DNA of 64,000 bases from Amycolatopsis endophytica (GTDB lineage: Bacteria > Actinomycetota > Actinomycetes > Mycobacteriales > Pseudonocardiaceae): the NCBI RefSeq assembly GCF_013410405.1, contig NZ_JACCFK010000001.1, forward strand, positions 2,108,001 through 2,172,000, written 5' to 3'. Both the position numbers and the translations under genes were made by a program. Below, piece after piece: positions 1 through 64,000 of the stretch. The stretch's first letter is position 1. Each line of letters opens with the position of its first letter. Under the pieces are notes generated by a model, which was given only the letters and a program-made list of their open reading frames with translations, ran no database searches and was not told where the DNA came from.

Positions 1-935
1 GAGATCAGCAGCGAGTCGGTGTTCTGGCCGACCGAGTGCCACAGCGTGTCGCTGTAGTAGAAGATCACGTTGATGCCGACGAACTGCTGGAACACCGCCA
101 GCGCGATGCCCACCCACACGATCGGCAGCAGCCCGAACTTCCCGCCGACCAGGTCGCGGACCTTCGAGCGCTTCTCGGTCTTCAGGCTGCGGCGGATGTC
201 TTCGAGCTTGGCGTCGGCGTCCCCGCCCTCGACCTCACGCAGCACCTTGCGGGCCTTGTCGATCTTGCCGTTGGCCAGCAGGAAGTGCGGCGATTCGGGG
301 ATGATCGAGGCCAGCACGAAGTAGATCACCGCGGGCACCGCCGCGGCGCCGAGCATCCACTGCCACGGCTCGATGCCGCCGAGGTTGCCGTTGAGGTCGT
401 GCGTGCCGTCCGCGCCCACCGGGGCCAGCGCCTTGATGACCCAGTTGACCAGCGCCGACACCCCGATCCCGAGGACGATCGCCAGTTGCTGGAGCGACGC
501 GAGCCTGCCGCGGTAGGCGGGCGGCGCGACCTCGGCGATGTAGGCAGGCCCGATCACCGACGCGACACCGATGGCGATACCGCCGACGACGCGCCAGATC
601 GCCAGGTCCCACACGCTGAACGGGAACATCGCTCCGAGGGCGCTGACCAGGAACAGGACCGCCGCGAGCTGCATGGTCCGGATGCGGCCGATCCGGTCGG
701 ACAGCAGTCCGCCGAACCAGGCACCGACGGCCGAACCGATCAGCGCGCTCGACACGGTCAGCCCGGTCACCCCGTCACCGACCTCGAAGTGCCGCTGGAT
801 GCCGAGAACGGCACCGTTGATGTTCGAGCTGTCGTACCCGAACAGGAACCCGCCGACCGCGGCCGCGCCGGCGATGAACACGACATGGGCGAGATGTTGT
901 TGACCGGCTCGCTCCCCGGTCGTCGCGGAACTCAC
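1..935 (-). CDS. MFS sugar porter (3' part cut by window edge)
   Basis: Integral membrane sugar:H+ symporter of the major facilitator superfamily. The 311 visible residues show the sugar-porter signatures: FLFGYD in TM1, a GLLSDRIGR loop after TM2, PESPHFLL after TM6 (the PESPR motif) and QQFVGINVIFYYS in TM7. The remaining TM helices lie beyond base 1. The GTG at 933-935 is chosen because AAAGGAG lies 8 nt upstream and the N-terminus is of normal length before TM1. The substrate cannot be read from the sequence. No other sugar gene is adjacent; the rhamnoside operon at 13.4-23 kb has its own transporter. Confidence 0.9.
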   Translation of the reverse strand, partial: MSSATTGERAGQQHLAHVVFIAGAAAVGGFLFGYDSSNINGAVLGIQRHFEVGDGVTGLTVSSALIGSAVGAWFGGLLSDRIGRIRTMQLAAVLFLVSALGAMFPFSVWDLAIWRVVGGIAIGVASVIGPAYIAEVAPPAYRGRLASLQQLAIVLGIGVSALVNWVIKALAPVGADGTHDLNGNLGGIEPWQWMLGAAAVPAVIYFVLASIIPESPHFLLANGKIDKARKVLREVEGGDADAKLEDIRRSLKTEKRSKVRDLVGGKFGLLPIVWVGIALAVFQQFVGINVIFYYSDTLWHSVGQNTDSLLI

Positions 936-1019
936 GACCCGTGCTCCTTTGCCTGAGGTGATGCCTCCATTCGGAGCAACCTACAAAATGGTCCAGTCCA
1001 TGGCGTACCACCGAGTGAC

Positions 1020-1772
1020 ATGGACCACCCGATGTGGGACGTTTGGGCCGTGAGCTTCGAGGACCTCGTGGCCGGGCGCCTGTCCGACCTGCCCGGCGTG
1101 GTGGCCGTGACGCTGGGCGGTTCCCGTGCGACGGGCACCGAGCGGCCGGACAGCGACTGGGATTTCGCCCTGTACTACCGCGGCGGTTTTGCGCCGGCGG
1201 ACCTGCGCGCGGTGGGCTGGCCGGGCGAGGTGTCGGAGATCGGCGGCTGGGGCGGCGGGGTGTTCAACGGCGGCGCGTGGCTGACGATCGAGGGTCGCCG
1301 GGCGGATGTGCACTACCGGGACCTGGATGCCGTCGAGCACGAGCTGGCGGAGGCGGGGGAGGGCCGGTTCCGGTGGGAGCCGTTGATGTTCCACCTCGCC
1401 GGCATCCCCAGCTACCTGGTCGTCGCGGAGCTGGCCTTGAACCGGGTGCTGCGCGGCACGCTTCCGCGCCCGTCGTTCCCCTCCGCACTGCGCTCCACGG
1501 CGCCTTCGTGGTGGCGCGAGCGCGCCTTGCTGACGTTGCACTACGCGGAGACCGTCTACGCGGCGCGCGGCCAGGCGACGGAGTTCGCGGGAACGCTGTC
1601 CGTCGCGGCGATGCAGAAGGCCCACGCCGTGCTGGCCTCCCGCGGCGAGTGGGTGGTGAACGAAAAGCGCCTGCTGGAACGGGCGGGGCTGCGCGGGGTC
1701 GATGCGCTGATCACCGAGCCCGGCGACCTGCTGGTGACGGCCCGGCGGGCGCGGGAGCTGCTGGACCTCTGA
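1020..1772 (+). CDS. nucleotidyltransferase-fold protein
   Basis: 250 aa soluble protein of the DNA polymerase beta-like (minimal nucleotidyltransferase) superfamily. Visible motifs are GGSRATG (residues 33-39), the metal-binding pair in DSDWD (D46, D48) and a third acidic position in RADVHY (D96). The C-terminal ~120 residues are helical, as in kanamycin-nucleotidyltransferase-like proteins. The acceptor is unknown; an antibiotic or a protein are both possible. The first ATG is used, but an ATG at 1032 is equally possible because no strong ribosome site precedes either. It stands alone, divergent from the sugar porter. A second, unrelated-looking member of the superfamily lies at 9313-10047. 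Confidence 0.7.
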   Translation: MDHPMWDVWAVSFEDLVAGRLSDLPGVVAVTLGGSRATGTERPDSDWDFALYYRGGFAPADLRAVGWPGEVSEIGGWGGGVFNGGAWLTIEGRRADVHYRDLDAVEHELAEAGEGRFRWEPLMFHLAGIPSYLVVAELALNRVLRGTLPRPSFPSALRSTAPSWWRERALLTLHYAETVYAARGQATEFAGTLSVAAMQKAHAVLASRGEWVVNEKRLLERAGLRGVDALITEPGDLLVTARRARELLDL

Positions 1773-1809
1773 CGCGCGATGGGCAGACGAGAGCGCCCGG
1801 CACGTCGCC

Positions 1810-2559
1810 TCAGGTACGCCAGAGTCCGGCGGCGAGGACGATGCCGAGCGCGGCGACCACCCACCGGACAACCGTTGACGGCACTCGGCGGGCGATGACG
1901 GGACCAAAGGCGCTGCCGACGAACAGGCCTGCGGCGAGTGGCAATACCACAGCCCAGTCGACCGGGCCGCCCACCACGAAGATCACTGCCGAGACGGTCG
2001 CGCCCACACCCAGCATCATGTTCTTGATCGCGTTCGCCGCCGGCAATCGATCATCGATCAGGACGAGCAGCACCGCCAGCAGCAGGATTCCGGAGCCAGC
2101 ACCGAAGTAGCCCGCGTAGATCGCGACCAGCCCGAGGAGCGGTAACGTCAAAGCCCTCGCACGGTGCCGCTGTGACCGCAAGCGCGCTGTCAACCAGGGT
2201 TGGGCCAGCAACACCAGCGATGCCGCTGCCACCAAGAACGGCACCACGCGCGAAAAGGTCCCGGGCGGGGTATTCAGCAGCAGCGCCGCTCCTGCCGCGG
2301 CTCCGCACGATGCGACTGTCAGTGCGGGCGTGAGCACACACTTCACGTCGGCCAACTCGCGACGGGAGGTCAACGCCGATCCCGGCCAGCAGGCAACAGC
2401 AGCGACGAGATTCGCAACGTTGGCACCAAGCGGTGGTACTCCGACTGCCAGCAGTGCGGAGTAGGAGACGAGTGACGTGATACCGCCGGCGGCTCCGACC
2501 GCACCGGCGACCGCCCCTGCCGCGAGCAGTACGGCTGACGAGGGGAGGACGGAGGGCAT
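1810..2559 (-). CDS. TauE/SafE-family permease (putative sulfite/sulfonate exporter)
   Basis: About 249 aa, nearly all hydrophobic, with roughly eight predicted TM segments. The N-terminal repeat GAVAGAVGAAGGITSLVSYSALLAVGVPP and the glycine-rich second half (AIYAGYFGAGSGILLL) are typical of the TauE/SafE (DUF81) family, which exports sulfite, sulfoacetate or related anions. Substrate is not determinable here. The start is uncertain: the ATG at 2557-2559 gives the best signal-anchor length, while the frame stays open 14 codons further to 2601 and no clear Shine-Dalgarno site decides. Confidence 0.8.
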   Translation of the reverse strand: MPSVLPSSAVLLAAGAVAGAVGAAGGITSLVSYSALLAVGVPPLGANVANLVAAVACWPGSALTSRRELADVKCVLTPALTVASCGAAAGAALLLNTPPGTFSRVVPFLVAAASLVLLAQPWLTARLRSQRHRARALTLPLLGLVAIYAGYFGAGSGILLLAVLLVLIDDRLPAANAIKNMMLGVGATVSAVIFVVGGPVDWAVVLPLAAGLFVGSAFGPVIARRVPSTVVRWVVAALGIVLAAGLWRT

Positions 2560-2649
2560 GCGGGAACCATGGCAGGTTCCCCCAGGGGTAAGGCAAACCA
2601 TCCGTACCCCATCACGGCGAACTGCGGCGGCGCGGGAGTCGCCGAACTT

Positions 2650-3231
2650 CTAGCGCCTGGTGTCGACGATGTGGAAGTTCTGGTACGCCCGCGACGGCGT
2701 CGGCCCGCGTTGGCCCTGGTAGCGGGACCCGGCGCTGGCCGAGCCGTACGGGTTTTCGGCCGGGCTGGTGAGCCGGAACAGGCACAGCTGGCCGATCTTC
2801 ATGCCCGGCCAGAGCGTGATGGGCAGGTTCGCGACGTTCGACAGTTCGAGTGTGATGTGCCCGGTGAACCCGGGGTCGATGAACCCCGCGGTGGAGTGGG
2901 TGAGCAGCCCGAGCCGCCCCAGTGACGATTTGCCCTCGAGCCGCCCGGCGAGGTCGTCGGGCAGCGTGACCAGCTCGAAGGTCGAGGCGAGCACGAACTC
3001 GCCGGGGTGCAGGACGAACGCGTCGTCGGCGTCCTTCTCGACCAGCGAGGTCAGCTCGTCCTGCTGGAGCTTGGGGTCGATGTGGGTGTACTGGCTGTTG
3101 TTGAACACCCGGAAGAACCGGTCCAGCCGCACGTCGATGCTGGAGGGCTGGAGCATCGCCGGGGCGAACGGGTCGATGCCGAGCCGTCCGGCTTCGAGCT
3201 CTTTGCGAAGGTCGCGGTCACTGAGCAGCAC
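2650..3231 (-). CDS. dcd: dCTP deaminase (bifunctional, dUMP-forming type)
   Basis: 193 aa, full length for the family. It converts dCTP to deoxyuridine nucleotides for dTMP synthesis. Conserved blocks are [10 protein letters not shown] (27-36), [10 protein letters not shown] (99-108), [12 protein letters not shown] (111-122) and HITLELSN (125-132), with the family's catalytic glutamate expected in the last block (E129). The lineage and the near-identity I recall to mycobacterial Dcd suggest the bifunctional dCTP deaminase/dUTPase form; that assignment is inference. Start is GTG 3229-3231, 13 nt after the mpaB-like stop codon, with AGGG 7 nt upstream, so the two genes are probably cotranscribed. 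Confidence 0.95.
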
Positions 3232-3244
3232 GGCCTAACCCTAG

Positions 3245-4462
3245 TCAGGCGGCGCGCATGTGCCGGGCGTAGGTGGGATCGAGCTGGAAGATCTTGCCGA
3301 GCCGGTCGACGTAGCGGCGGCGTTCGAGCGTGCCGAGGTACTCCTGCAGGGCGGTGGCGCCCGGGATGAGACGGCGGGCGGTTTCGACGGCGAAGTTGCC
3401 CGCGGCGACCGCGAGGATGGCGCCCTGCGCGACCGGGTCGTCGGGGATTTCGAGGAAGTCGGCGTTGGCCTTGCCGAGCACGATGCGGCTGATGGACGAG
3501 TGGACGGCGACGCTGACGTGGGAGAGGACCTTGCCGACCGCGCCGCGATCCTGGCCGATGGCGGCGTGTGAGTCGATCAGCGCCTTGGCGAGGCGTTTCG
3601 AGTCGTCGTCGGGGATGAACTCGGTGGCGGCGAGCAGCCAGAACAGGCGCCAGGCGTCCTCTTCGGTCGCGGGCAGCAGTTCCTCGTCGATGCCGAGCAG
3701 CCAGCCGACGTAGCGCCAGAGGTGCAGGATGTCGGCGCGTTCGCGCTCGCTGAACCGGATGCCGAGCAGCTGGGTGCCGTGCACGAAGACGAGGGAGAAC
3801 AACAGGAGTGTGCCCGCGGTCTGGACCTGGTTGACGGGCTTGTCCCATTCGTCGTAGTCCCAGTCGGGGCGCCGGTTCATGGCGGCGCGGACGTGGGCGT
3901 GCACGAGGCGGACGCGCAGGGCGGAGGCGTAGCCGGGGCCGTGGACGGCGAGTGCGCCGGGGTCGGTGACGTCCATCCACCACGCGGCGGTCTCGACGAG
4001 GCGCCGGCTGGCCATGCGTTCGATCTCCCCGGTCGCGACGAGCGATTTCGTCGCGCGCGAGGCGAGGTAGCCACCCATCAGGGACATGTCGCCGAGCGGG
4101 AACAGCCCGAGCACACCGGTGCGGACGATGGCTCGCGCGCCCCGGTCGAGCCGCGCCGGATCGACCCAGTACGGGGTGGCTTCGACGATGCCGAAGAAGT
4201 CGACAAGTTCCTTCGGCGCCTTGTCGAGACTCTCGAGACCTTGGTGGAGCGCGGTTTCGAACAGCCGCCGCCCCTCGCCCGCGGGCAGTCGATGGAACAT
4301 CGCGACGACGGCGTCGGCTCGTGGATCCTCCGCCTGAGCAAACGCCCGGAACCGACGCACCTGACGCTCCGTCCCGCGGATGTCCCCCTTCGCGAAGAGC
4401 CTCTGCACCAGGCGAAAGCCACCACGGCGGAACAACTCGGGATCCGGCAGCCGCTCATCCAT
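3245..4462 (-). CDS. MpaB-type oxygenase (DUF2236)
   Basis: About 405 aa soluble, mostly helical protein. The core RPDWDYDEWDKPVNQVQTAG, LVFVHGTQLLGIRFSERE and HLWRYVGWLLG segments are characteristic of the DUF2236/MpaB family, haem-dependent oxygenases that include rubber-cleaving Lcp and the fungal MpaB. Histidine and arginine positions typical of the family (HLWRYVG) are present. No signal peptide is seen, unlike secreted Lcp. The ATG at 4460-4462 is chosen because GGAGG sits 9 nt upstream; the frame runs on to 4498 without a ribosome site. An inverted repeat at 4481-4496 overlaps its promoter region. Substrate unknown. Confidence 0.8.
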   Translation of the reverse strand: MDERLPDPELFRRGGFRLVQRLFAKGDIRGTERQVRRFRAFAQAEDPRADAVVAMFHRLPAGEGRRLFETALHQGLESLDKAPKELVDFFGIVEATPYWVDPARLDRGARAIVRTGVLGLFPLGDMSLMGGYLASRATKSLVATGEIERMASRRLVETAAWWMDVTDPGALAVHGPGYASALRVRLVHAHVRAAMNRRPDWDYDEWDKPVNQVQTAGTLLLFSLVFVHGTQLLGIRFSERERADILHLWRYVGWLLGIDEELLPATEEDAWRLFWLLAATEFIPDDDSKRLAKALIDSHAAIGQDRGAVGKVLSHVSVAVHSSISRIVLGKANADFLEIPDDPVAQGAILAVAAGNFAVETARRLIPGATALQEYLGTLERRRYVDRLGKIFQLDPTYARHMRAA

Positions 4463-4480
4463 GCACACCCACCTCCGTTG

Positions 4481-4496
4481 GACAACGAGTGTTGTC
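4481..4496. promoter_or_regulatory. perfect inverted repeat upstream of the mpaB-like gene
   Basis: GACAAC-GAGT-GTTGTC, two 6-nt arms with a 4-nt centre, 19-34 nt upstream of the mpaB-like start codon. Size and symmetry fit a TetR-type operator, but no cognate regulator gene is adjacent. Confidence 0.4.
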
Positions 4497-4550
4497 ACTT
4501 TCGGACCCGTCAGTCAAGGGGGTGTTGGCGGGCGGAGGGAAGCGAGCTTG

Positions 4551-4556
4551 TATGCT
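4551..4556 (+). promoter_or_regulatory. candidate -10 box of the tRNA-Gly gene
   Basis: TATGCT lies 10 nt before the first base of the tRNA, the usual spacing for a tRNA promoter. No convincing -35 box is seen at 17-18 nt; TTGGCG is 20 nt upstream. Confidence 0.4.
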
Positions 4557-4566
4557 GTGCGTCGCT

Positions 4567-4637
4567 GCGGATGTAGTTCAATGGTAGAACATCAGCTTCC
4601 CAAGCTGAGAACGCGGGTTCGATTCCCGTCATCCGCT
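4567..4637 (+). tRNA. tRNA-Gly (anticodon CCC)
   Basis: 71-nt cloverleaf. Acceptor arms GCGGATG/CATCCGC, D-arm GTTC...GAAC, anticodon stem TCAGC/GCTGA around loop TTCCCAA (anticodon CCC, reading GGG), T-arm GCGGG-TTCGATT-CCCGT, discriminator T, no encoded CCA. From the anticodon loop onward the tRNA is part of a 47-bp sequence repeated at 8539-8585, so its 3' half is now supplied by an integrated element while the tRNA stays intact. Confidence 0.95.
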
Positions 4638-4643
4638 CTTCGC
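4597..4643. repeat. attachment-site repeat, left copy
   Basis: 47-bp sequence starting in the tRNA anticodon loop and ending 6 nt past the tRNA. It is identical to 8539-8585, and the flanks diverge at once on both sides (C versus G before, A versus G after). This fits crossover within a tRNA-targeted att core. Confidence 0.9.
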
Positions 4644-4647
4644 AGGT

Positions 4648-4687
4648 CAGAAGGGGTGCCACCCGACCTTGGGAGGCACCCCTTCTG
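4648..4687. terminator. hairpin terminator between tRNA-Gly and the integrase relic
   Basis: Perfect 13-bp stem (4648-4660 with 4675-4687) around a 14-nt loop. It lies between the tRNA and the convergent integrase remnant whose stop codon is at 4688, so it can serve both directions. It came in with the element; the ancestral tRNA terminator is probably the hairpin at 8587-8631. Confidence 0.7.
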
Positions 4688-4996
4688 CTATCTCCAGCAA
4701 CATCCCAACAACATCACGCGGGGCCCCCTGCGGTGGTCCTCGACGAGCTTCGAGAGCCGGTCCGCGATGTGCTGATCCGCCTCGCTCGTGGCCCGCTGGT
4801 AGATCAACGCGGCCCGCATGTCGTCGTGCCCCATCCGCGCCATGAGGTCCCGCGTCGACATGCCCGCCTTCGACGCCCAGACGTTGCCCGCGTGCCGCAG
4901 GTCGTGGAAGTGCAGCCCCTCCAGCCCGAGCTTGGTCACGGCCTCGGTCCACCGGGTCCGCTGGTTGAAGTTCGGCCCGGCCAACCCGCCCCCTCG
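4688..4996 (-). pseudogene. tyrosine integrase, C-terminal remnant
   Basis: The last ~100 residues match the catalytic core of actinobacterial phage/ICE integrases: NFNQRTRWTEAV, LHFHDLRHAGN (box II Arg and His), MARMGHDDMRAALIYQRAT with the tyrosine nucleophile, then a short C-tail. Everything before NFN is missing, including the box I arginine and the arm-binding and core-binding domains. The frame continues upstream only as antisense of the phosphotransferase relic. It cannot catalyse recombination alone. Its orientation, reading into the tRNA with the C-terminus nearest att, is the usual arrangement for tRNA-integrating elements. Confidence 0.8.
4695..4714. repeat. candidate integrase arm-type site, left
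   Basis: CAGCAACATCCCAACAACAT matches 8434-8453 at 19 of 20 positions in the same orientation. The copies lie 51 nt inside the left att core and 85 nt inside the right one. It contains an internal CAACAT/AACAACAT repetition, as arm-type integrase sites often do. It also overlaps the last codons of the integrase remnant. Confidence 0.5.
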
Positions 4997-5386
4997 CCAG
5001 ACCTGCCACTCATCACCGACTGGCTCCGCGACCGCCTCACCGACGACAACCTGACCGAACTTCCAGTCGACGAGCAGGTAGCCCCCAAGGCCGAGCGAGT
5101 CCGTGCCCTCGAACTCCTCGACGATCTCACGACAGACATGCGCCCCGGCCTCTGCCACGGCGACGCCTCACCCTGGAACGCCCTCGCAGGCCCCAACAAC
5201 CGCTGGAAGCTCATCGACCCCCGCGGCATGCAAGGCGAACCCGAGTACGACGCGGCTGTGATGGCTTACAAGGTTGGGTGTCTTCTTCCTGATCCGGGCG
5301 CTCAATCAAAGATCGCTAACGCAGCCCAGCTTGACCAAGGCCGCCTCACTGCGTGGGCAACAATCGTGGGTGCAGCGCGGGTCTAG
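4997..5386 (+). pseudogene. aminoglycoside-phosphotransferase-type kinase, C-terminal remnant
   Basis: About 129 codons with the end of an APH/streptomycin-6-kinase-like enzyme: RPGLCHGDASPWNAL (Brenner motif with catalytic Asp and Asn) and WKLIDPRGMQGEPEYDAAV (the metal-binding Asp region). The ATP-binding N-lobe is absent. Upstream the same frame is only antisense of the integrase relic, so the kinase fragment is fused head to head with the integrase fragment at about 4990-4997. No start codon with a ribosome site is seen. It is probably a relic of an illegitimate recombination, not a resistance gene. Confidence 0.7.
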
Positions 5387-5454
5387 TCAAGCTCAAACAG
5401 GAGGATGAGCACCGTCGCCCGCCTCGGTGAGCCGCGGTGATGGTTGGATCAGTA

Positions 5455-7256
5455 TCATTCCTCGGGGTTGGAATCTTTTGCTTTCACTCTCTTGGTATGC
5501 GCAAGTCTGAAGCTAGTTCCCTTGCTCTTAAATTCGTGGTTTGTCGTAATAATTTCGCGCCTCGCGATGTGGGAGCTAAGCGTGTTCTTCTCGAAGGTTT
5601 GAGGAGCGAATTCCGTGCTAGTGGAGGCTAGGACAACATAACACCGCTGCGGAAGGTCGAATAGGGCAAGAAACTGCTCCAGAGTCAGGGCCTTCTGGGC
5701 ATTCAGTTCATCAGTTATCCATTCTGAGTAGTATGCTTTAAGTAGCGGTTTGCCGTTCTGAAGATCCGACTCGATGACATCTGCTGACGTCGACAATTGA
5801 CTGCAAGCATCTCGCATCCTCGCATCGAACCCATCCTTTACATGTATTATGTAGAGAAGCCCGTTTTACGGTCGACGGACAGTAGGTCGAATAACTCGAT
5901 CTTGCCTCGCTGGCTCACCGCGAAGATCTTGTCCCCGTAGTAGAAGTCCGGCGTCGCGGCCTGGCGTCTGTTGAAACCATCTTCGTCGTCGTCGCTCCAT
6001 TCGAGCAAGCCTGGAATTTTTTTGATCAGGATTGGATTGGAAGCGCGAAAGGTTTCTTCGATAAAGTCTGACCTGAGGTTGTCGAGAAACGCCCCTTGGC
6101 TCCGATACCATACCTTATCGAGCAGGAAATAGGTCTCGTTGTCTAGGATCACTTGCCCGTGGAAGTACTTGTGAAGATCGTGGACGATTTTTCGTGACTC
6201 GTCGTCTTCGTCGCCCGGAGAGTAGCTCATTCGCATCGACATAATCCGTCGGTGGAAAGCTTCCTGATCTCCGAGAATGGTCGATCCAAGCTGCTTGCCT
6301 AGTATCTCGCGTAGGTGTTCCTTCTCTGGCGGGTCGGCATCCTTGATGTCCCAGTAGGCTAACTTGAAGTTCGATCCGGCGTAGTAACGTGCGACATCTT
6401 CAGGGTCGCAGATATCCAGGTCGATTCCTTCATTGTTTGTGACGTAATGCCTCAAGTCCTCAATGAGCTGTCGATACAGTGCGTTGATCTTGTCCTTGGT
6501 TTTGACCGGATACAGATTGTCCAGAAAAGACAACTCATTCACTTCTTCGGCCGATGGTTCAGGTAGCTCCTCAAGTTCATGAATGAGTGACACCAATTGT
6601 GCTAAGTCTAAACTTTTTCTGAGCACGAAGGATGACTTGAACTCCAGGGCTGGAGGCTTTGTAGGATCGACTATGGCGCGCAAGTAGCTCTGCGCGCCCA
6701 GGCGTCGGCTATCTAAGCGACCAACGAGTCGTTTCCATACTTTTCCGAAGGATTCGCTTTTGGAGATAGAATAACCCCGTCGGTAGGTTTCCGTCCGACT
6801 AGTGCGCGGGCCGGTAAATTCTCGAACGTCCGCCTCTTTGAAGTTGTTGGCAATCAGCTTCTTTGCTGTATCGAAAGGGAAGCTGTAATCGACATATTCG
6901 GTGATTATGCGGTAACCCGACCCCGATGTGATGGCGAAAAGTGACGTTTCCGTCGCGATGAACAAGCACACGTCGAGTGATGACCGAAGAAACCTATCTT
7001 CATCTTCCGGGGATGCCAGGTAATTCTTGAGGAAAGGCAAGAGTCCTCTGGATTGCGCATCTCTAACCCAGAGATGGAGATCTACATTTGCAAACGGTTG
7101 CTCGATCTCGATCTCGTCGAGTTTCCTGTATCGCGATGGGTCGCTTTTCCGGAGTTTCCCGTAGTTGGAGATAATTTGTTCAACGACCTCGTTGGGTTCG
7201 TCGTCGTCCGGTACAACAAGCTTCCAGATCGCCGTGTTAGACCGTTTGCCGCTCAT
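5455..7256 (-). pseudogene. TIGR04141/DUF6119-like protein, disrupted by one frameshift
   Basis: Large cargo gene, visibly lower in GC than its neighbours. Frame 1 gives 469 aa from ATG 7254-7256 (AGGTAGG upstream; a GTG at 7281-7283 is also in frame), including a FAITSGSGYRIITEYVDYSFPFDTAKKLI block and a YRRGYSISKSESFGKVWKRLVGRL block as in the sporadically distributed TIGR04141/DUF6119 family. It ends at a TAA just after FDLLSVDRKTG. In the -1 frame the sequence continues LLYIIHVKDGFDARMRDACS to a stop at 5455, matching the expected C-terminus. The shift maps to a four-T run at 5864-5867 (four A on the coding strand; five would restore about 600 aa). The family has no established function; a defence role is inference from its mobile setting. 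Confidence 0.65.
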
Positions 7257-7420
7257 AGCTAGCCTACCTGTTCGCTCTGTCACTATTCGTGGTGGCTATC
7301 GGGGACGGCGTTGAACGTTGTTACAGGTGGCACCAGGCTGACCACGAATCGTTACCTAGGCTGGGGTGGCCGGATTGCTCTCAAGGGATCTTGTTGCCGA
7401 ATCCACCTCTATGGGATCAA

Positions 7421-7442
7421 GGCGGCGCGCAAGCGCGCCGCC
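7421..7442. terminator. GC hairpin downstream of the DUF6308-like gene
   Basis: Perfect 10-bp stem GGCGGCGCGC/GCGCGCCGCC with an AA loop, 75 nt beyond the stop codon of the leftward gene at 7517. It separates that gene from the frameshifted cargo gene, so the two may be transcribed independently. The rest of 7257-7516 shows no gene. Confidence 0.45.
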
Positions 7443-7516
7443 GCCGGTGCCGCTCGGCCTGCCGCTCCGCTACGGCCGGCGGCCCGGCGTTGGAGGAGTG
7501 CTTCGGCCTCCGTTTA

Positions 7517-8185
7517 TCACCAGGTCAGCATGTCGAGTAGGCGCAGATCCGTGACTCCCGCCAGGCGCAAGACGCGCTCCTGCGCGTGAAGCGTGATCGC
7601 CGTGCGGAGCCGCTCCAAGGCTCCGGACATTGTGGCCGCGAGGAGGTCTTCGCGGACAGCCGCCCACGTCATCGACCGATATCCCCACTGCGGATAGCGT
7701 TGGGCTTGCAATCGCGCTGGCACCCGATAAGCAGTGAAGACGTGCTGATCAAGGATCGGGAAGAGGGAGGGCCGCTTCACGTGAAGGACCTTGCTCACTT
7801 TCGCATGGCTGACACCCCGTGGCCGAGCGTCCATGAAGTGCCGGTACAGCGCCGTCATATCCGCGTACAGCCCACTTCGCTCGGCTGGGTCGGCGTCGCG
7901 TAGGTCGCTCTCTGGCGGGACCCATGGTGCGTCTAGTGCCCGCTCGATGAACCAGCTCATCTCTTCGGTGCTGATGCGGGAACGTACGACCCGAGTGCGC
8001 ACGACCTCAGCGGGGCTGAGCGTATAGGGGTCGCCTGGGCCGGGCAGGTCGTAGCGTGGTGGCGTCGCTTCCGGGTAACGCTCGAGAACCGCAATCGCGT
8101 CGTCCAGCGTTATCGTGCGGTCAGCGACAACCAGGATTGCCCTGCGGTCACCGGCGGGTTCAATCAGCACCGCATGATTGTGCAT
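7517..8185 (-). CDS. uncharacterised cargo protein, DUF6308-like
   Basis: 222 aa soluble protein, second gene of the element. Its central motif HAKVSKVLHVKRPSLFPILDQHV followed by a C-terminal RLLDMLTW resembles DUF6308 proteins, in which a K-RP-L-P-x-D block is conserved; I make this match from memory and hold it loosely. There is no signal peptide or membrane segment. The ATG at 8183-8185 is the only good start. It reads in the same direction as the TIGR04141-like gene, with a hairpin between them. Function unknown; its location makes it accessory, possibly a partner of the other cargo gene. Confidence 0.5.
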   Translation of the reverse strand: MHNHAVLIEPAGDRRAILVVADRTITLDDAIAVLERYPEATPPRYDLPGPGDPYTLSPAEVVRTRVVRSRISTEEMSWFIERALDAPWVPPESDLRDADPAERSGLYADMTALYRHFMDARPRGVSHAKVSKVLHVKRPSLFPILDQHVFTAYRVPARLQAQRYPQWGYRSMTWAAVREDLLAATMSGALERLRTAITLHAQERVLRLAGVTDLRLLDMLTW

Positions 8186-8210
8186 GCTTAGGCCGACGAT
8201 TCAGTCCTAA

Positions 8211-8236
8211 GCCGGGGCTCCGCCCCAGGCCCCGGC
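8211..8236. repeat. nested GC palindrome upstream of the DUF6308-like gene
   Basis: Outer arms GCCGGGG (8211-8217) and CCCCGGC (8230-8236) enclose the alternative hairpin GGGGC-TCC-GCCCC (8214-8226). It lies about 30-50 nt before the leftward start codon. The remainder of 8186-8538 has no credible gene; it contains the right arm-type repeat and a pair of GGTCAAC motifs 10 nt apart (8459-8475). Confidence 0.4.
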
Positions 8237-8433
8237 ACCGCTTCAGAGATCGGGGGAGGATACGACCGGTGACCTCCTCACGGCGCGCCCGAGGGCAGCC
8301 AGCCCGGCTGGCGCCGGTCAAGGGCGCTTCGCGGCCTCCGGCAGACCCTTGACCGGCACCACCCGGCCCGGCAGGGGTGAACCCGCGCCGCGAGGAGATC
8401 ACCTCAGCAGCAGCCGTCTGCGAGGGCAGCTCG

Positions 8434-8453
8434 CAGCAACATGCCAACAACAT
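8434..8453. repeat. candidate integrase arm-type site, right
   Basis: CAGCAACATGCCAACAACAT is 19/20 identical and parallel to 4695-4714. It is placed just inside the right att core, as expected for paired arm sites of a tyrosine integrase. Confidence 0.5.
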
Positions 8454-8538
8454 GCCCCGGTCAACCAGGGTCAACAGGGGTACCCCGCGCACATCAAGAA
8501 CCGCAGGTCAGGGCCGTTTTCCTGCGCTCCGGCTATGG

Positions 8539-8585
8539 TTCCCAAGCTGAGAACGCGGGTTCGATTCCCGTCATCCGCTCTTCGC
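8539..8585. repeat. attachment-site repeat, right copy (displaced tRNA 3' half)
   Basis: 47 bp identical to 4597-4643. It carries the anticodon loop to the acceptor end of tRNA-Gly but no 5' half, so it is not a tRNA gene. It is read as the original chromosomal 3' half, pushed aside when the element integrated. Confidence 0.9.
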
Positions 8586-8586
8586 G

Positions 8587-8631
8587 CGAAGGCCCAGGTC
8601 GGCGGGTGTCTACTCCGGACCTGGGCCTTCG
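8587..8631. terminator. ancestral tRNA-Gly terminator
   Basis: Perfect 14-bp stem (8587-8600 with 8618-8631), 17-nt loop, followed by TCGTTTCTT. It begins one base after the right att copy, where the tRNA terminator would have been before integration. Confidence 0.65.
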
Positions 8632-8791
8632 TCGTTTCTTGATCAACTCAGGCTGCGTGCCGTTGGCGCGCCCCTGGAGGGCGGGCTGCTTGGATGCGGC
8701 ACCTCTTGCGGAGAAGTGGGGTTCATCGCCGAGGGCGGTGAGGGAGGCTGTGCCTGGTCAGGGGCGAGCATCTCACGGCGCTGGGCGATCC

Positions 8792-8875
8792 GTGATCGCG
8801 CGGGTGGGGCGTTACGCGGCATCGAAGGCATTCGTACTGTCCTTCACTCAGGAGGTGTGGGTGGAAACAAGGGGA
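8792..8875 (+). pseudogene. short-chain dehydrogenase fragment
   Basis: About 28 codons reading RVGRYAASKAFVLSFTQEVW, the YxxxK active-site helix of an SDR oxidoreductase. No Rossmann glycine motif lies upstream and no substrate-binding part follows; the frame soon runs into unrelated sequence. It is a decayed relic in the otherwise empty 8632-8951 interval, where I see no other gene. Confidence 0.4.
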
Positions 8876-8951
8876 TGGGAGGGGAGCCCGCATTCACTCC
8901 TCCGCGCCCGTTGCTCTGCGGGCTGCCGCGGCTCGACCTACCTTGACTCGG

Positions 8952-9332
8952 ATGGTGCGCCGACTCTTCACCGCGACGTTGATTTCCCTGGCCGTGGTGG
9001 CTTGCTCCTCCGACGACGGCGAGCAGGCCGATCCGATAGCGACGCCACCGCCCAGCAGCAGCGGCGATGCGTCGATCGTTCAGGTGGCCTATCGGAACGG
9101 GCAGGTCGATCCCGCGAACGTCGTCGTGCAGGGGAAGGTCGGGCAGCCGATCCAGGTGAACGTCACCTCCGACCGTGCGGACGACATCGTGGTCGACGCC
9201 TACCCCGACGCGAACGCCGACGTGGACCCGACCGAGCCCGAGGACATCGACGTCACGCCCTCGAACACCGGCACCTTCACGATCCGCCTGCGCGCCGCCA
9301 ACGCCACACTCGTCACGGTCGAGGTGCGCTGA
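8952..9332 (+). CDS. small lipoprotein
   Basis: 126 aa. The N-terminus MVRRLFTATLISLAVVACSS is a lipoprotein signal with lipobox VVAC, so the mature protein is anchored to the outer face of the membrane. After a Ser/Pro-rich linker comes a single ~75-residue beta-rich domain (QVDPANVVVQGKVGQPIQVNV...NTGTFTIRL), resembling cupredoxin-like or YHS-like folds but lacking clear copper ligands. The ATG at 8952 is preferred; a TTG at 8943 is in frame and no Shine-Dalgarno site is evident. Its last 20 bp overlap the convergent gene at 9313. Function unknown. Confidence 0.65.
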   Translation: MVRRLFTATLISLAVVACSSDDGEQADPIATPPPSSSGDASIVQVAYRNGQVDPANVVVQGKVGQPIQVNVTSDRADDIVVDAYPDANADVDPTEPEDIDVTPSNTGTFTIRLRAANATLVTVEVR

Positions 9333-10047
9333 CCATCTCGCGCAGCGGGGCGGACAGGCGGTCGCACAGGGGTTGGTCCACGTGAGTGACCTCGGCCAGC
9401 AGCAGGTCCACCACCAGGCCGAACGCGCGTCGTAGCTCGGCTACGGACGTAGTGCGCACCAGGGCGTTCGTGAACGGGGCCACCACCTCGGCCGGCAGGT
9501 CGTCCATCCCGCGGCCCTGCACGGCAGGCACCTCGTGCCGCAGGCAGGCCAGCGCGAGAACCTGGTCCCGCGCCCCGCTGATCATGTATTCCGCCTGCCA
9601 GACCCGGTTCCGTGCGATGCTCGCCCGCGCGTGCAGGGCGTAGAGCCAGGCCCAGCCGATCAGGGACTCGGCGGCCGGTGGCGGAATCCGCGGAAGCGTT
9701 TTCGCCTCTCCGAACAGGGTTCGAAATTTCGGACCGGTGGCGCCGAACTCCCGTTCGGGCCAGAAGGCGATGTCGACCTGCAGCGTGTCCGGCAGGAGGA
9801 ACACCCGGAAGACGCTCAGGTCCAGGTGGTGGATCGCGCCGTGGTCGCGGTACATCCGGTCGGTCCAGTCTGTCAGGACCTGGTCGCGGTCGGTCGCCAC
9901 GGCGAGTGCCAGGTCGATGTCCGACCAACGGTCCTCTCGTCCGACCGACGCCGAGCCGGTCAGTGCCGCACCGCTGATTCGCGGATCCGCGCGGGCCGCG
10001 GCGATCAGCGAGTCTCGCAGTGACAGTCGGCTTTCCGGGGTGAACAT
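9313..10047 (-). CDS. nucleotidyltransferase-domain protein
   Basis: 244 aa. The Pol beta-type catalytic motif is clear: LTGSASVGREDRWSDIDLAL (GS at 31-32, D43 and D45) with the third carboxylate in LQVDIAFW (D92). A helical C-terminal half could bind the acceptor substrate. AGGAGG lies 9 nt before ATG 10045-10047. The gene starts 5 nt after the stop of the membrane Nudix gene, so they form a two-gene operon, and a shared nucleotide-linked substrate is a reasonable guess. A role as a toxin (MNT type) is not supported because no HEPN partner is present. Confidence 0.75.
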   Translation of the reverse strand: MFTPESRLSLRDSLIAAARADPRISGAALTGSASVGREDRWSDIDLALAVATDRDQVLTDWTDRMYRDHGAIHHLDLSVFRVFLLPDTLQVDIAFWPEREFGATGPKFRTLFGEAKTLPRIPPPAAESLIGWAWLYALHARASIARNRVWQAEYMISGARDQVLALACLRHEVPAVQGRGMDDLPAEVVAPFTNALVRTTSVAELRRAFGLVVDLLLAEVTHVDQPLCDRLSAPLREMVSAPRP

Positions 10048-10052
10048 CGTGC

Positions 10053-11273
10053 TCAGCCTCCTACTCGTGTGCCCGCGGTCCACAGCGCTGCCGCCCGCAG
10101 GGCCAGCAGCAACGGCACCGAACCGCTTCCGCGGACCGGTTCCGGCAGGGCCGGTGAGAATACGCCCGTATCCGCAACCTCCCGGCCGTACCGCGCGAGG
10201 TCGATCTTCTCGAAGCGCACCGCCGCGGTGAAATCGCGTTCCGCGCTGCCCGGGCGGCGGGTGGCGAGTTCCCGCCGCGACACGGACAACTCCGTCAGGC
10301 CGAAGAACTCCGGCTTGCCGCCCCGGTCCATCCAGCGCGCGAACCCGACGACCGTCGTGCGGACGATCTCGTTCCGGCGCAACCCGGTTTCCTCGCACAG
10401 TTCGCGCTCCATACCGGCGCGGACGATCTCGTGCAGGTCGTCGCCGCCGAGGTCGCGCGGCTCCAGCGATCCGCTGCCCGACGGGGCCAGCAGCGACTGG
10501 CTCGCGGAGTTCCGGTCGGACTGGATCACCAGCGGCACCCAGCCGTCGGTCGTGACCGCCACCGTCGACACCCCGACGATGTCCGCGAGCGGGCTCTCCG
10601 CGAGGGTGCGCAGGCGGCCCGCGGTGTCGACCATCATGCGTTGCCGCAGGTCGAAGACCTGGTCGCTGTCCCTGCGCGCAATCCGCAGAGTGGCCAGCTC
10701 GTTCGAGCACTGCGCGTCGAAGAAGCGCGTGCGGTGCAGCCGGATCGGCGCGCCGTTGCCGACCGACGGCAGCGGCTCACCGCGCATGCCCACGACCTTG
10801 CCGTTGAACAGCAACCGGCCGCGGGCGCGCAGCGGCAGCACGTACGGCGCGGTGGCCTTGAGTTCCGCGGGCAGGTGGTAGGGGTCGGCGGCGATCTCGA
10901 CGCGGAACGGCTGTGTCCACAGTGCGCGGTCGACGGTGTTGCTGACCAGGCCGGTCCCGCGGTTCGGCAGGTGGATGTACTCGGCGCCGGGATAGCTCGC
11001 CGGTGGCGGGACGTCCGTGTGCGGGAACGGCGCGGCGATCGCGGTGAACTCGAACGCGGCCCAGCGGCCGCGGAGCGTTCGCACGTCCCGGACGAGGGTC
11101 AGGATCCCGAGCACCAGCGCCAGCACCGACAGCACGACGCCGACCGCGCTCGGCACGAGCGTGACCAGGCCGAGCAGCACGCCCAGCGCGGACACGAGCA
11201 CCGGCCATTCGCGGGATCCGATGAACCAGACGTAGTCCGCCTTCGCCCTGGCGCGGTTGCTCAGCTTGCCCAT
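10053..11273 (-). CDS. membrane-anchored Nudix-like protein
   Basis: 406 aa. Two adjacent hydrophobic helices (about 22-42 and 43-62) form an N-terminal hairpin anchor. A cytoplasmic region follows with RAGMERELCEETGL (285-298), the core of the Nudix box (RExxEExG). The glycine and first glutamate upstream in the box are not well placed, so hydrolase activity is uncertain. It is cotranscribed with the downstream nucleotidyltransferase. The ATG at 11271-11273 faces the divergent immunity-like gene. Actinobacterial membrane Nudix proteins of this layout are uncharacterised as far as I know. Confidence 0.6.
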   Translation of the reverse strand: MGKLSNRARAKADYVWFIGSREWPVLVSALGVLLGLVTLVPSAVGVVLSVLALVLGILTLVRDVRTLRGRWAAFEFTAIAAPFPHTDVPPPASYPGAEYIHLPNRGTGLVSNTVDRALWTQPFRVEIAADPYHLPAELKATAPYVLPLRARGRLLFNGKVVGMRGEPLPSVGNGAPIRLHRTRFFDAQCSNELATLRIARRDSDQVFDLRQRMMVDTAGRLRTLAESPLADIVGVSTVAVTTDGWVPLVIQSDRNSASQSLLAPSGSGSLEPRDLGGDDLHEIVRAGMERELCEETGLRRNEIVRTTVVGFARWMDRGGKPEFFGLTELSVSRRELATRRPGSAERDFTAAVRFEKIDLARYGREVADTGVFSPALPEPVRGSGSVPLLLALRAAALWTAGTRVGG

Positions 11274-11376
11274 CGATCATGGTGTCTACCAGAAACCGGG
11301 GGACGATCCGACCGAAATGATCGGGACCACTCGTCGCACGCGTGGGACGATCGCGGCCGAGGATGGGAGACGACGG

Positions 11377-11742
11377 ATGTGGGGAGAGCGCGGGCAGCGG
11401 CCGCCGCCTGGCGGCGTACGCGAACGGAGGAGCCGGTCGCTGGAGCAGATCGAGGACGACTACTGGGGCGATCCGCCGCCCGACACCACCTACCTGATCA
11501 GCACCTGCCACCGGTTGCGGCGCGTGCCCGTGGAGGAGCTGGAAGCCGAGGACCTCCGCATCCTCCTGGGGCAGCTGATGAGTCTGCGGACCCTGGTGCC
11601 CCGCGCCCTGCGACTGCTCGAACGGGATCCGACCGTGCGGACGCACTTCGGAACGTTGTTCGAGGCGGTGCAGCGCCTTCCTGACGCCTACTGGCGCGCG
11701 CACCCCGATCAGCACGCCCGGCTGCTGCGCACCAAGCGTTGA
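11377..11742 (+). CDS. CDI immunity-like protein
   Basis: 121 aa soluble protein. SLEQIEDDYWGDPPPDTTYLISTCHRLRRVPVEELEAEDLRILLGQ and the following LVPRALRLLERDP strongly resemble the contact-dependent growth inhibition immunity family (CdiI-like), whose members neutralise delivered toxins. No toxin or polymorphic-toxin gene is adjacent, so it is an orphan here. The ATG at 11377 is chosen over the in-frame start at 11257 because GGGAG lies about 8 nt upstream and the family N-terminus begins near here. Its stop codon abuts the convergent dusB stop. Confidence 0.65.
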   Translation: MWGERGQRPPPGGVRERRSRSLEQIEDDYWGDPPPDTTYLISTCHRLRRVPVEELEAEDLRILLGQLMSLRTLVPRALRLLERDPTVRTHFGTLFEAVQRLPDAYWRAHPDQHARLLRTKR

Positions 11743-12888
11743 TCAGCCGCCCGAGTGCATGTCCTCCGCTTCGGGCACGAGGTCGTCGTCCGGGTTGTCG
11801 AGCCAGCCGTGCGGCAGGGTGACCTTGCCCGGGGAGCCCTGGCGGCCCCGCGGGCCCAGCGCGTCCGCCGGGAAGGGCGCCGAGTGGTCCAGCTGGGCGA
11901 TCAGCTCGTCGAGTTCGTCCAGCGCCGACACCATCGCGAACCGGCGGCGCAGCTCGGAGCCGACCGGGAAGCCCATGAAGTACCAGGCCATGTGTTTGCG
12001 CAGGTCACGCAGGGCCTTCGTGGGCCCGTCGTGCTGGACCAGCAGTTCCGCGTGCCGCCGCAGGACCCGTGCGACCTCGCCCAGGTTCGGCCCCTCCGGG
12101 ATCGGGCGGCCGGCGAACGCGGCCTCCAGTTCGCCGAACAGCCACGGCCGGCCCAGGCACCCGCGGCCCACGACCACACCGTCGCACCCCGTCTCGGCCA
12201 CCATGCGCAACGCGTCGTCGGCCGTGAAGATGTCGCCGTTGCCCAGCACCGGGATGGTCCGCACGGCCTCCTTCAACCGCGCCACCGCGCTCCAGTCGGC
12301 CTGGCCGGAGTAGCGCTGCGACGCCGTGCGGGCGTGCAGGGAGACCGCCGCCGCGCCCTCGGCCTCCGCGATGCGGCCCGCGTCGAGGAAGGTGTGGTGG
12401 TCGTCGTCGATGCCGACGCGGAACTTGACCGTGAACGGAACGCCTGCCGCGTCGGCCGCCTCCACCGAGGCGCGCACGATCTGCGCGAACAGCTTCCGCT
12501 TGTACGGCAGCGCCGCGCCGCCACCCTTGCGGGTGACCTTGGCGACCGGACAGCCGAAGTTGCTGTCGATGTGGTCCGCCAGCCCCTCGCCGACGATGAT
12601 CTTGACCGCTTCCCGCATGGTCTTCGGGTCGACGCCGTAGAGCTGCATCGACCGAGGATGTTCGCCCTGGTCGAAGGCCATCATGTGCATCGTGCCGGGA
12701 TGCCGTTCGACGACGGCGCGGGCGGTGATCATCTCGCACACGTACAGGCCGGCACCGTACTCGCGGCACAGCCGCCGGAAGGCGACGTTCGTGATGCCGG
12801 CCATGGGCGCGAGCACCACCGGCGGATCGACCTCGTACGGGCCGATCTTCAGCGCGGGCTTGCTCAGGGTGGCGGTCACGCCTTCCAT
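11743..12888 (-). CDS. dusB: tRNA-dihydrouridine synthase B-type
   Basis: 381 aa FMN enzyme that reduces uridine to dihydrouridine in tRNA D-loops. Signatures: VLAPMAGITNVAFRRL at the barrel start, SNFGCPVAKVTRKGGGAAL with the catalytic cysteine, the KFRVGIDDDHHTF segment, SLHARTASQRYSG, and GNGDIFTADDA for phosphate binding. A helical C-terminal tRNA-binding domain is present. Start ATG 12886-12888 gives the family N-terminus (PALKIGPYEVDPPVVLAPM); the frame is open further to 13128 but without homologous residues. No Shine-Dalgarno site precedes it, so the transcript may be leaderless. Confidence 0.92.
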   Translation of the reverse strand: MEGVTATLSKPALKIGPYEVDPPVVLAPMAGITNVAFRRLCREYGAGLYVCEMITARAVVERHPGTMHMMAFDQGEHPRSMQLYGVDPKTMREAVKIIVGEGLADHIDSNFGCPVAKVTRKGGGAALPYKRKLFAQIVRASVEAADAAGVPFTVKFRVGIDDDHHTFLDAGRIAEAEGAAAVSLHARTASQRYSGQADWSAVARLKEAVRTIPVLGNGDIFTADDALRMVAETGCDGVVVGRGCLGRPWLFGELEAAFAGRPIPEGPNLGEVARVLRRHAELLVQHDGPTKALRDLRKHMAWYFMGFPVGSELRRRFAMVSALDELDELIAQLDHSAPFPADALGPRGRQGSPGKVTLPHGWLDNPDDDLVPEAEDMHSGG

Positions 12889-13007
12889 TGTCGCTGGTGA
12901 CTCGCGCCACGCGCAGCGAGGTCCGGTGGATCGCGCCGCAGGTCTCACCGCACGGGGCAGTTCGGCGACGGAATGCCGGACGGACAACGCGCGGCCGCCT
13001 CCGCGCG

Positions 13008-13403
13008 TCAGGCCGGTCCGACCGCCGGGATCTCGGCCGCGAGCCGGGACCGCGGACGCGAGGCCGTGATCGTCCACAGCACCTTCCCGTCCGGATGCGT
13101 GCCCCCGATGCTGGTCAGGCTCCGGCACACGATCTCACCCGAGTGTTCCGGGCTCCGGAGCTCGATGCACAGGTGCGGGATGTCCACCGTCGGGCTCTGC
13201 AACACGGTGTCCTCGGCCCGGTCGACCGCCAGTCCGGGGAACCAGAGCCGGTCGAACCGCATCGACAGGACGCCCTCGAAGAGCAGCTCGACCGGCTCGT
13301 CGGGGTCGTCGTGCGTGCGCAGGGTCAGCTCCGAACGTCCGACGTCGTAATGCCACACGCGGAAGGTCCGGGTCGTGTTGAACAGCGGTACTGGCTGATC
13401 CAT
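13008..13403 (-). CDS. conserved hypothetical protein
   Basis: 131 aa, predominantly beta-strand, with no signal peptide or TM segment. It reads TRTFRVWHYDVGRSELTLRTH near the start and ends in a charged tail. I do not recognise the family; the size and beta-rich layout recall small immunity-like or ligand-binding proteins but that is weak. The ATG at 13401-13403 is used. It is not obviously in an operon, with 45 nt separating it from the FAH-type gene in the same direction. Confidence 0.5.
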   Translation of the reverse strand: MDQPVPLFNTTRTFRVWHYDVGRSELTLRTHDDPDEPVELLFEGVLSMRFDRLWFPGLAVDRAEDTVLQSPTVDIPHLCIELRSPEHSGEIVCRSLTSIGGTHPDGKVLWTITASRPRSRLAAEIPAVGPA

Positions 13404-13447
13404 CGGACCAGTATGGAGGCAGTCCCCGTGACTCGCGGCCCGGCCGT

Positions 13448-14299
13448 TCACCGGATCGTTTGGCGCTGCCTGCCGAGGCCGTCGATCTCCAGTTCGACCA
13501 CGTCACCGGTGTCGAGGTAGGGGAAGCGGCCGCTCAGCGCGACGCCTTCCGGGGTGCCGGTGTTGATCACGTCCCCCGGGTCGAGGACGAGGTACTGCGA
13601 CAGGTCGAACACCAGCCGGGCGACCGAAAAGATCATGTCGGCGGTGGAGGAGTCCTGGCGTGGTTCGCCGTTCACCCAGGAGCGCAGGCGGAGCTTCTGC
13701 GGGTCCTGGATGTCGCACGCGAGCCACGGGCCCAGCGGGTTGAACGTCTCGGCGCTCTTGCCCTTCGACCACTGCCCGCCGGACTGCTCGATCTGCAACG
13801 ACCGCTCCGACACGTCGTTGCCGATCGCGTACCCGGCCACGTGTGCCAGTGCCTCGTCCGGCGACGACAGGTACCGCGCCTGCCTGCCGATCACGACCGC
13901 CAGCTCGACCTCCCAGTCGACCTTCGTCGCGCCGGGCGGGATGCGCACGTCGTCGTCCGGGCCGACCACGGTGTTCGGGTGCTTGAAGAAGATGATCGGC
14001 CGTTCCGGCGGGGTGGAACCGGACTCGGCGGCGTGCGCGGCGTAGTTCTGCCCGATGCAGATCACCGCCCCCGGCTTCGCGACCGGTGCGCCGACTCGCG
14101 GGCCCGTGCCGTCCGGGGCGGTGTCGCTCAGGGACGGCAGCGAGCCGGCGGCCAGCGCGGCCCGAACGCGGTTCATTCCGCCGTCGCCGAGGAAGTCGCC
14201 GCTCACGTCGGCGGTCAGCCCGCTCAGGTCGAACAGGCCACCGTCGTCGCGCACCGCCGGTCGTTCACTGCCACGCTCACCGAGTCGCATGAGTTCCAC
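13448..14299 (-). CDS. fumarylacetoacetate hydrolase-family enzyme (likely rhamnonate-pathway)
   Basis: 283 aa cytoplasmic metal-dependent C-C hydrolase. The catalytic core is complete: CIGQNYAAHA, IIFFKHPNTVVGP, KVDWEVELAVVIG (metal Glu residues), GYAIGNDVSER and the closing INTGTPEGV. The GTG at 14297-14299 gives VELMRLG, aligning with the usual MKLLRFG start of this family. It sits 5 nt after the GH78 rhamnosidase gene, last in the operon. In that context it is a candidate 2,4-diketo-3-deoxy-L-rhamnonate hydrolase, cleaving the rhamnose-derived keto acid to pyruvate and lactate; this is inference, since FAH proteins have many substrates. Confidence 0.85.
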   Translation of the reverse strand: MELMRLGERGSERPAVRDDGGLFDLSGLTADVSGDFLGDGGMNRVRAALAAGSLPSLSDTAPDGTGPRVGAPVAKPGAVICIGQNYAAHAAESGSTPPERPIIFFKHPNTVVGPDDDVRIPPGATKVDWEVELAVVIGRQARYLSSPDEALAHVAGYAIGNDVSERSLQIEQSGGQWSKGKSAETFNPLGPWLACDIQDPQKLRLRSWVNGEPRQDSSTADMIFSVARLVFDLSQYLVLDPGDVINTGTPEGVALSGRFPYLDTGDVVELEIDGLGRQRQTIR

Positions 14300-14304
14300 G
14301 CGGC

Positions 14305-17016
14305 TCACTCTGGGAGCTTCTCCAGTGCCCGCTTGGCGGTGGACCCGTCGGAAAGCGTTTTCATCGCGAGGACGTCCGCCAGTTCGGGCGCCGGCCGGTC
14401 GAGGTAGCGCCCCGCGCGTTGCGCGGCGTCCACCGCGTCGTCCGCGATGCCGTGCGATACCAGCAGCGACACCGCGTCTTCCCACCTGGGCGAGCCGATC
14501 AGCTCACGAACGGTCCGCACGCGCTGCGGTCCGAGGCACGGATCGGTCACCGTCCAGCTGTGCTTCCCGTGCCGCACCTCGACCTTCTCCCCGCCCGGGA
14601 CCTGCACCTTCGCCGTCACCCCTGGCGGCACCACGACGTCGAGCGTGAACCGTCCACCGTCGCGTCGCCACGCCACGGAAGCCTCACCAAAGGGCGTCTC
14701 GTGGCGGGCCGCAGCGTGTGTGAGAGCGGCGTTCGGTACCGGGCGAACGATCATCTCGCGGTACCCGGGAGAGCCCGGGGCGAGACCGGCGACCGTGCGG
14801 TGCATCCAGTCGGCCACCGCGCCGAGTGCGTAGTGGTTGAACGAGGTCATCTCGCCGGGGTTGATCGACCCGTCCGGCAGCATGCTGTCCCAGCGCTCCC
14901 AGATGGTCGTGGCGCCCATCGTCACCGGGTACAGCCACGACGGGCACCCGCGCTCCAGCAGCAGCCGGTAGGCCAGGTGCGGGTACCCGGCCGAGGTCAG
15001 CGCGTCGGTGATCAGCGGTGTCCCGACGAACCCGGTGGCGATGCGGAAGCCGTTGGTGCGCACCAGATCCGCCAACCGCTGCCCCGCGCGGGAACGCTGT
15101 GCGCCGGTCGGCAGCAGCGCCCACTCGATCGCCTGCGCGTACACCGTCGGCGCGTCCGAGAGCACCCGGCCCGACTCGGTGACGTACTCCCGCGCGAACG
15201 CCTCCCGCGTACGGGCGGCCAGCTCCGCGTACGCGGAACCGTCGCGTCCCAGCACCTCCGCCGCCCGCGCCACGAGCTCCGCGGAGCGCACGAGATACGC
15301 CGTCGCGACGACATCGTGGTCGGCCTTCGCGGCGAACGGGTCGTCCGGCGGTGCGGCGGGATCCAGCCAGTCGCCGAACTGGAACCCGCCGGACCACACG
15401 CCGTTCGTGGTCAGCGAAGCGATCTTGTCGACCCACCCGCGCATGCTGTCGAACTGCCTGGCCAGCACCTCGGCATCGCCGAAGCGCTGGTAGAGCACCC
15501 ACGGCACGATCACCGCGGCGTCGCCCCACGCGGTCGCGGCCGGATCGTCGCCGGGCAGCACGTCCGGGATCACGAACGGCACCGCGCCGTCCGGACGCTG
15601 GTCTGCGGCCAGATCGGCCAGCCACGAGCGCAGGAACCCGGCGCTGTCGAACAGGAAGCTCGCCGTCGGGGAGAAGACCTGGATGTCGCCCGTCCAGCCG
15701 AGGCGCTCGTCCCGCTGCGGGCAGTCGGTCGGCACGTCCAGGAAGTTGCCGCGCATGCCCCACACGACGTTCTCGTGGAACTTCTCCAGATCCGGGTCGG
15801 AACAGCTGAACCAGCCGGTGCGCCGCAGATCGCTGTGCACGACCACCGCTTCGAGGTCCTCCGCACGCAGATCGTCCACTCCGGACACTTCGGCGTACCG
15901 GAAGCCGTGGAACGTCAGGCTCGGCTCCAGCACCGTCTCGGTGCGCCCGGGCAGCACGTAGGTGTCGGTCGCCTTGGCCGACCGCAGGGGTCGCACGCCC
16001 AGCTCGCCGTTCTCCAGCACCTCGGCGTGACGAACGGTCACCTCGTGCGCGTCCCGCACGCGCAACCGCACCCAGCCGACCAGGTTCTGCCCGAAGTCCA
16101 CCAGCGTCTTCCCGGACGGCGACGACCACACCTCGACCGCGGGCACGACGTCGGTGATCCGCACGGGCGGGCCTTCCGGCGCGACCAGACGACCGAAGTC
16201 GGCGTCGACGACCTCGACCTGACTGCCTGCGGAGGACCCGAGGGTCAGGTCCGTGTGCTGTCCGTCGTACAGGTCATCGGACACGATCCGGCTCTCCGAC
16301 GCCGACCACTGCTCGTCGGTGCCGATCACCTCGGTCGAGCCGTTGGCGTAGGTGACCTCCAGCTGGGCCAGCAGCGCGAGCCGGTCACCGTAGAGCGCCC
16401 GGCGGCCGGTCCAGGCGAGCCTGCCGCGATACCAGCCGTTGCCGAGCAGCACTTCCACGTCGTTGGTCCCTTCGCGCAGCAGCGAGGTGACGTCGTGCGT
16501 CTGATACCGCAGCCGGTGCTCGTAGCTGGTCCAGCCGGGCGCCAGAACTTCGTCACCGACGCGGGTGCCGTTGATCGTCGCCGTGTAGACGCCGTGCGCC
16601 GTCGCGTACAGCCGCGCGGAGACGATGCCGGACCGCAGCGTGACGGACCGGGTGAGGATCGGCGCGCGTTGTCCGATACCACCGATGGCACGCGGGCTGA
16701 CGAACTTCGCCGACCAGTCGCCGGGCCGCAGCAGCCCGGTTTCCACGGTTACGGGTTCCGACCACTCACCGCCCGGTTCGACGCGCACCCGGACGCTCGC
16801 CGAGGTGCGCGACGGCAGCGGTTCGAACGGCCACGGCACCAGCACCTGCTCGGACGAGTCGACCCGGACCCTGCGCGAACCGTCCAGCTCGACCTCGTAC
16901 GCGGTCTGGGCCCAGCCAGGATCGTCGGTGCGCACCTGCCAGGACAGCCGGGGCGAGCCGGTGCCGATGCCCAGTGCCCTGTCGTGGTGTTCGAAGCGGA
17001 CGGCGGTGACGCTCAA
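14305..17016 (-). CDS. alpha-L-rhamnosidase, GH78
   Basis: 903 aa multi-domain enzyme that removes terminal L-rhamnose from glycosides. N-terminal beta domains (WSAKFVSP, TINGTRVGDEVLAPGWTSY, GNGWYRGRL) precede the (alpha/alpha)6 barrel with TDCPQRDERLGWTGDIQVFS, where the catalytic acid lies, and ATTIWERWDSM, where the second catalytic glutamate lies. No signal peptide, so it acts inside the cell on imported glycosides. The TTG at 17014-17016 overlaps the upstream TGA (TTGA) and has AGGAG 8 nt before it, showing translational coupling to the GH106 gene. The frame runs far upstream but only as antisense-like sequence of that gene. Confidence 0.93.
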   Translation of the reverse strand: MSVTAVRFEHHDRALGIGTGSPRLSWQVRTDDPGWAQTAYEVELDGSRRVRVDSSEQVLVPWPFEPLPSRTSASVRVRVEPGGEWSEPVTVETGLLRPGDWSAKFVSPRAIGGIGQRAPILTRSVTLRSGIVSARLYATAHGVYTATINGTRVGDEVLAPGWTSYEHRLRYQTHDVTSLLREGTNDVEVLLGNGWYRGRLAWTGRRALYGDRLALLAQLEVTYANGSTEVIGTDEQWSASESRIVSDDLYDGQHTDLTLGSSAGSQVEVVDADFGRLVAPEGPPVRITDVVPAVEVWSSPSGKTLVDFGQNLVGWVRLRVRDAHEVTVRHAEVLENGELGVRPLRSAKATDTYVLPGRTETVLEPSLTFHGFRYAEVSGVDDLRAEDLEAVVVHSDLRRTGWFSCSDPDLEKFHENVVWGMRGNFLDVPTDCPQRDERLGWTGDIQVFSPTASFLFDSAGFLRSWLADLAADQRPDGAVPFVIPDVLPGDDPAATAWGDAAVIVPWVLYQRFGDAEVLARQFDSMRGWVDKIASLTTNGVWSGGFQFGDWLDPAAPPDDPFAAKADHDVVATAYLVRSAELVARAAEVLGRDGSAYAELAARTREAFAREYVTESGRVLSDAPTVYAQAIEWALLPTGAQRSRAGQRLADLVRTNGFRIATGFVGTPLITDALTSAGYPHLAYRLLLERGCPSWLYPVTMGATTIWERWDSMLPDGSINPGEMTSFNHYALGAVADWMHRTVAGLAPGSPGYREMIVRPVPNAALTHAAARHETPFGEASVAWRRDGGRFTLDVVVPPGVTAKVQVPGGEKVEVRHGKHSWTVTDPCLGPQRVRTVRELIGSPRWEDAVSLLVSHGIADDAVDAAQRAGRYLDRPAPELADVLAMKTLSDGSTAKRALEKLPE

Positions 17017-20000
17017 CGGTCGCTCTCCTTCTCGTGCTGTACCAGCCGCACCGGGCCGAACAACCCCGTGCGGACCTGCCCGGCGGCCACGGCCGACGTG
17101 GGTGACGCGTCGTCGAGGTACCCGGCGAGCGTCCCGCGGACGATGATTTCCAGTTCGTTGACGCCCGCCCGGAGCGCGTCCGAGATTTCGGACTGCCACG
17201 GGCCCCAGACCAGCTGGTCGACGAGTTGCCCGTTCACCACGACGTCGGCGGTGCCCCGCACCTGCCCGAGGTCGAGCACGACGCGGCCGGGCAGGGCCTC
17301 GAACGTCGTGCGGTAGGAGACCAGGCCGCCCAGTGCGCGCAGCCCGAGGTCCTCCCAGCTCAACAGGTCCACGTCGGCCTCGGCGGTTTCGACCTCGATG
17401 CCCGCGTCGAGCAGCGCTCCGCCCCGACGCCCGTCGACAGCGCGGAACCGCAGCTCGACCGGGGTGCCGGCGGCCAGCGGGGCGGGGAAGCGGACCCGTC
17501 CCTCGACCGGCTTGTGGTCGGTCTCGCCGACCCGCACGACCACTTCGAGGCCGGTCGGAATCCGCAGCGCGACCGCGCCGAGCGGGGCCGGGAAGGTCAG
17601 CGTCTCCGTGCGCTCCCCGGCGGGTTCGAGGGTGGGGATCACCGGCACGACCACGTCGCCCGGCGCGGCCGCGGGTTCGAGCCAGTGCGCCCCGGGCAGC
17701 GGGTGCGGACGTGGCCACAGGCACAGGAAGCGCGGGTCGCGCTTGTGCGAACGGCGCACCTCGCCCCAGTCCGGACCGCTGACCAGGCGCGGATTCCGCG
17801 AGTCGACCGCGACCGGCCCGGTGGTGATCAGCGTGAGGGTGTTCTCGCCGGTGCGGAGGTGTTCACGGAGGTCGTAGGGGTGAATGCGGATCTCGCGGAA
17901 CCCGGGGTAGGGGTTGAAGTCACCCTGCCGCCCGATTTCGGTGCCGTTGATCAGGACACGGCAGGCGTCCTCGCTCGCGACCTGCACGGTGGCATCGCTG
18001 GGCATCTCGTGGAGGTCGAAGGCGCGGTGGACCTCCCCGCCGTCGAGCCATTCCGGTCTGCGGTAGGCCACCGGATCGGTGACGACCGCGAACGACGCTC
18101 GCAACGGGCCGTCCTGATCCGCGGTGAACTCGATCTCCACCCGTACGGTCCGGCCCGACGGCAGCGGGCTGAACGACTGGTATCCCGGGCCCTCGGCAGG
18201 CACCTCGGAACCGTCCACGAACACTCGCCGCGCCGCGCTCGCCCCGACGGCGAGGAACAGCTGATCCCGCTCGGGCAGCGGCAGATACGTTCGTATCGCC
18301 ACCGTCTCGCCCGCTCGGACGTGCCGCCAGTCGAGGAACTCCTCGGGCACGTAACCCTTGGGCCCCAGCGTTTCCCCGTGTCCAGGGTCGTCGCGGATTC
18401 CGCGGGACAACGACCAGCCGGCGGGCCGCCACCCGTCCGCGTCCCGGACTTCACCGAACACCCCGTAACCGGCAACCTCGTCACCGAAGCGCCAGACCTC
18501 CAGCGGCAGGATGCCGTCGCGCGACGGATCGGCGAGGTCGCCGTGCCGGTTGTCCAGAGTGGACTCGGCGACCGCGCGCCAGCCGCCGACGGCCACCTCG
18601 CGGACCACCGGCCCGGGCGGCACCGAGGTCGGCTCGGGCAGGTCGTCACCGAACACGAGCAACGTGACCGGGCCGTCGGTGAACGCCACCGAGACTTCGC
18701 CGTTCACGACGGGGACGTTCGTGCGCTCCCCGGTGCGTGGGTTCCACCGCTGAGCCCGCCCGGTCACCCCGCGGACGTGGGCCACCCGGCAGCCGGGCGG
18801 CACGAACTCGTAGCCGACCTCGTGCAGCTGCCGCCAGTACTCTTCCCACGGGAAGCCCTTGTCCGTCCAGTCCTCCCGGTCGAGGTCGACGATCGGTGCC
18901 CGGGTGCCGGTGCGCTCGTCGTGCGCGGTGAGCAGCAGGACGTGGCGGTCGCCGTGGCGCCGCAGCAGGAACGGGACGTCGGACGTGATCCGGGATTTCG
19001 GAAGCACGGCGGGCACGTCGTCGGGCTCGGCGACCGACAGCGCGCCGTCGACCGCCACGCCACCCACGCAGACCACCGTGCCACCGGTGGCGGCGAGTTC
19101 CGCCAGCCGAGCCGCCGCCTCCGGCAGCAGCAGTTCGACCTCGGGCAGCACCACCGCGCGGTAGGTCTCCTCGCCGATCCGCAGTCCGTCGGAGGTGACC
19201 GTGCCGGACGCGATCGTGGCCTCGTCGAGCGTGTCGTGGTCGATCCCGGCCCGCTCCAGCACGCCACGCTCCTCGGCGAACCACGTGCCGACGCCGTTGA
19301 GCGCGTGGAACGTGGCGCCCGCCCGCTCGGCGGGTGGCAACGGACCGTCGAGGGTGAGGTAGCCCTGCGCGGTGCTGGTCGGCGACAGCAGCACGACGTC
19401 GCATTCGTGCGTCCCGGTCGTCAGCACCGAGCACAACCGGCTCACCGCACCGGAGAACTGGTGGTAGGCGGGCCAGTACGGCTGGCGCCAGCAGGTCGAC
19501 GGCGGTGCCCACTCCCACCACCCGCCCGCGGTCGAGTAGTAGACGGCGTGCGGGTCGTAGAGCGTCGCGCCACGACGCAGGAACGGCGCCAGCCAGTCGT
19601 AGGTCTCCTCGATCGTGCCGCCCCAGCCCGACGAGTGGAACGCCTCGATCCAGGTGCGCGGACGCCCGTGCGCGTGGGCGAGCGAGCTGTGCACCTTCGC
19701 GTCACCCCAGTGGTCGCTGCCCGGCGCGCCGAAGCCCGAGTGCGTGCCCAGGTAGTCGCCGTAGATCCGGACCCCGCCCACCGGATCGCCCTCGCGGGCC
19801 GGGCTGGCCTGGTCGAATCCGCAGATCAGACCGCGGTGGCCGAGCCACTGAGCCAGTGGATCGAAAAACGCCCGCCTGGCCAGCCGGGCACGGTGTTCCT
19901 GGTAGTCCCGCCTGATCCGGGCCGACTCGGCGTCGGCACCCTCGTACAGTGCGGGCAGCCGCGGCACCAGGTCGTAGCCGTATCGGGACGCGAAGGTCTC

Positions 20001-20564
20001 CGCGAAGTCGTGTCCCCACGTCGGCAGCGGTGGCAGCTCGTCCTGGAAGAACCCCGGGATCACGGTGCCGAACCAGCGGCCGACGTGCCGTTCCAGCTCG
20101 CCGTGCACCTGGTCGAGCAGCGCCGCGCAGGCCGGCTCGCTGAAGTAGTCGAACCCGCTGACGCGGTGACCGATCGTCCCGTCGGACTCGCGCTGCAGGG
20201 CCAGACCGGCGAACTCGGGGCGGGCCGCGGTGAGACGGCCCTGGAAGTTCGCCCCGGAGAAGCCGATCTGGTCGTACATCCACAACTGGAAACCGAGCTC
20301 GTCGGCGTCCGCGCAGGCGCCGTCCAGCAACTCGATCCACTTCGGACTCAGGAACGGCGGGTCGTCGGCCATCGAGCCGAACATCGGGCCGGTGGGCGCC
20401 AGGCACATCACCACCGCCTGCCGGACGCCCTGCGACACCAGTTGCTCCATCTGCCACCGGATCCGGTCCGGGGTGACCCTGGCCCCGCTCCACCACCAGA
20501 TCGGCAGCGGGGAGCACTCGGGGCCGGGGTCGGTGAACCGGGTCAGCAGCTCGTCCGGGCTCAT
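17013..20564 (-). CDS. GH106-type glycoside hydrolase (putative alpha-L-rhamnosidase)
   Basis: 1183 aa intracellular enzyme. The N-terminal PLPIWWWSGARVTPDRIRWQMEQLV and the barrel segments GFFQDELPPLPTWG and RTWIEAFHSSGWGG (candidate catalytic glutamates) fit the GH106 rhamnosidase layout. C-terminal beta-sandwich modules follow (RVFVDGSEVPAEG, INGTEIGRQG, DVVVNGQLVDQLVWGPW). The ATG at 20562-20564 overlaps the stop of the MFS gene (ATGA), and its own stop overlaps the GH78 start. Having two different rhamnosidase families in one coupled operon suggests attack on glycosides with more than one rhamnosyl linkage, such as flavonoid or pectic side-chain rhamnosides. Confidence 0.82.
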   Translation of the reverse strand: MSPDELLTRFTDPGPECSPLPIWWWSGARVTPDRIRWQMEQLVSQGVRQAVVMCLAPTGPMFGSMADDPPFLSPKWIELLDGACADADELGFQLWMYDQIGFSGANFQGRLTAARPEFAGLALQRESDGTIGHRVSGFDYFSEPACAALLDQVHGELERHVGRWFGTVIPGFFQDELPPLPTWGHDFAETFASRYGYDLVPRLPALYEGADAESARIRRDYQEHRARLARRAFFDPLAQWLGHRGLICGFDQASPAREGDPVGGVRIYGDYLGTHSGFGAPGSDHWGDAKVHSSLAHAHGRPRTWIEAFHSSGWGGTIEETYDWLAPFLRRGATLYDPHAVYYSTAGGWWEWAPPSTCWRQPYWPAYHQFSGAVSRLCSVLTTGTHECDVVLLSPTSTAQGYLTLDGPLPPAERAGATFHALNGVGTWFAEERGVLERAGIDHDTLDEATIASGTVTSDGLRIGEETYRAVVLPEVELLLPEAAARLAELAATGGTVVCVGGVAVDGALSVAEPDDVPAVLPKSRITSDVPFLLRRHGDRHVLLLTAHDERTGTRAPIVDLDREDWTDKGFPWEEYWRQLHEVGYEFVPPGCRVAHVRGVTGRAQRWNPRTGERTNVPVVNGEVSVAFTDGPVTLLVFGDDLPEPTSVPPGPVVREVAVGGWRAVAESTLDNRHGDLADPSRDGILPLEVWRFGDEVAGYGVFGEVRDADGWRPAGWSLSRGIRDDPGHGETLGPKGYVPEEFLDWRHVRAGETVAIRTYLPLPERDQLFLAVGASAARRVFVDGSEVPAEGPGYQSFSPLPSGRTVRVEIEFTADQDGPLRASFAVVTDPVAYRRPEWLDGGEVHRAFDLHEMPSDATVQVASEDACRVLINGTEIGRQGDFNPYPGFREIRIHPYDLREHLRTGENTLTLITTGPVAVDSRNPRLVSGPDWGEVRRSHKRDPRFLCLWPRPHPLPGAHWLEPAAAPGDVVVPVIPTLEPAGERTETLTFPAPLGAVALRIPTGLEVVVRVGETDHKPVEGRVRFPAPLAAGTPVELRFRAVDGRRGGALLDAGIEVETAEADVDLLSWEDLGLRALGGLVSYRTTFEALPGRVVLDLGQVRGTADVVVNGQLVDQLVWGPWQSEISDALRAGVNELEIIVRGTLAGYLDDASPTSAVAAGQVRTGLFGPVRLVQHEKESDR

Positions 20565-21850
20565 ACGGTGGCGCGCTCCGCCTCGATCTGTTCCAGCGAC
20601 TTGCCGGAGGTGTTGGGCATGAAGAAGAACCCGGTGGCACCGCTGATCACCAGGAACAACGTGAGCAGGCCGCCGGCGAGGGTGAAGCCGCCGCTGGCCA
20701 GCGTCGGCAGGAAGAAGCTCCACACACCCAGCAGCGTCCGCGCGACGCCGAAGGTGAAGCCCTGCGCCGTGCCGCGCAGCATCGTCGGGAACAGTTCCTG
20801 GCTCCACACCTTGTAGAACGCCTCACCGGCCAGGGAACAGCCGACACCGAACAACACGATGTTCGCGATGATCACCGGCACGTTGAACGGCAGCACCACG
20901 TAGATGCCGTAGGCGACGACCTGCATGACCGCGCCGGTGCCCCACATCCACTTGCGGGTGTGGTGACTGCGGTCGGCGAAGCGCATGAACACCAGGGTGG
21001 TGACGAGGATGCCGATGACGAACCCGGCCAGGGACAACGCGACGCTCGCCGCCTGGCTGCCCGCGTTGAGCGTCTTGATGACGTACGGGGTGAAGATGCC
21101 GGACGTGCCCGCCGCGATGTTCCAGAACACGTAGACGATCCCGGTGAACAGCAGGGCCTTCAGGTGGGCGCCGCGGAAAAGCGCTTTCAGCTGGTGCTTG
21201 ACGTCCTTTGTGGACGCGGCCGAAGTCCATCGGGCCGATTCGGACAGTCCACGCCGGAGTGCCCAGGTGGCCAGCGCGACGACGAAGAGGTGCAGGAACA
21301 CGATCCGCGTGCCCAGCAGGTCCAGCGGGGTGAGCGCGAGGGAGAGCAGCAACACGATCACCGGGCCGAGGTTCCACGCGACCTGTGTGAACCCGAGCAG
21401 TTTGCCGCGTGCCCCGGACGGGGAGAACTCGCCGACCAGCGCCAGCGACGTCGGCACATCCGCGCCGACCGCGACACCGACGACGAAGGTCCCGACGAAC
21501 AGCATCGGCGCGTTCACCGCGAGCGCGATGCACAGGATGCCGACGGCGTAGACGAGCAGATCGTACTTGTAGATGCGCTTGCGCCCGAGCTTGTCACCGA
21601 GCCGTCCGCCGACGAACGCGCCGAGAGCGCAGCCGATGGCGTTCGGGCCGATCGCGGCGAGCGCGCCCACCGCGCCGTCGGACAGGCCGAGGTGGCTCTG
21701 GAACACGGCCAGGCCGGCGCCGAGCGCGACGATCGATCCGGCGTCCAGGTAGGAGGCCATGCCGGCGAGCACGCTCCACCGCCACTGCTGACGGCTGATC
21801 GTGCCGCCGTCCTCGACCGTGCTCGCGCCGACCGCTTCACTGGAGGTCAT
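20561..21850 (-). CDS. MFS transporter, probably for the rhamnoside
   Basis: 429 aa with about 12 TM helices. The loop GGRLGDKLGRKRIY and the VAVGADVPTSLALVGEFSPSGARG segment resemble sugar-porter-type permeases. First gene of the four-gene leftward operon, with GGGAG 5 nt before ATG 21848-21850 and the divergent LacI gene behind it. Its placement next to intracellular rhamnosidases implies import of an intact rhamnoside rather than free sugar. The C-terminus overlaps the GH106 start by 4 bp. Confidence 0.88.
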   Translation of the reverse strand: MTSSEAVGASTVEDGGTISRQQWRWSVLAGMASYLDAGSIVALGAGLAVFQSHLGLSDGAVGALAAIGPNAIGCALGAFVGGRLGDKLGRKRIYKYDLLVYAVGILCIALAVNAPMLFVGTFVVGVAVGADVPTSLALVGEFSPSGARGKLLGFTQVAWNLGPVIVLLLSLALTPLDLLGTRIVFLHLFVVALATWALRRGLSESARWTSAASTKDVKHQLKALFRGAHLKALLFTGIVYVFWNIAAGTSGIFTPYVIKTLNAGSQAASVALSLAGFVIGILVTTLVFMRFADRSHHTRKWMWGTGAVMQVVAYGIYVVLPFNVPVIIANIVLFGVGCSLAGEAFYKVWSQELFPTMLRGTAQGFTFGVARTLLGVWSFFLPTLASGGFTLAGGLLTLFLVISGATGFFFMPNTSGKSLEQIEAERATV

Positions 21851-21884
21851 GGCGTCTCCCGTCTCCGTTGACGCGGGTCACATT

Positions 21885-21898
21885 TTGAAACGTATTAA
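21885..21898. promoter_or_regulatory. candidate LacI-family operator 1
   Basis: TTGAAACGTATTAA, about 35 nt before the MFS start codon and centred on CG as LacI-family operators are. The half-site TGAAACG recurs inverted in the site at 21950-21962. It is well placed to block the transporter-rhamnosidase promoter. Confidence 0.5.
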
Positions 21899-21949
21899 GC
21901 AGGCAGGTTAGCGGTCACGAGGGCCTACCACAAGCATCTGTTCAGAACC

Positions 21950-21962
21950 TTGAACGTTTCAC
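21950..21962. promoter_or_regulatory. candidate LacI-family operator 2
   Basis: TTGAACGTTTCAC, 40 nt before the lacI-type start and 65 nt from operator 1. The shared half-site CGTTTCA/TGAAACG suggests one regulator binds both and controls both divergent promoters. Confidence 0.5.
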
Positions 21963-22001
21963 GCGTGCTAGGCTGCGTCACCAGGGAGAGCAAGGGGACG
22001 C

Positions 22002-23000
22002 ATGGTTGGCATCAAGGACGTTGCCCGGCGGGCCGGGGTTTCCATCGGCACGGTGTCCAATGTGGTCAACCGGCCGCACATCGTCTCGGCGGCCACCCGC
22101 TCACGGGTGCTGTCCGTCATCGAAGAGCTGGGCTACGTGCGCGACGAGTCCGCGCGCCAGCTCCGGGCCGGGCGCAGCCGCATCATGGCGCTGCTCGTCC
22201 TCGACCTCGGCAACCCGTTCTTCGTCGACCTCGCCCGCGGAGCCGAACAGGCCGCGCACGACGCGGGCCTCAACGTCATCACCTGCAACAGTGGTCAGCG
22301 CGTCGACCGCGAGGAGTCCTACCTGGCGCTGCTGGCCGAACAGCGGGTGCGTGGCCTGCTGCTGAGCCCGGTCGACACCTCCGGCGGGGCGCTGGAGACG
22401 TTCCGCCGCAGCGGGATCCCGTACGTGTTCGTGGACCGGAAGGTGCCCGCGGACGAGGCGAGTTCGGTGTCGGTGGACGATCTGGCCGGCGGCGAGCTGG
22501 CCGGACGGCACCTGCTGGAGACCGGGCACCGGCACGTCGCGTTCGTCAACGGGCCCAAGATCCTCACGCAGTGCCGCGACCGCGAGCAGGGGCTGCGGAG
22601 CGCTCTGGACGGTTCCGCGGCTCGGTTGTCGGTGATCGAGACGGCCGAACTGGACGTGGTGTCCGGTCGCGACGCCGGTGCGCGGCTGCTGGGCATGAGC
22701 CCGCGGCCGACGGCCGTGTTCTGCGCCAACGACCTGCTGGCGCTGGGTGTGCTGCAGGCGATGGTCGGCGCGGGCGTGCGGGTGCCGGACGAGATGGCGA
22801 TCGTCGGCTACGACGACATCGAGTTCGCCGGCGCCGCCGCGGTGCCGCTGACCTCGGTGCGCCAGCCCGCGCGGCGCCTGGGGCAGACCGCCGCCGAACT
22901 GCTGATCGCGGAAACCCCCGAGTCCGGGAACCGGCCCGCGCACCGGTCGGTGGTGTTCAAGCCCGAGCTGGTGGTGCGCGCCTCGACCCAGCGGCGTTAG
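22002..23000 (+). CDS. LacI-family regulator of the rhamnoside operon
   Basis: 332 aa. N-terminal LacI HTH and hinge: IKDVARRAGVSIGTVSNVVNRP, then the ELGYVRDESARQLRAGRS hinge. The periplasmic-binding-like effector domain has LLVLDLGNPFFVDL, YVFVDRKVP, GHRHVAFVNGP, AVFCANDLLALGVLQ and VGYDDIEFAGAAAVPLTSVRQP, all standard. Divergent from the transporter-rhamnosidase operon and separated by two similar candidate operators, so it is very likely its repressor, induced by a rhamnose-derived sugar. AAGGGG precedes the ATG at 22002. The stop overlaps the next, convergent gene by 4 bp. Confidence 0.92.
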   Translation: MVGIKDVARRAGVSIGTVSNVVNRPHIVSAATRSRVLSVIEELGYVRDESARQLRAGRSRIMALLVLDLGNPFFVDLARGAEQAAHDAGLNVITCNSGQRVDREESYLALLAEQRVRGLLLSPVDTSGGALETFRRSGIPYVFVDRKVPADEASSVSVDDLAGGELAGRHLLETGHRHVAFVNGPKILTQCRDREQGLRSALDGSAARLSVIETAELDVVSGRDAGARLLGMSPRPTAVFCANDLLALGVLQAMVGAGVRVPDEMAIVGYDDIEFAGAAAVPLTSVRQPARRLGQTAAELLIAETPESGNRPAHRSVVFKPELVVRASTQRR

Positions 23001-23248
23001 TGCTTGGCGTGGTAGCGGCGCCAGAGGCGGCGCGGCTCCGGTTCCCGTGGTGCGGGCACCAGGAGGTGGGTCAGGCACTCGGGGCAGGTTGCACCGGGTG
23101 GCGCGGTCATCGCGGCGGGCAGGAAGCGCGCGCCGCACACGGCTTCCAGCTCCAGGCCGGGCCCCATGGCCGTGTCCGGCACCGCGTGCTCGGCCGTGCC
23201 GTCCGAGTTGGTCACCCAGACCGGGTGGTCGTCCGGGGTCGCTTCCAT
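22997..23248 (-). CDS. small zinc-ribbon-like hypothetical protein
   Basis: 83 aa. The pattern VCGARFLPAAMTAPPGATCPEC has a lone Cys then a CPEC knuckle 18 residues later, and histidines occur at the C-terminus (RRYHAKH). Short actinobacterial proteins with this Cys arrangement are common and uncharacterised; whether metal is bound is not certain with three cysteines. AAGGGGAG lies 5 nt before ATG 23246-23248. It overlaps the end of the lacI-type gene tail to tail. Confidence 0.6.
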   Translation of the reverse strand: MEATPDDHPVWVTNSDGTAEHAVPDTAMGPGLELEAVCGARFLPAAMTAPPGATCPECLTHLLVPAPREPEPRRLWRRYHAKH

Positions 23249-23326
23249 CGCTTCTCCCCTTCGCCGTCGATCGGGGCCTACCCGCGGGGCGCCGGATCCA
23301 AGCCCGGATTCACCAGGCCGTGTCGA

Positions 23327-23857
23327 TCACCCTCCGAAGTCGAGGTTCAGGCAGGCCAGCCGCCCGCCCGCCGTCCCGGCGTGACCCGGGTCCGTGTGCG
23401 TGTGTGTCTCGTGCAGGACGACGGAGCCCGGCAGGCGGTCGCCGTAGGTCCAGGCCACGTGCGAGACGGCGAGGGCGCTGCCGTTCGCGCTGGTGGTGAG
23501 GTCGAGCCAGATCTCGTTGCGCGGGTTGGCGTACGCCGGGTCGGTCGAGGGCTGCACGGGGTCGGCGATGTGCTGGTAGTGCGGGCCCGAGTCGTTGGGC
23601 GCCGCACCGCACGGCTTGGTGTGCACGTGGGCGCCGTACTCGCGGTCCGGCAGCAGGCCACGCACGGACAGCGTGGTGAGGGTGCCGGTGACGGACACGG
23701 TGCGGGCCTTGGCCGTCGCCTCCGCCGGCACGAGCGCCTCGTCGTAACGCACCAGCTCACCGGTGGTGCCGGCCTGCACCGGGGAGGTGGCGGACGCGGT
23801 TCCGGCGCAGGCGACCAGGGCCGCCGCCGCGGACAGGACAACAGGGACAATTCGCAT
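23327..23857 (-). CDS. secreted Cu/Zn superoxide dismutase-like protein
   Basis: 176 aa with a signal peptide (MRIVPVVLSAAAALVACAGTASA; the cysteine is followed by AG, so a lipoprotein is possible). The SOD fold shows GLLPDREYGAHVHTKPCG with the HxH copper ligands, HYQHIADP, EIWLDL, GSVVLHETHTHTDPGHAGTAGGRLACLN with further His ligands and the second disulfide cysteine. The conserved active-site arginine is not in its usual GxR context, so dismutase activity is not assured. GGAG precedes ATG 23855-23857. Monocistronic, opposite to the next gene. Confidence 0.75.
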   Translation of the reverse strand: MRIVPVVLSAAAALVACAGTASATSPVQAGTTGELVRYDEALVPAEATAKARTVSVTGTLTTLSVRGLLPDREYGAHVHTKPCGAAPNDSGPHYQHIADPVQPSTDPAYANPRNEIWLDLTTSANGSALAVSHVAWTYGDRLPGSVVLHETHTHTDPGHAGTAGGRLACLNLDFGG

Positions 23858-23914
23858 AGTTCTCCGTCTACTCGTCAACCTGTGTCCGCGCAATTCCTCC
23901 CATAGGCTGATCAT

Positions 23915-24424
23915 GTGTCCGGTCATGACGAGGAGACCCCCAACCAGCGGCTCGCGCGCAACGTGAACGAGCTGCTCGGCGAGCTGCGGGTGGCGCAGGC
24001 CGGGGTGCAGATCCTGTTCGGGTTCCTGCTGACGGTGGTGTTCACCGGCGAGTTCCGCGCGGCGAGCGGCTTCGAGAAGGGCACGCACCTGGCTGCGGTG
24101 CTGCTGGCGGTCACGTCCACCGCGCTGTTGTCCTCACCCGCGGCGTGGCACCGGATCCTGTTCCGCGGCGGCCGCCGGGACGACATCCTGCGGGCAGGCA
24201 ACAAGGCCGTGCTGGCCGGCCTGGTCTGCCTCGCCGCCGCGATCACCGCGACGGTCTCCCTCATCGCGAAGGTGGTCTACGGCCCGATCGCGATGGCTGT
24301 GGTCGGCGGGCTGGTCGGCGTCACGTTCGTCGTGTTGTGGTTCGTGGTGCCGCGCTTCCTGTCCAACCAGTCGGATCCGGACACGCGCCCCTCGCCGCAA
24401 CCGCCGGTCGATTCCGCGGAGTAG
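23915..24424 (+). CDS. DUF6328 membrane protein
   Basis: 169 aa with four predicted TM helices. The opening NQRLARNVNELLGELRVAQAGVQILFGFLLTVVF is the DUF6328 signature; a hydrophilic tail follows TM4. Function unknown. Start is GTG 23915 with no Shine-Dalgarno site but a TAGGCT hexamer just upstream, so a leaderless transcript is possible. Its stop is 3 nt from the end of the convergent DUF3040 gene. Confidence 0.75.
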   Translation: MSGHDEETPNQRLARNVNELLGELRVAQAGVQILFGFLLTVVFTGEFRAASGFEKGTHLAAVLLAVTSTALLSSPAAWHRILFRGGRRDDILRAGNKAVLAGLVCLAAAITATVSLIAKVVYGPIAMAVVGGLVGVTFVVLWFVVPRFLSNQSDPDTRPSPQPPVDSAE

Positions 24425-24427
24425 GCG

Positions 24428-24712
24428 TCAGGGCAGCCGGTGGAGCCAGGCGCGCCAGATGAGCGCCGTGGGGATCGCCGAGGTGAACACGGTCCCGAGT
24501 ACGAACAGGATCACCGCCTGTGACTGCGCCGCGGCCACGAGCAGGAACAGGCCGATCACCGGGGAACACAGGATTCCGAGCAGGGACAGCAGAATGCCGG
24601 ACACCCGCATCGGCCGCAGTTCGGCCAGCCGCTGCGCAAGGCGCGGGTTCTCGGCGGCCAGTTGCCGCTCGATTTCCGAGAGTCGTCGCTGTTCTTCACC
24701 GTGGAGTGCCAT
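24428..24712 (-). CDS. DUF3040 membrane protein
   Basis: 94 aa. MALHGEEQRRLSEIERQLAAENPRLAQRL is the typical DUF3040 N-terminal helix; two TM helices follow. Start ATG 24710-24712 gives the family N-terminus. Function unknown. A paralogue with a divergent N-terminus (MLSRNEQQQLRAIEQWF) lies at 36493-36756. Confidence 0.8.
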   Translation of the reverse strand: MALHGEEQRRLSEIERQLAAENPRLAQRLAELRPMRVSGILLSLLGILCSPVIGLFLLVAAAQSQAVILFVLGTVFTSAIPTALIWRAWLHRLP

Positions 24713-24818
24713 CGCCTGCACCGCCTCTACCGACCAGTATCTCTCGCCGGAGGCTCCTTGTCACGGGTGTGATCTGCGCTTCGCTCCCGCCGTTGCCCCG
24801 TGCGTGCTCACGGTGGGT

Positions 24819-24832
24819 AGGTAAGATTACCT
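24819..24832. promoter_or_regulatory. inverted repeat ahead of the fluoride-channel operon
   Basis: AGGTAA-GA-TTACCT, perfect 6-nt arms, about 105 nt before the 39-codon ORF. It recalls DtxR/IdeR iron boxes (TTAGGTTAG type) but the arm spacing is one base short, so it is listed only as a candidate operator. I see no crcB-type fluoride riboswitch between it and the genes. Confidence 0.35.
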
Positions 24833-24935
24833 CCCGTTAACCCGATCGCGGGAACCGCTGGGCGAGGGGAGAGCGTCCAACCCGCGAGAGCGAACCGTGT
24901 GGGAGTGCACGCGCGGGCGAGGGAGAAGGTGCAAC

Positions 24936-25055
24936 ATGAGCAAGACCGACGAGCGCGTCCTCAACGACACGCCGATCTTCGAGGCGCTGCGCGAGGAGTT
25001 CGACTTCGACCGCCTGCTCGAGGACCTGGCCGAGGAGCCGAAGCAGGCCGAGTGA
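24936..25055 (+). CDS. 39-aa acidic small protein upstream of crcB
   Basis: Encodes MSKTDERVLNDTPIFEALRE and continues EFDFDRLLEDLAEEPKQAE, a soluble, strongly acidic, mostly helical peptide. GAAGG 8 nt before ATG 24936 is a good ribosome site, and the stop is only 9 nt before the first crcB start, so it is translated ahead of it in the same transcript. It may be a regulatory leader peptide or a small subunit; no family recognised. Confidence 0.55.
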   Translation: MSKTDERVLNDTPIFEALREEFDFDRLLEDLAEEPKQAE

Positions 25056-25064
25056 GACGTTACG

Positions 25065-25496
25065 GTGGTGGCCGTGAGCGGTGATCCCGGAGCGGGCACC
25101 ACCACTCGCCGATCGCAGCTGCCCGTCGTGGCGGCCGTCGCGGCCGGCGGTGGTCTCGGTGCGCTGGCCAGGTACGCGTTGATCCACGTCTGGCCGGCCA
25201 CGCCGGGACACTTCCCCTGGGCGACGTTCGTCACGAACGTGCTCGGGTGCCTCCTGATCGGTGTCCTGATGGTGCTGATCACCGAGGTCCGGGTGGCGCA
25301 CCGGCTGGTGCGGCCCTTCCTCGGCGTCGGCGTACTCGGCGGGTTCACCACGTTCTCCACCTACACGGTCGAGTTCCACGGCCTGCTGACCCCCGGTTCG
25401 GTCGGCGTCGCGTTCGCCTACCTCGGCGGGACGCTGGTGGCGGCGATGCTCGCCGTCCTCGCCGGTGCCGCCCTGACCCGGCGGCTGGCCCGGTGA
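25065..25496 (+). CDS. crcB: fluoride channel Fluc/CrcB, first subunit
   Basis: 143 aa, four TM helices. The Fluc signatures are complete: GGGLGALARYAL, the WATFVTNVLGCLLIG pore helix with its conserved Asn, and GVLGGFTTFSTYTVE with the TTFST break. It exports F- passively. Starts at GTG 25065, 25068 or 25074 are all possible; there is no own Shine-Dalgarno site, suggesting coupling to the small ORF upstream. The end overlaps the second crcB by 4 bp (GTGA), the usual design for heterodimeric channels. Confidence 0.92.
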   Translation: MVAVSGDPGAGTTTRRSQLPVVAAVAAGGGLGALARYALIHVWPATPGHFPWATFVTNVLGCLLIGVLMVLITEVRVAHRLVRPFLGVGVLGGFTTFSTYTVEFHGLLTPGSVGVAFAYLGGTLVAAMLAVLAGAALTRRLAR

Positions 25497-25864
25497 CGGC
25501 TCTCCTCGTGGTCGCCGGTGCGGTGATCGGCGCGCCACTGCGGTACCTCACCGACCGTGCGGTGCAGTCCCGGCACGGCGGGCCGTTCCCGTGGGGCACG
25601 TTCCTGGTCAACCTCGCCGGCTGTCTGGTCCTCGGCGCGCTCGCCGGCGCCGGCGCCGCCCTGCCCGCGTCGCTGTACGCGTTGCTGGGCACCGGCTTCT
25701 GCGGTGCGCTCACCACCTACAGCACGTTCAGCTTCGAGACGTTGCGGCTGGCCGAGCAGAAGGCGTGGTTCTACGCCGTGCTGAACGTCGTGGTCAGCGT
25801 CGCCGCCGGGCTGGGCGCCGCGTTTGTCGGCTTCGCGACCGTGCAGGCGTTTGTGGCGGTGTGA
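25493..25864 (+). CDS. crcB: fluoride channel Fluc/CrcB, second subunit
   Basis: 123 aa, four TM helices: GAVIGAPLRYLTDR, PFPWGTFLVNLAGCLVLGAL, GTGFCGALTTYSTFSFET. It is shorter than its partner and lacks the ~20-residue N-terminal extension. GTG 25493 overlaps the first gene's TGA. Paired Fluc subunits in Gram-positive bacteria normally form an antiparallel heterodimer. Confidence 0.92.
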   Translation: MTALLVVAGAVIGAPLRYLTDRAVQSRHGGPFPWGTFLVNLAGCLVLGALAGAGAALPASLYALLGTGFCGALTTYSTFSFETLRLAEQKAWFYAVLNVVVSVAAGLGAAFVGFATVQAFVAV

Positions 25865-25895
25865 CGTGCCCTTCGCGTCGTGCCAGGCTGACGCC

Positions 25896-26636
25896 ATGAG
25901 CGATGCGATGCGCGCCGGGACCGTCACGATCACGGGTCACGGCGGCGACGAAATCGAGGCGTACCTGGCCACCCCCCTGGATGCGGCGCCGCGTGGCGGT
26001 GTCGTCGTGATCCACCACATGCCGGGCTACGACGCGGCGACCAAGGAGATCGTGCGGCGCTTCGCCGCGAACGGCTACCACGCGATCTGCCCCAACCTGT
26101 ACTGGCGCGAGGCACCGGGCGCGGACCCGGACGACGCGGCCGCCACCGCGCGCGCCCAGGGCGGCGTGCCGGACGACCGGCTGGTCGGGGACGTCGAGGG
26201 CGCGTCCGCGTATGTGAAAGGGCTCGACGGGGCCAACGGCAGGATCGGCGTGATCGGCTACTGCTCGGGCGGGCGGCAGACGTTCCTCACCGCGTGCAGC
26301 ATCCAGATCGACGCGGCCGTGGACTGCTACGGCGCGTTCGTCGTCAACGACCCGCCGCCGCAGATGGCGGGCATGAAGCCGTTGCTGGGGCTCGCGCCGC
26401 GGTTGTCCTGCCCCCTGCTGGGCCTGTTCGGCGCGGAGGACAAGTTCCCCTCGCCCGAGGAGGTCCAGACGCTGTCCGCGGAGCTGGACCGGCTGGGCAA
26501 GCCGCACGAGTTCCACAGCTACGAGGGCGCGGGACACTCGTTCTTCGCCGTCGACCGGCCCAGCTACCGCCCCGAAGCGGCGACCGACGGCTGGCGGCGG
26601 ATCTTCGACTTCTTCGGCAAACACCTGGCGGCGTGA
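25896..26636 (+). CDS. dienelactone hydrolase-family protein
   Basis: 246 aa cytoplasmic alpha/beta hydrolase. The nucleophile elbow IGYCSGGRQ carries cysteine in place of serine; the acid is in GAEDKFPSPEE and the histidine in EGAGHSFFAVDRPSY, giving the Cys-Asp-His triad of dienelactone hydrolases. It hydrolyses lactone or ester intermediates, classically in chlorocatechol breakdown, but no such pathway genes are adjacent. The ATG at 25896 has only a weak ribosome site. It is followed 11 nt later by the DUF6295 gene. Confidence 0.88.
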   Translation: MSDAMRAGTVTITGHGGDEIEAYLATPLDAAPRGGVVVIHHMPGYDAATKEIVRRFAANGYHAICPNLYWREAPGADPDDAAATARAQGGVPDDRLVGDVEGASAYVKGLDGANGRIGVIGYCSGGRQTFLTACSIQIDAAVDCYGAFVVNDPPPQMAGMKPLLGLAPRLSCPLLGLFGAEDKFPSPEEVQTLSAELDRLGKPHEFHSYEGAGHSFFAVDRPSYRPEAATDGWRRIFDFFGKHLAA

Positions 26637-26647
26637 GGAGAGACGAC

Positions 26648-26926
26648 ATGTGCACCTACCTGACCGAGCAGATCGAGATCGACGGCAGCGGCAAGACGGC
26701 GCGGGGCTGGATCGGCCTGACCCACGCCACCGTGTACGTGGACCACCCCGTGCACGCCCAGTACGGGCACACGGTCAACATCGACTTCCTCAACCCGGCG
26801 GAAGGCCCGTCGGCGCGGGTGCCGCTGGAGCTGACCGAGGAGGCGGCGCTGGCTCTGGCGGAGGCGATCCACCAGGCGATCGCCTCCGCGCCGAAGGGCC
26901 TCGCCTCGGCGAACCAGCCGATGTGA
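26648..26926 (+). CDS. DUF6295 family protein
   Basis: 92 aa soluble protein starting MCTYLTEQIEIDGSGKTARG, with the HVxVDHPVHAQYGHTVNIDF-like core of DUF6295 (here TVYVDHPVHAQYGHTVNIDF), rich in histidine. GAGGAGA lies 6 nt before the ATG and 11 nt after the hydrolase stop, so the two are an operon. Function unknown; it is commonly seen next to dienelactone hydrolases in actinobacteria as far as I recall. Confidence 0.65.
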   Translation: MCTYLTEQIEIDGSGKTARGWIGLTHATVYVDHPVHAQYGHTVNIDFLNPAEGPSARVPLELTEEAALALAEAIHQAIASAPKGLASANQPM

Positions 26927-26948
26927 CGGCCCCCACCGCACGTTCTCC

Positions 26949-27019
26949 GATGTGGCATTGGTGGCGTCGGACGCTACCAATGCCACATCGGTGGCGTTGA
27001 ACGCTACGGAAGTGGCATT
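26949..27019. repeat. three-arm overlapping palindrome
   Basis: Arm A (26949-26967) pairs with 26971-26989 in a 19-bp stem with one G-T wobble and a 3-nt loop. The 3' part of that arm (AATGCCAC, 26979-26986) and GGCGT can instead pair with ACGCT and GTGGCATT (27012-27019) to form a second hairpin around TGA. The two structures are mutually exclusive. It follows the DUF6295 stop and could terminate transcription. The TGGCATT/AATGCCA core looks like an intergenic repeat family. Confidence 0.6.
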
Positions 27020-27135
27020 GGGGAGGCAGGCAGGCAGGGAGGCGTACCGCACTCTGGGATGACCTGGGCGAATACTTCACGGACTTCTAACGTTGTCCGT
27101 GGTTGATCCCCTGGTCCGTTTCTTGGGAGTGCGTT

Positions 27136-28407
27136 GTGTCCGCTGTCACCGACCGGCCGCCCGCCGGCAATTTTCTGCTGAATTCGCCGACCTCGTGCGC
27201 CGCGCCGGTTCCGGAGCCCGAGGAGCCCGTTCGCTGGGTGCCGCTCGTGGTCGCGGGGCTCGGGTCCGTTGCCCTGAGCTGGTACGTCTGGGCGACCTAC
27301 GGCGGCAAGTTCGGGGCGCTGCTCGTGGTCGGGCTGGCACTGGGCCTTGCCCTGTTCCACTCGCGCTTCGGGTTCACCTCGGCGTGGCGGCAGCTCATCG
27401 CCGTGGGCAACGGGGAAGGGCTGCGGGCGCACGCCCTCCTGCTCGGCACGGCCGCCACGCTCATCGCGCTGCTCGTCGGCACCGGCACCGGTCTGTTCGG
27501 CACCACGCCGAAGGTCACGGCGGGGCCGATCGGGCTCGCGTTGTTCGTCGGCGCCGCACTGTTCGCGATCGGGATGCAGCTCGGCGGCGCGTGTGCGTCG
27601 GGCACGTTGTTCGCGGTCGGCGCGGGACAGTCGTCGATCGTGCTGACACTGTTCGGATTCATCGCCGGGTCCGTGTTCTACACCTGGGCGTTCCCGGTCT
27701 TCGACGGCTGGCCGCAGGTGTCCGGCTTCCTGCTCGCCGACCACGTCGGCTGGTGGGGTTCGTGGGCGGTCACCCTCGCCGTGCTGGGACTGGTCGTCGT
27801 CGTGACCCGGTTCGTGCAGGCGCGCCGCAACCCGCCGCCGGTGGGCGTGCCGCCGACCGCGAAGGGCTTCGCGCGCCTCTACCGCGGTTCGTGGCCGCTG
27901 CTCGTCGGCGCGCTCGTGCTCGGGGTGCTCGCCGCCGCGGTCGTGCTCGTCTCCGGCGGCACCTGGGGTGTCACGTTCGCCTTCGCGTTGTGGGGCGCCA
28001 AACTGTTGCAGCTGATCGGTCTGCACCCGGAGACCTGGGAGTTCTGGCAGACCACCAGCAACGCCAAATCGCTCGCGGGTCCGATCTGGACGGACAAGAC
28101 CAGCCTCACCGACATCGGCATCATCCTGGGCGCCGCGGTCGCGGCCGCGGCGGCGGGCACCTGGAAGTTCCGCGCCGAGGTCCCGTGGCGCACGGCGGTC
28201 GCGGCCGTCCTCGGCGGTGTCCTGATGGGCATCGGCGCGCGCCTGGCCGGTGGCTGCAACATCGGCGCCTACCTCGCCGGTATCTCCACCGGCAGCCTGC
28301 ACGGCTGGTTGTGGGGAGTCTTCGCGCTGGGCGGCACCTGGATCGGTCTCAAGCTGCGGCCGCTGTTCGGGCTCGGCAACCCGAAGCCCGCGGACAGCGT
28401 CTGCTGA
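27136..28407 (+). CDS. YeeE/YedE-type (TsuA-like) sulfur-compound permease
   Basis: 423 aa with about ten TM helices. The two internal repeats each end in the family motif: FAIGMQLGGACASGTLFAVGAG in the first and MGIGARLAGGCNIGAYLAGIS in the second, with the conserved cysteines used to relay thiosulfate in TsuA. It therefore probably imports thiosulfate or a related sulfur species. GGGAG 6 nt before GTG 27136 fixes the start. A strong terminator follows directly. No TusA partner gene is seen beside it. Confidence 0.85.
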   Translation: MSAVTDRPPAGNFLLNSPTSCAAPVPEPEEPVRWVPLVVAGLGSVALSWYVWATYGGKFGALLVVGLALGLALFHSRFGFTSAWRQLIAVGNGEGLRAHALLLGTAATLIALLVGTGTGLFGTTPKVTAGPIGLALFVGAALFAIGMQLGGACASGTLFAVGAGQSSIVLTLFGFIAGSVFYTWAFPVFDGWPQVSGFLLADHVGWWGSWAVTLAVLGLVVVVTRFVQARRNPPPVGVPPTAKGFARLYRGSWPLLVGALVLGVLAAAVVLVSGGTWGVTFAFALWGAKLLQLIGLHPETWEFWQTTSNAKSLAGPIWTDKTSLTDIGIILGAAVAAAAAGTWKFRAEVPWRTAVAAVLGGVLMGIGARLAGGCNIGAYLAGISTGSLHGWLWGVFALGGTWIGLKLRPLFGLGNPKPADSVC

Positions 28408-28421
28408 GTTCCCACGCCGTG

Positions 28422-28457
28422 GAATGGCAGGACAGCACACCCGCTGTCCTGCCATTC
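28422..28457. terminator. hairpin terminator after the YeeE/YedE gene
   Basis: Perfect 15-bp stem (28422-28436 with 28443-28457) and a 6-nt ACACCC loop, 14 nt after the stop codon, followed by TTCGTT. Confidence 0.8.
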
Positions 28458-28503
28458 TTCGTTGCGGGGCAAGGAAACCCCGTTACCCGAGAAAGGTGGG
28501 AAC

Positions 28504-28740
28504 ATGAAGAAGACCGTGATCCGGGGTCTCGTCGCGAGCGCCCTCGCCGGGGCCGCCGTGTTCGGCGCGGCGGCACCCGCACTGGCCGCGCCCGCACCGC
28601 AGGACGTGGTGATCGTGGACGAGCCGGACACGACCAACCTCGACAACGCCTACACCTTCGCGCCGCTGGGCGTGCCGGTGTTCGGCTTGATCCGCTCCGT
28701 CAACGCGGTGCCGGGCAAGCTCCTGCCGAGCTTCGGCTGA
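28504..28740 (+). CDS. small secreted protein
   Basis: 78 aa. A typical Sec signal peptide (MKKTVIRGLVASALAGAAVF...ALA) is followed by a mature part of about 50 residues with no cysteines, containing NLDNAYTFAPLGVPVFGLIRS and ending KLLPSFG. AAAGG and GGTGG precede ATG 28504. Chaplin- or secreted-peptide-like in size but lacking chaplin motifs. Its mature region shares a feel with the oppositely oriented small secreted protein at 28798-29004; the two converge on one terminator. Confidence 0.65.
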   Translation: MKKTVIRGLVASALAGAAVFGAAAPALAAPAPQDVVIVDEPDTTNLDNAYTFAPLGVPVFGLIRSVNAVPGKLLPSFG

Positions 28741-28752
28741 GGCTGAACGCCA

Positions 28753-28790
28753 AGAGGACCCCGCGCCACCCACCTGGCGCGGGGTCCTCT
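28753..28790. terminator. bidirectional hairpin terminator
   Basis: Perfect 16-bp GC-rich stem (28753-28768 with 28775-28790) and CCCACC loop. It lies between the stops of two convergent small secreted-protein genes and serves both. Confidence 0.85.
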
Positions 28791-28797
28791 CGTGTGT

Positions 28798-29004
28798 TCA
28801 GCCGGCCAGGAACGTCAGCAGCTCGAACACCGGAGCCAGCGCCGTCGTCGGCAACTGGACGGCCGGGTCGAGCACCGAGCCGAGGTCCGCGCCCGGCACG
28901 AGCCAGATCGGTGTCTCCGCGGCGCTCGCGACGCCACCACCCAGGCCCAGCGCCGCGACCGCGATCGCGCCACCGGCCAGCACCCTCGCCACACTCCTAC
29001 GCAC
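28798..29004 (-). CDS. small secreted protein
   Basis: 68 aa: signal peptide MRRSVARVLAGGAIAVAALG with cleavage after GVASA, then a ~38-residue hydrophobic mature peptide (ETPIWLVPGADLGSVLDPAV...ALAPVFELLTFLAG). GTG start at 29002-29004 with GGAG about 11 nt upstream. No cysteines and no known family. It is 36 nt downstream of the DUF6239-like membrane gene and probably in its transcript. Confidence 0.6.
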   Translation of the reverse strand: MRRSVARVLAGGAIAVAALGLGGGVASAAETPIWLVPGADLGSVLDPAVQLPTTALAPVFELLTFLAG

Positions 29005-29040
29005 TTTCCTGCACTCTCCTTTCCTGATCCGCCCGGGTCT

Positions 29041-30702
29041 TCAGCCGAGCGGAAAACTGATCGCCACGACGGTCCCCTGGGGGATGAAGTGGCCGGGCCC
29101 CTCACCGGCGATGTCCATGCCCGGCGCGTGCGGCTGTTCCGGGTTCATCGGCATCGCGGTGACCTGCGCGGAGGCGTACACCTGCACGCGGGGCGGCGCG
29201 GGCTGTTCCGGGCCGAGCCACTGCTGAAACCCCGTCACCGTCGGGCTTTCGCCGGGGAACGCGTTGTCCAGGGCGACGGCGTAGCTGACCGCCGCCTGCT
29301 CGCGCGGATCGAACCGCAGCGGCGCCATCGAACTCGCCACGCTGTTCACCAGCGGCCCGGTGAGCAGCCACGGCGCGACGTACAGGCCGTAGGGGTAGGC
29401 CGGGCGTTCCCGTTGTACGGCCGCGGCGCCGTCGAGCGCCGACGCCGCCCTGGCCCAGCCCGAAACCACCACGAGCGCGGCGGCGTCCGGCCGGACAGTC
29501 AGGTGGTTTTCGGTGGCCGCGGCCCGCACGACCTGAGCTGCCGCGCTGCCACGCGGCGACGAATCACCCACGATGGTCACCGAATCGGCCTGCCGCGAGG
29601 CCAGGAAACCGACGAGCTTCCGCAGCGCCTCGGCGTCCTCTTCGGACAGCGCATCGGCCGGGCAGCTCGCCAGGATGTCGTCGCGGCCCGCGATCAGCCC
29701 GCCCAGCGCGGTGGTCGCGCACTCGGGTCCGTCCACACCGGATGCGGTCACCGGGCCGGTCTCGTGCCCGGCGTCCACCTCGACCCTCCGGTCGCCCACC
29801 GTCAGCTCGCTGCGACCCGTGGGCAGGTCGACCTCGGCCCAGGCACCCGAGGCGCCGGGCCGCGCCACGGCCTGGACGACCGGTCCGTCACCGACCCTGA
29901 CCGAACCCGGTTCGGGCAGGTGGACGAGGTTGCGGCCGGGGCGTTGCGGGCTGACCAGCACCGGGCCGCCACCCGCGTCGGCCAGCAACGGCACACCGGG
30001 AACGGGCAGGTCGGCCGGCTTCGGTACCGCGACGAACGCGCTCCACGCGAGGAAAGCGGCGGCGACACCGACGATCGCGACCCGCCGCCACAACACGCTC
30101 GCGACGATCGGCAGCACGAACGCGGCGAGCAATGCGACACCGAACAGCGTTTCGTAGAGCCGCCGGTCGAAGGCGACCCCGGACAGCACCAGCTGGAGCG
30201 CGGCGGCGAGCGTCAGCACGCCACCGAGAGTCCACGACAGCGGGCCGAGCCGCGGGGCTTCGGCGCGTGCCAGCGACAACGCGGACAGTCCGAACCAGAC
30301 CGCCGTGCCCGCGACGTACACCGTGTCGATCGCGAACTCCACACCGGACCGGCCGAGCGCTGTTTCGAGGATCAGCAGCACCAGCAGCGCGACGGCGATC
30401 CAGCGACCGATCGGCGGGCGGAGCAGGGCCAGGACCGGAACCGCGAGCACGAGTGCGGCGTGCACGACCGCGCCGACGACATTGACGTCGAAGGCGATCG
30501 CCGACACCACGGCCAGCACCGCGGAGACCACGCCCAGCGCGGCGGTGACCTGCCAGAGCCGGCGCGGCAACGTCTCGACCGATGGCCGGATCAGCCCGGT
30601 TCCGGCGACGAAAGCCGTGGCGGGCAACAACACCAGCCGCACGAGCAGCGCGGCCAGATCCAGTCCGGCCGAGCCGGTGGCCGGATGGGACCCGTGGTCC
30701 AT
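29041..30702 (-). CDS. large membrane protein, DUF6239-like
   Basis: 553 aa. MDHGSHPATGSAGLDLAALLVRLVLLPATAFV opens a block of about eight TM helices (to ~residue 240). A large extracytoplasmic region follows with CATTALGGLIAGRDDI, LVGFLASRQADSVTIVGDSS and a C-terminal PMNPEQPHAPGMDIAGEGPG segment. I associate this layout with DUF6239, annotated in some genomes as a natural-product-associated membrane protein; no function is established. AGAGG lies 6 nt before ATG 30700-30702. It is 61 nt after the SBP56-like gene, suggesting joint export-related function. Confidence 0.55.
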   Translation of the reverse strand: MDHGSHPATGSAGLDLAALLVRLVLLPATAFVAGTGLIRPSVETLPRRLWQVTAALGVVSAVLAVVSAIAFDVNVVGAVVHAALVLAVPVLALLRPPIGRWIAVALLVLLILETALGRSGVEFAIDTVYVAGTAVWFGLSALSLARAEAPRLGPLSWTLGGVLTLAAALQLVLSGVAFDRRLYETLFGVALLAAFVLPIVASVLWRRVAIVGVAAAFLAWSAFVAVPKPADLPVPGVPLLADAGGGPVLVSPQRPGRNLVHLPEPGSVRVGDGPVVQAVARPGASGAWAEVDLPTGRSELTVGDRRVEVDAGHETGPVTASGVDGPECATTALGGLIAGRDDILASCPADALSEEDAEALRKLVGFLASRQADSVTIVGDSSPRGSAAAQVVRAAATENHLTVRPDAAALVVVSGWARAASALDGAAAVQRERPAYPYGLYVAPWLLTGPLVNSVASSMAPLRFDPREQAAVSYAVALDNAFPGESPTVTGFQQWLGPEQPAPPRVQVYASAQVTAMPMNPEQPHAPGMDIAGEGPGHFIPQGTVVAISFPLG

Positions 30703-30763
30703 GAGGTACCTCTTCCGCACGGCGGCCGTGCGGGGCCGGGTCCGGCCCCGCACGACCACGTGC

Positions 30764-32605
30764 TTACTTCACGTCCGCGTCAGCGACGACGAACAGTTCC
30801 GAGTGGGGTTTGGCGTTGCCGAAGTCACCGTGCGGCCACGACTTCCGGTTGAAGTTGATGCCCACCTGACCGGTGAACTCGTCGCGGAAGTCCTGGTCGA
30901 CCGCGGCCTGGCCGTCCGGGGACAGGTTCACGATGTTGACCTTGTGGTCACCGTCCAGACCGGACCGTGCCACGAAGTAGTTCGACACCGCGACCCGGTC
31001 CGGCGAGGTGGTCTCGTGGTAGAAACCGTCCTCGCCCAGCTCGAAGTTGTCGTAGGCGCCCCAGTGCGGGCCGGCACCCGGGGTCCCCGGGTTGATCGCC
31101 GCGGCACCCGCGAGGGTGGGCAGCACGCCGTTGTCCGCACCGCTGCGGGCCTGCTCCTTGGTCTGGATGCCCGGACCGGCCCAGTCGGGACCCTGCGCGA
31201 GCAGGTTCTCGATGTTCAGGACGTAGACGCCCCCCGTGGTGCCGGGGTCGTCCGGCCCGAGGGTGCCCTTCTGCCGCCCCTGGATGGCGCGGTAGAGGAA
31301 CCGGTCGTCCGGGCTGGTCTGGATCCAGCCACCGTTGGAGCTGGCGCCGACGCTGTCCTTGTTGCCGAACGCCGTGTTCGCGGCACCGTCGTCCCACACC
31401 TGGTACCAGTGCGGTTCGGCCTTGGTGATGTCCGGCGTGTAGAAGACCGCGCCACCCTGCATGGTCTGGGCGAACGCGCCCTTGTGACCGGGCAGGTGGG
31501 TCACGGTGTTCTCCATGACCGCGCGGCTCTCCGCGTACAGCGGGTCGTAGTCGTCGGCCCGCGGACCGTCCGGCAGGTAGGACACCGACTTGAGCTTCGG
31601 GTTGTTGCGGTCGGAGATGTCCCACGTCCGGACGGTCGGCCGCCGCAGGTAGGGGGAGGGCTGCTTGACCGGGTCGAGGATGATGTTGCGCGGTTCCGCG
31701 TAGTCACTCGTGACCAGCGTGTTCAGGTCCTCGCGGGCCTGGATGCCGTGTGGGTTGGCGCAGGTCGGCTGGCCCAGTGTCGGCAGGTTCTCGCACAGTT
31801 TGTCGTTGTCGCCCTGCGGGGTCGCCGCGGACGTCTGCGACAGGACCTGCGCGTTCTGGTCGAACCGCACGACCTCACCGGGGCTGCCGGCGAAGCCGTT
31901 GCTGATCACGGTCTGCCCGTTGGCGTAGGTGTAGGGACCAGGCGCGACCGGCCCGCCCATGTACGTGCCGTAGGCGGTGCCGTCCTTGAGCACCCAGTAC
32001 GCGTCCGGAACCGAGCCGCCGAGCGTCTGCGTCGGGAGACTGACGCCCTTGAGCTTGAGCTCCGGCAACGCGCTCACGTCGAACGCGTAGGTCGCGGCGA
32101 GGAACAGGGCACCCGCGTAGATGGTGTCGCCCTTGTGCCACACGTACTGCATGTGGTGCGGCTCGTTCTCCACCAGCGGCCCGACGGTGGCCGTGTTGAC
32201 GACCTTGCCGTAGGTGGAGGACCCCTTGGTCGCGTCGATGACGGCCAGGAAGTCCGGACCGGGCAGGGCGTTCTTGACCTTGTTGAGGCCGCCGCCGAGC
32301 GTGCCGGGAAGGTTCTTGATGTCCTTCACGGCAGTGTCCGCGATGTTCTCGTCACCGGCCCAGACGAGCAGGTACTCCTTGCGCTGCCCATTGTTTTCAC
32401 TGCGAATTTTATTGACGTCGCCACCGACGAGGTGGTTTTCCACCCAGTACTGCTTGCCGTCCGCCCCGGTTTTCGAGTCGGTTTTGACCTGCACGTCGGC
32501 GTAGGCGCTGGTGGTGGTTCCCGTGTAGGTCACGGCACCGGCGGCCAGCGCCGCGGCCGCGACACCGGTCAATATTTTTCGCCATGTCGGCGATTTCAGG
32601 CGCAT
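30764..32605 (-). CDS. secreted SBP56 (selenium-binding/methanethiol oxidase)-like protein
   Basis: 613 aa with a signal peptide ending near TTTSAYA. PDFLAVIDATKGSSTYGKVV, NEPHHMQYVW, NPHGIQAREDLNTLVTSDYAEP and VRTWDISDRNNPKLKSVSYLPDG parallel SBP56 beta-propellers, copper enzymes that in bacteria oxidise methanethiol to formaldehyde, H2O2 and H2S; the HH and later His residues could be the metal ligands. It is longer than cytosolic SBP56 (about 470 aa) and exported, so it is a distant relative at best. GGAG lies 5 nt before ATG 32603-32605. It leads the operon that includes the DUF6239-like gene. Confidence 0.5.
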   Translation of the reverse strand: MRLKSPTWRKILTGVAAAALAAGAVTYTGTTTSAYADVQVKTDSKTGADGKQYWVENHLVGGDVNKIRSENNGQRKEYLLVWAGDENIADTAVKDIKNLPGTLGGGLNKVKNALPGPDFLAVIDATKGSSTYGKVVNTATVGPLVENEPHHMQYVWHKGDTIYAGALFLAATYAFDVSALPELKLKGVSLPTQTLGGSVPDAYWVLKDGTAYGTYMGGPVAPGPYTYANGQTVISNGFAGSPGEVVRFDQNAQVLSQTSAATPQGDNDKLCENLPTLGQPTCANPHGIQAREDLNTLVTSDYAEPRNIILDPVKQPSPYLRRPTVRTWDISDRNNPKLKSVSYLPDGPRADDYDPLYAESRAVMENTVTHLPGHKGAFAQTMQGGAVFYTPDITKAEPHWYQVWDDGAANTAFGNKDSVGASSNGGWIQTSPDDRFLYRAIQGRQKGTLGPDDPGTTGGVYVLNIENLLAQGPDWAGPGIQTKEQARSGADNGVLPTLAGAAAINPGTPGAGPHWGAYDNFELGEDGFYHETTSPDRVAVSNYFVARSGLDGDHKVNIVNLSPDGQAAVDQDFRDEFTGQVGINFNRKSWPHGDFGNAKPHSELFVVADADVK

Positions 32606-32733
32606 GCCCTCTCCATGTTCTGATAACCGAATCCCGTGCCCGGAAAAGGGCACAGCTCTCCCCTGGACTGTTCGAGGGGAAAGTTCGCGTCAGCTGATCG
32701 ACATGGATGGGAATGGTGTCGGGAGTACCAAGT

Positions 32734-32755
32734 GAGTGTCAAAGGAGTGTCAAAG
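32734..32755 (-). promoter_or_regulatory. tandem 11-bp repeat with two TTGACA boxes
   Basis: GAGTGTCAAAG occurs twice head to tail. On the minus strand each copy reads CTTTGACACTC, giving two -35-like TTGACA hexamers 11 nt apart, about 130-150 nt before the SBP56-like start. It may be a promoter pair or a direct-repeat site for an OmpR/SARP-type activator, which bind 11-bp repeats. Confidence 0.4.
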
Positions 32756-32780
32756 GCTGGGAATCACGAACAGCAAAAGT

Positions 32781-32812
32781 TCCCCGTGTCACCCTGACGA
32801 GTGACACGGGGA
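32781..32812. terminator. hairpin terminator after vapC
   Basis: Perfect 12-bp stem (32781-32792 with 32801-32812), 8-nt loop, about 35 nt downstream of the toxin stop codon on the minus strand. It insulates the VapBC operon from the SBP56-like gene. The rest of 32606-32845 holds only the tandem repeat. Confidence 0.65.
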
Positions 32813-32845
32813 TGGTGTTCGATACGGGGAGTCAGGAATATGGGC

Positions 32846-33280
32846 TCATGCTGGCTGCTCGACCGGCAGTCCCGCGAGAGTCGCGGCGTGGGCGAGTGCC
32901 TTGTCGTAGGTGATGAAGGCCCGCAACTCCGGCCCGGCTTCGAGAGCGCAGACAAGGTGGATCGCATCGAGCGAGCCCACGTGCGGGTCGTCGGCGTACA
33001 TGCCTGCTCGCAGGAACGTGTCGGTGTCGACGACGATCCGGTCGATCCAGTCCAGGAGGTTCGCGGCGGTGGTGAGCCGTTTGTCCAGCTCGGCCTGGTC
33101 GACGCTCAGCTGCCGCTGAGCGTTGTAGCACGAGCGTCGTACGACGCGGAGAACTTCGGTCAGCGCGAGCTCAGAAGTGAGTACTTCCTCCAGGTGATCG
33201 TCAAGCCGTTCCCGCAGGGCCGCGGTTTCCTTCTCGGTGATGACGAGCTTCACCAGAGCGCAGGAATCCAGGTAGATCAA
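32846..33280 (-). CDS. vapC: VapC-type PIN-domain ribonuclease toxin
   Basis: 144 aa. The PIN-fold acidic residues are visible: IYLDSCALVKL (D5), LALTEVLRV (E), SLDAIHLVCAL (D) and FITYDKALAHAA (D). Such toxins cleave specific RNAs when freed from their antitoxin. The start is TTG 33278-33280, overlapping the antitoxin stop (TTGA), so toxin translation is coupled to and probably weaker than antitoxin translation. Confidence 0.88.
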   Translation of the reverse strand: MIYLDSCALVKLVITEKETAALRERLDDHLEEVLTSELALTEVLRVVRRSCYNAQRQLSVDQAELDKRLTTAANLLDWIDRIVVDTDTFLRAGMYADDPHVGSLDAIHLVCALEAGPELRAFITYDKALAHAATLAGLPVEQPA

Positions 33281-33561
33281 GTGCGCTCCCGGGCCCGCAT
33301 CTCCAGCAGAATTTCGGAGAGCGTGGGGCCGTTCTCCGTCGCGGGGAGTGGGGACCAGTGCACACCCCGTCGCCCTGGGCGCAGGCGCCCGCGAGCGACG
33401 AGGTCGGCGCGGTGCCGCTCACCGGGAGTGAGCGGCACCAGCCAGGCGACCGGCAGCCCGTTGTCGGTCACGGGCACAGCGTGATCGATCTTCGCCAATT
33501 GGTCGGCCGTGAGCTTGCTCAGCTCGCGCATGGTCACGGCGCGTGGTTCCTCATGGCTCAT
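33277..33561 (-). CDS. vapB: VapB-type (Phd/YefM-like) antitoxin
   Basis: 94 aa. TMRELSKLTADQLAKIDHAVPVTDNGLPVAWLVPL matches the Phd/YefM N-terminal DNA-binding fold. The charged C-terminus (TLSEILLEMRARERT) would wrap the PIN toxin. ATG 33559-33561 is the first start; MREL 10 codons in is an alternative. First gene of the pair, expected to autorepress. Confidence 0.82.
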   Translation of the reverse strand: MSHEEPRAVTMRELSKLTADQLAKIDHAVPVTDNGLPVAWLVPLTPGERHRADLVARGRLRPGRRGVHWSPLPATENGPTLSEILLEMRARERT

Positions 33562-33616
33562 GTCCCGCAGACTACAACGGTGTCGGACACCGCTGCAGTC
33601 CGCAGGACAGCGCAGG

Positions 33617-34579
33617 TCAGGCCAGCGCGTCCAGGTGGGAGCGCACCGGTCCGGAGAACGACCAGTTCGACGAGGCGTCCCAGTTGACGGACCACGTCAT
33701 CACGCCGCTGATCCCCGGCCACGCCGTCTCCGGCACGTACGAGCCGCAGTTCGTCTTCGCCGCCAGGCAGTCGAGGGCCGAGTTGACCACCGATGGGTCC
33801 ACGTAGCCGCTGCCCGCCGCCTGGGCGGTGGCGGGCAGGCCGAGCGCGACCTGGTCCGGACGCAGCACCTGCAACAGGTTGCAGGCTTGCGCGGTGACGA
33901 AGTCGACGCCGCCCTGCGACACCACCTGCCCATCACACCCGAGCATGCTGCCGGAGTTGTAGTACTGCGTGTGCACCACCGTGATCAGCGACTTCACGCT
34001 CTCGATCAGCGTCAGGTACCGCCCGCCCGGCTGCACGTCGAGCGTCTGCGGCGCCATCGTCACCAGGAAGCCGTCGCCCATCCGGTCGTGCACCTGGGTG
34101 ATCGCGCTCGCGGTGTTCGCCGCGTCGAAGGTGCTCTCCAGGTCGATGTCGATGCCCTGGATACCGAAGTCGGTGGCGATCCGGGTGAACGACTCCACGA
34201 AAGCGCTTACCCGGTCGGCGCTGCTGAGGTCGATGTTGCCCCGCTCGCCGCCGATCGAGAGCACCACCGACTTGCCCGCCGCGCGTTTCGCCGCGATGTC
34301 GGCCTTGAGGTCGGCGTCGGTGTAACCGCCGAGCGCGTTCGACAGGTCCGGGTCGACGCCGAAGGTCACCGCGCCCGGCGTCGCGGTGTCCGCGTTGGCG
34401 AAGGCCAGCACGATCACGTCGTAGGAATCCGGCACCTGCGACAGCTTCAACGGCTGCGCCGCGTTGACGAAGTTCTGCCAGTACCCGGTGAGCTGCTTGG
34501 ACGGCAACGCGGCCTGCGCGGGCGTCCAGCCCAGCGCCACCAGGATCCCGGCCAGTGCGAGCACGATCAGTCTCTTCAT
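33617..34579 (-). CDS. secreted GH18 chitinase
   Basis: 320 aa: signal peptide cleaved after TPAQA, then one GH18 barrel. It carries VIVLAFANAD, VVLSIGGERG, FGIQGIDIDLE with D144, D146 and catalytic E148, VTMAPQT, VHTQYYNSG and the final GVMTWSVNWD. It cleaves chitin by substrate-assisted retention. No chitin-binding or FnIII module is present. GAGAGGC precedes ATG 34577-34579, 13 nt after the GH64 stop, so it is cotranscribed with a beta-1,3-glucanase: a fungal cell wall-lysing pair. Confidence 0.93.
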   Translation of the reverse strand: MKRLIVLALAGILVALGWTPAQAALPSKQLTGYWQNFVNAAQPLKLSQVPDSYDVIVLAFANADTATPGAVTFGVDPDLSNALGGYTDADLKADIAAKRAAGKSVVLSIGGERGNIDLSSADRVSAFVESFTRIATDFGIQGIDIDLESTFDAANTASAITQVHDRMGDGFLVTMAPQTLDVQPGGRYLTLIESVKSLITVVHTQYYNSGSMLGCDGQVVSQGGVDFVTAQACNLLQVLRPDQVALGLPATAQAAGSGYVDPSVVNSALDCLAAKTNCGSYVPETAWPGISGVMTWSVNWDASSNWSFSGPVRSHLDALA

Positions 34580-34592
34580 GTCGGACGCCTCT

Positions 34593-35741
34593 CTAGAACG
34601 GGGTGAGGGTGACGGTGCAGGACGTGGGCGCGGGATCCTCGATGTAGGAGGCGAACCCGCCGACGTCGTCGAACGCGAAGCCGTACGCGCGGCCGTCGGT
34701 GGTCGCGGCGTGCATGACGCGCGCGTAGTGGTTCGTGACGGGGTTCTGGTAGAACGCGCCGGCGTCGGACACCGGCTGGTCGGCGTGGTCGAGCAGCGTG
34801 GTGCGGTTGAGCGCGGCACCGAGCAGTGCGGCGACGGGCCCGGTGAGCCCGTCGTTGGGTGCGGCCAGCGCGCCGTCGCAGAAGAGGATGTCGCGTGTGG
34901 ACGGACGTGCGATCGGGTTCGCCGTCCGGCCGGAACCGTCGCTCACCACGAGGTTCCCGTCCGGGCCGACGCGACCGCTGAACGTCGCCGACCCGGTGTT
35001 CAGACGCAGGTCGGTGCCCGCGTACTTCGACCACACCTGGTCGGTGTATCCGTCGAAGTACGTGGTGGAGAACTTGCCGGCGTCGAGACCATGACCAGGG
35101 GCGATGACACGCAGGTCGTCCACGACGAGGTTCGCGAAGTCCGCCTGCGCGCGCACCTGGTCGAAGATCTGCGCCCGTCCGCCCGCCTTGAGGGTGCCGG
35201 TGCTCTGCGAGGCGGCGCCGGTCAGCTGGATGGACAGCGGCACGCTGAACTGGTCGACCATGGTCGTGTTGCAGTGCATGCCGAGGTCGTCGAGCGTGAA
35301 CTCGACGGAATCGTGCAGGATCCCGTAGTTCGGGTCGCCCGACACCCAGCCCGCGGGGTACTGCAGCGCGGGGCGGCCGGCGCCGTCGGTGACGGCTTTG
35401 AACTTCAGCTTCTGTCCCAGCGCGAAGTACAGCCGTCCGGACATCTTCGGCACGGTGATCGTGGTGCCGCCGCTGGAGGCCAGCGGGATGCCGTAGTCGG
35501 TGAACCCGTCGGATCCGTTGTCGGACAGGGAAACCGGCACGATCGCGCCGTCCGCGGTCACGTGGAACTGGGTGCCCGAGCTGTCCGTGCCGACGAGGTA
35601 GCACCAGATCGACGTGTTGTCGTAGGCGCCGCTGTTGTTGACGATCGTGAGGGGCAGCGTGGTCGCCGCCCAGGCCGGTCTGACGGCGAGCGCCACCGCT
35701 CCGGCGCTGGTGGCGACGAGGAAACTCCGGCGACTCAACAT
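34593..35741 (-). CDS. secreted GH64 beta-1,3-glucanase (thaumatin-like)
   Basis: 382 aa. A Tat-type signal (MLSRRSFLVATSAGAVALAV, twin Arg) ends at PAWA. The mature protein has the GH64 pattern: LTIVNNSGAYDNTSIWCYLVGTD at the start, ALGQKLKFKAV, VEFTLDD-MHCNTTMVDQFSVPL, LRVIAPGHGLDAG and the closing NHYARVMH and YGFAFDDVGG. It endo-hydrolyses beta-1,3-glucan to pentasaccharides in characterised members. The ATG at 35739-35741 is preferred because AAAGG lies 7 nt upstream; an ATG 5 codons earlier is in frame. A DasR-like site lies just ahead. Confidence 0.9.
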   Translation of the reverse strand: MLSRRSFLVATSAGAVALAVRPAWAATTLPLTIVNNSGAYDNTSIWCYLVGTDSSGTQFHVTADGAIVPVSLSDNGSDGFTDYGIPLASSGGTTITVPKMSGRLYFALGQKLKFKAVTDGAGRPALQYPAGWVSGDPNYGILHDSVEFTLDDLGMHCNTTMVDQFSVPLSIQLTGAASQSTGTLKAGGRAQIFDQVRAQADFANLVVDDLRVIAPGHGLDAGKFSTTYFDGYTDQVWSKYAGTDLRLNTGSATFSGRVGPDGNLVVSDGSGRTANPIARPSTRDILFCDGALAAPNDGLTGPVAALLGAALNRTTLLDHADQPVSDAGAFYQNPVTNHYARVMHAATTDGRAYGFAFDDVGGFASYIEDPAPTSCTVTLTPF

Positions 35742-35769
35742 CGGCAGACCTTTCATCCGTTCGAGTGGA

Positions 35770-35781
35770 TGGTCTGAACCA
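35770..35781. promoter_or_regulatory. DasR/chitinase-type operator upstream of GH64-GH18
   Basis: TGGTCTGAACCA, 29-40 nt before the GH64 start, matches 10 of 12 positions of the DasR core TGGTCTAGACCA. Read on the minus strand (TGGTTCAGACCA), it also matches 10 of 12 positions of the direct repeat known from Streptomyces chitinase promoters. GlcNAc-linked control of a chitinase operon would make sense. Confidence 0.5.
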
Positions 35782-35881
35782 ATGTGAGTGACGCGGGCGG
35801 CAACGGACAATAGGCTCATCAGGTGAAGCGCTGACAGGAACTGTCCGGCGCCGGGACTTCCGGGACGAGGTGCCTTCCCGT

Positions 35882-36160
35882 TCAGGCAGGCTGGAGGGTG
35901 TCCGCTTCCTCGGTCGGCGGCGGCGTGAGTGGATCGTCGGCTGGGCGGCGGCCGTGCTGGGTGATCAGGACGACCGTGGCGCCCTCCTCGGCGCCTGCCG
36001 CGCCGATCGGCGCCTGCGCGACGACCACGCCCTCCTCCGGTGCGGGCATGCCCTCGGGCCCGGCCGGCACCAGACCGGCGCGGCGCACGATCGCACACGC
36101 GTCGTCCGCACCCAGGCCCACGACGTCGGGCACCTCGACTACCGGCCGGTGTCGCCGCAT
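35882..36160 (-). CDS. single-PASTA-domain protein
   Basis: 92 aa without signal peptide. VVEVPDVVGLGADDACAIVRRAGL, then VVVAQAPIGAAGAEEGATVVLIT, is one complete PASTA repeat, the beta-lactam/muropeptide-sensing module of PknB kinases and PBPs, but here with no kinase or TM segment. The C-terminus is a disordered Pro/Glu tail. Such free PASTA proteins are frequent in this lineage and uncharacterised. Confidence 0.75.
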   Translation of the reverse strand: MRRHRPVVEVPDVVGLGADDACAIVRRAGLVPAGPEGMPAPEEGVVVAQAPIGAAGAEEGATVVLITQHGRRPADDPLTPPPTEEADTLQPA

Positions 36161-36249
36161 GCCATCGAGTCTAGGCGCAGATCGACGACGTTCGCCCAGG
36201 TGCGGGACGGGGTATACCGGAGAGGTCGATGCCGACCGAGGAGGACGTC

Positions 36250-36423
36250 ATGGTGCATCCCGAGCCTCCCGGGCCCGAGCCGATCCCGCCGGGGCCGGGG
36301 CCCGAACCGGTGCCGCCGTCTCCGCCCGGGCCCCCGGTGCCGCCCACGCCACCGGAGCCTCCGATGCCGCCGCCGGACCCGCCGCTGGAGAGCCGGACGC
36401 GACCGGAGCGGCCAACACGGTGA
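36250..36423 (+). CDS. proline-rich small protein
   Basis: 57 aa, about half proline, beginning MVHPEPPGPEPIPPGPGPEP and ending in a basic tail. GAGGAGG 5 nt before ATG 36250 is the strongest evidence that it is real. It would be disordered and cell-surface or scaffold-like if exported, but there is no signal peptide. Its last codons enter the 21-bp tandem repeat at 36401. The composition could be a by-product of GC bias, so it is only moderately supported. Confidence 0.4.
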   Translation: MVHPEPPGPEPIPPGPGPEPVPPSPPGPPVPPTPPEPPMPPPDPPLESRTRPERPTR

Positions 36424-36484
36424 CCGGGGCGGCCAACACGGAGACCGGGGCGGCCAACACGGTGACCGGGGCGGCCAACACGGG
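36401..36484. repeat. 21-bp tandem repeat, four copies
   Basis: Four units starting GACCGGGGCGGCCAACACGG at 36401, 36422, 36443 and 36464, differing at one internal base and at the last base. It spans the 3' end of the proline-rich ORF and stops 8 bp short of the DUF3040 stop codon. The length being a multiple of three keeps frames open on both strands. Confidence 0.85.
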
Positions 36485-36492
36485 GGTGGGGG

Positions 36493-36756
36493 TCAGGGGC
36501 GGAGGGCGCCGATGCGGAGGCAGACGCCGGTCGTCAGGCTCAGGATGCCGACGAACAGCAGCAGCACGTTGCCCGCCACGGCGCCCAGTCCGATCAGCCC
36601 CACGCCCGTCACCATGAGCACCAGGCACAACAGCCGCCTGCCGAGGTTCCACTGCCGCACCCGGCCCTCGCGCAGTGATCTGGTCAGTTCGGGGTCCGAA
36701 ATCTCGAACCACTGCTCGATCGCCCTGAGCTGCTGCTGTTCGTTCCGGCTCAACAT
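36493..36756 (-). CDS. DUF3040 membrane protein
   Basis: 87 aa: amphipathic N-terminal helix MLSRNEQQQLRAIEQWFEISDPELTRSL, then two TM helices (RLLCLVLMVTGVGLIGLGAV, LLLFVGILSLTTGVCLRIG). Same family as 24428-24712. Function unknown. Confidence 0.75.
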   Translation of the reverse strand: MLSRNEQQQLRAIEQWFEISDPELTRSLREGRVRQWNLGRRLLCLVLMVTGVGLIGLGAVAGNVLLLFVGILSLTTGVCLRIGALRP

Positions 36757-36820
36757 GGCCGCCCCTGGGTCGCCGTCGACTCTGTGTGCTTCGGCGGATA
36801 CCCGGATCAGCGCAGGTCAA

Positions 36821-37507
36821 TCAGCCCAGAACGCGGTTCAGCCAGTCTTCCCACGCACGCGTGAGGCGGGCGGCGTCGACCTCGGTGTCGTAGACGTAGT
36901 GGGCCACCGCGATCGACAGGTCGATCCGGTCCCGCAGGTGGAACCGGACCAGCCCGTCGGCGGTGCGCAGGCCGAGCGTGCCGTGCCGGGTGTAGTCGAC
37001 CTCGGCGTCGACCACGTCGCCGTCGAGCGAGAGGCGCGCGCGGTCGCCCACGGCCGGGTTCTCGCCCAGCTCCAGCTCCTTGCGCAGCAGCGCTCGCGCC
37101 CTCTCGTCGGCAACCTTGGGGCCCTCGGCTTCGACGTATGTGGCCCGTGCGCCGGCGAAGTGGCGGAAGTACGCCGCCAGCGTGTGGAAGTACAGGTCCC
37201 AGCCCTTGCCGGTCTGGTCCTCGTACTCGCCGGACCAGTCCTCGTCGAGGACGCCGCTGTGCACGAACCGCAGCACGGTCGTGCCGCCGTCGCGTGCCTC
37301 GATCAGGTAGTCGAAGGCGTGGGTGTCCGCGTCGACCCGGAGGTGCTTGGGCGGGTCCCAGGCGAGGACGTTCGCGGCGCCCGGATCGAGGTTCTCGATC
37401 GGCTGGAACCACGCGGTGTTGCCCGCCTCGGTGCTGATCGCCTCCCACACCTGCTCCGGCGTGGCCGCGAGGACCACCTCTTTGCGCAGCTCGAATTCTC
37501 GTGGCAT
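36821..37507 (-). CDS. SRPBCC/START-like domain protein
   Basis: 228 aa cytoplasmic protein. FELRKEVVLAATPEQVWEAISTEAGNTAWF and the TTVLRFVHSGVLDEDW...WDLYFHTLAAYFRHF region are the AHSA1/SRPBCC lipid- or polyketide-binding fold. An additional C-terminal ~80 residues (GDRARLSLDGDVVDAEVDYTRHGTLGL) forms a second beta-rich segment. Ligand unknown. Start ATG 37505-37507; divergent from the MHS transporter. Confidence 0.78.
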   Translation of the reverse strand: MPREFELRKEVVLAATPEQVWEAISTEAGNTAWFQPIENLDPGAANVLAWDPPKHLRVDADTHAFDYLIEARDGGTTVLRFVHSGVLDEDWSGEYEDQTGKGWDLYFHTLAAYFRHFAGARATYVEAEGPKVADERARALLRKELELGENPAVGDRARLSLDGDVVDAEVDYTRHGTLGLRTADGLVRFHLRDRIDLSIAVAHYVYDTEVDAARLTRAWEDWLNRVLG

Positions 37508-37599
37508 GCGCCCCACCCTGCTACCGACAAATAAAGTTGTCAAGGAAGGCTCACCCGCCGGGTGGTTTCCCCTACTCCGACCAGGGGTACGCGCCGACG

Positions 37600-38988
37600 G
37601 TGCCAGGACCAACGGAACCGCAGCGGGAGAACGTCAGTGTCGCGGATCCGAAGGTGGTCAAACGAGCCGTCGGCGCGGCGGCCATCGGCAACATCACCGA
37701 GTGGTACGACTTCGGCGTCTATGGCTACCTCACCACCACGATCAGCCAGGTCTTCTTCACCGAGCTGTCCGGTCCGGTGGCCACGATCGCCACGTTCGGC
37801 CTGTTCGCGGTGTCCTTCCTGATCCGGCCGTTCGGCGGGCTGCTGTTCGGGCCGCTGTCCGACCGCATCGGCCGCAAGCGCGTGCTGTCGCTCACCGTCA
37901 TCCTGATGGCACTGGGCACCTTCGCGATCGGCGTGATCCCCAGCTATTCGGCGATCGGCATCGCCGCGCCGCTGCTGGTCCTGCTCGCCCGCCTGGTGCA
38001 GGGCGTGTCGACCGGCGGCGAGTACGGCAGCGCGATGACGTTCATCGCCGAGTACGCGCCGGACCGGCGGCGCGGGTTCCTGGGCAGCTGGCTGGAGTTC
38101 GGCACGCTGACCGGGTACGCGTTCGGCGCGACGATCGCGACCGTGCTGACCGCGGTGCTGTCCGAAGACCAGCTGCTGAGCTGGGGCTGGCGCATCCCGT
38201 TCCTGATCGCGCTGCCGATCGGCCTGGTCGGGCTCTACCTGCGGCTGCGGCTGGAGGAGACGCCCGCCTTCTCGAACTTCGTGACCGCCGAGGGCAAGCA
38301 GCGCAAGTCCGCCGGACAGGAGTTCCGGACCATCTTCGTGCGGTACTGGCCCGCGATGCTGCTGTGCGCCGGGCTGGTGCTGGCGTGGAACGTGACGAAC
38401 TACATGCTGACCAGCTACATGCCGACCTACCTGACCGACACCCTGCCCGGCCATGGTGACGACGGTGTCGGGGAGACGGCCGCGCAGGTGCTGCAGATCG
38501 TGGTGCTGGTGCTGCTGATGTTCGTGGTGACGTTCCTGGGACGCCTGTCCGACCGGTTCGGGCGGCGGCGGATCGTCCTGGTCGGTTGCGTCGGGCTCAT
38601 CGTGCTGTCGCTGCCCGCGGTGCTGCTCCTGCGCGCGGGCGGGGACGTCGCCACGTTCGCCGGGCTGGCCCTGATGGGCCTGACGCTGGTCTGCTTCTCC
38701 AGCACCCTGCCGTCGACGCTGCCCGCGATGTTCCCGACCCACATCCGCGCCGGGGCGCTGTCCATCGCGTTCAACGTCTCCGTGTCGCTGTTCGGCGGCA
38801 CCACCTCGACCGTGATGGGGGCGCTGGTCGCGGCCACCGGTGATCTGAACTGGCCCGCGTACTACCTGATCGCGGCCGGGATCGTGGGCGCGGTGTGCAT
38901 CCATTTCACCCGCGAGTCGGCGGGACGCCCGCTGCAGGGCTCGCCCGCGATCGTCAGCCCGGACGAGCCCGCCGCGTCACGCCGGTGA
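37600..38988 (+). CDS. MFS metabolite:H+ symporter (ProP/MHS type)
   Basis: 462 aa, 12 TM helices. Family landmarks: AAAIGNITEWYDFGVYGYLTT (TM1), FGPLSDRIGRKRVLSL, VQGVSTGGEYGSAMTFIAEYAPDRRRG, LEETPAFSNF and FLGRLSDRFGRRR. MHS proteins import osmolytes (proline, betaine) or organic acids. The GTG at 37600 gives a normal ~25-residue leader before TM1; the frame stays open to 37501, inside the divergent gene. Its last 12 bp overlap the convergent MFS gene. Confidence 0.9.
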   Translation: MPGPTEPQRENVSVADPKVVKRAVGAAAIGNITEWYDFGVYGYLTTTISQVFFTELSGPVATIATFGLFAVSFLIRPFGGLLFGPLSDRIGRKRVLSLTVILMALGTFAIGVIPSYSAIGIAAPLLVLLARLVQGVSTGGEYGSAMTFIAEYAPDRRRGFLGSWLEFGTLTGYAFGATIATVLTAVLSEDQLLSWGWRIPFLIALPIGLVGLYLRLRLEETPAFSNFVTAEGKQRKSAGQEFRTIFVRYWPAMLLCAGLVLAWNVTNYMLTSYMPTYLTDTLPGHGDDGVGETAAQVLQIVVLVLLMFVVTFLGRLSDRFGRRRIVLVGCVGLIVLSLPAVLLLRAGGDVATFAGLALMGLTLVCFSSTLPSTLPAMFPTHIRAGALSIAFNVSVSLFGGTTSTVMGALVAATGDLNWPAYYLIAAGIVGAVCIHFTRESAGRPLQGSPAIVSPDEPAASRR

Positions 38989-40206
38989 GGTGGCGAGCTC
39001 CGGTTCGACGACGCGGCGGCGCGCCCGCTGCAGCACGAACGTCGCCACCCCGGTCGCGGTGAGCGTGACCACGCCCGCGATCAGCAGGGCCTGGCTCGCG
39101 CCGAGCCGTTCGCACATCCAGCCGAGCAGCGGCGCACCGGTGGCGCCCGCGGCGGCGGCGACCGCGCCGTCGATCGACAGCACCCGGCCGCGCATGTCCT
39201 CGGCGGAGTCGAGCTGCAGGCGCGTGCTCTTGGCGGTGTCGATCAGCACGGCGCCCGCGGCGATCGGCAGGATGACCGCGCCGAAGCCGAGCATGCCGGG
39301 CAGGAACCCGCTGACCGTCTGCAGGAGGCTGGTCACCGCGGCGGCGCCGAGCAGCAGTGGGATGGTCAGCTCGCGGAACCGGGCCGCGACGAAGCCACCG
39401 ATCACGGTGCCGACGGCGAACACGGACGACAGCAGGCCGTAACCGGCGGCGCCGGAACCGAGCGGTCCCTCGGCCATGGCAGCCATGGTGACCTGGTAGT
39501 TGCGGCCCAGCCCGGACAGCACGAACCCGAGCAGGAACAGCACGACCAGCAGGTGGCTGCGGCGCACGTAGGCCAGGCCGGCGCGCACCCCGGCGCGCTC
39601 CGCCTTGGCGACCGCGAGCGGGAGCAGTTCGCCGGTGCGGATCACCAGGACGGTGACGAGGACGGCGACGAAGCTGGCGGCGTTGAGGAGGAACAACAAC
39701 GCGTCGCCGACCGCGGCGGCCAGTACCCCGGCGAGGCTCATCCCGAGCACGCGGCCCGCGGAGTTGACCAGCGATCCCAGCGCGAGGGCGTTGCCCAGGT
39801 CGTGACGGGGCACCACCTGCCCGGCGAACCGGCCGAGCGCCGGTGATTCGAACGCCCCCACCACGCCGGCCAGCGCGGTGAGACCGTAGATGGTGGCCAG
39901 CGGCATGTCCCGCCACACCATGAACGCCAGCAGCAGCGCGATGACCAGGTGTGCCGACTGACCGGCCAGGATGATGCGCCGCGGCGGGAACCGGTCCGCG
40001 ACCGCGCCCGCCCAGGGGCCGATGAGCAGCGCCGGAAGGGTGGACAGCAGAACCGACAGCCCGACCGAGGTGGCCGAGCCGGTGCGGGACATGACGACCC
40101 AGTTGAGGCCGAGTACCTGCATCCAGGTGCCGGTCACCGAGACGAGGTCGGCGGTGGCCCACAGCCGGTAGTTGTGGTTTCCGAGCGCGCGAATCATCGG
40201 CGGCAT
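38977..40206 (-). CDS. MFS exporter (EntS/MFS_3-like)
   Basis: 409 aa, 12 TM helices: MIRALGNHNYRLWATADLVSVTGTWMQVLGLNWVV, GPWAGAVADRFPPRR, GAFESPALGRFAGQVVP and the final STRLQLDSAEDMRGRVLSIDG. This group includes enterobactin-type siderophore and drug exporters. Starts at 40206 (ATG), 40197 (ATG) or 40218 (TTG) are possible; none has a clear ribosome site. Tail-to-tail overlap with the MHS gene. The 200 bp behind it (40207-40407) shows no gene. Confidence 0.85.
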   Translation of the reverse strand: MPPMIRALGNHNYRLWATADLVSVTGTWMQVLGLNWVVMSRTGSATSVGLSVLLSTLPALLIGPWAGAVADRFPPRRIILAGQSAHLVIALLLAFMVWRDMPLATIYGLTALAGVVGAFESPALGRFAGQVVPRHDLGNALALGSLVNSAGRVLGMSLAGVLAAAVGDALLFLLNAASFVAVLVTVLVIRTGELLPLAVAKAERAGVRAGLAYVRRSHLLVVLFLLGFVLSGLGRNYQVTMAAMAEGPLGSGAAGYGLLSSVFAVGTVIGGFVAARFRELTIPLLLGAAAVTSLLQTVSGFLPGMLGFGAVILPIAAGAVLIDTAKSTRLQLDSAEDMRGRVLSIDGAVAAAAGATGAPLLGWMCERLGASQALLIAGVVTLTATGVATFVLQRARRRVVEPELATSPA

Positions 40207-40407
40207 TTCTCGCCGCAAGGGTGTTTCCTTCCGAAAAACCGGGGGTATTCCCGAACGGGTCCCGGCAATGGGACGTACTGGAGCCTGGGCTCAGTCCAGG
40301 CCGCGACCCACGCTACCTGCGGCGCAAGGGTCTGTCGGCCCCTGCTTCCTGTGGCGATGCCGACAGGATGCGCTGTTAACGCTTCTGCGGTGTGGCGGAG
40401 GCCGCAG

Positions 40408-41160
40408 TCAGCCCGCGCGCTCGATCGCGAACGCGGTGAGGAAGCCGAGGACCGTGACGAGACCGGTCGCCATCCCGGCGCGTTCGAACGCCTCCGGGAC
40501 CATCGTGTCGGCGATCATGGCGAGGATCGCGCCCGCCGCCACCGCGGTGATGAGCGCGACCGTCGCCGGCGATGCCTGGTCGAGGAGCAGGTTGCCGAGC
40601 AGGGCGGACAGCCCGCTGGCGACCGCGATCCCGCCCCACACGCCGAAGACGTAGCGCGCGCCGCGCCCGGCCTGCTTCATGCCCGCCGCGCTCGACAGGC
40701 CCTCCGGCACGTTCGAGATGAAGACGGCCGCGAGCACGGGCACGCCGACGCCACCGCCGCCGAGCAGCGACAGGCCGAGGACCACGGACTCCGGCACGCC
40801 GTCCAGCAACGCACCGATGGCGATCGCGCTGCCGCTGCCGCTCACGTCGCTTTCCGACGGCTGGTGGTCCCCCGACCGCTTGCGGTGCCGCGCGCCCCGC
40901 CGCGCCAGTGCGACGTTCGCCAGGACGTACACCACCGCGCCGCCGACGAAACCCGCCGCGGTGGCGGCCAGTCCGCCGGTGCGTTCCGCCTCGTCCATGA
41001 GGTCGAACGCGAGCGCGGAAATGAGCACGCCTGCCCCGAACGCCATGATGTGGGAGACGAGCCGGGCCGGTACCCGCACGAACCACGCCACCAGCGCGCC
41101 GAGGACCAGCGCGCCGCCGCCGACCAGACCCCAGAGCGCGGCCTCGATCCATTCCGGCAT
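40408..41160 (-). CDS. ZIP-family metal transporter
   Basis: 250 aa, eight TM helices. Metal-site motifs are ALLDGVPESVVLGLSLLG in TM4 and AVFISNVPEGLSSAAGM in TM5. The first usually carries His before xxPE; here it is Asp (DGVPE), a common variant in one ZIP subgroup. A cytoplasmic RRGARHRKRSGDHQPSESD loop contains histidines. GGAGGAGG before ATG 41158-41160 is a strong ribosome site. Probable Zn/Mn/Fe uptake. Confidence 0.88.
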   Translation of the reverse strand: MPEWIEAALWGLVGGGALVLGALVAWFVRVPARLVSHIMAFGAGVLISALAFDLMDEAERTGGLAATAAGFVGGAVVYVLANVALARRGARHRKRSGDHQPSESDVSGSGSAIAIGALLDGVPESVVLGLSLLGGGGVGVPVLAAVFISNVPEGLSSAAGMKQAGRGARYVFGVWGGIAVASGLSALLGNLLLDQASPATVALITAVAAGAILAMIADTMVPEAFERAGMATGLVTVLGFLTAFAIERAG

Positions 41161-41227
41161 GCGTGCCTCCTCCCGCGACGAGCCCGGAAGCGATCATCCT
41201 CCGTCGCCGACGGGAGCGCAGTCTGTC

Positions 41228-41446
41228 CTAAAAGGACCGTCGCTCGCCGGTCTCCTCGGGGCGCCGCTCGCGCAGCGCGTCGAGCTGACGGCGCACGTCT
41301 TCGATGTCCCACCGGTACTGGCCGCCGGGGGTGACGAGCGCGGGGCGGATCCACCCGCGTTCGGCGTAACGGCTGATCGAACGCCGTGACAGGCCGAGCT
41401 CGGCCGCGAGTTCGCCCGAGCCCACCGTGCGTCGGCGTGCAGACAT
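41228..41446 (-). CDS. small HTH DNA-binding protein
   Basis: 72 aa: GSGELAAELGLSRRSISRYAERGWIRPALVTPGGQYRWDIEDVRRQLDAL is a MerR/excisionase-type winged helix with no effector domain. Start ATG 41444-41446. A run of six 9-bp repeats lies 41-94 nt upstream. The gene is 68 nt upstream of the ZIP gene on the same strand, so it may regulate it. The single-domain size resembles BldC-like developmental regulators or element-borne excisionases. Confidence 0.75.
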   Translation of the reverse strand: MSARRRTVGSGELAAELGLSRRSISRYAERGWIRPALVTPGGQYRWDIEDVRRQLDALRERRPEETGERRSF

Positions 41447-41486
41447 GATCGTCACCGTATTGGGTGACCCGCCCGACCTGCGCGGC

Positions 41487-41540
41487 CGATGGCCCTCTTG
41501 GCCCGCATAGCCCCGATGTCCCTGTTGGCCCAGTTGACCC
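41487..41540. repeat. six degenerate 9-bp direct repeats
   Basis: On the minus strand six consecutive nonamers each begin GGG with consensus GGGCCAACN. It sits just upstream of the small HTH gene, in a 273-bp interval with no other gene. It may be an array of binding sites or a minisatellite; one frame reads as short Gly-X-Y repeats. Confidence 0.6.
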
Positions 41541-41719
41541 GGTTGGGTTATTGAGCTTGGTGCCGGTTCGCGCAAGGCTCGCGGGGAGCCCGCCTGCTGA
41601 CTCCCTTGTCCCGGGCAGGTCCGGGCGGGCTCCCTTACGCTCGGAAGAGTTCTGCGAGCGCTTTCCCGGTCTACGTAACAGGCGTGCGACCCATCCGACT
41701 TCCGGGCTGGAGGGACGAC

Positions 41720-41989
41720 ATGTCGAGATGGCGGCAACCGCACCGCACCGCGGCATCGGCCGGTCCGGGTGTGGATCAGGTGAGCCGCCGGGTGCACCGC
41801 GGGCTCACCTGTCCGGTGTGTGGCAGGCGGCGGCGCGAGATGCGGGTGTTCGGCACGCCGCGGCACGACGCGTCCGGAACCCCCAAGTCGCGCCGGATGA
41901 TCCGGGCCGAACTGGCCGACCTCGCCGGCGGATGGCGGCCCGATCCGCTCTGCGACCGCTGCCGCCGGTCCCCCGTAAACGGGACCTAG
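41720..41989 (+). CDS. small zinc-finger-like hypothetical protein
   Basis: 89 aa basic protein. CPVCGRRRREM and, 47 residues later, CDRC form two CxxC knuckles able to bind one Zn. GGAGGGACGAC directly before ATG 41720 is a strong ribosome site. No known family. Its stop codon touches the inverted repeat of the next gene, TetR. Confidence 0.6.
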   Translation: MSRWRQPHRTAASAGPGVDQVSRRVHRGLTCPVCGRRRREMRVFGTPRHDASGTPKSRRMIRAELADLAGGWRPDPLCDRCRRSPVNGT

Positions 41990-42011
41990 TTACAGAGCAG
42001 CCGCTCTGTTA
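41990..42011. promoter_or_regulatory. TetR operator candidate
   Basis: TTACAGAGC-AGCC-GCTCTGTTA: ACAGAGC and GCTCTGT are perfect 7-nt arms around 4 nt, extended by further symmetric AT bases. It ends 11 nt before the TetR start codon, so autorepression is likely. Confidence 0.65.
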
Positions 42012-42022
42012 TTGTCGGCGGT

Positions 42023-42622
42023 ATGCCCCGCCCCCGCGTGCACGACCTCGACCGGCTGCTCGACGCCGCCGAGCAACTGGTCGCCGAGCATGACTCGGTG
42101 TCCGTGCGTGGTCTGGCGGCGGCGACCGGCGTTTCGAACGGCGCCATCTACCACGCGTTCGGGTCGATCAACGCGTTGCTCGGCCGGGTGTGGCTGCGTG
42201 CCGCGACGGATTTCCTCGTCCTGCAGGCGGAGCTGGCCGACGACGCGGCGACCCCGGTCGAGGCGGTCGTCGCCGCGGCGGGCGCGCCCGCGGTGTTCGC
42301 CGAGCGGCGCCCGCACGCGGCGCGGATGTTGCTGACCGTCAAGAAGGACCGCCTGCTCGGGCCCGATCTGCCCACCGAACTCGCCGACGAGCTGTTCGCA
42401 CTCGACAAGCGCGTGGTCGCGCTGCTGGTGCGGCTGTCGAAGGCGCTGTGGGGCAGGCGGGACGGGGTCGCGGTCGAGGTGATGACGACGTGCGTGGTCG
42501 ACCTGCCGACCGCGTTGTTCCGGCGCGCGCTGACCACCGGTGCGCCCGGCCCCGACTCCCGGAACCGGCTCGCCGCCGCCGTGCGAGCGGTACTGGCCGT
42601 GCCCCCTCGACCGAAGGACTGA
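42023..42622 (+). CDS. TetR-family regulator
   Basis: 199 aa. HTH: VRGLAAATGVSNGAIYHAFGSINALLGRVW. The ligand domain is short, with no recognisable subgroup. It overlaps its own candidate operator region and is followed after 2 nt by the enoyl-CoA hydratase-like gene (AAGGA inside its own 3' end serves as ribosome site), so it probably controls that enzyme in response to an acyl-type ligand. Confidence 0.88.
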   Translation: MPRPRVHDLDRLLDAAEQLVAEHDSVSVRGLAAATGVSNGAIYHAFGSINALLGRVWLRAATDFLVLQAELADDAATPVEAVVAAAGAPAVFAERRPHAARMLLTVKKDRLLGPDLPTELADELFALDKRVVALLVRLSKALWGRRDGVAVEVMTTCVVDLPTALFRRALTTGAPGPDSRNRLAAAVRAVLAVPPRPKD

Positions 42623-42624
42623 TC

Positions 42625-43278
42625 GTGCCCGCACTACACCACCAGGACTCCGTGTTCGTCCTCGACCTGGGCGCCGACGAGAACCGGTTCTCCCCGGACT
42701 GGCTCGACGACGTGCATGCCGCGCTGGACACGGTCGTGGACGGCTCCGCTCCCGCCGCGCTGGTCACCACCGGCTCCGCGCGGTTCTATTCGAACGGCCT
42801 CGACCTGGACTGGCTCTCGGCGCACGGCGACCAGGCGCAGTCCTACGTCGCGGACGTGCAGGCGCTGCTCGCGCGGGTGCTGACCCTGCCGGTCCCGGCG
42901 GTCGCCGCGGTGAACGGGCACGCGTTCGGGGCGGGTGCGATGCTGGCGATGGCACACGACTTCCGCGTCATGCGCGCCGATCGCGGCTACTTCTGCTTCC
43001 CCGAGGCGGACATCGACATCCCGTTCACGGCGGGAATGGCCGCGTTGATCCAGGCCAAGCTCACCCCGTCCGCCGCGATCGCCTCGATGACCACCGGGCG
43101 GCGCTTCGGCGGCACGGACGCCCGCGACCTCGGACTGGTCGACGACGTCGCCCCGGAAGCCGAACTGCGCGACCGCGCCGTGGAGCGGGTGCGCGCGCTG
43201 GCGGGCAAGGACCGCGGCACGCTGGGCGCGATCAAGTCGACGATGTTCGCGGCGGCGGCTGCGGCGCTGCACGGCTGA
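42625..43278 (+). CDS. enoyl-CoA hydratase/isomerase-family protein
   Basis: 217 aa crotonase fold. FYSNGLDLDWL (first oxyanion-hole region), AAVNGHAFGAGAMLAMAHDFRVM (second oxyanion hole) and FCFPEADIDIPFTAGM. The catalytic Glu positions typical of hydratases are not both evident (PEADIDIPF), so an isomerase-like activity is as likely. GTG 42625. Cotranscribed with TetR and separated by 2 nt from the convergent SARP gene. Confidence 0.85.
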   Translation: MPALHHQDSVFVLDLGADENRFSPDWLDDVHAALDTVVDGSAPAALVTTGSARFYSNGLDLDWLSAHGDQAQSYVADVQALLARVLTLPVPAVAAVNGHAFGAGAMLAMAHDFRVMRADRGYFCFPEADIDIPFTAGMAALIQAKLTPSAAIASMTTGRRFGGTDARDLGLVDDVAPEAELRDRAVERVRALAGKDRGTLGAIKSTMFAAAAAALHG

Positions 43279-43280
43279 CG

Positions 43281-44258
43281 TCAACCGGCGAGCAAGGGCC
43301 GTCGCGTGGGTGCGTCGCGCAGGATCGCTTCCCGGGTCCGGCGGACGCGTTCGCCCGGGGCGACGCCGAGGTCTTCGGTCAGGCGTCGGCGCAGCCGGGC
43401 GAAGACGGCGAGCGCGTCGGCTCGCCGTCCGGTCTCGTGGAGCGCGCGCATCAGCAGCGCGGCGACCGGCTCGTGGTGCGGATCCGCGACGGTCGCGGCA
43501 CGCAGCTCGCTGATCGCGTCGTCGTACCTGCCCAGTTCGAGCTGCCAGAGCGCCTTGCGGTGCGACAGCGACAGGCGGAGCCCGGTCAGCCGGAACCGTT
43601 CCACGTCCGCGAACGGGCCGGGCAGCCCGGCCAGCGGCTCGCCACGGAACAACCCGAGCGCGCGGCCCAGCGCGTCGATCGCCGACGGCAGATCGGCGGC
43701 CCGCTCGGCCGCGTCGGCCTCGGAGGCCAGCTCCTCGGCCCGCGTCGCGTCCACCCGCACCGCCCCGCCGAGCAACCGGTAGCCGAAGCGGTCGCGGGCG
43801 ATCACCGGGTCCGCCAGGCACTTGCGCAGCCGGTAGACGTAGACCTGCACCACGTTGCCCGACGGTGCGTCCGGCCCCCACACGTCGTCCAGCAGCTCCT
43901 GCCTGCCGACCGTGTGGTCCGGGCGCAGCGCCAGCGCGGCCAGCAACGTCTGCTGCCGCACCGGGCCGAGGTCCAGTGGCTCGCCGTCCCGCCACGCGCG
44001 CGGCGGGCCGAGCACCGAAATCTCCAGACGCGGCCCGGTCGCCCTGTTCGCGGTCACGATGCCGTGGTCGAAGGCGTAGACGATGACCGCCGCCCGGTCG
44101 CGGAGACCGAGCGCGGTCCGGATACCGGTCAGCCGCCCGGCGACGGTCCGCTCCGGGACGGCCAGGCGGTCGGCGATCTCGGCGTCGGTCAGACCGCGGC
44201 CGACGGCGCGGAGCACGGCGTGCTCCTCCGGGGTCAGGACTTCGGGTGTGATCGGCAT
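43281..44258 (-). CDS. LuxR-type HTH fused to SARP/BTAD regulator
   Basis: 325 aa. Residues ~5-65 (VLTPEEHAVLRAVGRGLTDAEIADRLAVPERTVAGRL) form a LuxR/GerE HTH. Then comes an OmpR-type winged helix (LEISVLGPPRAWRDGEPLDLGPVRQQTLLAALALRP) and the bacterial transcriptional activation domain (AIDALGRALGLFRGEPLAGL, AISELRAATVADPHHEPVAALLMRAL). SARPs switch on antibiotic or secondary-metabolite clusters; two DNA-binding domains in one chain is unusual. Start ATG 44256-44258. Divergent from the NACHT gene, so it may regulate it. Confidence 0.82.
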   Translation of the reverse strand: MPITPEVLTPEEHAVLRAVGRGLTDAEIADRLAVPERTVAGRLTGIRTALGLRDRAAVIVYAFDHGIVTANRATGPRLEISVLGPPRAWRDGEPLDLGPVRQQTLLAALALRPDHTVGRQELLDDVWGPDAPSGNVVQVYVYRLRKCLADPVIARDRFGYRLLGGAVRVDATRAEELASEADAAERAADLPSAIDALGRALGLFRGEPLAGLPGPFADVERFRLTGLRLSLSHRKALWQLELGRYDDAISELRAATVADPHHEPVAALLMRALHETGRRADALAVFARLRRRLTEDLGVAPGERVRRTREAILRDAPTRRPLLAG

Positions 44259-44370
44259 GCCCCGAGCGTGCGGATTGCGCCGAACGGGCGACAGGCCAGG
44301 AACCGGCCACTTGTGGCCGGTTGCCCGATAAGATCGTTTTCGACAGGGCAGGCTCAACGGAAAGGCCGAC

Positions 44371-46635
44371 TTGACCAGCCAGTTCGGCGCGCTGCTGCGG
44401 CAATGGCGGCGCCGGGCGGGCTTGACGCAGGAGCAGCTCGCGGAGCGGTCCGGCGTCGGGGTCCGCAGCATCCGGGGGCTGGAGACCGGCGAACGCGGCG
44501 ACCCGAGACTGGCGACGGTCCGCCTCCTCGCCGAGGCCCTCCGCCTCGATCCCCCGGAACACGACGAACTGCTGACCGCGGCCGCGGGCCCGCGCACGAC
44601 GCGGACCGGGCCCCCGGCCGAGCCCGCCGCACCCGAACCACCGGTCTCGTCCTTCCAGCACACCCTCGCCGACACCGCCGACCAGCTCGCCCAGGTCGTC
44701 GGCGCCCGCTGGCGGCGCGAGGAGGAGCAGCGCCAGGTCCAGGACCCGTTCCCGTTGCCCGTCCGCTGGACCGCCGCGCCGGAGCGGCTCAGGGACCACT
44801 GGGCCAACATCCACCGCGCACCGGCCGGACACGATCCCGGCGCCCTGCCGCTGGCGGGCACGCTGGACCGGATCGCGGAGGTCCACCGGCGGGTCCCGTC
44901 CGGGCGGCTGGTGGTGCTGGGCAGGGCGGGCTCCGGCAAGACCGTCCTGACCCTGCGGTTCGTCCTCGACCTGCTCGCCGACCGGGGCCGCGACGATCCG
45001 GTGCCGGTGATCTTCGGGCTGGCGTCGTGGAATCCGAACGTCACCGGGTTCGGCGACTGGCTGACCGGGCAGCTGGTCCGCGACTTCCCCGGTCTTGGCG
45101 TGCCGGGGCCCGGCGGGCAGTCGCTCGCGGCGGTGCTCGTCGGTGCCGGGCGGATCCTGCCCGTGCTGGACGGCTTCGACGAGATGGCCCACGGCCTGCG
45201 TCGCGCGGCGCTGACGGCCCTCAACGCCACCACCTCGCCCCTGCTGCTGACCAGCCGCCCGGACGAGTACGCCGCCGCGGTCGACGAGACCGACGTCCTG
45301 ACCGCCGCCGCGGCGGTCGAGCTGTGCGACCTCACCGTCGACGACCTGGCCGCCTACCTGCCGCGCACCACGCGCAAGGCCGGGTGGGACCAGGTGCTGG
45401 AGGAGCTGCGCGAGCGCACGGGAACGACCGCGGCCCGCAACGTCGCGACGGTGCTGTCGACGCCGCTGATGGTCGGCCTGGCCCGCACCGTGTACAGCGA
45501 CGTACCCGGCCGCGACCCCGCCGCCCTGCTCGACAGCGCCCGGTTCCCCACCCCGGAGTCGGTGGAGGCGCACCTGTTCGACAACTTCGTGCCGGCCGTC
45601 TACGGGCGCGCGCCGGAGAACGCCCGGCGCTGGGACCCCGTTCGATCCCGGTACTGGCTCGGTTGTCTCGCCACCCACCTCGACCGGCTCGGCGGGCGGG
45701 ACCTGGCGTGGTGGCGGTTCGGCGACAGCCTCGGCGGGTCGATGCGGATGCTCGTCATCGGGGTCGTGGCGGGGCTGGTGCTCGGCCTGACGAACGCACT
45801 GGTGCTGGCCGGGCTGTACCTGGTGCTGGTCGGGCGCGTCGGGGACGCCGGGTTCATCGTGACCGACAGCCTGAACGTGGCCCTCGCCGCCGGGATGGGT
45901 TTCGCGCTCGCCGACGGGCTGATGGCGAAGTTCCGCCCGTCCGCGCTGGAGCCCTCGCACGCCCGGTTCCGGTTGCGTGGCGTGCCGCGCGAGCAGTGGT
46001 CGAAGTTCTTCCCCGCGTTCCGCGCCGGGCTGTTCGGCGGCCTGGCCTTCGGGCTCGGGATCGGGCTGGTCCGCGGCATCGTGAACTGGGTGCTCTCCGG
46101 TCTGCCCGGATACTTTCTCGCCGGACTCGTCAACACCGTCGGCTTCGGGCTGGTGTTCGGTCCGGCGCTCGGGGTCGCCTACGGCACGATCTCCCTCCTG
46201 GAGAGCCCGCTGGACATCCGGTCGGCCGCCAGTCCGGACGACCTGTTGAAAACGAACCGGTCGAAGATCATGCGGCAGCTGCTGGTGTTCGGGCCGACGC
46301 TCGGCCTCGTCGTCGCCCTCTTCGGCACGTTCGTGGTCGGGCAGCTCGACCGGATCATGGGGCCGCTGGAGTTCGGGCTCGCCAGTGCGCTGCTGTGGGG
46401 GTTCGACGCCGCCATCGGGGGCGGGCTCGCCTACGGTCTCGCGATGACCGCGTGGGGCCGCTGGGTCGTGTTCGCGCGGATCTGGCTCCCGCTGACCGGG
46501 CGGCTGCCGTGGGCGGTGTCCGAGTTCCTCGACGACGCCTACCGCCGCGGTGTGCTGCGCCGCGCCGGTGCGGTGTACCAGTTCCGGCACGCGCGGCTGC
46601 ACGATCACCTGAGCCGGGACTTCGCGGGCCGTTGA
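44371..46635 (+). CDS. XRE-HTH / NACHT NTPase / membrane STAND protein
   Basis: 754 aa. N-terminal XRE HTH (LLRQWRRRAGLTQEQLAERSGVGVRSIRGLETGER, 9-42), linker, NACHT P-loop LGRAGSGKT (183-191) and Walker B ILPVLDGFDE (262-271) with the small-residue NACHT variant. Then a helical region, and from about residue 445 eight or so TM helices (MRMLVIGVVAGLVLGLTNAL, GLFGGLAFGLGIGLVRGI, etc.) ending in a soluble tail. Start is TTG 44371 with GGAAAGG 5 nt upstream. NACHT-STAND proteins act in signalling and phage defence; the TM domain could be an effector. No partner gene adjoins. Confidence 0.8.
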   Translation: MTSQFGALLRQWRRRAGLTQEQLAERSGVGVRSIRGLETGERGDPRLATVRLLAEALRLDPPEHDELLTAAAGPRTTRTGPPAEPAAPEPPVSSFQHTLADTADQLAQVVGARWRREEEQRQVQDPFPLPVRWTAAPERLRDHWANIHRAPAGHDPGALPLAGTLDRIAEVHRRVPSGRLVVLGRAGSGKTVLTLRFVLDLLADRGRDDPVPVIFGLASWNPNVTGFGDWLTGQLVRDFPGLGVPGPGGQSLAAVLVGAGRILPVLDGFDEMAHGLRRAALTALNATTSPLLLTSRPDEYAAAVDETDVLTAAAAVELCDLTVDDLAAYLPRTTRKAGWDQVLEELRERTGTTAARNVATVLSTPLMVGLARTVYSDVPGRDPAALLDSARFPTPESVEAHLFDNFVPAVYGRAPENARRWDPVRSRYWLGCLATHLDRLGGRDLAWWRFGDSLGGSMRMLVIGVVAGLVLGLTNALVLAGLYLVLVGRVGDAGFIVTDSLNVALAAGMGFALADGLMAKFRPSALEPSHARFRLRGVPREQWSKFFPAFRAGLFGGLAFGLGIGLVRGIVNWVLSGLPGYFLAGLVNTVGFGLVFGPALGVAYGTISLLESPLDIRSAASPDDLLKTNRSKIMRQLLVFGPTLGLVVALFGTFVVGQLDRIMGPLEFGLASALLWGFDAAIGGGLAYGLAMTAWGRWVVFARIWLPLTGRLPWAVSEFLDDAYRRGVLRRAGAVYQFRHARLHDHLSRDFAGR

Positions 46636-46715
46636 AGTCCCGTTTCATCCGGATTTCATGATGCCCGCTTACGTTTCCCCCGTTCGATGGGAACTGGGGA
46701 AAGGAAACGGGGAAC

Positions 46716-47660
46716 ATGGTTCTGTCCAGGACGAAACGAGTCGTCACGGGACTGGCGGCGCTGGCGATGGCCGGAGGGCTCGCCGTGACGGGGGCGCAGA
46801 CGGCGTCGGCGGACCCGTCCTGCGCGCACACGAAGATCTTCGAACTCGGCGGCACCGGGCACGGTGACGGGTCCGACTTCGACGGTTTCAACGCGACGGT
46901 GCCCGCCGGGGTCGCCACCGAGAAGGTCGTCTACCCGGCCGAGATCGCGCCGCTGCCCGGCCACCGCCTGACGATGGACCAGTCGGTCGCCGAGGGGATG
47001 GCCAACCTGGACCGCGCGGTGCGGGATTTCCACGCCGCCTGCGGGGATTCCACGATCATCATCACCGGCTACTCGCTCGGCGCGCTCGTCGCGGGCAACG
47101 AGCTGGAAGCGCTTTCCCACTCCGGCGACATCCCGCACGGCCAGTTGAAGGGCGTGCTCTACGGCGACCCGCGTCGGCCCGGCGATCCGGCGGCGGGCGG
47201 TGACGGCAGCGCGGCGGGCGGCGCGGGCGGGATCGCGACGAACCTGCCCACGTTCGTCGGCGGCATCACGCTCCAGGGCCCGCGCCCTGACTACGGCGAC
47301 GTCGTGGTGAAGCAGATCTGCAACCAGAACGACGGCATCTGCAACTCGGTGAACCCGTTCACCAACCTCGCGGCCTTCGCCAACGGTGTCGCCGGCTACC
47401 TCCTCGGCGACCACAACAGCTACGTGCCGAATCCGCTCGTCGACGTCGACCAGCCGTCGAAGTTCGTGCAGCAGGCACCGCGGATCCAGTACGGCCCGCC
47501 GCTGCCGGTGCCGGTGCCCAACCCGTGGGTGATGTTCAACGGCAACTTCCAGCCGTCGCAGGACGCGGTGCGTGGCATCCGGGACGCGGCGCGGACCGCG
47601 CTGCCGCCGCAACTGTGGCAGCAGCTCGTCGCGCAGTGGCCGTGGATCGAGCAGCTCTGA
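46716..47660 (+). CDS. secreted serine hydrolase (cutinase/PE-PPE-like)
   Basis: 314 aa. The signal peptide ends near TASA. The alpha/beta hydrolase elbow is ITGYSLGALVAGN (Ser nucleophile in GYSLG). FELGGTGHGDGSDFDGF and NDGICNSVNPFTNL precede DHNSY, a plausible Asp-His region. The layout matches the PE-PPE/cutinase-like esterases of mycolic-acid actinobacteria and relatives, acting on lipids outside the cell. GGGGAAC precedes ATG 46716; a good terminator follows. Confidence 0.8.
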   Translation: MVLSRTKRVVTGLAALAMAGGLAVTGAQTASADPSCAHTKIFELGGTGHGDGSDFDGFNATVPAGVATEKVVYPAEIAPLPGHRLTMDQSVAEGMANLDRAVRDFHAACGDSTIIITGYSLGALVAGNELEALSHSGDIPHGQLKGVLYGDPRRPGDPAAGGDGSAAGGAGGIATNLPTFVGGITLQGPRPDYGDVVVKQICNQNDGICNSVNPFTNLAAFANGVAGYLLGDHNSYVPNPLVDVDQPSKFVQQAPRIQYGPPLPVPVPNPWVMFNGNFQPSQDAVRGIRDAARTALPPQLWQQLVAQWPWIEQL

Positions 47661-47673
47661 GCATCCACTGAGG

Positions 47674-47708
47674 ACGGCCCGGTGCGCTGAGGGGGTGCAC
47701 CGGGCCGT
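47674..47708. terminator. hairpin terminator after the secreted hydrolase
   Basis: Perfect 12-bp stem (47674-47685 with 47697-47708), 11-nt loop, followed by TTCCGTT, 13 nt after the stop codon. Confidence 0.8.
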
Positions 47709-47732
47709 TTCCGTTCCGGGGAAGGGGGAGTC

Positions 47733-48335
47733 GTGGGTGGACTGGCCGGGCTGTCGCTGTTCTTCGGTGTCCTGCTGAGCGGCATGTTCCTCAAGCGCGG
47801 CAACCTTCCGCTGGCGATCCTGTTCGCACTGCTCGCCGCGGCGCCGGTGGTGGTGCTGGTCGTGGACGCGATCCGCAACCGGCGCCGGTCGAGGGGGACG
47901 GCGCGCCGGATCGTCGATCCGGAGGCCCGGCGTGCCGCGCGGCTGGCGGGTGCCGCAGCGGTCGTGCTCGGCGCGGGCGCCGCGGGCGCGACCTTGACGT
48001 GGGCGCTGCACGTCTTCCACGCGCCGGAGACGCGAACCGCGGCGTGGGCGGCGTCGGTGCTGCTCGTGGCCGTGTGCGGGGTGCTGTCGGCAGCCCTGAT
48101 CGTGGCGGCCGTGCAGGTCCTGAGCCTGGCCTGGCAGGGCGCGGCGACGGTCGTGCGGATCATGTACCTGTTCGGGCTCGTGGTCGGACTGGCGACCCTC
48201 CGCGCGATCAGCGACCTCGGCGAGCGCTGGCCGTACGCGCTGGGGGGCGGGGCTGTCACCGGCGTCGCGATCGGCGTGATCGCACTGCAGAAACGGGCGT
48301 TGCGGGCGCTCGGCGGGCCGGGGCGCCGCCGGTGA
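47733..48335 (+). CDS. multi-pass membrane protein of unknown function
   Basis: 200 aa, about five TM helices separated by a basic RRIVDPEARRAARL loop and ending KRALRALGGPGRRR. No family recognised. GTG 47733 has GGGGGAG upstream. After its TGA the same frame stays open for another 60 codons that look protein-like (see 48336-48518). Confidence 0.6.
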   Translation: MGGLAGLSLFFGVLLSGMFLKRGNLPLAILFALLAAAPVVVLVVDAIRNRRRSRGTARRIVDPEARRAARLAGAAAVVLGAGAAGATLTWALHVFHAPETRTAAWAASVLLVAVCGVLSAALIVAAVQVLSLAWQGAATVVRIMYLFGLVVGLATLRAISDLGERWPYALGGGAVTGVAIGVIALQKRALRALGGPGRRR

Positions 48336-48518
48336 CCGAGGCGGGAGGACGGGTTCGGCGCCTTCTCCTACACCAACAGCGTGTTGATGGCCCGCGACCG
48401 CGAGCGGACCGATCGCGAGTTCGCCGCCCGCACCGGCGGTGACGTCATGGAGGAGCCACCGTGGCGGCGGTCGGTCACGTCCTCGCCTGGCGACGTCGCG
48501 GCCGATGGGTGGCGGTGA
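48336..48518 (+). other. in-frame, protein-like extension without a start codon
   Basis: Directly after the membrane-protein TGA, the same frame reads EDGFGAFSYTNSVLMARDRE and continues TDREFAARTGGDVMEEPPW to a stop at 48516-48518, entering the end of the convergent tetR gene. No ATG or GTG with a ribosome site starts it; internal GTG, TTG and ATG occur in NSVLM. It is either a gene fragment or a readthrough product. Its residue composition looks coding, unlike random GC-rich frames. Confidence 0.25.
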
Positions 48519-49197
48519 TGCCCTTGAGGACCGTGTCGATGCCGGTGCGAAACTGCCGGCGGTCGTCGTGTTCGCGCATCTGCCCGGCGACGGCCCGGAC
48601 GAACGGGTAGTCGCCGGGGTCGAGGTCCTGCCACGCGCGGGCCGTGGCGTCGAGGAATTCGGCGCGATCGCCCACCGGCGCCGCGTCGGCGTGTTGTGTG
48701 TTCTGGGTGGTGGCGCCGAGGATGTAGTGGACGAGGGTCGACGACGCGGCGAACCAGTCGTGTTCCGGCACGCCCAGGGCGCGCATCGGGCGGCCGATGC
48801 GCTCGAAGACCTGCAGTGTCACCGGCCCCCAGGGGTTGCGGGTGATCTGCGCGGCGAGCTGGGCGGCGAGCCAAGGGTGCCGGGTGGCCGCGTCGAACAG
48901 GCCGAGCGCGACGGCGCGGATTTCGTCTTCGGGCGCGCCCTCGCGGTCCCGTGCCGGCGTGGGCACCGCATCCAGGGCGGCGGAGACGACCGTGTCGATC
49001 GCGGACTCCAGGAGCTCCTGGCGGGTGCCGACATGGTGGTAGATCGCGCCGGACCCCGTCGAAAGGCGCTCCGTGAGCGTGCGAACCGTCAGTGCGCCCT
49101 CGCCCGCGGCGTCCAACAGCTCGATGGCCGCCTCCACGATGCGCTCGCGGGAGAGCACCTGCCTGCGCCGTTGTGATTGACGTGTCCGTGGAGCCAT
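48475..49197 (-). CDS. TetR-family regulator (divergent from FAD monooxygenase)
   Basis: 240 aa. HTH: VRTLTERLSTGSGAIYHHVGTRQELLESAI after RERIVEAAIELLDAAGEGAL. The C-terminal domain is of the TetR_C type (HPWLAAQLAAQITRNPWGPVTL). ATG 49195-49197. The intergenic region holds an ACTCCA...TGGAGT palindrome, so it probably represses itself and the monooxygenase and is released by an aromatic or antibiotic-like ligand. Confidence 0.9.
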   Translation of the reverse strand: MAPRTRQSQRRRQVLSRERIVEAAIELLDAAGEGALTVRTLTERLSTGSGAIYHHVGTRQELLESAIDTVVSAALDAVPTPARDREGAPEDEIRAVALGLFDAATRHPWLAAQLAAQITRNPWGPVTLQVFERIGRPMRALGVPEHDWFAASSTLVHYILGATTQNTQHADAAPVGDRAEFLDATARAWQDLDPGDYPFVRAVAGQMREHDDRRQFRTGIDTVLKGITATHRPRRRQART

Positions 49198-49224
49198 GGT
49201 GCCAGCTTGCCAGAGAGGAACACC

Positions 49225-49239
49225 ACTCCAGCTTGGAGT
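49225..49239. promoter_or_regulatory. operator candidate between tetR and the FAD monooxygenase
   Basis: ACTCCA-GCT-TGGAGT, perfect 6-nt arms with a 3-nt centre, 28 nt from the tetR start. A related GTTCCATTATTGGAGC follows at 49243-49258. The TGGAG/CTCCA half-site also appears, in the opposite order, before the other tetR at 51.6 kb. Confidence 0.6.
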
Positions 49240-49316
49240 ATGGTTCCATTATTGGAGCGGTGCACCAACCGAGAAGCGCCCCGGAACGCACCGCGGGACA
49301 GAAAGAAGGTCCGACA

Positions 49317-50816
49317 GTGGTCGACGTCGTCATCGCGGGTGCCGGTCCAGTGGGTCTGTTCCTCGCCGGCGAGCTGGCACTGGGCGGATGCTCGGTGCTG
49401 GTCCTGGAACGGGATCCGGCGCCGGCGTCGCCGTTGAAGGCGTTGCCGCTGGGCCTGCGTGGCCTCAACGCCGGGTCGGTCGAGGCGTTCTACCGGCGGG
49501 GAATGCTGGACCGGCTGCTGACGGCGTCCGGTGCCCGAGCCGGCGCCCAAGAACAGGCCCGCCCGCGGGACGTGAGCCACTTCGCCGGAATGCGGCTCGA
49601 CGCGGCCGACATCGACCCGGCCGCACTCGCGTACCGGCTGCCCGGCCCGGTGTCCGACGGCATCATGACCAGCCTCGACGCGGTCGGGACGGTGCTGGCG
49701 GAACGGGCGGACGCCCTCGGCGTGCGGATCGTGCGCGGGGCGGCCGTCGAGGCGGTGACCCAGGACGGCGACACCGTTCTCGTGCGGGCAGGCGGACGCG
49801 ACCACCGGGCGCGCTGGCTCGTCGGTTGCGACGGCGGCCGCAGCACGGTGCGCCGGCTCGCGGGCTTCGACTTCGCCGGCACCGAGCCGCTGCTCACCGG
49901 GTACGCCGCCCACGTCACCTTCGACGACCCGACCCAGCTCGCCCTGGGCTTCACCCTGACGCCCACCGGCATGTACCTGCGGACGCCGTTCGAGGGCCAC
50001 CTGGGCATGATGGACTTCGACGGCGGCGCCTTCGACCGCTCACAGCCGCTGACGCGCGAACACCTCCAGTCGGTGCTGCGCCGGGTCTCCGGCACCGACG
50101 CCACGATCGGCGAGGTCCGGCTCGCCACCAGCTTCACCGACCGCGCGATGCAGGCCACGACGTACCGCCGCGGCCGCGTCCTGCTCGCCGGTGACGCGGC
50201 CCACATCCACTCCCCGCTCGGCGGCCAGGGCCTCAACCTCGGCATCGGCGACGCCGTGAACCTCGGCTGGAAGCTCGCCGCCACGATCACCGGGACCGCG
50301 CCCGAAAACCTGCTCGACACCTACACCGCCGAACGTCACCCCGTCGGCGCGGCGATCCTGGACTGGTCACGTTCGCAGGTGGCCACGATGCACCCCGGCC
50401 CCCACGCGCCGGCCCTGCGGCGGCTGGTCCACGACCTGCTCGCCACCCGCGACGGCACCACGCACGTCTTCCGCCACACCGCCGGCCTGTCCCACCGCTA
50501 CGACCTCGGCGACGACCAGCCGCTCGTGGGGACCACCGCCCCGGACTTCCGCTTCCGCGACGGCACCCGCCTCGGCGAGCTGCTGCGGGACGGCCAGGGC
50601 GTCGTCCTCGACTTCACCGCCGGCCAGCGCCTGCGCGACGCGGCAACGGCGTGGCAGGGGCTGCGCCACGCGGCCGGCCCGGTGGACGACGACCTCGGAT
50701 TCGGCGCGCTGCTTGTCCGTCCCGACGGCGTCGTGGCGTGGGCCGGTGACCACGATTGCGGAGCCGGGGACTTCGGGCGAGCCGCTCGGCGTTGGTTCGG
50801 CGAACCCGCCACCTGA
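49317..50816 (+). CDS. FAD-dependent monooxygenase (class A aromatic hydroxylase-like)
   Basis: 499 aa cytoplasmic flavoprotein. VVDVVIAGAGPVGLFLAGELALGG is the FAD-binding GxGxxG, LVGCDGGRSTVRR is the DG motif and RGRVLLAGDAAHIHSPLGGQGLNLGIGDAVNL is the GD motif. A thioredoxin-like C-terminal domain follows (PLVGTTAPDFRFRDG). This is the PgaE/RdmE/MhpA-type group that hydroxylates phenolics or polyketides and can inactivate rifamycin or tetracycline. AGAAGG lies 7 nt before GTG 49317. It is the sole target of the divergent TetR. Confidence 0.92.
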   Translation: MVDVVIAGAGPVGLFLAGELALGGCSVLVLERDPAPASPLKALPLGLRGLNAGSVEAFYRRGMLDRLLTASGARAGAQEQARPRDVSHFAGMRLDAADIDPAALAYRLPGPVSDGIMTSLDAVGTVLAERADALGVRIVRGAAVEAVTQDGDTVLVRAGGRDHRARWLVGCDGGRSTVRRLAGFDFAGTEPLLTGYAAHVTFDDPTQLALGFTLTPTGMYLRTPFEGHLGMMDFDGGAFDRSQPLTREHLQSVLRRVSGTDATIGEVRLATSFTDRAMQATTYRRGRVLLAGDAAHIHSPLGGQGLNLGIGDAVNLGWKLAATITGTAPENLLDTYTAERHPVGAAILDWSRSQVATMHPGPHAPALRRLVHDLLATRDGTTHVFRHTAGLSHRYDLGDDQPLVGTTAPDFRFRDGTRLGELLRDGQGVVLDFTAGQRLRDAATAWQGLRHAAGPVDDDLGFGALLVRPDGVVAWAGDHDCGAGDFGRAARRWFGEPAT

Positions 50817-50929
50817 CCTTCGACGGAAGGCAGCCAGGCAGGCACACCGAGAACGCCACCCTGGCCGGGAAGAACAAGGGCGTGGTCCGCCGGTCGTCGT
50901 CGTGGCTGGACGATGACCGCGGCGCCGAT

Positions 50930-50949
50930 GTCCACGGAACGCCGTGGAC
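50930..50949. terminator. hairpin between convergent monooxygenase and tetR
   Basis: GTCCACGG-AACG-CCGTGGAC, perfect 8-bp stem with a tetraloop, in the 145-bp gap between the two stop codons. Confidence 0.55.
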
Positions 50950-50961
50950 GATGACCACTGG

Positions 50962-51576
50962 TCAGGCCGGTGGCATGGCGGCTGCCAGTACGCGCAGTGC
51001 CAGATCGAGCGCGTCGGCCAGTCGTCGGATGGACCGCGACGCCTGCATGAGGACGAATCCGCCCTGGACGATGGTGAGGATGTTCTCGGCAAGGGCGGTG
51101 GTGTCCGTGTCGGGCAGCAGGTGCCGGCTTTCTTGCATGCGGCTCAAACCGCGTGCCAGGTACTCGGTCCACTGTCGGAATCCGGCGTCGATGAGACGGC
51201 GTGCTTCGGGGTCCTCCTCGGCGAGCTGGGCGGTAAGTGATCCGAGCGGGCATCCGCCGGTCGCCCCGCGCTTCGTGTGCACTGTGAGGAGCTGGTCCCT
51301 CCAGGCGAGCCATGACTCCCAGGTGTCCAGTTCTTCGAGTGGCGGTTGCTGGTCCGCGAGTGCTTGACGGGTCTGCCGTTCGACCACGGCTTGCAGGAGC
51401 TGTGCGCGCCCGCCGGGGAAGTAGTGGAAGACCTGCCCGTGGCTGGTGGAGGTGGCCTTGCGGATGTCGTTGATCCCCACTTGATCGATTCCCCGCTCGT
51501 ACAGCAGTGCTGCCGCGGCGTCGATGATCCGTGCTCGCGTGGCCGCGCCCTTCGAGGTCCACGTCTCTGTCTCCAT
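50962..51576 (-). CDS. TetR-family regulator (divergent from amidohydrolase)
   Basis: 204 aa. ARIIDAAAALLYERGIDQVGINDIRKATSTSHGQVFHYFPGGRAQLLQAV is the HTH; the C-terminal half has the GCPLGSLTAQLAEEDPEARRLI signature of the AcrR/YxaF-like subgroup. ATG 51574-51576. Two identical-type operators lie between it and the amidohydrolase start, so it very likely represses both. Confidence 0.9.
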   Translation of the reverse strand: METETWTSKGAATRARIIDAAAALLYERGIDQVGINDIRKATSTSHGQVFHYFPGGRAQLLQAVVERQTRQALADQQPPLEELDTWESWLAWRDQLLTVHTKRGATGGCPLGSLTAQLAEEDPEARRLIDAGFRQWTEYLARGLSRMQESRHLLPDTDTTALAENILTIVQGGFVLMQASRSIRRLADALDLALRVLAAAMPPA

Positions 51577-51617
51577 GGAGCTTCCTTCCTCGCCGCCCGG
51601 CGGCCTCTCGCCAAGTT

Positions 51618-51633
51618 TGGAGTTGCTTCTCCA
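51618..51633. promoter_or_regulatory. TetR operator copy 1
   Basis: TGGAG-TTGCTT-CTCCA. Same arms and spacer length as 51651-51666, with starts 33 bp apart (about three helical turns), which allows two dimers to bind on one face of the DNA. Confidence 0.65.
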
Positions 51634-51650
51634 TTCTACCCGGCGTACTT

Positions 51651-51666
51651 TGGAGAGAGTGCTCCA
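51651..51666. promoter_or_regulatory. TetR operator copy 2
   Basis: TGGAG-AGAGTG-CTCCA, 25 nt before the amidohydrolase start. Flanking TTT and AAA extend the symmetry. It overlaps where the amidohydrolase promoter should lie. Confidence 0.65.
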
Positions 51667-51690
51667 GAAAGGAGCAGAAGGAGAGACCGC

Positions 51691-52656
51691 ATGTCAAAGA
51701 TCGATGTCCACACCCACTTCCTCCCGGACTCCTATGTCGAGACGCTCAAGCGGCACGGCATCAACTGGACCGGGGGCGTCGGCATGAGTGCCTGGACTCC
51801 CCAGAAGCATCTGGCGTTCATGGACGAATGGGGTATCGAGGTCGGTGTGCTGTCCTGCCTGGCCGAAACGGGGATGTACTTCGGCGATCAGCAGGAAGCG
51901 ACCGAATTGGCGCGCAACGTCAACGACTACGGCGCGGAGATCGTCCGGGCGCATCCGGCGCGCTTCGGCATCTTCGGTGCGCTGCCGTTGCCGAGTGTCG
52001 ATGCCGCCCTCGCCGAGGTCGACCACATCTACGATGATCTCGATCTCGACGGCATCTATCTCGTGTCGAACGTGGCCGGTACCTACGTCGGCGACCCGGC
52101 GTGGGAACCGCTGTATGCCGAACTCGACCGCCGCCACGCCACCGTGCTCCTGCATCCGGTCGAGCCACGGGAAACCCCTGAACTGCCGTGGCAGCACTGG
52201 ATCGGTGAATACGTCTTCGACACGACGCGGGTGTTCATGACCCTGGTGTTCAACGGTGTGCTCGACCGTTACCCGGGGATCAACTGGATCATGTCCCACG
52301 GAGGCGGAACCGTGCCGTACATCAGTGGCCGGCTCGCGACCGCCCCACGGGTCAACGAGCAGTACCGTGCGGTCGGGAAGCGCCCGATGTCGGAGTACCT
52401 GCGTTCGGTCTACTACGACATCGCGGTGGCTGATGCCCCGGTCATGGTGAACACCATGGTCGACGCCGTCGGGGCTGACCGGATGCTGTTCGGTACGGAC
52501 TGGCCGTACTCGCACGATGTGTTCGACATCCCGGAGCCCGGCGAGCATGATCCGGTGAACCTTCTGGGTGTCGAACTCGGCGCCCGAGTCGGGCGGTCCA
52601 CCGCCTTGCGGCTTCTCCCCGGCGTCAGCCGTCGTCTGCAGCACGACATCGGGTGA
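51691..52656 (+). CDS. amidohydrolase-2 family (ACMSD-like) enzyme
   Basis: 321 aa TIM-barrel metal enzyme. DVHTHFLP supplies HxH (H7, H9), VLLHPVEP the third His, WIMSHGGGTVPYI the fourth, and RMLFGTDWPYSHD the Asp, the set used by ACMSD-type non-oxidative decarboxylases and related hydrolases. GGAG lies 7 nt before ATG 51691. The last ~35 residues (LGVELGARVGRSTALRLLPGV) deviate from the usual NAxRLF ending. Controlled by the divergent TetR; substrate probably an aromatic acid or lactone. Confidence 0.88.
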   Translation: MSKIDVHTHFLPDSYVETLKRHGINWTGGVGMSAWTPQKHLAFMDEWGIEVGVLSCLAETGMYFGDQQEATELARNVNDYGAEIVRAHPARFGIFGALPLPSVDAALAEVDHIYDDLDLDGIYLVSNVAGTYVGDPAWEPLYAELDRRHATVLLHPVEPRETPELPWQHWIGEYVFDTTRVFMTLVFNGVLDRYPGINWIMSHGGGTVPYISGRLATAPRVNEQYRAVGKRPMSEYLRSVYYDIAVADAPVMVNTMVDAVGADRMLFGTDWPYSHDVFDIPEPGEHDPVNLLGVELGARVGRSTALRLLPGVSRRLQHDIG

Positions 52657-52672
52657 CTGTGGTGCGGACGTA

Positions 52673-52712
52673 GATCAGGTGCCCGGCGCTGGGCCGCACC
52701 GGGCACCTGATC
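52673..52712. terminator. bidirectional terminator, amidohydrolase / aacS
   Basis: Perfect 14-bp stem (52673-52686 with 52699-52712) and 12-nt loop, between two convergent stop codons. Confidence 0.85.
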
Positions 52713-52759
52713 CACCCGCCGCGACCGTTTCTTGCGGGATCTGCGGCAGATCCGGCTTC

Positions 52760-54697
52760 TCAGGTCGTTTCTCGGGGGTGGGCGGCTGCGGTGAAGGCGG
52801 GCAGAGCGGAGTACCCGGTGACCGCATCAGGGCTGACCACTTCCGTGATGGGCCGGCCGGCCAGGATCTCCTTGATCGGTGTTTCGAGCTTCTTCCCGGT
52901 CAGCGTGCGGGGGATGGCGGGAACCGCGGCGATGGCGTCCGGAACGTGGCGAGGCGACAGCTGCTCGCGCAGGGTCCGCCGGATGCGCGCGCGCAGTGCG
53001 TCGTCCAGGGTGGTTCCCGGGGCCGGGACCACGAAGAGCAGGAGCGTGCCGGGATCGTCGAGGTGGACGACCAGGGCGTCGGCGACACCTTCGAGGTCTT
53101 CGACCACCGCGTAGAACTCGGCGGTGCCCATGCGTACACCGCCGCGGTTGAGGGTGGCGTCCGAGCGGCCGGAGAGGACGAAGCTTCCCCGGCCGGTCCT
53201 CAGTGCCCAGTCGCCCTGGCGCCACAGTCCGGGATAGACGTCGAAGTAGGAAGACCGGTAGCGTGCGTCGCCGGAGTCGTTCCAAAAGCGCAGTGGCATG
53301 GAGGGCATCGGCTGCCGGATGACGAGTTCGCCGACGCCGTCCACCAGTTCGCGGCCGTCGGCGTCCAGCACCGTGGCGTCGACGCCGAGGCACGGGCCCG
53401 CCAGCTCGCCCGGCCGGGCCGGTAGCCACGGATTGCCGGACAGGAATCCGGTGCAGACGTCCGTGCCCCCGCTCATCGAGTTCACCAGCACGTGTTCGCC
53501 GAGCTGCGACACGGCCCAGTCGAACCCGGCGGTGGGCAGAGGCGATCCGGTGACTCCCAAGGTGCGGAGAGCGTCGTACCGAGCCGGTACGACGCCGGCG
53601 TCGCGGCACGCCATGAGGTAGCCGGGGCTGGTGCCGAGCAACGTCGCGCGTGCTTTCGCCGCGGTACGCCACTGCTCGCCGAGATCGGGGTGCTGGAAGT
53701 CGCCGTCGAACAGCACCGCGGTCGCGCGGCGGGACAGCGTGGACACCAGCAGGTTCCACATCATCCACGAGGTGGTGGTGAACCACAGAACCCTGTCCCC
53801 GGGGCGGGTGTCGAGGTTGAACGCGTGGGTCTTGAGATGCTCGATCAGGATGCCGCCATGGCTGTGCACAATGGCTTTCGGCAATCCGGTCGTGCCGGAG
53901 GAGAACAGGACCCACAGCGGATGGCTGAACGGGACGGGCTCGAACTCGTGCGGTCCGGGCTCGGCCAACAGCTGGTTCCACGGCAGTGCGTCCGTGACGG
54001 TGTGCGGTCCGTAGTCGAGCGCGACCACGTGTTTCACGGTCGGCAGCCCAGCGCGGACCGTGCTCAGGTCGGCGGTCTTGTCGATCGTTTTCCGTCCGTA
54101 GCGGTAGCCCCCGACCGCCAGGAGCACCGTCGGTTCGAGCTGGGCGAACCGGTCGACGACGCTTCGTGGCCCGAATTCCGGTGAGCAGGCGGCCCAGATC
54201 GCGCCGAGCGACGCGCAGGCCAGGAAGGCGATCACGGTTTCCGGAACGTTCGGCAGGAGGGCCACCACGCGGTCGCCGCGGCCGACGCCGAGCCGGGCCA
54301 GCCCGGTCCTCGCCCGGGCCACCTGCTCGGCAAGCTCGCCGAACGTCATCGTGACGTCGGGGCGGGTCTGGGAGTAGGCGAGCAATGCCGGCTGGTCGGC
54401 GTCGCCCGGTCGTCCGAGCAGGTGCTCCGCGTAGTTCAGCTCGGTGCCCGGAAACCATTGGGCGCCGGGCATGTCGCCGGAGGAGAGCACGGTCCGGTAC
54501 GAACCGGGGAGCTCGAAGTAGTCCCAGAGCGAGGCCCAGAAGTCCGCGGGCGCCGTGGTCGACCACTTCCACAACTGGTCGTAGGAGTCGAATGCCCGGC
54601 CCCGTGCGGCCAGCCACCCGACGTAGTCGGCAAGTCCGGTTCCCTCGGGTGCCGGCTCTCCGGCTCGGAAACGTGTCGGGCATGGGGTATGCGACAT
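52760..54697 (-). CDS. aacS: acetoacetyl-CoA synthetase
   Basis: 645 aa, full length. ANL-family adenylating enzyme: WVLFSSGTTGLPKAIVHSHGG (A3 P-loop), LWFTTTSWMMWNLLVS, SMSGGTDVCTGFL (A5), LRFWND...YFDVYPGLWRQGDW (A7), SGRSDATLNRGGVRMGTAEFY (A8) and the A10 lysine in IPRTLTGKKLETPIKEIL. It activates acetoacetate to acetoacetyl-CoA in the cytosol. GGAGCC precedes ATG 54695-54697. Divergent from a GntR regulator; in this setting it may process a beta-keto acid released by the neighbouring pathway. Confidence 0.93.
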   Translation of the reverse strand: MSHTPCPTRFRAGEPAPEGTGLADYVGWLAARGRAFDSYDQLWKWSTTAPADFWASLWDYFELPGSYRTVLSSGDMPGAQWFPGTELNYAEHLLGRPGDADQPALLAYSQTRPDVTMTFGELAEQVARARTGLARLGVGRGDRVVALLPNVPETVIAFLACASLGAIWAACSPEFGPRSVVDRFAQLEPTVLLAVGGYRYGRKTIDKTADLSTVRAGLPTVKHVVALDYGPHTVTDALPWNQLLAEPGPHEFEPVPFSHPLWVLFSSGTTGLPKAIVHSHGGILIEHLKTHAFNLDTRPGDRVLWFTTTSWMMWNLLVSTLSRRATAVLFDGDFQHPDLGEQWRTAAKARATLLGTSPGYLMACRDAGVVPARYDALRTLGVTGSPLPTAGFDWAVSQLGEHVLVNSMSGGTDVCTGFLSGNPWLPARPGELAGPCLGVDATVLDADGRELVDGVGELVIRQPMPSMPLRFWNDSGDARYRSSYFDVYPGLWRQGDWALRTGRGSFVLSGRSDATLNRGGVRMGTAEFYAVVEDLEGVADALVVHLDDPGTLLLFVVPAPGTTLDDALRARIRRTLREQLSPRHVPDAIAAVPAIPRTLTGKKLETPIKEILAGRPITEVVSPDAVTGYSALPAFTAAAHPRETT

Positions 54698-54800
54698 GGG
54701 TCAGGCTCCATCGTGCGAATCGGTCATCAGCTCGGCCAGGTCTTCGGGGATGCTGGTCGCGCCGCGGCGTTGGTTCGAGCCTTGACCTCCACTGGGGGGA

Positions 54801-54819
54801 ATATTAGCATGATGAATAT
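54801..54819. promoter_or_regulatory. AT-rich dyad between aacS and gntR-type gene
   Basis: ATATT at 54801-54805 and AATAT at 54815-54819 form a 5-nt dyad in an unusually AT-rich stretch for this DNA. Position suits a GntR/FadR operator, but the consensus is not recognisable. Confidence 0.35.
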
Positions 54820-54890
54820 GCGTTATTGAGCGTCGCCGAGCGTGCCGGTCTTGTCAAGCCTTCCGGCGCGATCGGTGCGGAGGAGGTCCG

Positions 54891-55619
54891 GTGAGCGGTG
54901 ACCGGGACGCGGTGACGCGGCCGGAGCAGGCGGCGAGGCAGCTCGCCGACATCGCGGGCGTGGTGCCGCCGGGTACCAGGCTGGGCACCAAACCCCAGCT
55001 GCGGCAACGCTGCGGAGTTTCCGTCGGCACCTTCAACGAAGCGCTGCGGCTGGCGCAGGCTCGCGGTGTGGTCGACCTGCGGCGAGGGCCGGGCGGCGGG
55101 ATCTTCAGCGTCGAGCAGCCTCCGTTGGTGCGGCTGGGAAACTCGGTGCTGACCCTCGACGGGGGAGAGGACGCGGTCGCGGACGCGATCCGCATCCGGG
55201 ACCACCTCGACGTTCTGGTCATCGAAGACGCCGCGCGGCACTCCTCCGCGGCCGACCTCGACGGGTACCGAGCCCAGCTCGAGGCGATGGCCCGAGCCGA
55301 GCGGAATTCCGACACGGTCGCGTTCATGACCGCGAACTGGCGGCTGCACGAGCTGTTCACCCAGGTGAATCCCAGCGCGATGCTGCGCACCATCTACACC
55401 GCGCTCCTGGAAATCATCCGCTCGCACACCGTCGGTGTCGGCGGTGTCGACGGGTATCCGGACGTCGAGCTGATGCGGCGGCGCCGCGAGGTGCACGCCG
55501 AGCTGGTCGGCGCCATCGCGGACCAGGACCCGGATCGGCTTCGCGCCGCCATCGCTGCCCACAGCGTGCGGCACAGCGGGGTGGACCACACCGGCAGGAC
55601 CGAACCGGCTTCGCGTTGA
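54891..55619 (+). CDS. GntR-family (FadR subfamily) regulator
   Basis: 242 aa. N-terminal winged helix: PPGTRLGTKPQLRQRCGVSVGTFNEALRLAQARGVVDLRRGPGGGIF. A FadR/FCD-type helical ligand domain follows (AIRIRDHLDVLVIEDAARHSS, NWRLHELFTQV, RREVHAELVGAIADQD) with the metal-binding His positions. GGAGGAGG lies before GTG 54891. It is followed 14 nt later by the AraC gene. Likely senses a pathway carboxylate. Confidence 0.88.
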   Translation: MSGDRDAVTRPEQAARQLADIAGVVPPGTRLGTKPQLRQRCGVSVGTFNEALRLAQARGVVDLRRGPGGGIFSVEQPPLVRLGNSVLTLDGGEDAVADAIRIRDHLDVLVIEDAARHSSAADLDGYRAQLEAMARAERNSDTVAFMTANWRLHELFTQVNPSAMLRTIYTALLEIIRSHTVGVGGVDGYPDVELMRRRREVHAELVGAIADQDPDRLRAAIAAHSVRHSGVDHTGRTEPASR

Positions 55620-55633
55620 CGAAGGAGTGAGCC

Positions 55634-56620
55634 ATGCCGGTGGACGCGATTCCCTTCGCCAGGAGCCAGCTGATGCGCACCCAGTCGGTGCGGGAAGCCG
55701 AGGCCGCTGGCGCGCACCTGCTGGCCAAGCACCGGCTCAAGGGCGCGGGTGCGGGTTTTCAGGCCCGGATCAACGGGGTCTGCCTCGGCGGCGTCTCCTT
55801 GTACTACATGCATTACGGGGCGGCGCTGACCGTGTTCGGGGCCCCGATCCGGGGCTGCGTCGGAGTCATCGCCCCGGTGCAGGGAACCATGGGTGTGCGG
55901 CAGGAACGGTTCGCCGCGGTGGCCGAGGCGGGCCGGTCCGCGGTGATTGTCGCCCCCGACTTCCCGATGCGCCTGGACTGGAGCTCGGACCTGCGGTTCT
56001 TTTGTTTCAAGATCGAACTCTCCGCGCTGCGTGCCTTCGCGCGGAGCGTGGATCCCGAGTCCGCGCTGGACGACTGGGTCGAGCCGCAGCTGGTGGGCCG
56101 GGCGGGCCTCGCCGGGCTGTTGGGTTCGGCCTCGCTCGTCGAATTCGCCTCCCGCCAACGGGACGCCGGTACCCGCAACCTGCCCGCGGGATTGCTCTGG
56201 AAGCTGTCCGAGCAGGCCATGACCAGTCTGCTGGTGGCCGGGCAGTTCGCCGGAGCCGGCCAGGAACGGCGCGGGCCGGAGCGGGTGAGTGACCGCGCGC
56301 GGGCCTACGTCGAAACCGCGATGTCGCCGACGCTCAGCCCGTCCGAGCTGGCGGCCGCGGCCGGGGTCAGCCTGCGCAGCCTGGAACTGAGCTTCCGGGC
56401 CGAGCTCGACACGACACCGCAGGCGTATCTGCTGGAGTCGAGGTTGCGGCGCGCGCATGCGGAACTGGTCGCGGGTAGCTCGCGGCATGGGCTGACCGTG
56501 ACGTCGGTGGCGAAACGCTGGGGGTTCAGCAACGTCGGACGCTTCGCCGACAAGTATTTCGCGTTGTATGGCAGGCGCCCGGCCGAGACCCTGCGCGGCC
56601 GGTCCTCCGGTGCGGACTGA
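55634..56620 (+). CDS. AraC-family activator (AraC-binding-like sensor domain)
   Basis: 328 aa. An N-terminal ~210-residue cupin-like sensor (NGVCLGGVSLYYMHYGAALTVFG) of the NorR/ThnR type; the C-terminal double HTH has SPSELAAAAGVSLRSLELSFRAELDTTPQAYLLESRLRRAHAEL and VTSVAKRWGFSNVGRFADKYFALYGRRPAETLR. GAAGGAG lies upstream of ATG 55634. Directly ahead of the hydrolase-P450 operon, so it is the probable activator. Confidence 0.9.
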   Translation: MPVDAIPFARSQLMRTQSVREAEAAGAHLLAKHRLKGAGAGFQARINGVCLGGVSLYYMHYGAALTVFGAPIRGCVGVIAPVQGTMGVRQERFAAVAEAGRSAVIVAPDFPMRLDWSSDLRFFCFKIELSALRAFARSVDPESALDDWVEPQLVGRAGLAGLLGSASLVEFASRQRDAGTRNLPAGLLWKLSEQAMTSLLVAGQFAGAGQERRGPERVSDRARAYVETAMSPTLSPSELAAAAGVSLRSLELSFRAELDTTPQAYLLESRLRRAHAELVAGSSRHGLTVTSVAKRWGFSNVGRFADKYFALYGRRPAETLRGRSSGAD

Positions 56621-56760
56621 CCCGAACGCGGACAGATGGCGAAGTCCCGGACGGACAATACGCGCAGAGAGCTGACGGTCCGCGACAGCCGTGGGTACCG
56701 TCCTCTCATCGCACCGGCTTGATCCGGGAAACGGAAGCAAGCCGGGTGCCCTGAACGGGC

Positions 56761-56775
56761 CGGAAACGCTTTCCG
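56761..56775. promoter_or_regulatory. palindrome in the hydrolase-P450 promoter region
   Basis: CGGAAA-CGC-TTTCCG, perfect 6-nt arms, 36-50 nt before the hydrolase start. It may be the control site of the operon. The remaining 56621-56810 bases have no gene. Confidence 0.45.
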
Positions 56776-56810
56776 TGCGCACCTTCACACTGTGGTGAAA
56801 GGACAGTGCC

Positions 56811-57809
56811 ATGCCAAAAAGCTCACTCGACTATTCGGATCTTCCTGAGCGGGCCGCGAAAATCCTGGAAAACTTTTTGCCTGACGAGGCGCTGGTCGCC
56901 AAGCGGATCGCCGAGCTCGGCGAGGTAGCCGCGCGGGAGGCGGACCGGGAAGGCGATACCGAGGTCCTGGACGGTGTCTCGTTCACGCACCATTTCACCG
57001 ACGTCGACGGTGACAAGGAGCTGGTGCGCTATCACTGGGTCGAGTGCGGGGCCGGCGAAGTGATCGTCTTTCTGCACGGAATTCCGGACTCCTGGTACGA
57101 GTGGCATCACCAGATGGCGTCCTTGTCCGACGACTACCGGTGTATTTCCATCGATCTCAAAGGATATGGGCAGTCGGAGAAGAAACCGGGGGACTACCGG
57201 CACGAGGCGGCCGCCGAAGAACTCGTGCGGCTGCTCGACGCGATCGGCGTCGGACAGTTCACCATGGTGACTCACGACCGCGGCACCATGCAGGGGGACT
57301 ACATCGCGGCGAACCACCCGGATCGCGTCCTGCGTTACGGTCGTGGCGAGCAGCACCTGTACCACTTCCACCCCTCGCTGGCGCCGCAGGGAGAACTGTT
57401 CGCCGAGGCCCCGCGCAACGGGATCATGGACGATCCGCGCCACCTGGTGGTCTGGGCGTACAGCTGGTTGAGCACGCACGAGGTGCCGGAAGACCAGCTC
57501 CGCCGCGTCATCCAGGAGATCGGCTATCCGGATTGCGCACGCGCCGTGCCGCGGTACTTCAACTCCTCGACTTTCCGGCAGGAGTGGATCGACCGGCGCG
57601 AACAGCTCCTGCCCGCGTGGAAGTGCGCGGTGCTGATTCTGCAGGGGTACGACAGCAAGACCCAGCCCCGGGAGTACTACGAAGGCGCACGTGAGTACAT
57701 CCCGAACGCGAAGGACGTGCGGGTCCGCTACCTCCACACCGGACACTTCTGGCCGCTGGAAGCCCCGGCCGAAGTCACCGCCGCCATCCGCGAACTGCTT
57801 GAGATGTGA
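56811..57809 (+). CDS. alpha/beta hydrolase, epoxide hydrolase/haloalkane dehalogenase-like
   Basis: 332 aa. VIVFLHGIPDSWYEW is the HGxP oxyanion loop, TMVTHDRGTMQGDY gives an Asp nucleophile (D156) instead of Ser, as in epoxide hydrolases and dehalogenases, and YLHTGHFWPLEAP carries the His (H312). An ~80-residue N-terminal extension precedes the fold. AAAGGA lies before ATG 56811. First gene of the operon with two P450s, so it could open an epoxide formed by one of them. Confidence 0.85.
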   Translation: MPKSSLDYSDLPERAAKILENFLPDEALVAKRIAELGEVAAREADREGDTEVLDGVSFTHHFTDVDGDKELVRYHWVECGAGEVIVFLHGIPDSWYEWHHQMASLSDDYRCISIDLKGYGQSEKKPGDYRHEAAAEELVRLLDAIGVGQFTMVTHDRGTMQGDYIAANHPDRVLRYGRGEQHLYHFHPSLAPQGELFAEAPRNGIMDDPRHLVVWAYSWLSTHEVPEDQLRRVIQEIGYPDCARAVPRYFNSSTFRQEWIDRREQLLPAWKCAVLILQGYDSKTQPREYYEGAREYIPNAKDVRVRYLHTGHFWPLEAPAEVTAAIRELLEM

Positions 57810-57856
57810 CGAGAGATGACCGGACCGATCCGTCCGCAGCGAAACGGGGTGAGCGC

Positions 57857-59047
57857 GTGACCGCGGCAAGGACACCGTCGATCGACATCGACATCTACTC
57901 CGATGAGCTGACCCTGCGGCCTTATGAGGCATACCGGCAGATCCGGGATGCCGGACCTGCCGTCTACCTGGCCCCGCACGACACCTGGGTGATCGCGCGG
58001 TACGAGAACGTCCGTGAGGTACTGAAGGACACGGACACGTTCAGCTCCGCCGCCGGAGTCTCGTTGACCGCGCCGGTCAACGAGATCACCAAGGGCACCA
58101 CGCTGGCCAGCGATCCGCCGGAGCACGACACGCTGCGCGCCATCGTGGCGAGCTCGCTGACTCCGAGGGCACTGGCCACCCGCAAGCCGGGAATCGCCCA
58201 GCAGGCCGAGCAACTGGTGGCCGGCCTGGTCGAACGCGGCGAATTCGACGCGGTCACCGAGCTCGCGCAGGTGCTGCCCCTGAGCGTGGTACCCGATTTC
58301 GTCGGCCTCCCGCAGGAAGGCCGCGATCAGCTGCTCGACTGGGCGAGCGCGGTGTTCAACGCGATCGGCCCGCCCAACGAACGATCGCAGCGCAGCCTCC
58401 CGGCCCTCGCCGAACTCGGCGAGTACGCGGGCAGGCTCGCGAATTCCGGTGCGCTGGCCGAAGGCAGCCTCGGCGCCGGTGTTCTCGCCGCGGCCGCCGA
58501 CGGCCGGATCCCGGCAACGCAGTGCCCCGCACTGTTGCTGGACTACCTCGGGCCCGCCCTGGACACGACGATCAGCGCGGTCGGCAGCGCGATCTACCTG
58601 TTCGCCCGGCATCCCGAGCAGTGGGACAAGGTTCGCCAGGATCCGAAGCTGATCCCCAACGCGTTCAACGAGGTTGTCCGGCTGGAGACGCCGATCCGCG
58701 GGTTCTGCCGGCAGACCACCCGGCCCACCGTCGTCGGCGGAGTCGAGATCGGCGCGGGCGAACGGGTTCTCGTGCTCTACGCGTCGGCCAACCGGGACGA
58801 GCGCAAATGGCAGGACCCGGAGAAGTTCGACGTCACCCGGCGCGCGGGCGACCACGTCGGTTTCGGCTACGGCGTGCACGGGTGCGCCGGGCAGGGCCTG
58901 GCCCGGATCGAGGCACATGCGGTACTGGAGGCGCTGGCGAAACGGGTGTCGGCGTTCGAGGTGCTGGGCACGGATCGAGTGCTGAACAACGTGATCCGTG
59001 CGTTCTCTTCCATCCGTGTTCGCGTTACCACCTCGAACGGAGTGTGA
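57857..59047 (+). CDS. cytochrome P450, first
   Basis: 396 aa soluble bacterial P450. I-helix LLLDYLGPALDTTISAVGSA (PALDTT, acid-Thr pair kept), K-helix EVVR (ExxR), haem loop VGFGYGVHGCAGQGLARIE with the Cys ligand. GGGGTGAGCGC precedes GTG 57857; an earlier GTG at 57806 overlaps the hydrolase stop. Substrate unknown. The stop codon is 1 nt before the second P450 start, so the two are made together. Confidence 0.93.
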   Translation: MTAARTPSIDIDIYSDELTLRPYEAYRQIRDAGPAVYLAPHDTWVIARYENVREVLKDTDTFSSAAGVSLTAPVNEITKGTTLASDPPEHDTLRAIVASSLTPRALATRKPGIAQQAEQLVAGLVERGEFDAVTELAQVLPLSVVPDFVGLPQEGRDQLLDWASAVFNAIGPPNERSQRSLPALAELGEYAGRLANSGALAEGSLGAGVLAAAADGRIPATQCPALLLDYLGPALDTTISAVGSAIYLFARHPEQWDKVRQDPKLIPNAFNEVVRLETPIRGFCRQTTRPTVVGGVEIGAGERVLVLYASANRDERKWQDPEKFDVTRRAGDHVGFGYGVHGCAGQGLARIEAHAVLEALAKRVSAFEVLGTDRVLNNVIRAFSSIRVRVTTSNGV

Positions 59048-59048
59048 C

Positions 59049-60254
59049 ATGACCGTCCACCGTGACAACGACGCCACAGTGGCCACCACCACCTACGACC
59101 ACCAGGACTCGTCGGTTCCGGCGGAACAGGTGCGGGAAATCTTCGCCGGTATGCGGAACAGCGGCTGCCCCGTGGTGCACAGCGCGCACCACGGCGGTTT
59201 CTCCTACGTCAACCGGCACGAGGACGTCCGTCGTGCGATGTCGGACGCCGGGTCCTTCTCGTCGGGAGAGAACGGCATCGCCATCCCGGAGACCGGACTG
59301 CCGAAGATTCCCGCGCTGGAGTTCGACGAACCCGCGCACTCGATGTGGCGGGAGGTGCTGGGTGCACCGCTGACACCCGCGGCGGTGCGCGCGATGGAAC
59401 CGACGATCACCGAGATCGCCCATCTGCTGATCGACCAGTTCGCCGACACGGGCGCGACGGATCTGGTCAGCTCGTTCGCCGAACCACTGCCCGCGATCGT
59501 GATCGGCCGGATGGTGGGGCTGAACCAGGCCGAGGCGGTCGAGGTCCGCGAGCTCGCCATCGCGATGTTCGAAGCCATGGGCACCGCCGAGTTCCCGGGC
59601 CAGATGGGCCGTTTCGTCGCCTTCACCGAGCAGCGGCTGGCCGAGCGGCGGGAGAATCCGCGCGACGACTATCTCAGCCAGCTCGCGCGCGGCTCGGTGG
59701 CGGGGGTCAGCCTCGACACCACCGGGGTGGTGGGAGTGCTCACCGCGTTCCTGCTCGGCGGGCACCATTCCACGGCCACCGGAATCGCCGGCCTGCTCCG
59801 GCACGCGCTCTCGGAGCCAGGGGTGCGGGACCTGCTCGGCGACCGCAAGACCGTGGCCCGCGTGATCGAAGAGAGCCTGCGGCTGACCACCCCGCTGCAA
59901 CTGTTCGCCCGCACGGTCACCACCGACACGCGCATCGGCGAGCACCCGCTGGCCGTGGGCGAACGGGTCATGCTCAACCTCGGCGCGGCCAACCGTGATC
60001 CGGAGGTCTTCCCCGACCCGGAACGCTTCGACGCAGGTCGGCAGCGCAATCCGCACGTCGCGTTCGGTGGCGGTCTGCACACCTGCCAGGGACAGCACCT
60101 CGCGCGGGCCGAACTGCGGATCGCCCTGCAGGTGCTGCTCGCCCGGCTGCCCGACGTGCGGCTCGCCGGACCCGTCGTCGAAGGCGGCATGACCTCCGGG
60201 ATGCTGTTGCCGATCGTCTCGCTTCCGGCGGTGTTCACTCCGGAGGGGGCATAG
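59049..60254 (+). CDS. cytochrome P450, second
   Basis: 401 aa. I-helix FLLGGHHSTATGIAGLL: the usual acid before Thr is His here (GGHHST against AGHETT). The ExxR is in IEESLRLTTP, and the haem loop is VAFGGGLHTCQGQHLARAE. It is not closely similar to the first P450 and probably catalyses a different step. GGAG 6 nt before ATG 59049 lies in the end of the first P450 gene. Only 2 nt separate it from the reductase gene. Confidence 0.93.
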   Translation: MTVHRDNDATVATTTYDHQDSSVPAEQVREIFAGMRNSGCPVVHSAHHGGFSYVNRHEDVRRAMSDAGSFSSGENGIAIPETGLPKIPALEFDEPAHSMWREVLGAPLTPAAVRAMEPTITEIAHLLIDQFADTGATDLVSSFAEPLPAIVIGRMVGLNQAEAVEVRELAIAMFEAMGTAEFPGQMGRFVAFTEQRLAERRENPRDDYLSQLARGSVAGVSLDTTGVVGVLTAFLLGGHHSTATGIAGLLRHALSEPGVRDLLGDRKTVARVIEESLRLTTPLQLFARTVTTDTRIGEHPLAVGERVMLNLGAANRDPEVFPDPERFDAGRQRNPHVAFGGGLHTCQGQHLARAELRIALQVLLARLPDVRLAGPVVEGGMTSGMLLPIVSLPAVFTPEGA

Positions 60255-60256
60255 CG

Positions 60257-61195
60257 GTGGCGAGGAAGCTGGTCGTCGCCGCGAAGGAGCGGCTCGCCGA
60301 TGGCGTGGTGGAGCTGCGGCTGCGTGACCCGGCCGGGGGTGAGCTCGCGCAGTGGTCCGCGGGAGCCCACGTGGACGTGCACTGCGGGCCGGGAATGGTG
60401 CGGCAGTACTCGTTGTGCGGCGATCCGGCCCGGCGCGGTGAGTACCGGATCGCGGTACTGCGCGAACCGGAAAGCCGCGGTGGATCACGCGCGCTGCACG
60501 ACGACGTCGGGGAAGGCGCGCTGATCGAGGTTTCCGAGCCACGTAACCACTTCGGGCTGGAGCGGGCCGGGGGCTACCTGTTCGTCGCCGGCGGGATCGG
60601 CATCACGCCGATTCTGCCGATGCTGGCGGAAGCACAGCGGGCGGGAAAGCGCTGGCGATTGCTCTATGGCGGTCGGAGCCGCGCGTCGATGGCGTTCCTC
60701 GACGAGCTGCGCGGCTACGGGGAGAAGGTGCGGCTGGCACCGCAGGACGAGTGTGGGTTGCTCGACCTCCCGAGCGCGCTCGCCGGGCTGCCGGAGGGCA
60801 CACTGGTGTACTGCTGCGGACCGGAGCCGCTGCTGGCGGCGATCGAAGCCGCCTGTGCCGGCGCGGGTGTGCCCACCGCCTTGCGCGTCGAGCGGTTTTC
60901 CGCCAAACCGCGGCAGCACGTCGTGGACGGCGAGTTCGAGGTGGAACTGGCCGGCACCGGACAGCGCCTGCGCGTCCCGAGCGACCGCACGCTTCTCGAC
61001 GTCCTGCGCGACGCCGAAGTGGACGTCCTCACCTCCTGCGAAGAGGGCACCTGTGGCAGCTGCGAAACCGGGGTGCTGCGCGGTGAACCCGACCATCGCG
61101 ATTCCGTGCTGACCGACGAAGAGCGTGAACAGGGCGATCGGATCATGGTGTGCGTCTCACGCAGCAGAACGCCCCTGCTCACCCTGGACCTGTGA
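60257..61195 (+). CDS. phthalate dioxygenase reductase-type electron-transfer protein
   Basis: 312 aa. Flavin domain with RQYSLCGDP, NAD(P) domain with LFVAGGIGITPILPML and YCCGPEPLL, and a C-terminal plant-type [2Fe-2S] ferredoxin with CEEGTCGSCETG and a distal Cys in IMVCVSRS. It moves electrons from NADH through flavin and the iron-sulfur cluster. GGAGGGGG precedes GTG 60257. It probably feeds the two P450s directly or via the next-gene ferredoxin. Confidence 0.92.
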   Translation: MARKLVVAAKERLADGVVELRLRDPAGGELAQWSAGAHVDVHCGPGMVRQYSLCGDPARRGEYRIAVLREPESRGGSRALHDDVGEGALIEVSEPRNHFGLERAGGYLFVAGGIGITPILPMLAEAQRAGKRWRLLYGGRSRASMAFLDELRGYGEKVRLAPQDECGLLDLPSALAGLPEGTLVYCCGPEPLLAAIEAACAGAGVPTALRVERFSAKPRQHVVDGEFEVELAGTGQRLRVPSDRTLLDVLRDAEVDVLTSCEEGTCGSCETGVLRGEPDHRDSVLTDEEREQGDRIMVCVSRSRTPLLTLDL

Positions 61196-61238
61196 CCCCG
61201 GCGCGGCGGCGCCGATACTTCCGGACAGGAGTTCGATG

Positions 61239-61436
61239 ATGCGAATCCACATCGATCGCGATCGATGTGAAGGCCACGGTCAGTGCGCGGCCGTCGCGGA
61301 GCGCGTGCTGTACCTCGACGACAATGCCGAGCCCGTGCCGCGCTTCGAGGGCGACGTCCCGGAGCACCTGGAAGAGGACGCTCGTGCGGCGGTGTCGTGC
61401 TGTCCGGTCGCGGCCTTGTCCGCCGAAGCGGACTGA
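61239..61436 (+). CDS. [3Fe-4S]/[4Fe-4S] P450-type ferredoxin
   Basis: 65 aa: MRIHIDRDRCEGHGQCAAVA, then VSCCPVAALS. The CxxxxxC...CCP spacing is that of small actinobacterial ferredoxins that serve P450s (one cluster, usually 3Fe-4S when the second Cys position is non-Cys). AGGAG lies 7 nt before ATG 61239 (an ATG at 61236 is 4 nt away). Last gene of the operon. Confidence 0.9.
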   Translation: MRIHIDRDRCEGHGQCAAVAERVLYLDDNAEPVPRFEGDVPEHLEEDARAAVSCCPVAALSAEAD

Positions 61437-61461
61437 CGGCCGCGGTGACCCGCCGTGGTGC

Positions 61462-62271
61462 CTACCGCTCCGCAAGCACATCGAGCCTTTTCCGGACGAC
61501 GTCGGGATCGGTGTCCGTGACGCCGTGGACGAGCCGGTCGACCCCGGCCCGCCGGTAGGCATCCTCGGCGGCCGGACCCGGTTCGGCGTTCACCAAGGTG
61601 ACCGGCACCCGATCCCGTCCGAGTTCGGCCGCCCTGCGCCGGAGCGCGGCGATCCGCCTGCCGAGCCCGTCGGCGTCGCGGGCGGCGACGCCGATCGGGA
61701 GCCAGCCGTCCCCGAAGTCCAACACCCGGCGCTCGACTCCGGGCCCCATGCCGCCCACCAGGACCGGTGGGCGGCGCACCGGCATCGGGTACGCGAACGA
61801 GTCCCCGAACGACACGAACTCCCCCGCGTACCGAGCGGGACTGTTCTCCCACAGGGCCTTCATCGCCTCGACGTGCTCGGCCAGCCGCCGGTTGCGAGTC
61901 GCGGGGTCGACGCCGTGGTGGCGCATCTCGGCGCGGTTCCACCCGGCGCCGACCCCGAGCAGGACGCGCCCGCCCGACAGATGGTCGAGCGAGGCGACCT
62001 GCTTCGCGGTGTAGAGGGGGTCGCGCTGCGCCACCAGGGTCACGCCCGTTGCCAGACCCAGGGTCGTCGTCGCGGCCGCCGCGGCCGCGAGCGCGACGAA
62101 CGGGTCGTAGAGCCGCGCGTAGAAGCCGTCCGGGTCCGCGTCCGGCCCGGCGGGCAGGTGCGAGTGCTCGGGCAGCCACAGCGACTCGAACCCGCGTTCC
62201 TCGACCTCCCGCGCCAGATCCATCGCGCTCAGCGACGTGTCCGTGACGAAGGCGCTGACCCCGTGCTTCAT
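61462..62271 (-). CDS. LLM-class F420-dependent oxidoreductase
   Basis: 269 aa TIM barrel of the luciferase-like monooxygenase superfamily, F420-type: REVEERGFESLWLPEHSHLP, TTTLGLATGVTLVAQRDPLYTAKQVASLDHLSGGRVLLGVGAGWNRAEMRHHGVDP, and PVLVGGMGPGVERRVLDFGDGWLP. It transfers hydride to or from an organic substrate. ATG 62269-62271 overlaps the amidohydrolase stop (ATGA), coupling the two. Convergent with the ferredoxin gene. Confidence 0.92.
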   Translation of the reverse strand: MKHGVSAFVTDTSLSAMDLAREVEERGFESLWLPEHSHLPAGPDADPDGFYARLYDPFVALAAAAAATTTLGLATGVTLVAQRDPLYTAKQVASLDHLSGGRVLLGVGAGWNRAEMRHHGVDPATRNRRLAEHVEAMKALWENSPARYAGEFVSFGDSFAYPMPVRRPPVLVGGMGPGVERRVLDFGDGWLPIGVAARDADGLGRRIAALRRRAAELGRDRVPVTLVNAEPGPAAEDAYRRAGVDRLVHGVTDTDPDVVRKRLDVLAER

Positions 62272-63266
62272 GACGACGAACCGACTCTCACCGTGACACC
62301 GGCCCGGCGGGCGGCCTCGGGAAAGATCTCGAACCCGCGCCGCCCGATCGCCTCGGCAGCGCCCGCGCTCAGGACCGTGGACCCGCGCAGCTCCGCGATG
62401 CCGGCCTCGACGTTCGGCTCACTCGTGCACGGAGTGCCGTTGTCCGACCCGTACACCATGTGGTCCTCACCCACGAGACGCACCGCGGGCCAGAGCAGGC
62501 TGTCCGCGCTCGACGCGGCGGTGTCGACGTAGAGCCGAGCGGTCTGCTCCCGCAGCTCCTCCTGGGTGAGGCCGTTCGGGTTCGGCACCCAGACCTCGGT
62601 GCCGAGCCGGGTGAGCCTGCCGGACAGCGCGGGGAACGCACCTCCGCAGTGCCCGAGCACCACGAGCAGGTCCGGGTGTCGCCGGAAGACGCCCGCGTAG
62701 AGCATGTCGATGACGCTACGGGCGGTGTCGAAGGCGACCTCGACCAGCGGGCTCGGCCTGCCCTGCGAGGCGGGGGCGTGCGCGTCCGGGTGGATCAGAA
62801 CCGGGTTCCCCCGCCGCTCCAGCTCCCCCCACAGCGGCTCCAGCTCGGGCACACCGAGATGCACACCGGCGAACGGCGCGAGGAGCAGGTAGCCGTCCGC
62901 GCCGAGGTCGTCGGCCCGCCGCAGCTCGGCCACCGCGGCTTCGACGTCGTCAGTCGGCAGGGCCGCCAGCAGACCGAACCGGTCCGGGTGCTCGGCTACG
63001 AGCGAGGCGCCGTACCGGTTCGACGCGGTGATGCCGGACCGGACCTGCTCGGCGCTCGACGCACCGTGCACCCGCGGGACCTGGCTCAGCATCTGCATGG
63101 CGACACCGATCCGGTCCATGTGCCACAGGGTCCGGTCCTTGTCCCAGACGTAGGGCTCGGGCATCGTGAAGCACTCGTCGTACATCGCCTGCCAGACGGC
63201 CCGGACCTGCTCCGGGGTGCCCGGCGGGCTGAAGTGCGCGTGGATGTCCAACCAGCCTGATGACAT
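62268..63266 (-). CDS. amidohydrolase-2 family (ACMSD-like) enzyme, second
   Basis: 332 aa. WLDIHAHFSPPG (HxH at 9 and 11), VLIHPDAHAP, LLVVLGHCGGAFP and MVYGSDNGTPC (Asp) form the metal site. Substrate likely an acid decarboxylated or hydrolysed in the pathway. GAAGGAGG lies upstream of ATG 63264-63266. Middle gene of the leftward aldehyde dehydrogenase - amidohydrolase - LLM operon. Confidence 0.88.
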   Translation of the reverse strand: MSSGWLDIHAHFSPPGTPEQVRAVWQAMYDECFTMPEPYVWDKDRTLWHMDRIGVAMQMLSQVPRVHGASSAEQVRSGITASNRYGASLVAEHPDRFGLLAALPTDDVEAAVAELRRADDLGADGYLLLAPFAGVHLGVPELEPLWGELERRGNPVLIHPDAHAPASQGRPSPLVEVAFDTARSVIDMLYAGVFRRHPDLLVVLGHCGGAFPALSGRLTRLGTEVWVPNPNGLTQEELREQTARLYVDTAASSADSLLWPAVRLVGEDHMVYGSDNGTPCTSEPNVEAGIAELRGSTVLSAGAAEAIGRRGFEIFPEAARRAGVTVRVGSSS

Positions 63267-63293
63267 CTGATCCTCCTTCCCCGTCCGGATCGC

Positions 63294-64000
63294 CTAGGCG
63301 ATCCGGACGAGCTTCCAGTTGACGAACTCGGTGATCCCGAAATCGGAGAGACCGCGGCCGTACCCCGAGTTCTTCACTCCGCCCCACGGGAGGGTCGGAC
63401 CGGCTTCACCGCCCCGGTTGATGAAGACCATCCCGACCTCCAGCTGCGCCGCGATCCGCTCGGCCCGTGCCACGTCGGCGGAGACCACCGTGCTGCCGAG
63501 CCCGAAGTCGGAGTCGTTCGCCAGCGCGACGGCCTCCTCGTCGCTGTCCACCCGGAACACCATCGCGACTTGCGCGAAGATCTCCTGCCGGAAGACGGGG
63601 TTCTCCGGCGTGACGCCGGTGAGCACGGTCGGCTCCAGGAAGTAGCCCGTGCGGTCGATCCGCTTGCCACCCACGGCCACGGTCGCCCCGTGTTCGCGGG
63701 CGAGCTCGATCTGATCGAGGACGCGATCGAGCGCGTTCTCTCCCACCAACGGCCCGAAGTCGGTGGCCTCGTCCATGGGGTCGCCCGGCTCCATCGCGGC
63801 GAAGGCGGCGGTGAACCTCTGGAGGAAGGCGTCGTAGAGGCTGCTGTGGACGATGAACCGCTTGGCCGCGGCGCACGCCTGACCGGTGTTCATGGTCCGC
63901 GCGGCCACGGCGAGCGGCACCGCGAGGTCGAGGTCGGCGTCGTCCAGCACGAGGAACGGGTCGCTGCCACCGAGCTCGAGGGTGGCCCGCTTCAGCGACC
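63294..64000 (-). CDS. NAD(P)-dependent aldehyde dehydrogenase (5' part cut by window edge)
   Basis: The last 235 codons are visible. ATLELGGSDPF carries the catalytic Glu, MNTGQACAAAKRFIV the Cys nucleophile, PVFRQEIFAQVAMVF and LPWGGVKNSGYGRGLSDFGITEFVN the C-terminal features of succinate-semialdehyde/medium-chain aldehyde dehydrogenases. The NAD-binding N-terminal half lies beyond base 64000. It oxidises an aldehyde to an acid. Its stop is 27 nt before the amidohydrolase start. Confidence 0.92.
   Translation of the reverse strand, partial: SLKRATLELGGSDPFLVLDDADLDLAVPLAVAARTMNTGQACAAAKRFIVHSSLYDAFLQRFTAAFAAMEPGDPMDEATDFGPLVGENALDRVLDQIELAREHGATVAVGGKRIDRTGYFLEPTVLTGVTPENPVFRQEIFAQVAMVFRVDSDEEAVALANDSDFGLGSTVVSADVARAERIAAQLEVGMVFINRGGEAGPTLPWGGVKNSGYGRGLSDFGITEFVNWKLVRIA

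Follow-up and report, generated by a model that had tools for sequence, protein, structure and literature searches.

A probable AICE remnant with a defence slot at the tRNA-Gly(CCC) gene of Amycolatopsis endophytica

Among described mobile elements, the pSAM2-like actinomycete integrative conjugative elements (AICEs) are closest to the locus examined here. The intact relatives of this locus, which we take to be members of that class, share with it the tRNA target, tyrosine integrase, Xis-like gene, replication protein, FtsK-type transfer protein and GntR regulators, and of these the present element has kept only an integrase end. Its att repeats at a tRNA are accompanied by the C-terminal remnant of a tyrosine integrase that is complete in the relatives. 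Genes for own replication and FtsK-type transfer are found in 5 of the 15 att-to-att intervals of the genus and are absent from this element; therefore, it is classified as an AICE remnant and not as an AICE. Cis-mobilisable elements (CIMEs), which are att-flanked remnants of integrative conjugative elements (ICEs) without an integrase, represent a second described class, to which the element may belong.

The window is the whole 64,000-nucleotide stretch of DNA that was analysed (G000:C1:2108001-2172000; G numbers label genomes, G000 being that of the window, and L numbers label loci). As seen in Table 1, tRNA-Gly(CCC), the sole tRNA called by ARAGORN, is followed by an interval bounded by 2 identical 47-bp repeats, as stated in the preliminary description of a foreign insertion at this tRNA. 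The 3' half of the tRNA had also been described as replaced. Its 3' part does lie inside the left att copy, but the tRNA itself is whole, and it alone passes the Rfam gathering score over 4400-8800. All repeated 30-mers of the window come from the att repeats and from a short direct repeat at 36408/36450 (36408-36490, spacing 42 bp). The paired repeats CAGCAACAT/CAACAACAT occur at both ends of this element and of elements of G014, G008 (the second) and G003, and were not found in the checked stretches of G015 and G017. The reported fall in GC is real (0.508 at 5400-7300 versus 0.696 in the whole window); however, values near 0.50 extend only over roughly 5250-7250. The rest of the element, including its ends and the DUF6308 gene, is not as low, at 0.58-0.69.

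Table 1. Features of the element and of its tRNA target, with positions in the window
Feature	Position	Strand	Evidence
tRNA-Gly (CCC), integration target	4567..4638	+	ARAGORN; Rfam tRNA 74.8 bits
Left att copy, 47 bp, overlaps 3' part of tRNA	4597..4643	+	identical to 8539-8585
C-terminal integrase gene remnant	4691..4977	-	PF00589 2.3e-7; 93% to G014 integrase residues 287-377, read to 4993
Paired repeats CAGCAACAT/CAACAACAT inside left end, putative integrase arm sites	4695..4714 (4695/4706)	+	
Deletion junction, integrase end / kinase end	4977..4977	.	DNA similarity to integrase ends stops, to G007/G008/G014 kinase gene starts
C-terminal fragment, APH(6)/hydroxyurea-kinase-like gene	about 4979..5383	+	PF04655 2.6e-7; 74% to G007 protein residues 149-283 (283 used)
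Out-of-frame remainder of DUF6119 gene, contains motif lysine	5455..5817	-	62% to G003 protein residues 504-632
Slot 1: DUF6119/TIGR04141 gene, N-terminal 478 aa in frame	5847..7283	-	PF19614 2.3e-23; TIGR04141 2.9e-19; 67% to G003 protein
Module M, non-coding, between slot 1 and slot 2	7388..7490	+	upstream of R1, same orientation, in 30/33 R1 copies examined
Slot 2: DUF6308 gene, 222 aa	7517..8185	-	PF19827 6.8e-14; 75% relative in same slot of G014
Module R1, non-coding, folds into branched stem	8211..8408	+	
Paired repeats CAGCAACAT/CAACAACAT inside right end	8434..8453 (8434/8445)	+	
Right att copy, 47 bp	8539..8585	+	identical to 4597-4643

Relatives at the same tRNA encode an integrase, Xis, a replication protein, an FtsK-type transfer protein and GntR, HAD and kinase-like genes. 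The order in the intact relatives is int-xis-rep-tra-GntR-HAD-kinase, a low-GC slot 1, module M, slot 2 with one small gene, R1 and att. The APH(6)/hydroxyurea-kinase-like gene is a core gene in several related AICEs. In the window, the integrase end matches relatives with 75-97% DNA identity as far as 4977; from this position until about 5276, the match is to the kinase gene of G007, G008 and G014, with 88-91% identity. Since one similarity ends where the other begins, one deletion explains the anatomy of the element. An AICE would have inserted into tRNA-Gly(CCC) through tyrosine recombination. A single internal deletion would then have taken the xis, replication, transfer and regulator genes together with most of the integrase gene. 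What was left would be the right half, comprising slot 1 (DUF6119), M, slot 2 (DUF6308) and R1, with both att ends. The element was presumably transferred in the past. Core-complete elements occupy 5 of the 15 intervals (G003, with tra in two ORFs, the first of G008, the first of G011 and both of G014), and the other 10 are decayed (G000, G006, G007, the second of G008, G009, G010, the second of G011, G012 and two of G013), with almost no recognisable AICE sequence in that of G012. It is very likely that the window contains a decayed AICE with a defence slot. For the whole account (an AICE remnant, an exchangeable slot 1, DUF6119 as a stand-alone defence gene and DUF6308 independent of it), a probability of about 75% is given. 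The preliminary description had called the element compact and without mobility genes; its small size is read here as the decay of a larger conjugative element and not as design. Its content is mainly cargo, as had been said, but the kinase-like fragment adds a third coding remnant.

Comparison of the 19 genus genomes (the window's own included) reveals that the tRNA lies beside an MpaB-like gene in all of them. A second att copy is present downstream in 11, so that the interval from the tRNA to dusB is an insertion hotspot. No second copy was found in the other 8 genomes (G001, G002, G004, G005 and G015-G018). Among these, G017 retains the order MpaB-tRNA-cupredoxin-NT-ORF10053-dusB, and in G018, where an element-type left end is present, 2.3 kb separate the tRNA from dusB. 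The search for an empty site, proposed earlier, gave a mixed result. The 87 bases to the right of the element (8586-8672) are directly behind the tRNA end in G015, G016 and G017 with 87-90% identity. However, the same stretch is also behind the tRNA in the occupied G006 and G008, which counts against a clean empty-site proof, and AICE relics lie near the tRNA (R-like sequence in G001, G015 and G017, an integrase piece in G004 and a rep piece in G016). These relics at loci without a second att copy indicate that the site was reused repeatedly and that most "empty" loci appear to have been emptied. In G008, G011, G013 and G014 (L045, L048, L050, L051-L052), one tRNA-Gly is followed by a tandem of two att-bounded elements with shared att copies between them. 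To the right of the element in the window, a nucleotidyltransferase-like gene (9313-10107) has weak matches to Polbeta and MntA-type antitoxin models; its order with the dusB region is kept in several genus genomes, and it is therefore assigned to the chromosomal flank.

The alternative that survives best is that the remnant is an inert fossil, without mobility or function, whose cargo was already lost by the frame break. The integrase, rep and tra genes are gone, and the genome encodes no close helper integrase, the other integrase matches being 25-33% identical, or 52% over 42 residues; movement would therefore need an incoming helper. The DUF6119 frame is also broken. It stops at profile position 417 of 524, before the motif lysine, and the rest is out of frame, so this copy may be dead. 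Against an inert fossil, the att copies at both ends are intact, as are the paired inner repeats, the DUF6308 frame is open with a dN/dS of 0.11 versus G014, and both DUF6119 pieces are equally constrained (pN/pS 0.274 and 0.278), which implies that the frame break is recent or an assembly error. An inert fossil is rated below even odds, and mobilisation of the element in trans is possible.

The defence reading depends on the content of slot 1, which lies between the core genes and M. Its mean GC is 0.535 (0.498-0.567, 30 genes), compared to 0.633 in slot 2 (12 genes) and 0.671 in core genes (8). A set of 20 slot-1 genes from 15 elements other than the window's (10 of 19 genes from one list and 10 picked from another) was searched with PADLOC at E<=1e-8, and 13 of them, in 9 elements, gave matches. 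These are Septu PtuA/PtuB (G014), PD-Lambda-5 A/B (G007), a type II methyltransferase (G003), TIR/PDC-S66 (another G003 element), NucC-like and RmrA-like proteins (G009), IetA/IetS (second G009 element), PDC-M68B (second G010 element), a Pycsar cyclase (G124) and PDC-M02B (G002). The link of the cargo to defence made in the preliminary description is supported. The other 6 elements had none (G008, the first of G010, the second of G014, G015, G018 and G269); among slot-1 genes without a PADLOC match, Pfam assigned a pair in the first G010 element to TacA/GNAT, genes of the second G014 element to ParA and PIN, and a G018 protein to Schlafen AlbA_2. In a control set, which is small and drawn from elements that share ancestry, 1 of 10 core and flanking proteins matched PADLOC (the FtsK-type Tra, 8e-10) and none of 10 slot-2 proteins did. 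Slot 1 of this AICE family is regarded as an exchangeable low-GC defence slot. Two slot-1 genes of G008 (L045:5909-7685) encode proteins of 314 aa, without a Pfam or PADLOC match, and 285 aa, without a Pfam match; that of G269 (L134:8160-10472) encodes 770 aa, with neither match. By position, these are defence candidates.

In the window, DUF6119 is the only gene called in slot 1, as it is in G003 (L040) and G017 (L129). The assignment of the integrase leftover and of the DUF6119/TIGR04141 and DUF6308 families, made before, agrees with the profile matches PF00589, PF19614, TIGR04141 and PF19827, and the scores exceed the curated cut-offs (DUF6119 83.1 bits versus 27, TIGR04141 69 versus 35, DUF6308 52.6 versus 27.3). 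Close DUF6119 relatives exist in 6 of 390 family genomes (one genome per species); in 3 of them (G093, G173 and G223), neither M nor R is present within 20 kb. Four elements have DUF6119 next to M. The fold matches of the C-terminal domain are nucleases, all with VIA Z under 8, and Foldseek gave no match at E<=0.001, nor did a viral fold library at that threshold. The motif D...(H/Q)xK, in which the D/E of D...(D/E)xK is replaced, occurs in 12 of 17 homologues scanned. Because this domain appears to resemble PD-(D/E)XK nucleases, DUF6119 is predicted to be a stand-alone nuclease defence protein. PADLOC, given the 5 window proteins and not the intact homologues, matched none and has no model for the window DUF6119. 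The swapping of defence genes at a fixed slot in related elements suggests that this uncharacterised family is also one of defence, and we consider this probable; that it acts as a nuclease is favoured by a smaller degree. It would most likely be an anti-phage or anti-plasmid protein with a PD-(D/E)XK-like nuclease domain at its end. The same genome has another DUF6119 gene (G000:C1:3490965-3492584; L004, L078), which is open and scores 340 bits; neither M nor R occurs in the 20 kb examined around it. A viral origin of the cargo was rejected: searches of viral contigs and phage records found no relatives of DUF6119 or DUF6308, and a search of plasmid records found none of DUF6119.

DUF6119 could instead be an accessory of restriction-modification systems, specificity-like or a helper, and not a stand-alone effector. 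In translations read by eye, it lies between hsdS-like genes and adjoins an hsdM-like gene in L111, and follows methylase-like and restriction-enzyme-like genes in L112. However, it is alone in slot 1 of the three elements named above, and the fold matches of its C-terminal domain are themselves nucleases, which makes the accessory role unlikely.

Slot 2 contains, as a rule, one small gene. The 26 genes picked fall into 19 blastp clusters; the ORFs were called with our own simple caller, a single slot (G002) contributed 2 of the 26, and the second G006 and second G011 genes come from incomplete brackets. Apart from DUF6308, none of 11 slot-2 genes submitted matched Pfam (E<=0.01). Close relatives of DUF6308 are present in 2 of 390 family genomes, in slot 2 of the window and of G014. 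Among plasmids, 32 records have a relative, 28 of them from Rhodococcus, and 20 regions were opened. Restriction, DNA methyltransferase, TIR or ThiF/multiubiquitin annotations lie within about 5 kb of DUF6308 in 8 of these, and the neighbours in the remaining regions are helicases, metal-resistance genes, others or genes without annotation. In Rhodococcus, 15 of the 16 regions share an 822-bp gene ahead of DUF6308, and the DNA that follows DUF6308 varies; DUF6308 is therefore at the edge of variable DNA, with no fixed partner beyond that block. On Rhodococcus plasmids (L113, L116, L119-L123, L148-L155), the variable region bordered by these two genes includes EcoRI or HsdR restriction or ThiF/multiubiquitin genes in some cases. 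A PDB sequence search returned nothing credible for DUF6119 or DUF6308, and the single-sequence structure model of DUF6308 (mean pLDDT 47.3) was too poor for use. As a guess, it may be a small regulatory or nucleic-acid-binding protein.

Module R1 is the first 198 bases of the R block (8211-8538). Altogether, 33 copies were found in 30 of 32 sequences examined, with M upstream within about 2 kb in 30 copies (all but those of L138, L139 and the second of L043); these loci were chosen among the best R-query matches and not randomly. The M-R1 gap is 96-2006 bp, with a median of 656, in 29 of the 30 pairs (the second pair of L050 left out). Of the 390 family genomes, 127 from 23 of 46 genera gave a match to the R query, some through its last third only. 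A Prauserella plasmid of 14.9 kb likewise has R1 in a gap between annotated genes. A scan of 18 loci for tRNAs placed a tRNA-Phe about 150 bp from R1 in 5 of them, in elements of G002, G003, G015, G018 and G264, which means that the layout is independent of tRNA-Gly. The predicted fold has a long outer stem, small side hairpins and a long central hairpin. With the structure read from the window row, toward which the count leans, 92.9% of cells pair and 7 of 30 pairs differ at both partners, and not one of 500 shuffles attains the observed value in any of five measures. Rows for L143 (match starting too late for the filter) and L130 (weak 63% match) were left out. RNAalifold on the plain alignment gave a covariation term of -0.22 kcal/mol, which has little weight, and by our reading it mis-registers the central hairpin of divergent rows. 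R1 might, as a guess, be a single-strand origin or transfer signal. To extend this, the right end of the AICE family might be a cargo-exchange platform. M and a branched, covarying R1 would be the fixed boundaries of slot 2, whose small orphan gene changes from nearly every element to the next, with R1 doubling as signal and exchange boundary, and slot 1 outside M would serve defence. Slot-2 genes, entering the recipient first or last, would act in counter-defence, exclusion or restraint, and DUF6119 would represent a novel family of stand-alone defence nucleases. We hold this extended scheme to be improbable as a whole.

The preliminary proposal of a two-gene defence or competition system made up of DUF6119 and DUF6308, on a compact purpose-built element, is highly improbable and was rejected on co-occurrence: the genes are adjacent on one strand within one att-bounded interval, and the plasmid relatives of DUF6308 have the defence-type neighbours noted above, but the co-occurrence check proposed with it found close relatives of both in 1 of 390 genomes (the window's own), M divides them into two separate slots, their partners differ (Septu genes beside DUF6308 in G014, an unrelated 207-aa gene beside DUF6119 in G003), and the plasmid neighbours vary.

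With DUF6119 and DUF6308 read as independent cargo of an AICE remnant, a two-gene oddity is replaced by a usable rule, namely that many Pseudonocardiaceae AICEs have a defence slot at a fixed place. Slot-1 genes without an assignment thereby become ranked candidates (DUF6119, the two of G008 and the 770-aa gene of G269). The second slot of single genes, mostly without a family match, provides a list for counter-defence or exclusion screens, and R1 provides a sequence and structure tag for finding more such elements.

The layout of M, slot 2 and R1 beside a defence slot is not known to have been described. Within the DUF6119/TIGR04141 family, the window gene is on a divergent branch, with 83 bits compared to 330-385 for other genus members. 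HamA (Hachiman), SduA (Shedu) and LmuA (Lamassu) are PD-(D/E)XK defence nucleases, and none was a sequence match to DUF6119 in the PDB search. In contrast to them, DUF6119 has another N-terminal part, H/Q in place of D/E in the motif, and no helicase or SMC-like gene beside it in the slot. Unlike a CIME with a helper at hand, the element resides in a genome without a close helper integrase; it appears to derive from an ICE and shares with CIMEs the att flanks, the lack of a working integrase and the retained cargo, and tandem neighbours of the same kind are present at the site in G008, G011, G013 and G014.
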